This document shows positions 1 through 33,047 of a DNA stretch of 33,047 nt, piece after piece. The translations under genes and the position numbers were made by a program. The notes beneath the pieces are model-generated. The model was not told the origin of the DNA. It ran no database searches and saw only the letters and a list, made by a program, of their open reading frames with translations. The stretch is from a virus, in IMG/VR virus record IMGVR_UViG_3300021414_000063, positions 1 through 33,047 of that record; one strand, given 5' to 3'. The stretch's first letter is position 1, and each line of letters starts with the position of its first letter.

Positions 1-231
1 CTAAGTACATAAGTTATTCTTAATACAATCAATAATCCTAGCGTAAATCAAAGAGTGTATTTTGGTTTCACTTGTTAATGAGTATTCACCATCCTTTCTG
101 ATCACATAGTTTTTGAACGCATTGTTGATGTAGATTCTAAATAGATTCCTATCACCCTTAACTGGTTCGATTGTTATCAAGTCTGCGCCAATCTTGATAT
201 CAATTTTTTCTGTAACTGCTTTAACATTCAT
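1..231 (-). CDS. hypothetical small protein (76 aa)
   Basis: A complete 76-residue ORF; the stop codon is the first three bases of the window. I do not recognise the family. It has no signal peptide or membrane segment, is mixed alpha/beta in character with many Lys/Ile, and has one Cys near the C-terminus. It lies downstream of a small membrane protein gene, 61 bases away, at the left edge beyond the lysis genes. It may be host DNA or a late accessory gene of the phage; the sequence does not decide. Confidence 0.6.
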   Translation of the reverse strand: MNVKAVTEKIDIKIGADLITIEPVKGDRNLFRIYINNAFKNYVIRKDGEYSLTSETKIHSLIYARIIDCIKNNLCT

Positions 232-292
232 AAAACAAAGTTTACTAATAATTTTAGCAATTAAAAGAAAAGTTGTTAACGAGTAACGGAAA

Positions 293-691
293 TCAGCGAT
301 TCAAAAATACTTGAAGAAAGTAAATTGAAAAGAATACACAACAAATTCCAATAAATAATTTAAATGATAAATTATATGATTTGTCGCTTATAGTAAATGA
401 ATAATCCGAATTTTTTCCTCTTTTTGGGAGTTTAAAAAAATAGATATGGATTAGATATATTAAATAGAAAAACGAAAGTGATACGATAAAAGAAATTGAC
501 TTATGGATGGAAAGCTTGAAACGTATATCCGTAAAAATATAAATTATAGAAACACAGGTACCTAAAATAAACAGATAACAGATTGCGCAAACAGATGAGG
601 CTAGAAATGGCAATGCCCGATTATAACCATCTTTCTTTAGAAAATAATTGTAAAAAGATTTATAAAACAACATTAATTGCGATTTCTCCAT
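293..691 (-). CDS. hypothetical integral membrane protein (132 aa)
   Basis: Family not recognised. Three hydrophobic segments are visible, at about residues 29-52, 62-87 and 110-130, separated by short polar loops rich in Lys and Ser; the N-terminus carries a basic KKDGYNR patch. No catalytic motif is visible. It stands alone with about 60 bases on the downstream side and 130 on the upstream side, where the terminator of the cold-shock gene lies, so it should have its own promoter. It could be a chromosomal gene flanking the phage or phage cargo. Confidence 0.6.
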   Translation of the reverse strand: MEKSQLMLFYKSFYNYFLKKDGYNRALPFLASSVCAICYLFILGTCVSIIYIFTDIRFKLSIHKSISFIVSLSFFYLIYLIHIYFFKLPKRGKNSDYSFTISDKSYNLSFKLFIGICCVFFSIYFLQVFLNR

Positions 692-753
692 TTACTATTT
701 AAATTTTTATATCCATCTCCAATTTAGGTATTTCATTTTAAAACTCGAATGAT

Positions 754-786
754 AAAAAAAAATGCAGATAGAATGAACTACCTGCA
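754..786 (-). terminator. Rho-independent terminator of the cold-shock gene
   Basis: Inverted repeat GCAGATAG (764-771) / CTACCTGC (778-785), one A.C mismatch, 6-base loop. Read on the minus strand it is followed by nine T (754-762). It lies about 40 bases after the stop of the cold-shock gene. Confidence 0.75.
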
Positions 787-824
787 CCTAATTAGGGATG
801 ACTTTATTTGTTTGGATATTACTT

Positions 825-1013
825 TTAAACCAATTTTACATTTACGGCATTTGCGCCTTTTTTGCCCTGCTCGATATCAAATGTCACTTCATCACCTTCA
901 CAAAGTTCTTGTTTTAAAGCTGATGCGTGAACAAATATTTCTTCACCGCTTTCTGTCTTAATGAATCCAAAACCTTTAGATTCATTGAAAAATTTTACTG
1001 TACCTGATGCCAT
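825..1013 (-). CDS. cold-shock domain protein (CspA family)
   Basis: A 62-residue single cold-shock domain, the usual length for a compact CspA-type protein. RNP1 is seen as KGFGFI (residues 13-18) and RNP2 as IFVHA (26-30), with the conserved GTVKFFN start and VTFDIEQGKKG near the end. Such proteins bind single-stranded RNA/DNA through aromatic residues and act as RNA chaperones or antiterminators in the cytoplasm. The gene has its own promoter (1026-1056) and terminator (754-786), so it is a monocistronic unit next to the phage lysis genes. It could be the first chromosomal gene or a phage-borne copy; the sequence does not say which. Confidence 0.93.
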   Translation of the reverse strand: MASGTVKFFNESKGFGFIKTESGEEIFVHASALKQELCEGDEVTFDIEQGKKGANAVNVKLV

Positions 1014-1025
1014 TATCTTTTTCTT

Positions 1026-1056
1026 TAAAGATATATTTTACAACTAATAAATCAAA
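1026..1056 (-). promoter_or_regulatory. Bacteroidota-type promoter of the cold-shock gene
   Basis: On the minus strand TTTG (1053-1056), a 19-base spacer and TATCTTTA (1026-1033). This matches the -33 TTTG / -7 TAnnTTTG pattern with one mismatch, 12 bases before the start codon. Confidence 0.6.
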
Positions 1057-1066
1057 TATTCAGGAT

Positions 1067-1513
1067 TTATTTGTCCTTTTGTTCAATCTTACTTTTCAGC
1101 GTTCCAAACACATTAGAAACTATCTCTTTCGCTTGCGTAGCCACCTTAATACCTGTTAAGTGTTCTATATTTTCAACAATTCCCGAAAATAAAGCTACCA
1201 ATGGAATGCCAACCATCAATTTGAAAATTGCTAAGTCTTCTTTTAAATAGCTGGTTTGGAAATAGTGTATCACTAATATATAGATTAAAAAAAGAGTAAC
1301 ATCCTTAATTTGTTTAATCAAAAATGCCTTAAAGTTGATTTTTTCTTTTTTATCGATGCAAACCCATACATCAAGAATGGCATCGATTATGACAAATACA
1401 ACTAGCATAATTGCTAATTCTCGTGCTGGCTCAAACCAAATAAGAAAAATACCGACTATTTGAAGAAACCATAATTTTAATGTTGTAAATAAGGATGTGA
1501 TTTGCTGTAACAT
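1067..1513 (-). CDS. phage holin (Bacteroidota toxin-secretion/phage-lysis type)
   Basis: About 148 aa. I place the start at the ATG at 1513, four bases after the endolysin stop; an upstream in-frame start at 1543 would overlap the endolysin. The first hydrophobic stretches (about residues 10-45) are followed by a charged linker with DKKEK, another membrane segment (about 77-92) and a further hydrophobic one (about 105-125), then a basic C-terminus. This layout fits the phage_holin_4 family, small inner-membrane proteins that form the lesion releasing or activating the endolysin. The adjacent GH24 endolysin supports the call; similarity is judged by eye. Confidence 0.75.
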   Translation of the reverse strand: MLQQITSLFTTLKLWFLQIVGIFLIWFEPARELAIMLVVFVIIDAILDVWVCIDKKEKINFKAFLIKQIKDVTLFLIYILVIHYFQTSYLKEDLAIFKLMVGIPLVALFSGIVENIEHLTGIKVATQAKEIVSNVFGTLKSKIEQKDK

Positions 1514-1517
1514 AGAA

Positions 1518-1961
1518 TTATGATTTATATAAATTAATCTCACGATTACGCCTATTTACAAGCACGTCAATAATTTTTTTAGCAGCGTGAACCCATTTCT
1601 TAAATTCTTTAAAAATCTCATCTAAAGAAGCTTTAGAATTGATTTTCTTTAATAGCGTTGAGGTTGAAAATGCAAACGTTCCAACATTGTAGCAGAAGGA
1701 AACCAAAGCATTAAATTGATTTTGCTTCAATGGTACTTTCACATTTTTGTTTACTGCATCTTCGTAAATTGAGATTTTTTTATCAAATAAATCTTTAGCT
1801 TCTGCCAATGTGATTTTATCACCTTTTTTTACTGGTCGGTTATCCAAGTGATAGGTATTTCCATAACCTATAGTCCAAACCCCAGCAGGGCATAAATAAG
1901 CTTCAAGCCTTAAACCTTCTTCATTGTGAATAAATTTTATTCCATTTCCATCTAATTTCAT
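1518..1961 (-). CDS. endolysin, GH24 (T4-type) lysozyme
   Basis: 147 aa, standard for a single-domain GH24 muramidase, which cleaves the MurNAc-GlcNAc bond of peptidoglycan. The catalytic region reads EEGLRLEAYLCPAGVWTIGYG, giving the E-8-(D/C)-5-T triad as E15, C24 and T30. Many phage lysozymes carry Cys where T4 has Asp20, so the Cys is not a defect. The NQFNALVSFCYNVG segment (about residues 81-94) is also conserved. No signal peptide or signal-anchor is present, so export should depend on the holin that follows. The C-terminus lacks a wall-binding domain. It sits after the tail genes, as usual for a lysis cassette. Confidence 0.95.
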   Translation of the reverse strand: MKLDGNGIKFIHNEEGLRLEAYLCPAGVWTIGYGNTYHLDNRPVKKGDKITLAEAKDLFDKKISIYEDAVNKNVKVPLKQNQFNALVSFCYNVGTFAFSTSTLLKKINSKASLDEIFKEFKKWVHAAKKIIDVLVNRRNREINLYKS

Positions 1962-1994
1962 TTAGTTTTTAATTCTATTAATTTCACGCTGTTA

Positions 1995-3977
1995 TTAGCC
2001 ACGTGCAGCTCTCCAACCAGTATAGACTGGCTTGGTGTAAGTTGCGATGTTGTAATTGTCATCGCCCATCATTATTGTTTTTGTATAGCTAAATAGTCCC
2101 TCATTATCTTCATTTAATAATTCAAATAATTCAACATTTGAAGTATCATTCTTCAAACTTAGCTGTGCCTTAAATGGCATATATTTCCCCGTGAGATTAT
2201 CAATATTGTAAATCTTGCCAAAATCAAATTCACCCTTAACAGATGTGCTAAAATTTTTGAATGGCTCTCTGTATTGATTTAAAATCGATTTGCTGGCGAT
2301 CTCCAATAATGGTTTAGATTCGTTTTTCCCTTCTCTAGCCCAATTTTGGGTGTAGGTGTAACCAGTTGATGTATTTAACATCAGTTGATTCGTATATCCA
2401 ATTGATTTAAACTCACCAAATAAAGGTTCGAACTCCGTATAAGGGTCAAGATGATTTAAGTCACTTATTAGCTTGTATTTTTCTCCTGTATACTTCGATG
2501 AATTTTTATAATCATACTTAATTGAAAATTCTCGTAACACCATATCATCATTACGCAACCCTGCTGAATTATTGAAGGGTGCAAATATGTAAACCTGCAT
2601 ACTGGTATAAGTTGCATCGTAAATTGGTATTACATTTATTTCATCCACGAAAAAATAGTCCTGTCGCCAATTACCTCCGATCCTTCTATAAATAGCTGGA
2701 TAGCTACCATCGGGTGCTTGAACTTTAATATAATTGAATGAATTTGACCATTGATAACTACCATCAGCATTCTTATATAGCCAACTAGTATTAGTTGGAG
2801 AAGTTATTTTAATCGCAATACGAAGATTTGCTGAATGTCCAATTCTCAATTTAATAGTATCAACATTTCCGATAAATGAATTAAAGTTGTTTACCAGAAA
2901 TGAAAGGTTAGGACTATTAGCATTTATACTTCCATCGTTATCATTACGTGTGTTAATCTGCAATATTGAATCACTTCTGGTATTACCTGTTTTTGCAACT
3001 GATAAACCATTGTTAACCCAAAATTTAGGTGTGCCACTGTCCCATTCAGTAAATTTTGAGTTTAACAATAATTCATCAGCTACATTGCATTCATTATTAA
3101 CTGTCAAAGATTTAAACGGGGTTTGATAGGTAAAATTAGCATCATTATTGACAAACCTTAATGCACTATTCCTACCGATAGTTGATGTAATATTTGAAGT
3201 TGTTACTGCGTTTGAGGTTGAAGAAGCACTATCAAAAGAAATGTTATAAGTCCTTCTAATTAGGTTACTTTGAAGTTTATAGTTAACTCTTTCAATAAAA
3301 TATGTACCCTCCTTGTAGTAGATGTAGGCATTGTAAATCTCTAAAATCGATTTTAAAACCTCACTACAATTATTTACATCTGTATCATTTTTTAGGTAAA
3401 CAAACGGATTGACAAACACCCTATTTAGTGCTTCGTTGCTTGCATTATTTTTATCGATTCTACTCTCATATAAATCTATAGATGAAACTAACTGTGTTCC
3501 ATTTCTCAATCTGCTTAAACAAGCTAAAATAGCCTCTATTTGGGTCATTTTATTTAGGTACAAACTTCCAATTGATGGTTTGAAATCCAAAAATTTTAAA
3601 TCACCTAAACCATCAGTTGCACGTATTGTAACCAAGTAAGGTAAAGGCATAAAAGGCTCATTGTAGTTATCTTGGATAACATAACCACTCCAATACAAAG
3701 CACCATTCTTTAATATTTCAATTTTGAAATCATTCTTATTTGCTTTTACGATTTCGGTAAACTGGTAATTGTACTTAGCATAAAATGAAATGGCACATTC
3801 AGAACCTCTTATTGTTTCAAATTTGTTTTCACCGCCATTGTAATTGATTATTACTGGCTCACCCCCCATCACTAAATCAGTAACAGCAGATGCATAATCC
3901 TTCTGTAAAATGCGAACCTTATAATTAATACCTAATTCAGATGAAAATTCTGATGTATATTTAATTCCGTATGCCAT
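1995..3977 (-). CDS. putative tail-tip/baseplate protein with inserted carbohydrate-binding-like domain
   Basis: 660 aa, translationally coupled to the tape measure gene: its ATG shares one base with the tape measure stop (TAATG). Position directly after the tape measure and before lysis is that of distal tail or baseplate-hub proteins. Residues about 1-135 form a beta-rich domain (YKVRILQKDY ... DNYNEPFMPLPYLVTIRATDG) that I associate with a tail-associated family of Bacteroidota phages. Residues about 301-480 look like an inserted carbohydrate-binding domain of the kind that begins with LLxNSxF ... P..W. The C-terminal part (about 490-660) resumes the tail-like pattern. No peptidase or hydrolase motif is visible. 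Role as hub or receptor-facing tip is inferred from position. Confidence 0.7.
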   Translation of the reverse strand: MAYGIKYTSEFSSELGINYKVRILQKDYASAVTDLVMGGEPVIINYNGGENKFETIRGSECAISFYAKYNYQFTEIVKANKNDFKIEILKNGALYWSGYVIQDNYNEPFMPLPYLVTIRATDGLGDLKFLDFKPSIGSLYLNKMTQIEAILACLSRLRNGTQLVSSIDLYESRIDKNNASNEALNRVFVNPFVYLKNDTDVNNCSEVLKSILEIYNAYIYYKEGTYFIERVNYKLQSNLIRRTYNISFDSASSTSNAVTTSNITSTIGRNSALRFVNNDANFTYQTPFKSLTVNNECNVADELLLNSKFTEWDSGTPKFWVNNGLSVAKTGNTRSDSILQINTRNDNDGSINANSPNLSFLVNNFNSFIGNVDTIKLRIGHSANLRIAIKITSPTNTSWLYKNADGSYQWSNSFNYIKVQAPDGSYPAIYRRIGGNWRQDYFFVDEINVIPIYDATYTSMQVYIFAPFNNSAGLRNDDMVLREFSIKYDYKNSSKYTGEKYKLISDLNHLDPYTEFEPLFGEFKSIGYTNQLMLNTSTGYTYTQNWAREGKNESKPLLEIASKSILNQYREPFKNFSTSVKGEFDFGKIYNIDNLTGKYMPFKAQLSLKNDTSNVELFELLNEDNEGLFSYTKTIMMGDDNYNIATYTKPVYTGWRAARG

Positions 3978-6460
3978 TATGAAGTTCTTAACTGTCTTTT
4001 GCTGTGATTATTAAGCACACCCACTAATTTATCACCTTGAATTTCAAAGTAAACCTGACCACCACCAGAGCCACCAACATCACCTAACATTGATTTAAGT
4101 GAGTTTAAAGGTGCTACAACTTCTGGATTACCTCTACCAGCAGATGGATATTCTCCAAAAATCGCATTAGTCGGGCTTGACACAATTCCACCTTTAGCGA
4201 ATGCTGTTTGTTTTTGTTGTTTTCCACCTCCAAGTAATCCAGCAAATGCACCAGCAGCAACTTTTAAAGCAAGCCCAGCAGCTATTGCTGCAGGTGCAGC
4301 AAATAAACCAGCACCTGGAACAAGTAGTGCAGCGTCCAATTTAGATTTAACCAAAGCAGCAACACCATACTGTAAAAGCATATCACCAAATTGTGATAAG
4401 AATTTCCCGAATGCACCAATTAAACTTTGACCAAATGCTGCTATTACGTTACCACCTGTGGCAAATGCTTCACCAATTGAGCTGAATGCATCACCTAATC
4501 CACCAGCAATACCATCAGTTATTAATCCTGTAAATTGAGTATTAAAATTTTTTGCTAGTCCTAAAATCTTCTGAAAATCTTTATCAACGCCAACACTCTG
4601 AATTTTAGGTAAAGCGATCTTAGCTTCTGATGTTTTAGCTTTGCTGTCGCTAACCTTATCACTAAATCCTTTAGGTAGTTGTAATAGATTATTATCCTGT
4701 TGAAGTGCCTGTAATTTCTTGATTGATGATGATAATGGGTCAACACCATTTTTAATTAAACCATTGATAGCATCTTGATATGCCCCTATTCTGCTGACAG
4801 CTTTTTCATCAAAACTTTTCCCAAATTCAATACCAATCTGCTGAAGTTTAATTGCTAAATCTTTGTATACATCTGCGATATCTTCCGCTCGTTTTTTCTC
4901 ATCAGCGGAAAGTGTTTTCTTATCATCAGTTTTCTTTGTTATAGTCGGTGCATCAGATTTAGCAACCTCTTTGTTAAAGTCTTTTACTGCTGTAGTTGCC
5001 TTTCTAACTGGTACTGATAAGAAATCAAAAGCTTTAGCGATACGTTTATTAGCATTCTCAAAACCTGCTGCAATATTATTTGCACCAATCATTTTGAAGA
5101 AACTTGCAAGCGTGTTGTTCAGCATAGTTAAACCACCCTTAACAACAGATAGAATACCATTCCAAATAGATATGGCAACAGTTTTCAACCCTTCCCAAGC
5201 ACCCGACCAATCACCTTTAAGAACCGAACTAAATACTTTAAACCATCCAGAAATGACACCTAATACAGTTGAAATTACACCCTGAATAATTGTGAAAGAA
5301 CCTTTAACAGCACCAATTACGTTACTTCCAATGGTATTCCAGATTGAGATAATATAGCCTTTAACAGTATTGAAAATTGATTTTAAAGAATCCCACCAAT
5401 CACTGGCATAACTTACAATAGCATCAAACAATGCTGAACCCTCACCACTAACAAAATATGCTTTAATTGCATCCCAATTGGAAATGATTGCATAAGCAGC
5501 AGCAGCGATCGCTGCAACAACCAATGTTACAGGGCTTGCTAAAGCAGCAAAACCAACCATCAAAGCAGGTAAAACAGTTCCAATAAATACGCCTAGTGCT
5601 GCAATAATTGGTGGTAACACAATTGCAAAAGCTGCAAATGCTAATGTTATTTTTTGTGTTTGCGGTGATAAAGATTTAAACCACTTTGTAACCTCTGATA
5701 AACCATCAACTATTTTATCACTAAATTCGGCTATATCTAAATTATTATTGATGATTTCGCCTAATTCCGCTAAGTTGGAAAATACACCATCTTTTAAATT
5801 CTCGAAGGCTGCCTTTACACCACCCGCTGCTTTAGGCAATTTTGATAGACCGTTTACAATAGCATCCGCAACTTGACCAGAAGTGATTCCTAATTCTTTT
5901 AATTCATCCGAACGAGCAGTTCCAAATGCTTCTTTGAGTAACGGTGTTACCTGTGGAATAGCATCTTTTATTATATTAAGGTCTTCCCCAAGTGGAAAAT
6001 CCGTATTAGCTAATTGCGATAGACCATAAACTGCTCTTTCGAATTGGTCTGTACTACCACCAACAGTAGCAACAGCATTACCAAATGCCATTATTGATTT
6101 CTCAGCCTTTTCTGCAGTGAAACCGATTACTTGAAGATTCATTGAACCTTTAGTAACTTCTTGTAACCCAAGAGAAGGTAGTTTTGCAATCTCTTTTAAT
6201 CGTACAAATTGCTTTTCAGCTTCTTCTGCACTACCAGTAATTGCAGTCAGACCATTTTTTAATGATTGAAAATCACCGAAAGCTTTAATGGCTGCACCAC
6301 CTAATGCAGCTAATGGTAGTGACACGTAGGTTGACATTGTGCCACCAAAATCTTTCATTTGGTTACCGACCTGTTTTAACTGGTCTTGTACTCCCTTTAG
6401 TGCTTGTTGAAATCCAGAATTATCACCATCAAATATGAAATTTAAAGTATTATCTGCCAA
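3977..6460 (-). CDS. tail tape measure protein
   Basis: 827 aa. The N-terminal part (about residues 30-260) shows the phage tape-measure domain, including FGDFQSLKNGLTAITGSAEEAEKQF, the LPSLGLQEVTKGSMNLQ segment and the NTDFPLGEDLNIIKDAIPQ segment. Hydrophobic stretches at about 270-330 and in the last 180 residues (alanine/glycine rich) are typical. The protein sets tail length and is ejected with DNA; at the usual 0.15 nm per residue 827 aa would correspond to a tail near 120 nm (inference). The start is TTG at 6460: no in-frame ATG is nearby and the N-terminus MADNTLNF fits. A terminator-like hairpin lies between the chaperone gene and this start. Confidence 0.93.
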   Translation of the reverse strand: MADNTLNFIFDGDNSGFQQALKGVQDQLKQVGNQMKDFGGTMSTYVSLPLAALGGAAIKAFGDFQSLKNGLTAITGSAEEAEKQFVRLKEIAKLPSLGLQEVTKGSMNLQVIGFTAEKAEKSIMAFGNAVATVGGSTDQFERAVYGLSQLANTDFPLGEDLNIIKDAIPQVTPLLKEAFGTARSDELKELGITSGQVADAIVNGLSKLPKAAGGVKAAFENLKDGVFSNLAELGEIINNNLDIAEFSDKIVDGLSEVTKWFKSLSPQTQKITLAFAAFAIVLPPIIAALGVFIGTVLPALMVGFAALASPVTLVVAAIAAAAYAIISNWDAIKAYFVSGEGSALFDAIVSYASDWWDSLKSIFNTVKGYIISIWNTIGSNVIGAVKGSFTIIQGVISTVLGVISGWFKVFSSVLKGDWSGAWEGLKTVAISIWNGILSVVKGGLTMLNNTLASFFKMIGANNIAAGFENANKRIAKAFDFLSVPVRKATTAVKDFNKEVAKSDAPTITKKTDDKKTLSADEKKRAEDIADVYKDLAIKLQQIGIEFGKSFDEKAVSRIGAYQDAINGLIKNGVDPLSSSIKKLQALQQDNNLLQLPKGFSDKVSDSKAKTSEAKIALPKIQSVGVDKDFQKILGLAKNFNTQFTGLITDGIAGGLGDAFSSIGEAFATGGNVIAAFGQSLIGAFGKFLSQFGDMLLQYGVAALVKSKLDAALLVPGAGLFAAPAAIAAGLALKVAAGAFAGLLGGGKQQKQTAFAKGGIVSSPTNAIFGEYPSAGRGNPEVVAPLNSLKSMLGDVGGSGGGQVYFEIQGDKLVGVLNNHSKRQLRTS

Positions 6461-6473
6461 TTGGTTTATTATT

Positions 6474-6516
6474 AAAAAACCCCTTAAATCTTACCTCTAA
6501 GGCTTGTTTTAAGGGG
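6474..6516 (-). terminator. terminator-like hairpin between tail chaperone and tape measure
   Basis: CCCCTTAAA (6480-6488) pairs with TTTAAGGGG (6508-6516); the loop holds a further CCT/AGG pair. On the minus strand the stem is followed by six T (6474-6479), then the tape measure TTG start after about 13 bases. As it lies inside the late operon it probably attenuates rather than ends transcription. Confidence 0.65.
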
Positions 6517-6529
6517 CGCATTCAAAGCA

Positions 6530-6820
6530 TTACGCTTTGTTTATTTTTCCGTACTCTCGAGCGAGACGTTCAAAATCTTCTTTGGTTGGAAGGTCTTTTT
6601 TCTTGTCAATTACCGTATCTGATGGTAATCGAATGAGTTCTTCAGGCGTTAAGTGATTGGCTGAATCCATTTGGATGTTTAAAAGGAATGCTGTTTGCAA
6701 TCTCATTCTTTGCCATTCTCGTTCATCTTTGAACATATAACCTTTTGAGATGTAGTGGTATTCATTGTAGGTAATGCTGTAAAAGTCTTTTAAACTCATT
6801 CCGATCTCACCTACTGCCAT
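6530..6820 (-). CDS. tail assembly chaperone, -1 frameshift extension (gpT-like)
   Basis: 96 aa counted from an ATG at 6820, but the frame is open upstream through 6844 and lies in the -1 frame of the preceding gene, whose last codons are a run of nine A. A -1 slip there joins the two ORFs via IEFVECLGMAVGEIGMSLKD, a segment resembling the second half of siphoviral tail assembly chaperones (lambda gpGT type). The real product is therefore probably a G-T fusion of about 231 aa made at low frequency, which recruits tail tube subunits to the tape measure. Free translation from 6820 is possible but I see no ribosome binding site. The stop is 69 bases before the tape measure start. Confidence 0.8.
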   Translation of the reverse strand: MAVGEIGMSLKDFYSITYNEYHYISKGYMFKDEREWQRMRLQTAFLLNIQMDSANHLTPEELIRLPSDTVIDKKKDLPTKEDFERLAREYGKINKA

Positions 6821-6840
6821 TCCCAGACACTCTACAAATT

Positions 6841-6852
6841 CTATTTTTTTTT
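6841..6852 (-). other. predicted -1 ribosomal frameshift site (A9 then TAG)
   Basis: On the minus strand nine A (6844-6852) precede the TAG stop (6841-6843) of the gpG-like gene. Both the P-site and A-site AAA codons can re-pair after slipping back one base. The -1 frame stays open into the downstream ORF: 6844 and the ATG at 6820 differ by 24 bases, a multiple of three. I did not identify a downstream stimulatory structure. Confidence 0.8.
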
Positions 6853-7227
6853 AGAATCTTTAGGTGCTTTGTCCATATCGTTATTTGATTGACTTAAAGC
6901 TTTACCGCTGATTTGAGTTTCTAAAAAGGCTTTGAAAATTCCTTCATATTGCTCTTTTTCAATTTGCCCGAAGTCATTGTATAATTTGAAATAGTTTACC
7001 TCGCCAACTATGGTATTTATCAAGTTGTAGTTACTGATACCAGCATAAAGCAAATCAACCAATAGGTCAAAAGCTTTTACGGGGTCTTCATCGATACCTT
7101 GAAAGAGTTCACCCAAATCATTTAGTGTAATACCTCTTTTTTCTGTTAGCAACTTGATAGAATACATACCGAATTGTACCCCAATTCTATCACCATTTAA
7201 CTCCAAAAACATTAATCCCTTTTGCAT
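6841..7227 (-). CDS. tail assembly chaperone (gpG-like)
   Basis: 128 aa. Position between the tail tube gene and the tape measure, the acidic helical sequence (GITLNDLGELFQGIDEDPVKAFDLLVDLLYAG at about residues 34-65), and the frameshift arrangement with the next ORF identify it as the G-type tail chaperone. It keeps the tape measure soluble and helps tube polymerisation. The C-terminus ends KDSKKK, with the last three Lys codons and stop forming the slippery A9 followed by TAG. The start has a good Shine-Dalgarno, AGGAGAG, seven to eight bases before ATG, which is unusual for this host group. Confidence 0.85.
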   Translation of the reverse strand: MQKGLMFLELNGDRIGVQFGMYSIKLLTEKRGITLNDLGELFQGIDEDPVKAFDLLVDLLYAGISNYNLINTIVGEVNYFKLYNDFGQIEKEQYEGIFKAFLETQISGKALSQSNNDMDKAPKDSKKK

Positions 7228-7256
7228 AAATTACTCTCCTATTTATTTAAAATTGA

Positions 7257-7664
7257 TTATGCTGAAGCAGCTACAGATAATTTACCAGAACCTTTAAAGT
7301 TCACTGAATAGGTTACAACCTCGCCATTGTCACCAGTAATTTCGTATGATTCAGCGTAAACAGTACCACTATAAACTACATTGCCAGTGGTTGCTGTCTT
7401 TGGTTTAAATTGTACGTTTAAAAGTGTACCATTGATGATTGCGTCACTGAATTGGTCTGTTGCACCCCATACCGCTAAACCTTCTGTACTTAATTCCCAG
7501 GATTTAATTGATGGAATAAATTCTGTGAAAGCACCATCACTATCTTTGGTAGTCGAATCAGCTAATTGCTGTGACATTTTGAATGTTGCACTACGTGAAT
7601 TTGCAACTGGTACAGCACCGATATAAACCATAAGGTCTGTGCCTAAAAATTTTGTATTTGCCAT
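7257..7664 (-). CDS. major tail tube protein
   Basis: 135 aa, close to the size of TP901-1/phi13-type major tail proteins. Conserved features are the TTKDSDG loop (about residues 38-44), IKSWELSTEGL (53-63) and the C-terminal ITGDNGEVVTYSVNFKGSG, which with the beta-rich pattern match the tail tube fold. It should polymerise as hexamer rings around the tape measure. The gene is preceded by the recurrent CTATTTAT element (7678-7685), so it likely starts a transcript that continues into the chaperone and tape measure. The same domain recurs at the N-terminus of the 1823-aa protein encoded at 10363-15834. Confidence 0.92.
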   Translation of the reverse strand: MANTKFLGTDLMVYIGAVPVANSRSATFKMSQQLADSTTKDSDGAFTEFIPSIKSWELSTEGLAVWGATDQFSDAIINGTLLNVQFKPKTATTGNVVYSGTVYAESYEITGDNGEVVTYSVNFKGSGKLSVAASA

Positions 7665-7677
7665 TTATGTTTTATTC

Positions 7678-7729
7678 ATAAATAGCTGTGAATAGGCTTA
7701 CTGGATAGGTGAGAAAACTTAATTTATTT
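7678..7729 (-). promoter_or_regulatory. CTATTTAT element and AAGTTT block, tail tube gene
   Basis: ATAAATAG at 7678-7685 (CTATTTAT on the minus strand) lies 13 bases before the tail tube ATG and is followed by GAATAAAAC. Exactly 37 bases from its first base, AAACTTAATTTATTT (7715-7729) begins. TAAGC also occurs between the two. The same arrangement is found at 16291 and 19816. Confidence 0.65.
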
Positions 7730-7775
7730 CAAGAATATCACTGAAAGTTGTATCGGGATTTTTTATATTTACAGT

Positions 7776-8048
7776 ATGCCTGCAAAGTATTTACCAGTTA
7801 AAAATGATAACAAGGAAGTCTTTGACATCATTGATGTAGATTCAGTCGTAGTAATACAAAACCATAAAGATGGTTGTATGGTCGTTACTTTAGGTGCAAT
7901 TGAAGGTTATAACACCTATGAGTTGATAATCTCCTATAAAGAAATCAAAAGGATATTTACTGAAGATAAAGTGGAGTTTTATGAGTCGAACGACTTATTA
8001 TTCTTGGTACGCAAAACTGGTGATGAACTTAAACCTCATCTTAACTAA
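7776..8048 (+). CDS. hypothetical cytosolic cargo protein (90 aa)
   Basis: Family not recognised. 90 residues without signal peptide or membrane segment; mixed beta/alpha, acidic, with a central VVVIQNHKDGCMVVTL. It is on the strand opposite to the phage late genes, immediately downstream of the tail tube promoter region, and is followed by a lipoprotein gene after one base, so the two form a small operon. A possible -7 box TATATTTA (7764-7771) ends only four bases before the ATG, which suggests a leaderless or nearly leaderless mRNA. Opposite orientation and own promoter suggest expression in the lysogen. Function unknown. Confidence 0.7.
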   Translation: MPAKYLPVKNDNKEVFDIIDVDSVVVIQNHKDGCMVVTLGAIEGYNTYELIISYKEIKRIFTEDKVEFYESNDLLFLVRKTGDELKPHLN

Positions 8049-8049
8049 G

Positions 8050-8385
8050 ATGAATAGACTCCGATTTTTTGTCATTATATTACTGTCTGCCTTACTGCTC
8101 CAATGTGCAAGTCAAAACCCAAAAATCGTGTTATTGGAAGAAAGAAGTAACAGACTCACACCTGCACATTCATTAAGTTATTCATCAACTTTTGTTATTG
8201 AAAATTATTGCGAATCTAATAGATGTGCTAACCGTATCGATAAATTAGTATTGAAACATTATAAGAAAACTAATTATAGTAAACACGTAATCGGACTTTA
8301 CAAAGAATCAGAGACAGTCAATTTGAAAAACTTCAAAGAGTTTCCAGAGTTGGCTAAAAAAGGGATTTGGACGATTATGTTCTAA
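8050..8385 (+). CDS. cargo lipoprotein, probably frameshifted at the 3' end
   Basis: 111 aa as written. I start at the ATG at 8050, one base after the previous stop, because it gives a typical lipoprotein signal: MNRLRFFVIILLSALLLQC, with lipidation expected at Cys19; the longer in-frame ORF from 7981 only overlaps the upstream gene. The mature part contains two further Cys (NYCESNRC). The reading frame ends abruptly in GIWTIMF at 8385. After AAAAAAGGG (8356-8364) the -1 frame is open for 45 more codons, from 8364 to 8501, and encodes a plausible continuation (YVLNYTFYQGKLIGKNKY). The stop of that frame overlaps the stop of the convergent gene. Frameshift mutation, sequencing error at A6, or slippage are all possible. 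Function unknown; surface exposure is inferred. Confidence 0.7.
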   Translation: MNRLRFFVIILLSALLLQCASQNPKIVLLEERSNRLTPAHSLSYSSTFVIENYCESNRCANRIDKLVLKHYKKTNYSKHVIGLYKESETVNLKNFKEFPELAKKGIWTIMF

Positions 8386-8501
8386 ATTACACTTTTTATC
8401 AAGGTAAATTAATTGGTAAGAACAAATATAAAGATGGAATCATTTTAAATCTCGACACCGCTAAAATCAAAATCAGCGATGCACCACCCATTAAGAACTA
8501 G
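8356..8501 (+). other. -1 frame continuation of the lipoprotein gene
   Basis: Six A followed by GGG at 8356-8364 mark where the frame appears to shift by -1. From GAT at 8364 the alternative frame runs 45 codons to TAG at 8499-8501 without a stop and translates to a well-formed alternation of hydrophobic and charged residues. Confidence 0.55.
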
Positions 8502-8962
8502 TACATATTTTTTTTTGGGTAAAAACTTTTGAGATGACGCATTAAAAAGAGTAGTCTTTCTTCATCTTTTTGAACATAATAAAATCTGTCGCCAATAGTA
8601 TGCATCTCAACTAACTTTTTACGATAAACAACATTTGAAGAATAATATTTCAAATAGTGTTTTCTACCCTGTCCGAGACTAAATTTCCATTCTTGCACAT
8701 AAGAATTGTTAGAGTAATCTTCAGTTATTCCATTACCAAAATCAAACACTACACGGTGGCTAACCAACCCCCTTTTATTAACCTTAATGCTGTTTTCTTT
8801 TAATACCCCAAGTTGACCAAAATCACCAAAGACTAAACTGTCAATACCACCAATTGAGTTGGAAAGTAAAGAATTGATGCTCGAAATGGTCTGTTCTTTT
8901 GTCTGAGAATATGTCTCAACGGTTAATAATAAGCTTAAAATTATTGGAAGTGAGAATTTCAT
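8498..8962 (-). CDS. secreted cargo protein (154 aa)
   Basis: Family not recognised. Starting at the ATG at 8962 the protein begins with MKFSLPIILSLLLTVETYSQ, a clear signal peptide with probable cleavage before Gln20 (TYS-Q), a common Bacteroidota pattern; an upstream in-frame start at 9013 lies above the promoter and is unlikely. The mature part is beta-rich and basic with many Tyr, lacking Cys. It has its own host-type promoter (8992-9020) and converges on the lipoprotein gene; the two stop codons share the palindrome CTAG. It sits between the tail tube and a fibre gene although not obviously virion related, so I treat it as cargo for the lysogen, possibly acting in the envelope with the lipoprotein. 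Confidence 0.72.
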   Translation of the reverse strand: MKFSLPIILSLLLTVETYSQTKEQTISSINSLLSNSIGGIDSLVFGDFGQLGVLKENSIKVNKRGLVSHRVVFDFGNGITEDYSNNSYVQEWKFSLGQGRKHYLKYYSSNVVYRKKLVEMHTIGDRFYYVQKDEERLLFLMRHLKSFYPKKNMY

Positions 8963-8991
8963 AATGATAAAGGGGATGAAACATTCCTTAA

Positions 8992-9020
8992 CAAAGCTAC
9001 AACTTAATAACAATCGTCAA
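8992..9020 (-). promoter_or_regulatory. host-type promoter of the secreted cargo protein
   Basis: Minus strand TTG (9018-9020), 18-base spacer, TAGCTTTG (8992-8999): an exact -33/-7 match for Bacteroidota (TTG, TAnnTTTG). The start codon follows about 29 bases later. Confidence 0.75.
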
Positions 9021-9028
9021 GCAAACTA

Positions 9029-9055
9029 CAAAAAAGGCAACCAAATTGGCTGCCT
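9029..9055 (-). terminator. second terminator downstream of the fibre gene
   Basis: AGGCA-A-CCAA (9035-9044) pairs with TTGG-C-TGCCT (9046-9055), one mismatch, one-base loop. On the minus strand a run of six T (9030-9035) follows. It insulates the secreted cargo gene from late transcription. Confidence 0.65.
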
Positions 9056-9142
9056 ATTCCTTATTATTTATAAACTAACAACTAAGCTGATAAATGTATA
9101 GGTAATTATTTTTATTGGAAATACTTAAATCTAGTATAAATG

Positions 9143-9175
9143 AAAAAGGGATGCAACAAACTAATGCTGCACCCC
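9143..9175 (-). terminator. Rho-independent terminator of the fibre gene
   Basis: GGGATGCA (9148-9155) pairs with TGCACCCC (9168-9175) over eight positions, counting a G.T wobble on the minus-strand RNA. Five T follow (9143-9147). It lies 40 bases after the stop of the fibre gene at 9215. Confidence 0.75.
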
Positions 9176-9214
9176 ATCTAAATTAACGCTCTCGGAACAA
9201 TGATAAAAAAAACT

Positions 9215-10327
9215 TTAACTAACTGCAAGCCCATCCGTACAATTTCCTGTCTGTACAACCGCACCGTTTTGGATTAATTCCATTCCAGCGTATGAACCAG
9301 AACTTGTATAGTAAATACCGTAATCCGCAAGGGTATTCTGAACAACAGCAACACCAGTGTATTTATATAGCTTACCATCTATAGTATTCTTCCAAAGAAC
9401 AACATCATTAGCAGTGTCGTGTATATAATCTGGTCTTGCTAAGAATGAACAAGTTGAAGTATAGTCTCCACTTGAATAAGCTAAATATCTCATTTCAAGG
9501 TACGGTGGAATGAAAAGTGGGTCATCGCTGTTCCAATCGTTAATACTTCCTGATAAAGAAATTACACCATCAGCATTAACGAAATACCACATACTACCAT
9601 CAGCATAATATCCAGCAGGTGGTTTTAATGTGCCAGCTTCGTTAGTAAAAATTTTAGAATCACTACCAATATTCAAATAGTAAGTTCCAATATCATAACC
9701 TCCGGTAAAATTCTGCCAAGCTGTTGAACCATAACTACCAGATGCTAGAGTTATTGATGCTCGACCAATAGTTATAAAACCACTGTGACCGATATAACGA
9801 CCTTCAACATTTTGATTGTAGGCTGTAAAATCATATTGTTGACCAGTTACCACACCTTGAATTAAAAACTGCTTAGTCTCTTGAATACCACCAGCAGGGA
9901 TTGCATAACCAGCACTAGCAGCACCTTCAATGCCCCAATCATCAGTGATGACATACCAAGCACTTTTGGCTGTTAAATTTAATAAAACACCATTTTGGGT
10001 AACCTTATCTAATTGCACTGTGACGTGACCAGTTGTGTTTAATCCAGCATCGGTATAATTACACATTACACCGTTATTAAAACTTCTTAAACTTCCAATT
10101 CTGGACGTTGAATGATGGAAGTAATTATCACCATCGAGATATACCAAGCCAGTGAACCCCTCATCACCATCTGAATCTCTAGTGATTAAAAGTTTATCCA
10201 GATAGAATCTGTTTTTTAATTCCCCTTCCAAATCATTTGGAATCGCTCTGGAATTTGCAACCTGTTGACCAGTTGCACTAATTGTATTTATATTTTTATT
10301 TAAGTATGCTGATGCTGGTGCTGCCAT
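9215..10327 (-). CDS. putative tail fibre or receptor-binding protein
   Basis: 370 aa, rich in Gly, Ser, Thr, Tyr and Asn with few charges, as expected for a beta-structured virion surface protein. I do not recognise a named domain. It begins MAAPASAYLNKNINTISATGQ without a signal peptide; the C-terminal half holds a repeated aromatic pattern (YYSTSGS-like, WYFVNADG, WKNTIDGKLYKYTG). It follows the giant tube-fibre gene by 35 bases, has a CTATTTAT-like element (ATATTTAT at 10341-10348) before its ATG and two terminators after it, so it can be made separately and in excess. A role in adsorption together with the large fibre is inferred from position and composition. Confidence 0.65.
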   Translation of the reverse strand: MAAPASAYLNKNINTISATGQQVANSRAIPNDLEGELKNRFYLDKLLITRDSDGDEGFTGLVYLDGDNYFHHSTSRIGSLRSFNNGVMCNYTDAGLNTTGHVTVQLDKVTQNGVLLNLTAKSAWYVITDDWGIEGAASAGYAIPAGGIQETKQFLIQGVVTGQQYDFTAYNQNVEGRYIGHSGFITIGRASITLASGSYGSTAWQNFTGGYDIGTYYLNIGSDSKIFTNEAGTLKPPAGYYADGSMWYFVNADGVISLSGSINDWNSDDPLFIPPYLEMRYLAYSSGDYTSTCSFLARPDYIHDTANDVVLWKNTIDGKLYKYTGVAVVQNTLADYGIYYTSSGSYAGMELIQNGAVVQTGNCTDGLAVS

Positions 10328-10340
10328 TTGTTCTTTTATT

Positions 10341-10348
10341 ATAAATAT
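10341..10348 (-). promoter_or_regulatory. CTATTTAT-like element, fibre gene
   Basis: Variant ATATTTAT (minus strand) 13 bases before the ATG at 10327. The surrounding AGCGTA and ATAATAAAAGAAC nearly repeat the site at 28162 (AGCGTA, ATAATAAAGAAC). Confidence 0.55.
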
Positions 10349-10362
10349 TACGCTAAATGTAA

Positions 10363-13300
10363 TTAGCTAATCCAGATACAACCATTTTCTGGTGCTGCTG
10401 GTGCAGATGTTGGAATGACCATTTTTGAAGTTGCTTTCAAAGTAGGTGCTTCAATTGAATTTGAGGCTTTTGCATTACCTTGCGTAGTGGCATAGAATGC
10501 TGGGGTTTGCCTGTTGCCAAAATGGAAGCCTATTGCATCATAGCCATTTGCACCGCTCCACGCTTGGTAGTAACCAATACCGTATTCAACATCGGAGTTT
10601 AATCTCCAAATATTGTTGTGTCCTTGGTGAAAAGTACTATTAGAAAAACCGCCATTAGTACCAGTTGCACCTATTACAGCCCCATAAAAATTAGTTTGCT
10701 TATTTGTATTATCAAATCTGGCAATTCGGTTGTTCCAACTACCTAAAGTAACTTTACCATTTGCACTAGGATCAAGATTAAAAGTGTTATTCCATTCTGG
10801 GTTTCCATTCTCCCAATCATCACCAAATGAATGTATTGTATGACTGTTAACCCCATTTTGATGAAATCTAATTCGACTATATCCTCTACTACCCATAATA
10901 TCAAGACCACCATCATCGCCACCGTGACCAACTCTAGCATTGTTTTCTACTAAAAATGCTTTACCACCGTAAATCCTCACCCATTGTGAATCTACCATAT
11001 GAATGCCGCCACCATAAGTTTCGTTAATCCAACCACTGCCCCCATTAGACCTGAACCAGTTGGAAGCGTAAACAGCATTTGCTAAACCACCATCATAGCC
11101 TGCAAATATTCTTTGCCCACCTATTGCAAAATCGGATAACCAATTACCAGTATTATCACAATACGAACCCCATCCACCGCCAGCATTTAGAAAACCAACA
11201 CGATTTGAATTACAATGAATGGTTCGTCCAGTTTCATCACCATCACGCATATAAATATTTGATGATGTTTTGCCCTCCCCAACGAATAAATCATTGGTAA
11301 CAAATAAACTTCCATAACCATCAAGCTTCATTGAAGTAAAACGAGAATTATTTGTTCCAGATTCCATCCAAGCAAAACCACCAGTACCACCACCTTTTTG
11401 ATTGATAAATGATACACCACCAAACATACCACCGATGTTCAATGGTTCATTCCAATTTAGATGCAACCCTTCAACATCTACTGTATGATTACCAGTGAAA
11501 TGTGTACCACCATAAGCAATAAACCTGTTTGATGTTATTATATTTCCTGCTGAATTTATATCACCATTTGCTTGTAAGTTCTGTAAGCGTAAACTTTCTC
11601 GACCAGTTCCAGGATTGTTAATTAATCTAAACCAACCATCACTATCTAAAGCAATTTGGGATGCAACAACACCAGACCAGTGGAAAGATAAACGTGGTTG
11701 TGTTTGACCACCGCCTTGATGAAATGCTTCACGTATAATCAATCCTGCTTCATTGTAACCACTTGAGGAACTGTTTGCACCTATTTCAACTCTACCAACG
11801 ATAGTACTACCTCTGTTTGCGGCAATTTGTAATGTTGTATCTTCATAAGCAGAAGCACCTAATGATAAGAAGTTTCTTATGCCAGCTTGATTTACTTTTC
11901 TTAGATAACCATCCGAACCATTATAAGCATACAAAGCTGTTGGTGTAAATCCTTGGATAGTAGTATCTGTCGAATTAAAGAATGTAGCAAATAAATGTCC
12001 TGCATTATTTCTTTGGGCTAATGAGTAAGCTGCTTCTGCTGTATCAATGCTTTCACTTCTGTAAGCCAAAGAACCTAAACCTAACCAACTTTGAATCTGA
12101 CCAACATTTGAACGACCAACAACACCATTATTACCCATAGTAATAACATCGTTAATACTTGAAACACCATCATCAGCCCAATTTACAGGCGTACCATTCC
12201 AATTTGCAGAATTGACTGCTTCACCAACTTTAACTGCTGCACCGTGATTGGAATGCAGCCACCAGTTTACACCATCCCAAGTATTTTGTAACCAATAAGT
12301 GCCGTTGTGTGATGTTGATTGTAGTTTAGTAATAGTGTTTCTATAAGAATTACCATCCACCATATAGTCAGATTTCACATCCCAAGTACCAGAACGACTA
12401 TCGTAAAAACCTCTCGTAACATCATCGTATGATGTTAAACCGAATCCCCACCATAGTTTCAAACCTAAATTGAATTGACTGTATGAAGCGTTATCGTGAC
12501 CACCATTATAGAAATAGTTTGATGATGCACTGTGTAAACGTAAAACATTATTTAAAGTAGTTTCACCCCCTACGGTTAAACTACCATTTACCCTTTGGAA
12601 ACCATCAACTTCAAAACCTGCAAAATAATTATTAGCACCACCACCATAACGGTCACCTTTTCTTGCTGAATTTGTGTTTGCACTTTCCAAATACAATACT
12701 TGTGAACCAGTTGCATCTAATCTGAATTGAGAACCACCAGAACCATATCTATGAAACGCTAAAGTTGGTGACCTATCAGTGTAGATATTACTGCCACTCG
12801 TTACGATTTCAATTGATGACGTGGTTAATGCTGCATCAGTCCAGCTATAACCATTGATTGAACTATCACCTCTCGAAGCAAATAATTTATCAGCGTAAAC
12901 TTGGTTAAACGTTGGTGTTTGAAAAGTATTGAGATTTAAGAAACTTCTAATGCTAGATGCATCATTCAAGTTATACAAAGCTTGGTTGTTTGACCAATAA
13001 GTTGTTACCCCATCACCAGCAGAATTAAAACCAGTATCGCTATCACCAACAGCTAAAGAGATTACAGCATTAGCACCATAAGCATCATTAGCATTTACGA
13101 ATAATCTACCATAGGTTTTTAGGTTGTTAGTAGTTGTTAATTCATTAAACCTCACATCATTGTTTGATGATAGTCTTTGATTTTCCAAAGGTTGATAATT
13201 ACCAGCTATTTGATAGGTAACGTTATTCCACCTTCCAGTACTTGAATTATATTGTAAACTTTGACCATTAGCCAGATTACTAAAAGCAACATCTTGTAAT

Positions 13301-15834
13301 GATGCCAGCGTTGTAATATCTCCTGCTGGGTTACTTCCATTTGAACCAGCAGCACCTAACCATATACTTTGATTATTTCCAGATGCAGAAGCAGGTATGA
13401 TTAATTCATCAATCGCACGTACTTTTTGAATATCAGCTTGACTACTTATATATAAATAGTTACCATAGTATTCATTGGCAGAAACTTTACCTGTCCTACC
13501 ATTAATTTCTACTGTTGGCGCTTCAGTGAATATCGATAAAAATCTAACAGCAGATGATGGTCTGATATCAATATATTCTCCATTACCTTTGATGTAAGCT
13601 GTGTTTGCAACACCTTGAATATTCCAATGTGATGTGTCTATACGACCAGCAGATAAATAATCGGCAACCCCAACATAATTAAACGTGACATTACTATTTG
13701 TACTCAGACGTTGATTTTCCAAAGGTTGGAAAATTGAAGAACCTTGTGCTGCAGTAATCCAATTACCATAGTTACCTAAATCATTTACAAATTCTGATAA
13801 GTAGGCTTTTGATTGATATGCATTAGTACCCAATTGACTATTTGTAGTAACTCTATCCCAAGAGCCGTAAGTACCACCAGCTTTAGTTCTTGTCCAAAGT
13901 GAACCACTAACACTGAAAACCAATTGGTTCGCATAGGCTGGATTGTTATTAGTTGAAAACTGAATACCTTGCCCCCATTCATTAATTCTTGGTGCATTGG
14001 TTGGGTTTAAATCAGCACCTTCCAATAAAGCAAATCCAGAAGGTGTATCGAAATCGTAAACTTTTGTGGTATTCCAGTAGTTAGAATTACCTGCTGAATC
14101 TGCAAATCTTGAACGACCAACAACAATTTCATATGTATTTGTACCATTCCAACCCATTAAACGAATAGGTAAACCCCAAGAAGCCGATTGATTCCAACTA
14201 GCACCATCAACTAAAAAATCTGGTGTAGAAGAAATAGTACGTCCATCTGGTGCTGTTCCTGCTGATGCATCAAATAACACGTGACGATTGCCATACTGAT
14301 TCCAACGTAAATATTTTGCAACTCCAATATCAAATGCCTTATCAATGATTGAAGTGTTTACTTCAACACCATTGATACTATTTCTATAGGCAAAAGAACC
14401 CAATCCCAAATCATTTGAAAACTGACTTAAAGCAGTTGGTTTGTTTGTAATATTTGACCAAGCAACACTTGATGCGCTTGCAGCATTACCAGATATATTT
14501 ATTGCCCAATTACCATTTGCATTTGAACCATTAGCCAAAGCATAATCAGCAGCAATAGCAAACTTTTTGTTTAACCATTTACCAGCACCAGCATTATAAA
14601 CTAAGCTTTCACCATCAGCTAAATTGGTCAGCGCAACATCTTGTAAATCCTTCAAATACGAAATGATCGAAGGATTACCACCACCATTATTAGTTCCAGC
14701 TTCGCCCAACCAAATACTTTGATTTGTAGAACTTGAACTTGCTGGAATTACTAATTCAGATGATGCTTTAATCTTACTAAATACAACATCATTTCCAGTT
14801 GACAAACGTTGGTTTTCTAAAGGATGGAATTTAGAATCAGCAGTTGCTTTATTATAGACATCAGCAACATTTGCTTTTGCGTTTAAACCATTTTCTACGA
14901 AATTAACCGAAGCCAAACCATTGACAATTGATGCATTCACATATCCAGAATCATTAAACAGTTGTGATACATTTATTGGTATTAAAGGCTTATTAAATAG
15001 GTCGTTATAATTACCGCTAAATAAATCTGGCTTATTTCCAACGATAGACCAATCAACAGACATCAAATATCTGCTATCAGCTTCACTTTTATTAAAATAG
15101 TAATCACTTAAATATTGATTCCCTACATAATTTCCTTTGGGCTGAAATTTACTATCAGATTGAATGGATGTGTAATAACTAGATAAGTCTGCGCTACCAG
15201 AGCCATTAGTTTGATTAAAAAAGGTTGAATAAACAGACCCATCACGAAGTTTAACGTTTAGCGTTGTTTTGTTTCCAACGGTATTAAATCCAACTTCTGT
15301 TAATGTTTTGTTGTACGCATCAAACCAATCACTTTTATTTGTTTCAGTAATATTAAAAGATGCAGAGCCACGAAATACTGGGTCTGTTTCAGTCTTTAAA
15401 TAACCAGATTGAGTTGGTGTACCTTGATTAGTAAAACCTAGTTGACCAATTCCTTTTAATGTACCAGAATGACTAGCTACTTCACCAGATTCTGCATTCA
15501 ATTCGATTGACGATAAAGCAACTTCGCCCCAAAATGTATGTGCAAACCCATTTTGAATAACACCAAATTGGATAAAGAATGGTTCACTATTTTCAAATTG
15601 AGACAGAAAATAGGCAGTGTTAAATTTATCATCATCATAGGAGATAAGACCATCAAACTCAATTGACCAATCTTTTATTGATGTTAAATTTTCCTTCCAA
15701 CCATCAGAATCTTTAGTGGTAATATCAACTAAATTTTGTTTTAGCTTTAACGCACAATTCTTACTTAGAGCAATTGGATTATTGTGTATGTCGTATAATA
15801 GAAATTCAGAACCTTCAAAAATGTTTCTAATCAT
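10363..15834 (-). CDS. giant tail-tube/fibre fusion protein (1823 aa)
   Basis: The first 140 or so residues are a paralogue of the 135-aa tail tube protein: TTKDSDG, SIKDWSIEFDGL and SGEVASHSGTLKGIGQL line up with the same blocks in that protein. The remainder is a long fibre: a WSIVGNKP/WSNITNKPTALSQFSND type spaced motif, three copies of PLENQRLS (near residues 336, 701 and 880), and a repeat with VIP.S......SIWLG at about 369 and 819 that ends the protein as CIWIS. Asn, Gly and Ser dominate. It is neither a secreted protein nor an enzyme by visible motifs. The start overlaps the tail terminator gene by eight bases and carries the Shine-Dalgarno AAAGGAGAG. A role as fibre-bearing tube subunit displayed on the tail is inferred. 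Confidence 0.85.
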   Translation of the reverse strand: MIRNIFEGSEFLLYDIHNNPIALSKNCALKLKQNLVDITTKDSDGWKENLTSIKDWSIEFDGLISYDDDKFNTAYFLSQFENSEPFFIQFGVIQNGFAHTFWGEVALSSIELNAESGEVASHSGTLKGIGQLGFTNQGTPTQSGYLKTETDPVFRGSASFNITETNKSDWFDAYNKTLTEVGFNTVGNKTTLNVKLRDGSVYSTFFNQTNGSGSADLSSYYTSIQSDSKFQPKGNYVGNQYLSDYYFNKSEADSRYLMSVDWSIVGNKPDLFSGNYNDLFNKPLIPINVSQLFNDSGYVNASIVNGLASVNFVENGLNAKANVADVYNKATADSKFHPLENQRLSTGNDVVFSKIKASSELVIPASSSSTNQSIWLGEAGTNNGGGNPSIISYLKDLQDVALTNLADGESLVYNAGAGKWLNKKFAIAADYALANGSNANGNWAINISGNAASASSVAWSNITNKPTALSQFSNDLGLGSFAYRNSINGVEVNTSIIDKAFDIGVAKYLRWNQYGNRHVLFDASAGTAPDGRTISSTPDFLVDGASWNQSASWGLPIRLMGWNGTNTYEIVVGRSRFADSAGNSNYWNTTKVYDFDTPSGFALLEGADLNPTNAPRINEWGQGIQFSTNNNPAYANQLVFSVSGSLWTRTKAGGTYGSWDRVTTNSQLGTNAYQSKAYLSEFVNDLGNYGNWITAAQGSSIFQPLENQRLSTNSNVTFNYVGVADYLSAGRIDTSHWNIQGVANTAYIKGNGEYIDIRPSSAVRFLSIFTEAPTVEINGRTGKVSANEYYGNYLYISSQADIQKVRAIDELIIPASASGNNQSIWLGAAGSNGSNPAGDITTLASLQDVAFSNLANGQSLQYNSSTGRWNNVTYQIAGNYQPLENQRLSSNNDVRFNELTTTNNLKTYGRLFVNANDAYGANAVISLAVGDSDTGFNSAGDGVTTYWSNNQALYNLNDASSIRSFLNLNTFQTPTFNQVYADKLFASRGDSSINGYSWTDAALTTSSIEIVTSGSNIYTDRSPTLAFHRYGSGGSQFRLDATGSQVLYLESANTNSARKGDRYGGGANNYFAGFEVDGFQRVNGSLTVGGETTLNNVLRLHSASSNYFYNGGHDNASYSQFNLGLKLWWGFGLTSYDDVTRGFYDSRSGTWDVKSDYMVDGNSYRNTITKLQSTSHNGTYWLQNTWDGVNWWLHSNHGAAVKVGEAVNSANWNGTPVNWADDGVSSINDVITMGNNGVVGRSNVGQIQSWLGLGSLAYRSESIDTAEAAYSLAQRNNAGHLFATFFNSTDTTIQGFTPTALYAYNGSDGYLRKVNQAGIRNFLSLGASAYEDTTLQIAANRGSTIVGRVEIGANSSSSGYNEAGLIIREAFHQGGGQTQPRLSFHWSGVVASQIALDSDGWFRLINNPGTGRESLRLQNLQANGDINSAGNIITSNRFIAYGGTHFTGNHTVDVEGLHLNWNEPLNIGGMFGGVSFINQKGGGTGGFAWMESGTNNSRFTSMKLDGYGSLFVTNDLFVGEGKTSSNIYMRDGDETGRTIHCNSNRVGFLNAGGGWGSYCDNTGNWLSDFAIGGQRIFAGYDGGLANAVYASNWFRSNGGSGWINETYGGGIHMVDSQWVRIYGGKAFLVENNARVGHGGDDGGLDIMGSRGYSRIRFHQNGVNSHTIHSFGDDWENGNPEWNNTFNLDPSANGKVTLGSWNNRIARFDNTNKQTNFYGAVIGATGTNGGFSNSTFHQGHNNIWRLNSDVEYGIGYYQAWSGANGYDAIGFHFGNRQTPAFYATTQGNAKASNSIEAPTLKATSKMVIPTSAPAAPENGCIWIS

Positions 15835-16285
15835 TTTCCGCCTCTCCTTTCAATTGTTCAATGAAGTTGCTAAATGTGATAAGCTTTCGAATAACAAAGC
15901 CACCAGTGCTTTCTGATTCCAAATATTTAGTAGATACCAATTGAGTTGATGTAATATTCCAATTGTCATCTAAATAGAAATTGTCTTTTGTATAGACCTT
16001 TTCAAATATTTTGTTAGCTATGTCATCACTCAACTTTTTACCACCACCCAACTTGAAGCGTGTAACTATATCAAGTATAATTTCCGCTTCATAACCGAAC
16101 GATAAGTTATCGTTGAATGGGGTAATTGAAGTTGATGAGAGTATTATGAAAGGTGCAACAGCTTCTGCTGGCACAGTATCGTAAACAGGAATATTTTTAC
16201 CTGCGATTACAGAGATTTGATTAGCTAATTTTTGAAAATAAGCGGTTCTGTATATTAAAGAAGGGTCTTTTGCAAAGTCGTTCAT
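15827..16285 (-). CDS. tail terminator/completion protein (DUF3168-like)
   Basis: 152 aa. Size, position after the HK97 gp10-like gene and before tail tube-type proteins, and the pattern (VYDTVPAEAVAPFIILSS near residues 34-51, then a beta-alpha-beta core with VTRFKLGGGKKLSDDIANKIFEKV) fit tail terminators that cap the tube and join it to the head. The last 8 bases overlap the start of the giant tube-fibre gene and contain its ribosome binding site, so the two are coupled. A CTATTTAT element lies five bases upstream. Divergent from it is the P-loop cargo gene. Confidence 0.75.
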   Translation of the reverse strand: MNDFAKDPSLIYRTAYFQKLANQISVIAGKNIPVYDTVPAEAVAPFIILSSTSITPFNDNLSFGYEAEIILDIVTRFKLGGGKKLSDDIANKIFEKVYTKDNFYLDDNWNITSTQLVSTKYLESESTGGFVIRKLITFSNFIEQLKGEAEND

Positions 16286-16290
16286 TACCT

Positions 16291-16342
16291 ATAAATAGGC
16301 GTGGAACGTGCTTACAAGAATTGAAAGAAACTTAATTTAATT
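16291..16342 (-). promoter_or_regulatory. CTATTTAT element and AAGTTT block, tail terminator gene
   Basis: ATAAATAG at 16291-16298, five bases before the ATG at 16285. AAACTTAATTTAATT (16328-16342) begins 37 bases from the first base of the element. GTAAGC lies between. This is the second of three sites with identical spacing next to plus-strand cargo. Confidence 0.65.
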
Positions 16343-16346
16343 GTTT

Positions 16347-16354
16347 TACCTTTG
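16347..16354 (+). promoter_or_regulatory. -7 box of the P-loop cargo gene
   Basis: TACCTTTG matches TAnnTTTG exactly, 20 bases before the ATG. A TTG at 16321-16323 is 23 bases upstream, slightly long for a -33 box. The same TTTACCTTTGnnC sequence precedes the 20044 cargo operon. Confidence 0.6.
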
Positions 16355-16374
16355 ACCATCAAATTAATCTCATA

Positions 16375-16806
16375 ATGGAATATTTATTATTTTCTGGTGC
16401 TCAAAACACTGGTAAAACATCATCTATAGTTAAGTATAAAAATTTATTAATTAGCAAATATGGATATACTGAAACAATTATAGACAAACACAATTGCTTT
16501 ATAATTGAAAATTCTGATAAGAGAATTTTAGTTTATCCTCATACAGACACTCCCTATCTCATTGATGGTCTAGTAAAACATTTATCTGTAGAGCAAGTCA
16601 ATTATGTAATTACTGCTTGTAGAAGTGTTGGTGATACAGAACGTGATTATCTAATAAATGCTCTTAAAATTCACGACCAATTTCTCGAAATTCCTTTAGG
16701 TAGAATGGTAAGAGGAGCAAAAAGAACTAATGCAGTACGTTGGTATTTAAATAGCGTTCTCGTAGTTGCAGAAATAATAGGGAAAACAGCACCATTTAAT
16801 TTCTAA
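16375..16806 (+). CDS. P-loop NTPase-like cargo protein (143 aa)
   Basis: A Walker A motif, GAQNTGKT (residues 8-15), follows an N-terminal beta strand (EYLLFS), the classic start of a P-loop fold. A later strand, NYVITACRS (about 76-84), sits where Walker B would be but lacks the acidic residue. At 143 aa it is short for a complete kinase or AAA protein and I cannot assign a substrate. It is on the plus strand inside the leftward head-tail gene block, with its own host-type -7 box, and its stop overlaps that of the opposite gp10-like gene (CTAA). Expression in the lysogen, for instance as exclusion or nucleotide-metabolism cargo, is possible but not shown. Confidence 0.75.
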   Translation: MEYLLFSGAQNTGKTSSIVKYKNLLISKYGYTETIIDKHNCFIIENSDKRILVYPHTDTPYLIDGLVKHLSVEQVNYVITACRSVGDTERDYLINALKIHDQFLEIPLGRMVRGAKRTNAVRWYLNSVLVVAEIIGKTAPFNF

Positions 16807-17246
16807 AGCTTCAATAAATCCCTTAAGCTTTTTCTTAAATTTTTTAATTCATCATTTAATGCTGGGTGAAAATATGGATGTGGTTTAATATTGACTTGTC
16901 GAATCCCTAAACCTTTAAACTGGATAGCATAAGTCTCGAATCCTGCTGGTACATCAACTTTGTCACCCGTACCATATTCAATATATGGGCTATAATGTTT
17001 ATTGAAGCCAACTTCAAAACCATAACCATCTGGTGTCATTTCAAGAAATCCAGACTGCATAATGCCACCTACTGATTCAGCAAATGGTGTAGATGATAAG
17101 TTTGATTGTGCTTTGCTTAATATGTTGTAAGCAGAAGCGTGTAAGGCTTCTTTAACATCATCAGTACCTCTTTTCTTTAGTTCATTTAGATTCTTATTGA
17201 TGTTTTCAAGTCCTTCAACTCGAATTGAAAAATTAGGTCTAGCCAT
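16803..17246 (-). CDS. HK97 gp10-like head-tail joining protein
   Basis: 147 aa. It begins with IRVEGLENINKNLNELKKR and ends with PYFHPALNDELKNLRKSLRDLL; these, with YSPYIEYGTG (about residues 75-84), are hallmarks of the HK97 gp10 family. The family acts at the neck/upper tail during head-tail joining. The start overlaps the stop of the head closure gene by eight bases, indicating translational coupling; the stop overlaps that of the convergent P-loop gene. Confidence 0.85.
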   Translation of the reverse strand: MARPNFSIRVEGLENINKNLNELKKRGTDDVKEALHASAYNILSKAQSNLSSTPFAESVGGIMQSGFLEMTPDGYGFEVGFNKHYSPYIEYGTGDKVDVPAGFETYAIQFKGLGIRQVNIKPHPYFHPALNDELKNLRKSLRDLLKL

Positions 17247-17613
17247 AGTTTTCGTAAGGATTTACTGCTTCGAACACCTCTGTGTTGTTATCGCTTTCGG
17301 TACAGATCAATTTAAATTCTCTATCCAACTCATTTACATTAACTATTGAATGAATCGTTAAATCTTTACCCTTCACTTTGATATTATGCTTTTTTGAAAT
17401 TGAAATATCAGAACGATAGCGCAAATAAATCTCGTAATAACCATCTAAAATTATTTGTGATTCCTGCAGTGTTCTTTTTTCGTCTTTGGTTGTGATAGAT
17501 GCATAATCTTCAAAGTCTAAGCTGTACTTTGGATAAGTTCCACCAGCACCATCACCAATTGTTGAAGGACTCCAGAATTGTATAAGCTGATTATATTTAT
17601 TAGCGTTTTTCAT
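17239..17613 (-). CDS. head closure / head-tail adaptor protein (SPP1 gp16 family-like)
   Basis: 124 aa, the usual length for this beta-barrel family. Visible features are an N-terminal LIQFWSPST..GDGAGG, the central DYASITTKDEKRTLQESQI (about residues 36-54) where the family usually has W/YA.i....G.E, and a strand pattern ending LTIHSIVNVNELDREFKLICTE. The protein closes the connector after packaging. It shares one base with the stop of the upstream connector gene and overlaps the gp10-like gene by eight bases. Confidence 0.82.
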   Translation of the reverse strand: MKNANKYNQLIQFWSPSTIGDGAGGTYPKYSLDFEDYASITTKDEKRTLQESQIILDGYYEIYLRYRSDISISKKHNIKVKGKDLTIHSIVNVNELDREFKLICTESDNNTEVFEAVNPYENYG

Positions 17614-17885
17614 TAGTAGATAATTTGTTTACGGTATTGGTTGAGTATATTAATTGTAGGCTGGCTCAACATTAAACCACCATTTTCTGCATCCAAGTAG
17701 TTTTCACGATGTTGGAAATTGGTTGCTATTTCTTTAAGTATTGCAAGGTCAATTAAAGCGTTTTGAGCATCCGTAATCCTTGAAGCTTGCAACATAGCAG
17801 CATCGAATAGAAGTTGAATTAAAGCATCCTGTGTATTATTTGAAGGTGCAATATTTAGATATTGCTTGATAATTTCTAAAGTCAT
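17613..17885 (-). CDS. head-tail connector protein (gp6-like)
   Basis: 90 aa, all-alpha: TLEIIKQYLNI..., then DALIQLLFDAAMLQASRITD and DLAILKEIATNFQHRENY. This matches the small helical adaptor proteins that bind below the portal in HK97-like phages (phage_connect_1/gp6 type). It is the first gene after the capsid, from which it is separated by a terminator-like hairpin, and is followed directly by the head closure gene. Confidence 0.8.
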   Translation of the reverse strand: MTLEIIKQYLNIAPSNNTQDALIQLLFDAAMLQASRITDAQNALIDLAILKEIATNFQHRENYLDAENGGLMLSQPTINILNQYRKQIIY

Positions 17886-17897
17886 AGTTATAGGAAT

Positions 17898-17927
17898 AAA
17901 AAAAGGTGATGGATCAATTCCACCACC
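17898..17927 (-). terminator. terminator between capsid and connector genes
   Basis: GGTGATGGA (17905-17913) pairs with TCCACCACC (17919-17927), one A.C mismatch, loop TCAAT. On the minus strand seven T follow (17898-17904). Placed right after the capsid gene it would give a large excess of capsid mRNA over the low-copy connector genes. Confidence 0.75.
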
Positions 17928-17956
17928 CTTATATTTGTTATTAGAACCTATTTAAA

Positions 17957-19027
17957 TTAGGCTTTTAATTTAGTTTTTGCTGTTGCAAAAGTTCCAGATA
18001 CGAATGCACCATTGTGGTATACTGGTAAAGCTAAACGCTCACTTACACCAATGGTTACTAAACCTTTTTGCGCATTGTCAGCATCTTGGTTGAAGAACTC
18101 AATGGTCAAGCCTTGACGCTCCTTAATTTCAGCACCCATTTTAAAGTCACCTACTAAGAATTTACCTTCATCAATTGAATTAGATTCAACAATTGGCACA
18201 CCAGCAACTGACATATTACCAGAAGGGAACAAGTAAGCACCCGTAGAATCTTTAGCTAATTCTAATTTTGCTTTGTCTGTACCATTCATCATAATGGCTG
18301 TTGCAGAGTAATTAGCTTTGCTTACTAGGTTTACAGCTACTCGAAGTACATCGTATTCATTAACGGTTGATCCAGTTCCTAATGATATTGTAGTTGCAGA
18401 AAATGGTAATGCAGTTGTTGCAACACCTTTAATATCACCAGTTCCAAATAATAGTTCTGCTGATTCTTTTTCAGCTAATTTTGCTGGTACACGATTTTGT
18501 AAGTAAGATGTGATTCCATCGACATCGGCTAACATTTCTTTAGATACAACCAAAAAAGTTGAAATGGTTTTGACTAAAGCAGTATCTTGAACTAATGCAA
18601 AACTAGATTCACCAGCTTTAACACCTTCTTCTTTAATACCAGCGTTATTTACATAACCTGTTTCTCTAACGAATTTTACAGCATCACCAGAGGTTGAGCC
18701 GATTGAGAATAAATCTCTTGCATTTACTTTGATGTTAGCGTAACCCGTAATTCCAGAACGAAACTCTGGAGAAATATCAGCTTGTGGTTTTAAAGCTGCT
18801 TTAATTTCATATTTAGCACCTAACACAGCACCTTTAGTAGTTGAGATAGCACCTTTAAACTCGTCTTTAAATGATAAAGGATTTACCGTTAAGTCTACAT
18901 TTTTTGCAGATAATTGGTCAAATTGACCTTGTAATTTTTCAATTTCTGATTTTAATTCAGTGTTTGATTTTGTGATATCTTCTTTAATTTCTTTACCGAA
19001 GTTTTCTAATTGTTCTTTAATTTCCAT
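17957..19027 (-). CDS. major capsid protein, HK97 fold
   Basis: 356 aa. The first 50 residues are a charged coiled coil (KEQLENFGKEIKEDITKSNTEL and onward), the scaffolding delta domain that the prohead protease removes. The rest shows the HK97-fold pattern, with VKFVRETGYVNNAGIKEEG (E-loop side), STFLVVSKEMLADVDGITSYL (about residues 156-176), the GTGDIKGV turn, and GVPIVESNSIDEGKFLVGDF near the C-terminus. It lies directly downstream of the prohead protease (17 bases) and upstream of a strong terminator. It forms the icosahedral shell. The start ATG follows a TTGGTTAATTGGTAT-type leader without Shine-Dalgarno. Confidence 0.95.
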   Translation of the reverse strand: MEIKEQLENFGKEIKEDITKSNTELKSEIEKLQGQFDQLSAKNVDLTVNPLSFKDEFKGAISTTKGAVLGAKYEIKAALKPQADISPEFRSGITGYANIKVNARDLFSIGSTSGDAVKFVRETGYVNNAGIKEEGVKAGESSFALVQDTALVKTISTFLVVSKEMLADVDGITSYLQNRVPAKLAEKESAELLFGTGDIKGVATTALPFSATTISLGTGSTVNEYDVLRVAVNLVSKANYSATAIMMNGTDKAKLELAKDSTGAYLFPSGNMSVAGVPIVESNSIDEGKFLVGDFKMGAEIKERQGLTIEFFNQDADNAQKGLVTIGVSERLALPVYHNGAFVSGTFATAKTKLKA

Positions 19028-19044
19028 TTGGTTAATTGGTATTC

Positions 19045-19800
19045 TTATGCTGTTTTGTAGGCTTGCATAAACGCCTTAACTAATTCTAAATCCTGGGCTT
19101 TTTTAATCTCTAATTCATTTGCTTCATCCATCGGGTCTTTAGTTTCCAGACTGATTTCAATCGGGTCTGGCTGTTCAACTGATTTTGTTGATAAGTCCAA
19201 AAATGTGGTCTTTAGCTGGTTTAGATATATTGAAAGTAGTGCTGTAGTTTCTGGTGAGATTTCACCTTTCAGCATCTTTTCTACTTTGTCAAATTGTGCT
19301 GTAATGTCTTCTGGTGATTCAAATTGAGATTTGAATCCTAAAAATGGAGTGGCTGCATTTGCGCCAAAGGTTACTGATGAAAATTCAAATAATTTGACTT
19401 CTTGAATCTCGTTATAACTACCTCTATTTGTTGATTTGATGGTTTTGAAACCTATTGAATGCTCATTTAGAACACCTTCTTTATATAGATTTAAAACATC
19501 ATTACCTAGTTGAGTATTGGCAATTTTAGTTTCGAAATATAAACCATAATCATCTTCTTTTAAAATAATTGGTCTGCCTAATACTTGAGTTACATCGTGT
19601 TGGTAAAGGTGAAAAATTCGAGGTTTAAGAGATTCTACACCATTTTCGTTCAATGATTTTGAGAATGCACCTTTAACGATTAAATCACCATCACTATCGA
19701 TGTTATTAAAAGCTGCAGCGTAGCCAGAAATGATTCTGCTATCGCTATCAACATTAATGTTACTGGCTGTAAAAGATTTGGTATTATACTGTTTAACCAT
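19045..19800 (-). CDS. HK97-family prohead protease
   Basis: 251 aa. The herpesvirus-assemblin-type serine protease domain covers about residues 1-160: ISGYAAAFNNIDSDGD near the start, catalytic His68 in LYQHD, and nucleophile Ser115 in NEHSIGFKT, followed by KLFEFSSVTFGANAAT. The C-terminal 80 residues are acidic and helical, perhaps helping incorporation into the prohead. It cleaves the capsid delta domain and itself during maturation. The gene opens a transcript preceded by the CTATTTAT element 15 bases upstream; a divergent cargo operon starts on the other side. Confidence 0.93.
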   Translation of the reverse strand: MVKQYNTKSFTASNINVDSDSRIISGYAAAFNNIDSDGDLIVKGAFSKSLNENGVESLKPRIFHLYQHDVTQVLGRPIILKEDDYGLYFETKIANTQLGNDVLNLYKEGVLNEHSIGFKTIKSTNRGSYNEIQEVKLFEFSSVTFGANAATPFLGFKSQFESPEDITAQFDKVEKMLKGEISPETTALLSIYLNQLKTTFLDLSTKSVEQPDPIEISLETKDPMDEANELEIKKAQDLELVKAFMQAYKTA

Positions 19801-19815
19801 CTATTGCTTTTATCA

Positions 19816-19867
19816 ATAAATAGGTGGCAGTAGCTTAAATTGAATTGAAAGGAAACTTAATTTATTT
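19816..19867 (-). promoter_or_regulatory. CTATTTAT element and AAGTTT block, protease-capsid unit
   Basis: ATAAATAG at 19816-19823, 15 bases before the ATG, flanked by TGATAAAAG. AAACTTAATTTATTT (19853-19867) begins exactly 37 bases from the first base of the element and is identical to the block at 7715-7729. TTTCAATTC next to the block also occurs at the 16291 site. Confidence 0.65.
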
Positions 19868-20024
19868 GAGTTATTGATAGCATTTGCTATATTTATTCAC
19901 ATATCGAATCAGGATGTAACATATTTGTTGCAATACCACAATTTGTTGCAGCTAACGTTATATTAGAGTAATTAATACATAGTGAATCGTTGCTAGATAA
20001 TTATTTATTTTATTAACAATTATT

Positions 20025-20032
20025 TACCTTTG
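20025..20032 (+). promoter_or_regulatory. -7 box of the DUF2335 cargo operon
   Basis: TACCTTTG, an exact TAnnTTTG match, ending 11 bases before the ATG at 20044, which predicts a leader of only a few bases. No clear -33 TTG at the ideal distance. Confidence 0.55.
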
Positions 20033-20043
20033 CACTCCCTAAT

Positions 20044-20235
20044 ATGAAAACTCAACAAAAGAATATAAGAACAAAATACAAAAACAATCATATTGTTGGC
20101 GCAGGATCGCTTTTAAGTGTGTTTTCTGGTTTTTACACAAAACAGCTTATTCGTACTGCGTCTATATCTGATATGAGATCAATCTCTAATGATTGGATCA
20201 ATGTTGGTTGTGAACTGGAAAAAGCGTTGAAATAA
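20044..20235 (+). CDS. short protein preceding DUF2335 gene (63 aa)
   Basis: 63 residues, basic N-terminal half, no membrane segment that would be long enough. The C-terminal part, ISNDWINVGCELEKAL, looks like an amphipathic helix. It starts just after a host-type -7 box and is followed after about ten bases by the DUF2335 gene in another frame, so the pair should be co-transcribed. I recall short ORFs of this kind in front of DUF2335 genes but cannot verify this here. It may partner or control the membrane protein. Function unknown. Confidence 0.65.
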   Translation: MKTQQKNIRTKYKNNHIVGAGSLLSVFSGFYTKQLIRTASISDMRSISNDWINVGCELEKALK

Positions 20236-20245
20236 TTTTGACACT

Positions 20246-20782
20246 TTGAAGCAGCCAAAACGAAAACCCGAAAACCCGTCTCAAGTAATAAGACATCAAC
20301 AAGCTGAAAATTCTGATTCGAACGAGCATAATGAATCTTTAGATGATGCACTTCAAATTATTGAAGCTGCAGAAACTGTAGATCCAAAGATATTTGCTGG
20401 ACTTCCTAAAGAAAAGGTTGCAAGAGCTTTTTCGATAGGAATGAGTATGTCTAGAGTCCATTCAGGACCACTTCCACACCCAGATACTGTCGAAGGATAT
20501 GGAAGGGTTATAAACAATGGAGCTGAAAGAGTAATGTTGATGGCGGAAAAGGAGCAAGCGGCACGTCTTGAAGATCGAGCTATTATTCGTGATAGAAGTC
20601 TCAATCAATCAAGAAATGGTCAAATCTTTGGCTTCGTTTTATGTATGACCGCAATTTTGGGAGGTATATACCTAAGTGCCAATGGGATGGCAACAGCTGG
20701 AGTAGTGGCAATCATTGGTGCATTAGTTGCTTTAGCGGGAGCATTTATTTACGGCAAATATCAAGAAGGTAAGGATAAATAA
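20246..20782 (+). CDS. DUF2335 family membrane protein (cargo)
   Basis: 178 aa. The signature HSGPLPHPDTVEGYGRV followed by GAERVMLMAEKEQAARLE (about residues 72-108) and two C-terminal transmembrane segments (about 127-145 and 149-169) match DUF2335, a family of uncharacterised predicted inner-membrane proteins. The first 60 residues are polar and acidic, probably cytoplasmic. The start is TTG at 20246; an in-frame stop at 20228 and the absence of nearby ATG leave no better choice. It lies with the 63-aa gene in a plus-strand island between the prohead protease and the MuF gene. A role in phage exclusion or envelope stress is a guess based on context only. Confidence 0.85.
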   Translation: MKQPKRKPENPSQVIRHQQAENSDSNEHNESLDDALQIIEAAETVDPKIFAGLPKEKVARAFSIGMSMSRVHSGPLPHPDTVEGYGRVINNGAERVMLMAEKEQAARLEDRAIIRDRSLNQSRNGQIFGFVLCMTAILGGIYLSANGMATAGVVAIIGALVALAGAFIYGKYQEGKDK

Positions 20783-20793
20783 TTATACCTTTT

Positions 20794-20922
20794 CTAATCT
20801 TTGATTTCATCCTTATCAATGTAAATAATATCACTTTCCAGCTCTGTAGGTTGGAAAACAATCCCTGCTGCTTCCATTTTTTTAATTTCTTCTGGTGTCC
20901 ATTTAATCGGTTCGTATTCCAT
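20794..20922 (-). CDS. small acidic protein after MuF (42 aa)
   Basis: A 42-residue ORF whose ATG lies two bases after the MuF stop, so it is probably translated by coupling. The sequence begins MEYEPIKWTPEEIKKMEAAG, soluble, strongly acidic, and reads like a natural protein rather than a chance ORF (codon use matches neighbours). It ends 11 bases before the stop of the convergent DUF2335 gene. Possibly a small head-associated or immunity/chaperone partner of the MuF-protease fusion; the acidic composition would fit an inhibitor, but there is no direct evidence. Confidence 0.68.
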   Translation of the reverse strand: MEYEPIKWTPEEIKKMEAAGIVFQPTELESDIIYIDKDEIKD

Positions 20923-20924
20923 AA

Positions 20925-22622
20925 TTATAGTAGTTTATTTAGTTCTTTTAGTTTCTCGAAAAACTCTTTCATATAAATAGGCAGGTTTACATCATTATTG
21001 CGATACATCACAAAACTTTCAGCAAAAAATTCAGCTTGGTTGCTTGCACCGTATTCGCTTATTTTATAAATATCTCCATTTCTCATTGCCATACGGTAAT
21101 TATTCAAATGTTCTATTTGTAGTTGCTCTGCTCGGGTCATATAAAGTCTGTTTGTCTTACGTATCTCATCCATATACCTCACACCATTTAAACCACCTAA
21201 TAATTGGTCTTGAATGATATGCCCGTACTCGTGTATCATAGTATTTTCAAGCATCTTTTCACTTCCATATTCAACAGTCCAGCCATTAGTAAACAGTGCT
21301 TTCTTTTCATATTTCTTTAATCTTTCGTACCAAATCCAATCTTTTGTTTCTGCATATTTTGCTTTAATCAATTCTAAGTTAGATTGAAATATCTTTCTGC
21401 TTGCTACAGATGCCTCATAAGACTTATTCATCATTGCAAATGACTTAAATGTTGAATGCCTTATATTTAAGGTCTGGAAATTAGCACTCATTAGAGCAGA
21501 TTTACTTCTGGTCTTTGTTCCAAATTCTCTAAGCTTATTTAAATTGTATTCATTCTTTAATTCAAACGCTAATTTATTGATTCTGTTTGCAATAGATACA
21601 TCCTTTAGCCAAGACTTATCCACAGTTTTGCTTAAATGTGCTTCATTGAATGCAATTGCTTCATCAATATTTTTGGCTGGTTTAAATGTCGTTAAATCAT
21701 CTAAATCAATCGGTAGCGGTTTACTAAAATCAAATTCTGGTTGTTTTGGTTTAACTGGCTCTTTTGGTTTAACAACTGTAGGCTTTGGTTTATTATTTCC
21801 TTTTCCAACTACCTGTGAAGCTGGCACAAAACTTATGATACACCTACAGTTCACTATATTACCTGCTCCTGCTCCGCTGCTCCCATCGCAAGGGTGCGCC
21901 ATACTTTCACCACCAACAGTAAATATACCATCAATTGGAATAGGTTGTGAATCTACCATACCCAAATGAGCATCACGTGTTTTTCCATCTACAGACCTGG
22001 CAACCCATTTTTTGTAAAGTACCAATCCACTCGCTTTTGCTGCGTATACAGCACCTTTATTGCTTCCGACTGCACCTTCAGTTCTAGCAATGGTTAAAGC
22101 ACGTTGTTTGGTTTTAATGCTGTCTGTTTCATCTAAAATCAGTTTAGCTATTTGCTTATGACTTAGCTTATCTTCGACACCTCTCTGTATTATTTGCCTA
22201 ATTTGCTGCTTAGTAGTTTCAGTAACCTTCGTGACCTTATCCGCTATTTCTTTAGTTTGACTTAACCTAATAAATTCATCCTTCCAAATATTGATTTTTG
22301 GGTCTTGGTTAGTTGGGGTGTATTCTTTTGGTCTTCTTGCTGCTTTAACTTGATAGGTAGGTTTGAAAGCTTTGTATTTAGCCAATGACTTATCAACAAG
22401 TAAAGCCATTTCAATACCTATTGATTGATAGATAGCACTAATGAAATTTAGGGTATCACTTTCGCTTACCAATAGATTTAATGGTGTATTAGGCTGTTCT
22501 AAATACGTTTCGCTGGCATATTCAAATTGTTTCTGTAAACCCTTTTTAACTATCCTGTAACTTAGTCTTTCGTGTTTTTTCTGCAACAATTGATAAGCCC
22601 TGTAATATTGCTTATCATTCAT
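20925..22622 (-). CDS. MuF-type minor head protein fused to a zincin metalloprotease domain
   Basis: 565 aa, about twice the size of a plain MuF/SPP1 gp7-like head protein. Residues about 1-275 hold the MuF region: helical N-terminus, RALTIARTEGAVGSNKGAV (about 172-190), then KKWVARSVDGKTRDAHLGM and the closing AGNIVNCRCIISFVP. A Pro/Lys-rich linker (KPTVVKPKEPVKPKQPEF) follows. The C-terminal domain (about 310-565) carries HEYGH (464-468), the zinc-binding HExxH motif with catalytic Glu465, and AEFFAESF (530-537) supplying a third-ligand Glu. This arrangement resembles zincin-like, lethal-factor-type toxin domains. It is two bases after the portal stop. MuF proteins are packaged in the head, so the protease may be delivered with DNA (inference). 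Confidence 0.88.
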   Translation of the reverse strand: MNDKQYYRAYQLLQKKHERLSYRIVKKGLQKQFEYASETYLEQPNTPLNLLVSESDTLNFISAIYQSIGIEMALLVDKSLAKYKAFKPTYQVKAARRPKEYTPTNQDPKINIWKDEFIRLSQTKEIADKVTKVTETTKQQIRQIIQRGVEDKLSHKQIAKLILDETDSIKTKQRALTIARTEGAVGSNKGAVYAAKASGLVLYKKWVARSVDGKTRDAHLGMVDSQPIPIDGIFTVGGESMAHPCDGSSGAGAGNIVNCRCIISFVPASQVVGKGNNKPKPTVVKPKEPVKPKQPEFDFSKPLPIDLDDLTTFKPAKNIDEAIAFNEAHLSKTVDKSWLKDVSIANRINKLAFELKNEYNLNKLREFGTKTRSKSALMSANFQTLNIRHSTFKSFAMMNKSYEASVASRKIFQSNLELIKAKYAETKDWIWYERLKKYEKKALFTNGWTVEYGSEKMLENTMIHEYGHIIQDQLLGGLNGVRYMDEIRKTNRLYMTRAEQLQIEHLNNYRMAMRNGDIYKISEYGASNQAEFFAESFVMYRNNDVNLPIYMKEFFEKLKELNKLL

Positions 22623-22624
22623 TG

Positions 22625-23977
22625 TTAGTAGTCTTCGTTTGTTGCTGGGTCGTTACCGATGGTTAAGGATTGCTCATTGAGAGGTACAAGATTTTGTGGA
22701 ATGAAATATTCATTCATTAATGGGTTTGAAGTATCTTCACCGTAATTGGTTGCCAAACGTTTTTCATTACCAGTTACCCACCACATCTTATCTAACTGTG
22801 CTATTACCTCACTCATATCAGCAGCTAATTGTGGCAATACAGTAATATCAAAATCAATATAATACTGTTTGTTATCGGCTTTCATATAAGCAGGTAGTAA
22901 CCATTTGTTAAGTGAATCTTTTAGTGCTGTTAGTTCTGGCACTATTACATTGTAGATTAAACTCTTTTCTGCTTGTTCAAAGTTGGAATAAGTTTTATCG
23001 TTAGAATTTCCCAATAAAAGAGATGGTACACCGTACAGATTGCAGAGGTCACGAAGATTTAAATCCATCTGTTGAAGTATCTGCAACTCATTACTAGGCA
23101 CACCAAACTGTGTCCATTCCAATTGAGATGCTACAATCATTATTTCATTTGCAGATGCATTTTGGAATCTGTTTTTCAATTCTGCTAACTGTTCTGGTGA
23201 TGCAGTACCAGATATGTCAGATAGCATACCATAAGCACCTTTATTAGCTATAATTTCTGTTTGAGACTTGTAAGCAGTATTGTTCAAATCCAACACCTTC
23301 AAACCAGCCTTTAATGGAGATTGACCATATAGCTGCAGACCGCTATTCCAGTCGGGATTCCAGTATTTTAAGTGCAATACACTATCTTTTTCTAATCTAA
23401 CATTTGAGCCAGATACGTTATAGTAATCCACTGTTTGGTTTCCAATTATGTTAATCAATTGGCTGGGTAAGACTGATAATGCAACAATTTTATCCTTATT
23501 GCTACCAAATTCTGGTTTAGAGCCAAAAATGTAACTATTTCCTGTTATCAACTTATACCCAATGGCATTTTTCAAGAAATCGCTAAATGATTGTTCTGGA
23601 TTTGGATTTTCTAAGAGGTTTAGAATTGGGTGATTTTCCACCTCTTTTAATGATTGTTCTTTAGTCACTAATGACTTGGTTGAAATAAAATTACCATTTA
23701 ACGCAAGCGATTTATAAGACTTTAGTTTTTGACCATTCTTAACTTCGTAAAGATAAAAGGGTACTGATGATAACTTATCAGTAATTAATTTGATAATTGA
23801 ATAAATAACTGGATTGCCAGCATAGCCAGTCGTAATATACGTTTGGCTATTATCATTTAACCAGTTTACACCACCGTTTCCAATTACAGGATATATTAGT
23901 GGTTGTTTTGATGCCTTTGTTTCGGCTACTGATGTATTTATGTTTTTTCGTTCAAAGAAATAGTCTAGAAATCCCAT
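22625..23977 (-). CDS. phage portal protein, HK97 family
   Basis: 450 aa, normal for the family. Typical blocks are NPVIYSIIKLITDKLSSVPFYLYE (about residues 55-78), NHPILNLLENPNPEQSFSDFLKNA with the following KLITGNSYIFG, LKYWNPDWNSGLQLYGQSPL, and DLCNLYGVPSLLLGNSNDKTYSNFEQAEKS (about 313-342). The dodecameric portal sits at one capsid vertex and is the DNA channel and terminase docking site. The gene begins 26 bases after the terminase stop, with CTATTTAT at 23991-23998 before it, and is followed after two bases by the MuF-protease gene. Confidence 0.95.
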   Translation of the reverse strand: MGFLDYFFERKNINTSVAETKASKQPLIYPVIGNGGVNWLNDNSQTYITTGYAGNPVIYSIIKLITDKLSSVPFYLYEVKNGQKLKSYKSLALNGNFISTKSLVTKEQSLKEVENHPILNLLENPNPEQSFSDFLKNAIGYKLITGNSYIFGSKPEFGSNKDKIVALSVLPSQLINIIGNQTVDYYNVSGSNVRLEKDSVLHLKYWNPDWNSGLQLYGQSPLKAGLKVLDLNNTAYKSQTEIIANKGAYGMLSDISGTASPEQLAELKNRFQNASANEIMIVASQLEWTQFGVPSNELQILQQMDLNLRDLCNLYGVPSLLLGNSNDKTYSNFEQAEKSLIYNVIVPELTALKDSLNKWLLPAYMKADNKQYYIDFDITVLPQLAADMSEVIAQLDKMWWVTGNEKRLATNYGEDTSNPLMNEYFIPQNLVPLNEQSLTIGNDPATNEDY

Positions 23978-23990
23978 TTATGTTTTAATC

Positions 23991-23998
23991 ATAAATAG
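23991..23998 (-). promoter_or_regulatory. CTATTTAT element, portal gene
   Basis: CTATTTAT on the minus strand, 13 bases before the portal ATG, in the terminase-portal gap. Downstream GATTAAAACATAA resembles GAATAAAACATAA at the tail tube site; upstream ATAAGC is also shared. Confidence 0.6.
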
Positions 23999-24003
23999 TC
24001 TGC

Positions 24004-25302
24004 TTATGCAAAAAAGAATGGTTGTTTGAGTTCCAAAAACTCACGCATAATTAAACTATCACTAAAATCGGGTGAATGTCCAATAATTGATTTAATTACA
24101 TCCTTTGAAACAACTTGAAGCTTTCCTGTATCGTTATCGATATTTGTACGTTTAAGTTGCTCCAACTCTGTTATTATGTTTTGTTTGTAGGCTGCATCTT
24201 TAATATAATATCCACCTGTTGCAGTACGTTCGCACCATTTGTAAATGCATTGTGTTTTGAGGTTCTTATAGTTTTCGTTGTTCAATGCTTTGCTACCATT
24301 GTGAAAGGCTTTTGCACCCTGCAGAAACCCACCAACAAAATTACCCACACCATCAGCATCATAAACAATTCTGGATTTTGGCACTTGATAGGTTGAAGAC
24401 ATATTTTCAATTGCCTCAATTACCTGTTTACCATCACTTTTAGGTATTACTTTGATTTGTTCTGCAATAAAACCACTCCAATATGTTAACACCATTTTAT
24501 CAGCACCTTGCATTGCAATATCTGCAGTTATTGCTTTTTTGGTAACATCACCAGCTATGTGTGTATTTGAAAATAAATCGAGTATTTGATCATAAGTTAG
24601 TAGTGCTGTAGGATCATTATTATAATCCCAATTCCCATAAAGTAAACGCTGCTTAGAAGCATTATCTAATGTGTGTAAGTTGTTAATATAATGTTGACTT
24701 ATATATGGATTGTCAACCGCTAAAGCTTGAATAAACGCTTTGTAATCTTCGATTATTCCATCTTTATCTAGCTTAAAAAAGTTGGAATAAACCCAATTCT
24801 TTGAAGGGTTACAACTACCTAAAATCTTTGGAACTAATCCATATTCATCTAATTTGTAACGAATACGAGACTTAACAATTAGCCAAGCCTTTTCACTTAT
24901 CTGATTACATTCATCGATAAACGCACCTGTAATCTCTAACGAACCCAGACCATCAAAATTTGGGTCTGATGGGTATGTAAATAAATCTTTTAAAATTATC
25001 TCGCTGCCATTAAACAGTTTAATTACACCAGATTGTTGGTTATAGTTAAAATGGGTATTAGGTTGGAGACCTTGAATCCTGCAAACATCAAAGAATGAAT
25101 TTAAGGTAGTTTCCTTCAAGGATTTAAGCTTACTTCTACCTAATAGCCAACGTGTACCAGCGTATTTAATAGCTGACTTTAAAATCCAATAACAACCTAC
25201 AATAGATTTTCCACCACCAGCACCACCACCAAATATAATTTCAGTATGCTGTTTATCTTCAAGTAAATCTAATACAAGGGTTTGTTTGAGCGTTAAATCC
25301 AC
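24004..25302 (-). CDS. terL: terminase large subunit
   Basis: 432 aa. The N-terminal ATPase shows Walker A GGGAGGGKS (residues 25-33) and Walker B with the DE pair at 130-131 (ITGAFIDECNQ), then the coupling motif SCNPS. The C-terminal RNase-H-like nuclease shows TADIAMQGADK (first acidic cluster), RIVYDADGVGNF and a late SPDFSDSLIMRE acidic motif. It pumps DNA into the prohead and cuts concatemers. Start and TerS stop share one base. Family by pattern is Terminase_3/6-like. Confidence 0.95.
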   Translation of the reverse strand: MDLTLKQTLVLDLLEDKQHTEIIFGGGAGGGKSIVGCYWILKSAIKYAGTRWLLGRSKLKSLKETTLNSFFDVCRIQGLQPNTHFNYNQQSGVIKLFNGSEIILKDLFTYPSDPNFDGLGSLEITGAFIDECNQISEKAWLIVKSRIRYKLDEYGLVPKILGSCNPSKNWVYSNFFKLDKDGIIEDYKAFIQALAVDNPYISQHYINNLHTLDNASKQRLLYGNWDYNNDPTALLTYDQILDLFSNTHIAGDVTKKAITADIAMQGADKMVLTYWSGFIAEQIKVIPKSDGKQVIEAIENMSSTYQVPKSRIVYDADGVGNFVGGFLQGAKAFHNGSKALNNENYKNLKTQCIYKWCERTATGGYYIKDAAYKQNIITELEQLKRTNIDNDTGKLQVVSKDVIKSIIGHSPDFSDSLIMREFLELKQPFFFA

Positions 25303-25703
25303 TAGGACTTACCCTTTCCATCGGTGTATGTTTTGTTTTCATTCCATACAATGCTCTCACCTTTACTGGTATGGTCAATTTCTTGTTTGTCAGACCATTT
25401 ATATTTGTTCTTTAATACGAAGATTGCAATGGTAGCATTGATTTTATTGGTAGCCGATTGCTGTAATAAATTACCTTCAACTTGCGCTTCAATTCTTTTT
25501 ATTGCTACGGAAACATCAGTATCATCTTTGAATTTTTCGTTCCAATCTGCCCATATTTGTGGATAAAGGTCAATTTGAGCCAAAGCGATGCCTAGATAAA
25601 ATATTTTATCAGCTTTGATTACCAGTAATAGTTTGCCTAATGTTTTTAACGTAGTGTTTTTATCCCATTTCTCTGCTGTTTTGTTTCCTCTTCGTGCTGC
25701 CAT
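25302..25703 (-). CDS. terS: terminase small subunit
   Basis: 133 aa, basic N-terminus (MAARRGNKTAEKW), helical core, and the end KNKYKWSDKQEIDHTSKGE, a sequence I associate with small terminases of this type. It recognises the packaging site and feeds DNA to TerL, whose gene it overlaps by one base. The CTATTTAT element precedes it by 13 bases, and three 9-bp tandem repeats lie a little further upstream. Confidence 0.85.
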   Translation of the reverse strand: MAARRGNKTAEKWDKNTTLKTLGKLLLVIKADKIFYLGIALAQIDLYPQIWADWNEKFKDDTDVSVAIKRIEAQVEGNLLQQSATNKINATIAIFVLKNKYKWSDKQEIDHTSKGESIVWNENKTYTDGKGKS

Positions 25704-25716
25704 CGATACTTTCTAT

Positions 25717-25724
25717 ATAAATAG
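25717..25724 (-). promoter_or_regulatory. CTATTTAT element, terminase operon
   Basis: CTATTTAT on the minus strand, 13 bases before the TerS ATG, preceded by GTA as at 28162. It lies between TerS and the tandem repeats at 25746-25772. Confidence 0.6.
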
Positions 25725-25745
25725 TACAATAACAAGAAAATTACA

Positions 25746-25772
25746 CTTGTTACGTTTGTTACGTTTCTTACA
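25746..25772. repeat. three 9-bp tandem repeats between TerS and the divergent regulator
   Basis: CTTGTTACG, TTTGTTACG and TTTCTTACA follow one another without gaps. They lie between the leftward terminase promoter element and the rightward promoter of the winged-helix-like gene, so they are well placed as operators. The period of nine is near one helical turn. Confidence 0.7.
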
Positions 25773-25810
25773 TTAATTTTCCACATATTAGATTAATTTC
25801 TGGTTTAAAC

Positions 25811-25841
25811 TTGGTTCTAAGTAAAAATATAGATACATTTG
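25811..25841 (+). promoter_or_regulatory. host-type promoter overlapping the regulator start
   Basis: TTG (25811-25813), 20-base spacer, TACATTTG (25834-25841): an exact -33/-7 match. The expected transcription start falls on or beside the ATG at 25845, so the mRNA is probably leaderless. Confidence 0.7.
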
Positions 25842-25844
25842 AAT

Positions 25845-26261
25845 ATGGATATAGATATCGAAAATTATTTACGCCTTAGAACTATACGAATTTCGTTGTT
25901 AAGGCAGGTTAAAGAACTTGAAATCGCTATGGAAAAAGCTAAACCCAACAATCCTGTTACACTGAATAAGCTAAATAGTGATATTATGATTGGGAGATAT
26001 GACTATGCGCAATCGGCATCGTTCAAAGAAAAAGTGATTTTTGCCTTAAAAAAACTTCGTAGTGCCTCATTCTTAGATATTAAAAGGTATTTAGAGATTT
26101 TGGGTGAAGATTTCTCACAACATAAGGAAGTTGAAGCCGAAATAGTAGAACTATTAAATGACTTAGTAAGTGAAAACATTATTACGAAAAAAATTCAAAA
26201 CGATAACTCAACCCATCTTTATAATTATCTATGGAAAGACGATGGAAGACTAAAATTCTGA
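25845..26261 (+). CDS. putative winged-helix regulator (138 aa)
   Basis: I use the ATG at 25845; a TTG at 25839 lies inside the -7 box and cannot be the start of a transcript made from it. Residues about 5-40 are a helical, possibly coiled-coil segment (RQVKELEIAMEKAKP). Residues about 58-135 look like a winged helix: KEKVIFALKKLRSASFLDIKRYL, then helix VEAEIVELLNDLVSENIITKKI and a final hairpin STHLYNYLWK. It is divergent from the terminase operon, on the plus strand, and followed after four bases by a 54-aa membrane peptide. A transcriptional switch binding the 9-bp repeats is the natural guess; no named family recognised. Confidence 0.7.
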   Translation: MDIDIENYLRLRTIRISLLRQVKELEIAMEKAKPNNPVTLNKLNSDIMIGRYDYAQSASFKEKVIFALKKLRSASFLDIKRYLEILGEDFSQHKEVEAEIVELLNDLVSENIITKKIQNDNSTHLYNYLWKDDGRLKF

Positions 26262-26265
26262 CGAA

Positions 26266-26430
26266 ATGGAAGCTTGGCAATTATTAATATTGAAATTTAT
26301 TGGAGGTGGCGGTGTAACTGTTTTGGTATATTGTATTTTCAAATACGTTATGAGAAACAATCCCCTTGAAATTGAGGAAGAATATGATGACTCTGGAAAT
26401 GTCAAAAAATCAAAAAGGCGTTATAGATAA
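26266..26430 (+). CDS. small single-pass membrane protein (54 aa)
   Basis: Starts four bases after the regulator stop. The N-terminus MEAWQLLILKFIGGGGVTVL with the following VYCIFKYV forms one transmembrane helix (about residues 5-28); the C-terminus is charged (NPLEIEEEYDD, then KKSKRRYR), so it follows the positive-inside pattern with a cytoplasmic tail. Co-transcribed with the putative regulator and ended by a terminator. Function unknown. Confidence 0.68.
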   Translation: MEAWQLLILKFIGGGGVTVLVYCIFKYVMRNNPLEIEEEYDDSGNVKKSKRRYR

Positions 26431-26470
26431 AGGGCTATCCTAAATGAATAACCCTAGTTCTATTTTTTTT
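26431..26470 (+). terminator. terminator of the plus-strand regulator operon
   Basis: AGGGCTAT (26431-26438) pairs with ATAACCCT (26448-26455), one mismatch, ten-base loop, followed by TTTTTTTT at 26463-26470. It begins at the stop codon of the 54-aa gene. Confidence 0.65.
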
Positions 26471-26807
26471 ACATTACCTCACACACATAACCAGCTTCGG
26501 TTAATTTATGTGATACGGCAGCGTACAAATACGTTTCATTAATCACATCTTCAACACCTGGGCTTAATTGATAGCTATAAGGGAAATCAATTGCTTGATA
26601 AGGTGATGCACCATTAGCTTTATCTGCAGCTGACTTATAAAGTGAAAATTGTACCATCAGATTTTTATTGCCAGATATTGGCGTTGGCATATTTGGATTT
26701 TGCACTAAATATACAGTCTCGTTTAATGTATAAGAAGTAATCTCTAGCACCGAAATCTTGCTTGTAAAACCAGAATTTTGTTTGAGTTCCGTTGTAATTT
26801 TAATCAT
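26469..26807 (-). CDS. hypothetical protein (112 aa)
   Basis: Family not recognised. Beta-rich, no signal peptide; contains NMPTPISGNKNLMVQFSLY and ends with GVEDVINETYLYAAVSHKLTEAGYVCEVM. It is the last of a chain of small leftward genes and starts inside the previous one (ATGATTAA overlap of eight bases). A strong Shine-Dalgarno, AAAGGAGAG, precedes the ATG. The composition resembles small virion-associated proteins, but position before the packaging genes gives no firm clue. Confidence 0.7.
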   Translation of the reverse strand: MIKITTELKQNSGFTSKISVLEITSYTLNETVYLVQNPNMPTPISGNKNLMVQFSLYKSAADKANGASPYQAIDFPYSYQLSPGVEDVINETYLYAAVSHKLTEAGYVCEVM

Positions 26808-26955
26808 TTTTATTCTCTCCTTTCAATGCTGATTGAATTATCATTAAGCAATTATTTACGCTAATTGCAGTTGTAAAATCTATTTGCTGATCAGCCAAAA
26901 GCGTATTAATAAATTTTACCGCTTGGAGTGGTGTTAAATTTGGTAATACTGTCAT
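26800..26955 (-). CDS. small hypothetical protein (51 aa)
   Basis: Begins MTVLPNLTPLQAVKFINTLL and ends with SALKGENKND; soluble, mostly helical. Its start is two bases after the stop of the 53-aa gene and its end overlaps the next start by eight bases, encoding that gene's Shine-Dalgarno. Such packing on both sides supports real translation. Function unknown. Confidence 0.7.
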   Translation of the reverse strand: MTVLPNLTPLQAVKFINTLLADQQIDFTTAISVNNCLMIIQSALKGENKND

Positions 26956-26957
26956 CG

Positions 26958-27119
26958 TTATACTGCTTTTTCTTCGGGTGCATCAACTGGTAAAAGTTGT
27001 GCTAATGAGCGTAACGCCCCATCTAATAACGCTCCATCTTGGCGATTTAATGTCAATGTACCAGTCATCTGATAGATGACCTCGAATGCCTGTTTAGGCT
27101 CAATTTGTTTATTTTCCAT
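26958..27119 (-). CDS. small hypothetical protein (53 aa)
   Basis: Starts MENKQIEPKQAFEVIYQMTG and ends with LLPVDAPEEKAV; acidic, helical, soluble, no Cys. Resembles in size and style the short helper proteins found in chains of Bacteroidota phage genes, without a named family. Two bases separate it from the next gene and 12 bases from the previous one. Confidence 0.72.
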   Translation of the reverse strand: MENKQIEPKQAFEVIYQMTGTLTLNRQDGALLDGALRSLAQLLPVDAPEEKAV

Positions 27120-27131
27120 TTATTTTATCTT

Positions 27132-27287
27132 TTAGTTCTTTGCTGCTTTAATTGGGTTATAAACCACTAGTTCTAATTTATCTGCCCAATCATTTAACTT
27201 CTTTAATTCTGCTAAATCATCAGCAGAAAATTCATTAGCTGTTTTTTTAATACAATCTTTTTTCATTTTATTTTGTGTTCCTTTCAT
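27132..27287 (-). CDS. small hypothetical protein (51 aa)
   Basis: MKGTQNKMKKDCIKKTANEF, then an acidic helix with ADDLAELKKLNDWADKLELV and a short tail. An internal ATG at residue 8 is an alternative start. It overlaps the last 20 bases of a 31-aa ORF in another frame. The charged helical character would suit a small regulatory partner; no family recognised. Confidence 0.68.
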   Translation of the reverse strand: MKGTQNKMKKDCIKKTANEFSADDLAELKKLNDWADKLELVVYNPIKAAKN

Positions 27288-27363
27288 TGTTATTGTAATC
27301 TTCTGCGGTTACTACTGCAGCGCATATCATTATTATTATAATTATCGTTCCTACTAAATGCAT
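27268..27363 (-). CDS. possible micro-protein with one membrane helix (31 aa)
   Basis: MHLVGTIIIIIMICAAVVTA followed by EDYNNNERNTK: one hydrophobic helix and a polar tail. GGAGAA lies six bases before the ATG. Its start overlaps the end of the DnaA-domain-IV-like gene by ten bases. Short, but the hydrophobic-then-polar design and the ribosome binding site make it plausible; could also be chance in AT-rich DNA. Confidence 0.42.
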   Translation of the reverse strand: MHLVGTIIIIIMICAAVVTAEDYNNNERNTK

Positions 27364-27707
27364 TTCAGCTTCTCCTTCAGTCTCTCTATTTCTTTGCGGT
27401 ATTCTGGCTCGACTTGTATGTTATGAAATGTTGAATAAATAATAGCGTATACTTGTGATTCAGCTAGATTTAGTCTTCTTGCAATGATTGAACCATCAAT
27501 GTTGTACTTCCATCTAGCTAGAAATGATACTAATCTGCGAGCGTGACAAACGTCTGCTTTTTTAGTTCTTACCTGCAGTAATTCTGGTAACGTAATGTAA
27601 CCTTCATCTACCAGTAACTGTATAATTTGCTCCAACTTTTCTGTTTGGAGCTGTTGAATGAACTCCTTTATATTTTTGTATCGTTTTAGATCCCTGTATT
27701 GTTCCAT
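27354..27707 (-). CDS. DnaA domain IV-like helix-turn-helix protein (117 aa)
   Basis: Residues about 48-112 (KKADVCHARRLVSFLARWKY, then a segment with SIIARRLNLAESQVYAIIYSTFHNI and EYRKEIERLKEKL) follow the pattern of the C-terminal DNA-binding domain of DnaA, which binds DnaA boxes, though the DHSTV signature loop is replaced by AESQV. The N-terminal 45 residues are helical. No ATPase domain is present. It directly follows the PD-(D/E)XK gene (start one base after its stop). It may recognise phage origin sites; domain match is judged by eye. Confidence 0.7.
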   Translation of the reverse strand: MEQYRDLKRYKNIKEFIQQLQTEKLEQIIQLLVDEGYITLPELLQVRTKKADVCHARRLVSFLARWKYNIDGSIIARRLNLAESQVYAIIYSTFHNIQVEPEYRKEIERLKEKLKCI

Positions 27708-28145
27708 TTAAAAAACGTATGTTTTCTTTGCCACCTCAAAAGGTAATTCAATGCAAATTTTTTCTTTATTTCCTTTGACTTCAACAGATGAAGTAGGGCA
27801 ATCAAAATTGGTGATGTAAACCTTATCCAGATTCAAATCATTAAGTTGATACAACCTTGCTACGTTATCGGAATATATCACCATATAGTAGCGTTTATCA
27901 TCTTTTCCGACCGCATTTTGCATCCGCTTAAACTTTAGATACTCCAGCAAATCGCTATCGTATGTTGTTGATTTATTGTTTCGGTATTTGACTTCAATAA
28001 AGAAATTACTAGTTACCGTTGTACCACTCAAATCGTAGGGTGCTGAAGGTTCTTCTACCTCATCTATCTTTGTTTTGCCTCCCAAAATGTGAAGGGCTTT
28101 GTCTCTGCCTACCTGCTCGGCTAGTGTGTATTTACTTATAATCAT
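27708..28145 (-). CDS. PD-(D/E)XK superfamily nuclease-like protein (145 aa)
   Basis: The core PYDLSGTTVTSNFFIEVKYR provides Asp38, Glu51 and Lys53 in the order D-x(12)-E-x-K, the active-site signature of the PD-(D/E)XK fold (Holliday-junction resolvase and restriction enzyme relatives). Flanking strands (KRYYMVIYSDNVARLYQL) fit the fold. Substrate is unknown; next to a methyltransferase and a DnaA-like protein it is likely to process phage DNA in recombination or replication. A CTATTTAT element precedes the gene by 16 bases. Confidence 0.68.
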   Translation of the reverse strand: MIISKYTLAEQVGRDKALHILGGKTKIDEVEEPSAPYDLSGTTVTSNFFIEVKYRNNKSTTYDSDLLEYLKFKRMQNAVGKDDKRYYMVIYSDNVARLYQLNDLNLDKVYITNFDCPTSSVEVKGNKEKICIELPFEVAKKTYVF

Positions 28146-28161
28146 TGTATCGTTCTTTATT

Positions 28162-28169
28162 ATAAATAG
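28162..28169 (-). promoter_or_regulatory. CTATTTAT element, nuclease-DnaA-like operon
   Basis: CTATTTAT on the minus strand, 16 bases before the ATG at 28145, in the context AGCGTA-CTATTTAT-AATAAAG. GAAACTTAA lies 26 bases before it, in the opposite orientation to the three cargo-linked blocks. Confidence 0.58.
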
Positions 28170-28241
28170 TACGCTACTAAATTTTATTAAGTTTCTACCA
28201 GAAAAAAGTTACTAACAAATTGATAATCAGTTACAATAATT

Positions 28242-29009
28242 TTAATTAAACTCAAAATTAACTACTTCGCAAATAGGCTTTACACCTTTCCAATCGTCCA
28301 AGTAAACGCTGGTATCTATCCCAATATTGAATAAGTAGTCAAAACCAGTCTCATTTATAAATTTTTGAACCTTATTTGGTACACTTAAAGCATTTGGGTT
28401 ATAACCTTTACTTTGAAGTCTTGTATCAACAAAATATTGGCTACCCGAATACTTGAATGGTGTTGATTGTTGAGGTAAAATAAAAGAACCATAGTCAGCT
28501 ATTTTTGAAGCAATTTCAATAGTGATTAAGTCAAATTCTGCACCTTTATACTTTAATTCTGATTGAAGTTCTTTATCTACACCAGTTTTTATTTTACCGA
28601 ATGGTGGGTTGGATATTGCTTGTGTAAAACCTCCAAAGGATTTATAATTGAAAATAGTATCATTAATCCAAGTTGCTTCTGGTAAAAGCTTTTTCCCTAC
28701 CTCATAGTAACTCGGGTTTAATTCAATACACGTAACATCACATTGTTTATGATGATATGCAAAGAATGAGAGCATTCCGATACCAGCGCATAAGTCTATT
28801 ACCTTACCACCTTTGTAGACTTCTAAATTGAAATCTGATGCAAAATCAACTGGTGTAAAAAATGCACCAGCTTCGCTATTTATTGAGGTTGCGCCCTCGT
28901 TCCAATTCTCGTAAACAAACAATTTTTCATCGTATGTCAACGTATCTTTTGCCAGCAAATCAAGGGCTGCATTATGTTTTTTGAATTCTTCTTTAGTTAG
29001 TTTTGCCAT
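28242..29009 (-). CDS. N6-adenine DNA methyltransferase-like protein
   Basis: 255 aa. SAM-binding motif I is VIDLCAGIGMLS (about residues 70-81), with GAFFTPVDFA just before it; the catalytic motif IV is SNPPFG (133-138), the (N/D)PP(F/Y) signature of N6-adenine methylases. CIELNPSYYEVG (94-105) is motif II. No target-recognition domain is obvious at this length and no cognate restriction enzyme is next to it, so it is likely an orphan phage methylase that protects or marks phage DNA. It is preceded by a CTATTTAT element four bases upstream and is separated by 96 bases from the nuclease gene. Confidence 0.87.
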   Translation of the reverse strand: MAKLTKEEFKKHNAALDLLAKDTLTYDEKLFVYENWNEGATSINSEAGAFFTPVDFASDFNLEVYKGGKVIDLCAGIGMLSFFAYHHKQCDVTCIELNPSYYEVGKKLLPEATWINDTIFNYKSFGGFTQAISNPPFGKIKTGVDKELQSELKYKGAEFDLITIEIASKIADYGSFILPQQSTPFKYSGSQYFVDTRLQSKGYNPNALSVPNKVQKFINETGFDYLFNIGIDTSVYLDDWKGVKPICEVVNFEFN

Positions 29010-29013
29010 ACTT

Positions 29014-29021
29014 ATAAATAG
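29014..29021 (-). promoter_or_regulatory. CTATTTAT element, methyltransferase gene
   Basis: CTATTTAT on the minus strand four bases before the ATG at 29009, preceded by GAGAGCCTA. GAAACTTAAG lies 29 bases before it. The short distance to the ATG implies a very short or absent leader if this is a -7 box. Confidence 0.55.
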
Positions 29022-29065
29022 TAGGCTCTCGATGGAAAATCTTAAGTTTCAGAAAATTTGGTCAT

Positions 29066-29092
29066 AAAAAAACCCCTACAGGTATAGGGGTT
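29066..29092 (-). terminator. Rho-independent terminator upstream of the methyltransferase unit
   Basis: AACCCCTA (29071-29078) and TAGGGGTT (29085-29092) form a perfect 8-bp stem. On the minus strand seven T follow (29066-29072). It ends the transcript of the small-protein genes at 29165-29679. Confidence 0.85.
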
Positions 29093-29164
29093 AATACAAT
29101 GAGTTATTTAAAAGCTTTCGCCTTATGGATATAAATATATCTTAATATTTAATTTTTGTAAATG

Positions 29165-29428
29165 CTATTCTTTTGGGCAAGGATCGCCCTCAACTGCGAC
29201 AGCTTCCCAACCATCGTGGTTAAGCCCTTTAGTATCTTCCTTGAATTTCTGGAAAGCTTCAGGAGAGCGGAAATCACATTTACATTTTACTGCACCATTC
29301 GCTCCCATACGGATGCAGTCTTGATCTGATCCTGTTAGCTCTACAGCTAAATAAATACCAAATGTGGCAATTGCAATTAGAACAAGTGCCACTAAGCACC
29401 CTTTAATCTTTTGATCGTTTTCGTTCAT
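29165..29428 (-). CDS. small single-pass membrane protein with Cys-rich outer part (87 aa)
   Basis: N-terminal cytoplasmic MNENDQKIKG, then a transmembrane helix at about residues 11-31 (CLVALVLIAIATFGIYLAVEL) and a 55-residue periplasmic part with four Cys (DQDCIRM, VKCKCDF, DPCPKE), probably disulphide-bonded. Not a cleavable signal peptide by appearance. It follows the lipoprotein gene by 32 bases and is ended by a strong terminator, so the two envelope proteins form a unit. Function unknown; superinfection exclusion is one possible role. Confidence 0.72.
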   Translation of the reverse strand: MNENDQKIKGCLVALVLIAIATFGIYLAVELTGSDQDCIRMGANGAVKCKCDFRSPEAFQKFKEDTKGLNHDGWEAVAVEGDPCPKE

Positions 29429-29460
29429 TTTGATTGAGTTAATTAATTAGATTTTTCAAG

Positions 29461-29679
29461 TTATATTCCACAATACTCACTTCCTACAGTTAGTCTGGTC
29501 AACTGTTTATCAATTACTTTACCATTTGATAAGGTAATCTTATGGTTAACGATACCACCGCTTCCATCTTTGATAATTTCAATTTTGGTTACCGTTGGGC
29601 AAGCTGGCTCAATGCTTTCTTTTTTGCAACCCATCAAGACTGTCAGGGCGATGATTGCGGTAATTATTGTGTGTTTCAT
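29461..29679 (-). CDS. small lipoprotein (72 aa)
   Basis: MKHTIITAIIALTVLMGC is a type II signal peptide, with lipidation expected at Cys18. The mature protein starts CKKESIEPACP, with charged residues right after the Cys that could act in Bacteroidota lipoprotein sorting. It has two more Cys, near the start and near the end, and a short beta-rich body. Small phage lipoproteins are known to block receptors against superinfection; that role here is inference. The gene starts a two-gene unit with the 87-aa membrane protein. Confidence 0.78.
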   Translation of the reverse strand: MKHTIITAIIALTVLMGCKKESIEPACPTVTKIEIIKDGSGGIVNHKITLSNGKVIDKQLTRLTVGSEYCGI

Positions 29680-29717
29680 TGGATCTAATATTGATATCTT
29701 ATTTTATATTTCCAAAT

Positions 29718-29731
29718 CTTAAGTGCTTAAG
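29718..29731. promoter_or_regulatory. palindrome CTTAAG-TG-CTTAAG upstream of the lipoprotein gene
   Basis: Perfect 6-2-6 inverted repeat 38 bases before the lipoprotein ATG, in the gap after the terminator of the 87-aa gene at 29811. CTTAA is shared with the AAACTTAA blocks elsewhere. Operator role is inferred from position. Confidence 0.4.
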
Positions 29732-29762
29732 CTTGAGATCGTTACGTTTTAGTGTGCAGGTT

Positions 29763-29792
29763 AAAAAACCCCAACTGATTAAAAGGTTGGGG
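29763..29792 (-). terminator. Rho-independent terminator of the 29811-30513 gene group
   Basis: CCCCAAC (29769-29775) pairs with GTTGGGG (29786-29792). On the minus strand six T follow (29763-29768). It lies 19 bases after the stop at 29811. Confidence 0.82.
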
Positions 29793-29810
29793 CTTAGCTA
29801 TTTGTGTTAT

Positions 29811-30074
29811 TTACTTTTGTTGAATATCATAAATGAACTCTGCAGTAATGTCAAGTAGTTCACTTAACAGCTTAAATGAGATGTTTTTATAGAACGATCT
29901 TGGATTAATGTCTGCCATTTCTATGGCGGTTATTAGAAAACCAATATCTGGTGCGCTCAGTTGGATTAAAAATCCATTTGTTTTGTATGTAAATGAGTTT
30001 TTTTTATTCATTGAAGCATTAAATGAATCAGTAATGCTTGTTTTAATACTATCTATTTCTTTTCTATCTTTCAT
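29811..30074 (-). CDS. hypothetical protein (87 aa)
   Basis: Family not recognised. N-terminal half is charged and probably helical (MKDRKEIDSIKTSITDSFNA), followed by a more hydrophobic alpha/beta part (FLIQLSAPDIGFLITAIEMA). No membrane helix long enough and no signal peptide. Third gene of a group with 30513 and the 39-aa ORF, whose end overlaps its start by 11 bases. Confidence 0.65.
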   Translation of the reverse strand: MKDRKEIDSIKTSITDSFNASMNKKNSFTYKTNGFLIQLSAPDIGFLITAIEMADINPRSFYKNISFKLLSELLDITAEFIYDIQQK

Positions 30075-30183
30075 TTTGTATTGATTTTAGGTATAGGTTT
30101 AATTTGTGGCATAATTCATATTGTTCTTCCTTCTCAAGATATTGGATGGCATCTTGAAATACTAGAGTTAGCAGTTCTTTCAT
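30064..30183 (-). CDS. small hypothetical protein (39 aa)
   Basis: MKELLTLVFQDAIQYLEKEE followed by a second helix (YELCHKLNLYLKSIQNER). Entirely helical and soluble. It starts three bases after the preceding stop and overlaps the next gene by 11 bases, which supports real, coupled translation. Function unknown. Confidence 0.65.
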   Translation of the reverse strand: MKELLTLVFQDAIQYLEKEEQYELCHKLNLYLKSIQNER

Positions 30184-30186
30184 CTT

Positions 30187-30513
30187 TTAATACTTCATTC
30201 CCTCATCGTATTGATAACCTGCACAAATTTTCCTTTTTAAGTTCTTTCTACTCATCAAATATTCTTCAATTTTTGGAACGTCTTTATTTCTGATCATATT
30301 ACAAATCATTGGGAAATAGTGACTACCATAAGCATTGTCAAGCGCATAGGTTGCTTTGATGCTCGGTATATTAAGCTTTGCCAATTGTACAACTGTAGCA
30401 TCTGTAAGACTATAATATCGCTTCATTTGTTCTGCACAACCGTACCAGTTAGCCCTACAGTTATACATATACTTATCGTTAATCTTTAGGATGTGTTTCT
30501 TCAATTTTTTCAT
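30187..30513 (-). CDS. hypothetical basic protein (108 aa)
   Basis: I start at the ATG at 30513 because a longer in-frame TTG start at 30540 lies inside the -7 box at 30538-30545. The protein is strongly basic (MKKLKKHILKINDKYMYNCR at the N-terminus, MSRKNLKRK near the C-terminus), with many Tyr and four Cys, and ALDNAYGSHYFPMICNMI in the middle. Basic charge suggests nucleic-acid binding, but no family is recognised. First gene of a three-gene group close to the palindromic region. Confidence 0.62.
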   Translation of the reverse strand: MKKLKKHILKINDKYMYNCRANWYGCAEQMKRYYSLTDATVVQLAKLNIPSIKATYALDNAYGSHYFPMICNMIRNKDVPKIEEYLMSRKNLKRKICAGYQYDEGMKY

Positions 30514-30537
30514 CTTCTTTTTATTATTGAACTCCCA

Positions 30538-30545
30538 CAAAAATA
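30538..30545 (-). promoter_or_regulatory. -7 box of the 30513 gene group
   Basis: TATTTTTG on the minus strand, an exact TAnnTTTG match, 24 bases before the ATG. The -33 region is T-rich without a clear TTG. Two palindromes lie 60 to 120 bases upstream. Confidence 0.5.
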
Positions 30546-30574
30546 GACAATATTAAGAGGTTTGAAAAAAGAGA

Positions 30575-30583
30575 ATATCCACA
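30575..30583 (+). promoter_or_regulatory. DnaA-box-like sequence
   Basis: ATATCCACA differs at one position from TTATCCACA. It lies in the 341-base gene-free region beside the primase-like gene, 23 bases from the first palindrome. Could be chance; relevant because the phage encodes a DnaA domain IV-like protein. Confidence 0.3.
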
Positions 30584-30605
30584 ACTTATTGATAACGAGG
30601 CTATT

Positions 30606-30667
30606 TTTGATAGTTTAAGTAAACTATCAAAGAACTTTCAACATTGATAGTTTAAGTACACTATCAA
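30606..30667. repeat. two copies of a GATAGTTTAAGT palindrome
   Basis: TTTGATAGTTTA-AG-TAAACTATCAAA (30606-30631) is a perfect 12-2-12 palindrome. A second copy at 30644-30667, TTGATAGTTTAAGTACACTATCAA, has one mismatched pair. Centres are 37 bases apart. A partial third copy, AAGTACACTATTATG, occurs at about 30789-30803. These are typical of dimeric repressor operators or origin sites. The rest of the gene-free stretch 30514-30854 is AT-rich and contains the short direct repeats TTGCTAAAAT (about 30713 and 30823) and TAGGCATTAA (about 30775 and 30835); I see no gene in it. Confidence 0.75.
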
Positions 30668-30854
30668 AAATGTAGCTTTAAATATTATTAAATATACATT
30701 TTGAAGACAAATTGCTAAAATCAATATCTCTAAATACAATTACTAAAGAGAGATCAGACTATATATTACACTTAGGCATTAAGTTAATAAGTACACTATT
30801 ATGACAATAAAGAGCATTTTAGTTGCTAAAATAATAGGCATTAACTAACATCAC

Positions 30855-32465
30855 TTAGTGTATTAACATTTCAACTATAACATCACCAAGCAAGTTGAAC
30901 TTATTAAACTGCAGATTTGCACCTTCAATAATTTGGTTATCGTTATTTTCTCTAATCAACATCTGCTGCATTTTAATCAATCTTTGTTCTTCATCTACAA
31001 ATTGGTTTACTAGAATTGAATAATTTAAAAATGTGTAGGTGTTGTTACCGATCTTATATTCAAAGGCATCAGCTTCGGGAAAATAACCGTTATGGTCTGA
31101 TAATTCGTTTACATTATCAGCTTCATTTAACGCTGCAGATTGAACGTTTGAAGGTGATGGTGTAATTGTATGATTTATTTCTACTATTGATGTAGATGAT
31201 GTGGTTTGATTGCTTAAGTAATCCTTTTTTTCTTTTGGTTTCATTTCTCTATTTGATTTATAATTTTCATTTAAGTCTTTTACATAATCTTTAAAATCTG
31301 ACCAGTACTTCTGTACGGTAACATATCCTATATTATAGTTTGATGATATTGATGATTGTGTAATCTTTCCAAATTTTGAAAAATTCCAATTCTCTATTAT
31401 TTGGTAAATTCTGTTGGTACTATCTGTTCTCCAATGCTCTGATTGTGTTTGATGTACAATTAGCATTTTCTCATCTCTAGTTAAACCACAGTTATTGTTG
31501 AAGATTACTCTGCGTTTTTTATGGTTAACGATAGGTTGCAACTTACCCTCGTTCCTTTGCTTAATTAATGAGTTGGCAATCTTGATTATCTGCTTTTCAT
31601 CAATAGGATTGACGAAGGCTACTGGATTTACATTTTGTAGAATTTTAATTAAAGCTTGCGTAGATAGGGTGAGGTTTAACCATAGTAGATTAGTAGCGTA
31701 GCTTAACAAGTACGAATATCGTTTGCCATTTACTAATTTTTTTATAGGAATCCAACATTTAACTTGATCATAACCTTCATCCCAGTTAGTTATGTAGCTT
31801 TCATCATTTTTAAGATGCTTTTGTGTATCATCAAACCTTATCTTTTCAAAAACGCTATGGGGGTTAGGTATATGCTTTCCTTCTTTTTTATTTACTGAAC
31901 CCCCATAGCATTTTTTACTGTCACTAAAATTAGTTTCTTCAACTGATTGGAATACAAACGAAGATTCATTAATGTAAATGTTAGGATCGTAACTCAAAAC
32001 ATTGAACTGAGAACGCTTAATAGCATCATTATCCTTCGTATTAGTAATACCTAAATCAGCACAAATTGATAAATAAGTTGATTTGAAGTTGTGATAATTA
32101 ACCCCTTCAACCTGTATCAGAATGCCATAACCATTACCACCGAATGATTGATAATATGAGTAAATTTTGGCAAGGTCTAGGGTGTTAATATCGAAATGTG
32201 GTTCATCAACATCAATATAAAGTAAGCCAGTACTAGCGATGATATTGTCATCTATTTTGTAATTTTTGTAAGTGAAGTTAAAAGTTACGCAAGGAAGTGA
32301 TCTTTTAATATTTTTATAAATGTAATCATCCTTTGTGAACGCTCGTGCTGATTCAATAAGTCCAGAATATTTGGAAGATTTAATTTGAGTTAACCATTCT
32401 GTAATGGTTACGTTTTTGTGTACGGTTGGGTGTGCTAAACTCTGGTAGGTGTTTAAGGTTTTCAA
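30855..32465 (-). CDS. primase/replication protein with BT4734-like (VirE-type) N-terminal domain
   Basis: 536 aa. Residues about 30-175 match the BT4734-like N-terminal domain, related to archaeo-eukaryotic-type primases: TGLLYIDVDEPHF with the DxD pair at 85-87, then SFGGNGYGILIQVEG in place of the usual SxSGxG strand. The central part (about 250-330) is helical, and a helix-turn-helix-like segment (RIYQIIENWNFSKFGKITQS...YVTVQKYWSDF, about 345-390) follows; the last 100 residues are low-complexity and acidic. No helicase motif is visible. Probably initiates phage DNA replication. Start is TTG at 32465 (in-frame TGA just upstream); an ATG at 32477 is in another frame. The leader contains two hairpins. 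Confidence 0.78.
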   Translation of the reverse strand: MKTLNTYQSLAHPTVHKNVTITEWLTQIKSSKYSGLIESARAFTKDDYIYKNIKRSLPCVTFNFTYKNYKIDDNIIASTGLLYIDVDEPHFDINTLDLAKIYSYYQSFGGNGYGILIQVEGVNYHNFKSTYLSICADLGITNTKDNDAIKRSQFNVLSYDPNIYINESSFVFQSVEETNFSDSKKCYGGSVNKKEGKHIPNPHSVFEKIRFDDTQKHLKNDESYITNWDEGYDQVKCWIPIKKLVNGKRYSYLLSYATNLLWLNLTLSTQALIKILQNVNPVAFVNPIDEKQIIKIANSLIKQRNEGKLQPIVNHKKRRVIFNNNCGLTRDEKMLIVHQTQSEHWRTDSTNRIYQIIENWNFSKFGKITQSSISSNYNIGYVTVQKYWSDFKDYVKDLNENYKSNREMKPKEKKDYLSNQTTSSTSIVEINHTITPSPSNVQSAALNEADNVNELSDHNGYFPEADAFEYKIGNNTYTFLNYSILVNQFVDEEQRLIKMQQMLIRENNDNQIIEGANLQFNKFNLLGDVIVEMLIH

Positions 32466-32516
32466 TTTTAATTGTCATTATCTCTTTATTCTTAGGTTTA
32501 AATGGTGTTTAAAGAG

Positions 32517-32542
32517 AAGGTTGGATAGCTACTTCCAACCTT
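32517..32542 (-). promoter_or_regulatory. hairpin in the leader of the primase-like gene
   Basis: AAGGTTGGA (32517-32525) pairs perfectly with TCCAACCTT (32534-32542), 8-base loop. The minus-strand RNA then reads CTCTTTAAAC, not a U-tract, so it is more likely a leader structure than a terminator. It ends 52 bases before the TTG start. The 320-base gap 32466-32786 holds this, the next hairpin, one CTATTTAT element and the promoter of the plus-strand gene; no further gene seen. Confidence 0.5.
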
Positions 32543-32581
32543 GTAATGACTTTAACTGCTAACCAATTAAACGATATGTGT

Positions 32582-32597
32582 AGTAGGTTGCCCTACT
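32582..32597 (-). promoter_or_regulatory. second hairpin in the primase leader
   Basis: AGTAGG (32582-32587) pairs with CCTACT (32592-32597), loop TTGC. It is only three bases from the CTATTTAT element and would be at the extreme 5' end of a transcript starting there. Confidence 0.4.
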
Positions 32598-32600
32598 CTA

Positions 32601-32608
32601 ATAAATAG
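32601..32608 (-). promoter_or_regulatory. CTATTTAT element, primase-like gene
   Basis: CTATTTAT on the minus strand about 135 bases before the TTG start, the only site of the series far from its gene. Context AAA-CTATTTAT-TAGAG differs from the others downstream. Confidence 0.42.
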
Positions 32609-32751
32609 TTTCATTTCTTAAAGTAGTTAAGTATTGAATGAAAATAATTATGTCTTGATTCTAAAGTAAGCGCAAATCAATTTTTTTCAAGTCTCTATCT
32701 GTCATTATTCAATCACGATTAACTACCACTCATTTATTTTTCAATAAGGAC

Positions 32752-32781
32752 TTGTTTTTTTTCAAAGTGACTATACTTTAG
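32752..32781 (+). promoter_or_regulatory. host-type promoter of the terminal plus-strand gene
   Basis: TTG (32752-32754), 19-base spacer, TACTTTAG (32774-32781, one mismatch to TAnnTTTG). The predicted transcription start falls at or next to the GTG at 32787. Confidence 0.5.
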
Positions 32782-32786
32782 TTTAT

Positions 32787-33047
32787 GTGGAACAGGAAAA
32801 CATCATATTAGAACTAATGCAGCAAAATAAATTGCTGATGGATATGATGTGTAAGATGCGAACCGAATTGAACAATTTGAAGCAGGAGATGAAACCAGTG
32901 GTTAAGTTCTTCAACGCTGAATCAAGAGATTCGAAACCTGCAGTTAAAAGAGTAAGTAAAAAGAAGAAAGATGCTCTCGATGATGAAGAGCATCTCAAAA
33001 TGCTGGAAAGAAAAATACTTGCTGAATTAATAGCAGAACAACGTTAA
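32787..33047 (+). CDS. coiled-coil protein (86 aa)
   Basis: Complete; the stop is the last codon of the window. Starts with GTG at 32787; an overlapping ATG at 32785 leads to an early stop. Residues about 5-40 form a heptad-like coiled coil (LELMQQNKLLMDMMCKMRTEL and LKQEM), followed by a linker rich in Lys and Ser (PAVKRVSKKKKDA) and a second acidic/basic helix. Multimeric and perhaps nucleic-acid binding by composition; no family recognised. It is divergent from the primase-like gene and may belong to the regulatory end of the phage. Confidence 0.65.
   Translation: MEQENIILELMQQNKLLMDMMCKMRTELNNLKQEMKPVVKFFNAESRDSKPAVKRVSKKKKDALDDEEHLKMLERKILAELIAEQR

Follow-up and report, generated by a model that had tools for sequence, protein, structure and literature searches.

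A diverged tail tube paralogue fused to exchangeable long fibers in a rare group of siphophages: a candidate anchor ring, possibly at the neck

Why would a phage encode two tail tube proteins (TTPs), one plain and one fused to a very long fiber, and where in the virion might the fused copy sit? The question arises from a 33-kb siphophage-type record, here called the window (the whole stretch of 33,047 nucleotides that was analyzed), whose late genes follow the standard order and are encoded by the minus strand. A preliminary description had placed a fused open reading frame (ORF) at 10363-15834, naming no strand, with a separate plain tube protein beside it. Both are present. The fused frame lies on the minus strand, the plus strand across the same interval being full of stops, and the plain gene matches the same two families as the fused N terminus; no further TTP-like ORF was found in the window record. 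The head part of the late genes runs terminase, portal, MuF, protease, capsid, head-tail adaptors, HK97-gp10-like, and terminator. The tail part follows with fused TTP-fiber, 370-aa protein, small cargo region, plain TTP, and two chaperone-position genes, and the series ends with tape measure, 660-aa tip protein, lysozyme, and holin. Names for the lysis genes and for those upstream of gp10 were assigned by eye, on the basis of sequence and order.

16803..17246, minus: HK97-gp10-like neck/tail completion protein (PF04883, phrog_5)
15827..16285, minus: tail terminator gene (phrog_176, tail terminator, 3.4e-11), with an 8-bp overlap with the fused gene
10363..15834, minus: fused TTP-fiber ORF, ATG start, 1,823 aa, no internal stop
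15403..15834, minus: stretch encoding aa 1-144, with the N-terminal tail-tube domain at aa 1-~137 (Pfam PF06199, phrog_1407, AlphaFold TTP fold)
15145..15424, minus: conserved linker, aa ~138-230, motif GYLKTETDPVFRGSASFNI... (BLASTP of fused proteins)
10363..15144, minus: exchangeable fiber, about 1,590 aa, with T4-type long-tail-fiber modules near aa 1515-1648
9215..10327, minus: 370-aa protein (MAAPASAYL...) just downstream of the fiber, with relatives in four other loci
7257..7664, minus: plain tail tube protein, 135 aa (PF06199, 58.5 bits; phrog_1407, 2e-25)
6530..7227, minus: pair of small genes flanked by plain TTP and tape measure, at the tail-assembly-chaperone position (assigned by position; phrog_16333, function unknown)
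3977..6460, minus: tape measure protein, 827 aa (PF20155 TMP_3, phrog_58)
1995..3977, minus: single putative tail-tip protein, 660 aa (phrog_33803, phrog_23570)

The N terminus of the fused protein belongs to the tail tube family. Residues 28-132 match Pfam PF06199 (Phage_tail_2) with an E value of 2.9e-11 and 44 bits, above the curated cutoff of 23.8; phrog_1407 ("major tail protein") covers residues 19-166 at 2.2e-19. Aligned over their whole length, the fused and plain domains are 33% identical (57.8 bits, pairwise E value 2e-16), a sequence similarity far beyond chance. Judged by these comparisons, the fused domain is an old, diverged paralogue of the plain TTP; the earlier statement that it copies the 135-aa tube protein is right about paralogy and overstated as to copying. 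The remainder of the ORF is fiber, as had been stated earlier, with matches of residues ~1515-1648 to long-tail-fiber proteins of T4-like and other phages (E values down to 6e-14) and a weak match of residues 1092-1150 to T4 gp36, below the Pfam cutoff.

An AlphaFold model of the N-terminal 230 aa, made with an alignment of 50 related TTPs, reached moderate confidence (mean pLDDT 68 overall, mostly 60-85 within the TTP part). It shows the TTP beta sandwich at residues ~8-136, with a helix at 73-82 and the long beta2-beta3 loop at 38-48. Residues ~1-146 could be aligned to the solved tubes of monocin, RcGTA, 80alpha, SPP1, and lambda, with Z scores of 8.7-10.8 over 127-139 residues, the best match being the monocin tube 8qhs_A (Z 10.8, rmsd 4.2, 138 residues). 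Domain alignment and structure prediction, which the preliminary description had named as its check, thus find that the modeled domain keeps both the TTP fold and the long loop that links rings.

We found the fusion in nine distinct loci, the window and the eight below, with total lengths of 971-1,823 aa; L111, identical to L110, and L116, identical to L100, stand outside this count.

L003 (IMG/VR): fused protein of 1,540 aa, TTP domain 93% identical to that of the window
L004: fused protein of 1,017 aa
L008: fused protein of 1,206 aa
L080, prophage of Pedobacter sp. ok626: fused protein of 1,245 aa
L081, prophage of Pedobacter sp. MC2016-24: fused protein of 1,006 aa
L100, third genome of the Pedobacter family: fused protein of 971 aa
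L110: fused protein of 1,259 aa
L118: fused protein of 1,056 aa

The fusion is not an assembly artifact, since relatives carry the same join on independent contigs and in bacterial genomes. Between the window and L003, dN/dS is 0.07 for the fused TTP domain (0.041/0.556) and 0.09 for the plain TTP (0.036/0.418), ratios by which the fused domain is under strong purifying selection; together with the nine loci, this selection rules out a genome artifact or a chance ORF. A complete plain TTP is present in eight of the nine loci, and L008 has its start only, the contig ending inside the gene. Nor is the plain TTP a degenerate copy, being conserved along with the chaperone-position genes and the tape measure.

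The carriers are metagenomic phages and Pedobacter/Sphingobacteriaceae prophages. The fusion was present in 3 of 400 genomes of the Pedobacter family, and in a phylum-wide sample of Bacteroidota, TTPs of this family occurred in 7 of 395 genomes, with one fusion, the Pedobacter one already counted. By this sampling of sequences, fusion carriers are a rare, coherent phage group, and the host of the window is probably a Sphingobacteriaceae-like bacterium. Among cultured phages, the fused TTP domain matched only TTPs from phages of Listeria, Streptococcus, and Terrisporobacter, with identities no higher than 31%, whereas matches to the plain TTP came from Paenibacillus and Geobacillus phage TTPs; at the E-value limit used, these domain matches included no close relative of the fused domain from a cultured phage. 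Elsewhere in this TTP family, fiber-free paralogues occur side by side: two or three adjacent TTP genes in L011 (5562-6930), L021, L022, L047, L057, L060, and L061, and a 280-aa double TTP next to a single one in L041 (4238-5487). Tube paralogues seem common in the family.

The fused domains have a common history. In a tree of 50 sequences, the seven then known formed one clade (support 100/100, stem 1.25), nested in a larger clade (99/97) that also takes in the plain TTPs from these phages. A second tree, of nine fusions, eight plain TTPs, and the outgroup L117, again gave a fused clade with 100/100 support, on a stem of 2.02. By the branching of both trees, the fused copy had a single origin within this phage group, and independent repeated fusions are ruled out by the single clade. 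Mutual similarity is higher among the fused domains than among the plain TTPs. The simplest reading of these sequence patterns would be one duplication, then strong change, and then strong constraint.

Behind the tube domain, conservation soon gives way to exchange. BLASTP comparisons among the first seven fused proteins collected showed homology over about aa 1-230, a part shared by all of them; the linker at aa ~138-230 is the last part common to all fiber types, and between-type homology ends at about aa 230-270. Beyond it lie two unrelated kinds of fiber, the beta fibers of the window type versus the helical-repeat fibers of the Pedobacter type. These alignments show a conserved anchor of ~230 aa followed by interchangeable long fibers. 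The 370-aa protein downstream of the fiber occurs in the beta-type relatives (L003, L004, L008, and L110), had no family match, and is perhaps a fiber-tip adhesin.

Does the fused protein carry host binding? In L117, a relative without the fusion, several genes lie between the tip protein and the lysis genes. In fusion phages with sequence there, lysozyme follows the tip protein directly, with no other fiber gene at that place; in the window, the tip gene is followed by lysozyme-like and then holin-like genes. Because the fibers are exchanged as modules, and because lysozyme directly follows the tip protein, unlike in L117, gene content suggests that host-binding duty rests on the fused protein. 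The tip protein, which was modeled poorly (four-sequence alignment, mean pLDDT 40.8), includes in its central part (298-492) a weak carbohydrate-binding jelly roll in this low-confidence model. It may therefore bind sugars, and the fiber need not be the main receptor binder. Furthermore, five relatives carry large fiber- or adhesin-like genes between the head-tail adaptor and gp10-like genes:

L008:3393-5827, large fiber-/adhesin-like gene
L080:4971-7219, large fiber-/adhesin-like gene
L081:2771-7558, large fiber-/adhesin-like gene
L100:4030-7289, large fiber-/adhesin-like gene
L118:2883-5494, large fiber-/adhesin-like gene

Some of them have a deacetylase-like FDDG motif, recognized by eye, and additional neck or head adhesins are a possible identity. 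Fiber-like genes among the neck genes of several relatives, taken with the jelly roll of the tip, argue against the fused protein as the exclusive host binder.

The late operon also takes up unrelated cargo genes, which recur at a few fixed gaps in the window, L003, L100, and L008, namely, between the gp10-like and terminator genes, around MuF/protease, and beside the plain TTP.

window: 16375-16806, 20246-20782, and 7776-8385, cargo
L003: 3402-4577 and 7749-9468, cargo
L100: 193-1350, cargo
L008: 6302-7195, cargo

Two cargo genes encode Schlafen/AlbA_2-type proteins matching the PADLOC candidate PDC-S50, and the gene at 20246-20782 of the window is a DUF2335 gene. The gaps may be defense hotspots inside the virion cassette. 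At 7981-8385, between the fiber and the plain TTP, the opposite strand of the window carries a small ORF resembling a lipoprotein (LLLQCAS), for which no family match was found and which is perhaps a superinfection-exclusion gene.

What, then, is the fused protein for? We consider it very probable that it forms a dedicated anchor ring with an exchangeable adhesion fiber. In the mechanism that we propose, a tail tube paralogue, duplicated once, would have been turned into a fiber anchor, and six fused TTP domains would form one ring. This ring would use its long loop to stack onto the final ordinary TTP ring, turning its changed N terminus toward the tail terminator, so that the fibers would project as a collar from the head-proximal end of the tail and serve host binding. 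One feature fits the anchor ring awkwardly: fibers are usually trimeric, and a ring of six subunits would then carry two of them.

That this ring sits at the neck, just under the terminator, is the position we prefer, at about even odds on the present sequence evidence. Between terminator and fusion, the spacing ranges from -8 to +6 bp across the nine loci. The distance from fusion to plain TTP varies from 113 to 2,698 bp across the seven loci measured (2,698 bp in the window); in window-type phages, other genes intervene, and the plain TTP keeps the company of the chaperone-position genes and the tape measure. In L117, which has no fusion, the gene next after the terminator is that of the TTP. 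As a pointer to the neck, gene order falls short of proof, because the neck passage structure (NPS) gene of the 936 phages lies upstream of mtp and that of TP901-1 after the baseplate genes.

The residues expected to meet neighboring rings point the same way. In tail tubes, the long loop links rings by binding the N terminus of the next ring, the two lying on opposite faces (PMC9022992). In published models, the tube-protein N terminus faces the terminator at the head end (PMC10747895; compare AFP, PMC8718954), and it makes most of the terminator contacts of the major tail protein in the TP901-1 model (PMC10747895). Residues 1-10 have an identity of 0.76 within fusions versus 0.33 between fusion and plain; those of the outgroup L117 have 0.57 to plain and 0.27 to fusion. 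The plain TTP thus retains the ancestral N terminus, the fused one being derived and highly conserved. For the long loop (38-48), identity is 0.54 between fusion and plain versus 0.57-0.66 within groups. The contrast is only suggestive, with weak statistics from 17 related sequences (P = 0.064 for N terminus versus loop and P = 0.026 for loop versus rest). Nevertheless, it favors a neck ring, since a ring below the terminator needs an ordinary long loop and may have a special N terminus, as was found; a tip ring would need the opposite pattern, and an interspersed ring would need both parts ordinary.

One of the two readings in the preliminary description was a mixed tube with fibers along the tail, the fused subunit being a minor component at intervals among plain rings. 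We think this unlikely, and it is not our first choice. A precedent exists in the SPP1 tube, which has unextended (gp17.1) and extended (gp17.1*) subunits at 3:1 (PMC8718954), with 936 TpeX as a further parallel, and the modeled TTP fold, with a long loop conserved to about the degree seen among plain TTPs, would suit a place among ordinary rings. Yet the fused domains group in one divergent clade with a long stem, their N terminus is derived, and the gene is tied to the terminator, not to the plain TTP. Moreover, chains of 1,000-1,800 aa every few rings would presumably crowd the tail.

The alternative offered there, a specialized last ring, fits better as far as the specialized ring goes, for which the divergent clade, the derived N terminus, and the terminator linkage all speak; it is the tip position that fares less well than the neck. 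A distal ring that joins the tube to the 660-aa tip protein and carries tail fibers would agree with the frequency of TTP-fold rings at tips, where fibers are usually located, and with the absence of another fiber gene after the tip protein in fusion phages. However, the fused gene is flanked by terminator and TTP, at a distance from the gene for the tip protein. A distal ring also predicts an ancestral N terminus, which would meet plain long loops, and a drifting long loop; the reverse was observed. In addition, the tip protein may itself supply such a ring, its N-terminal 120 aa forming a beta sandwich with one short helix in the low-confidence model, possibly a tip ring of its own. We rate this distal placement improbable as well. 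Least probable of all is a TTP-like domain outside the tube wall, decorating the exterior or binding the neck through other surfaces, for although segments 65-72 and 83-96 differ most from the plain TTP, the long loop and several core strands show the conservation of tube proteins.

A neck ring would be one form of a broader, tentative proposal that we hold with some doubt, namely, that a duplicated tube subunit became a dedicated ring bearing the main host-recognition fibers at a distance from the tip, either at the neck or repeatedly along the tube, and that phages freely swap the fiber behind an unchanging TTP anchor. If confirmed, it would reveal a simple route for moving or adding receptor-binding fibers: duplicate the tube gene, change one face, and attach any fiber. 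The fused TTP would also allow a natural test of the TTP face that contacts the terminator.

That baseplate and terminator rings reuse the tube fold is well established. In the open-access portions of the literature, we found no equivalent with two tube proteins or a TTP-fiber fusion, nor any description of full-length fibers joined to a tube paralogue. The attachment had been called unlike the usual side-fiber arrangement, which is true in detail and too broad in general, decorated tubes (SPP1 gp17.1*, 936 TpeX) and neck fibers (936 and TP901-1 NPS) being known. Like the fused protein, the 936 and TP901-1 NPS combine a conserved N-terminal anchor with a variable long fiber and host-binding ends; the 936 gene lies directly upstream of the major tail gene, and immunogold labeling places its product between head and tail (PMC4759559, PMC6669499). 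The fused gene likewise lies between head and tube genes. However, the NPS anchor is BppU-like and wraps the portal/adaptor in the TP901-1 model (PMC10747895), whereas the fused anchor is a tail tube paralogue by Pfam, PHROGs, and predicted fold. SPP1 gp17.1* and 936 TpeX are, similarly, TTPs extended at the C terminus by a cell-binding part and accompanied by a plain TTP (PMC8718954, PMC4759559), but they are frameshift products of the plain TTP gene with small Ig/CBM domains; the fused protein comes from a separate, diverged gene (two ORFs, 2,698 bp apart, 33% identical) and bears a fiber of about 750-1,600 aa behind its anchor. The Phage_tail_2 tube proteins monocin MttP and RcGTA g9 share the fold and long loop and are without the long fiber, and T4-type long tail fibers share distal modules but differ in anchor and attachment site. 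Taken together, sequence and modeled fold make the fused protein a member of the TTP family and of neither the NPS nor the frameshift-decorated tubes; by analogy, its nearest counterparts in working would be the lactococcal neck passage structures and the decorated tubes of SPP1 (gp17.1*) and TpeX.
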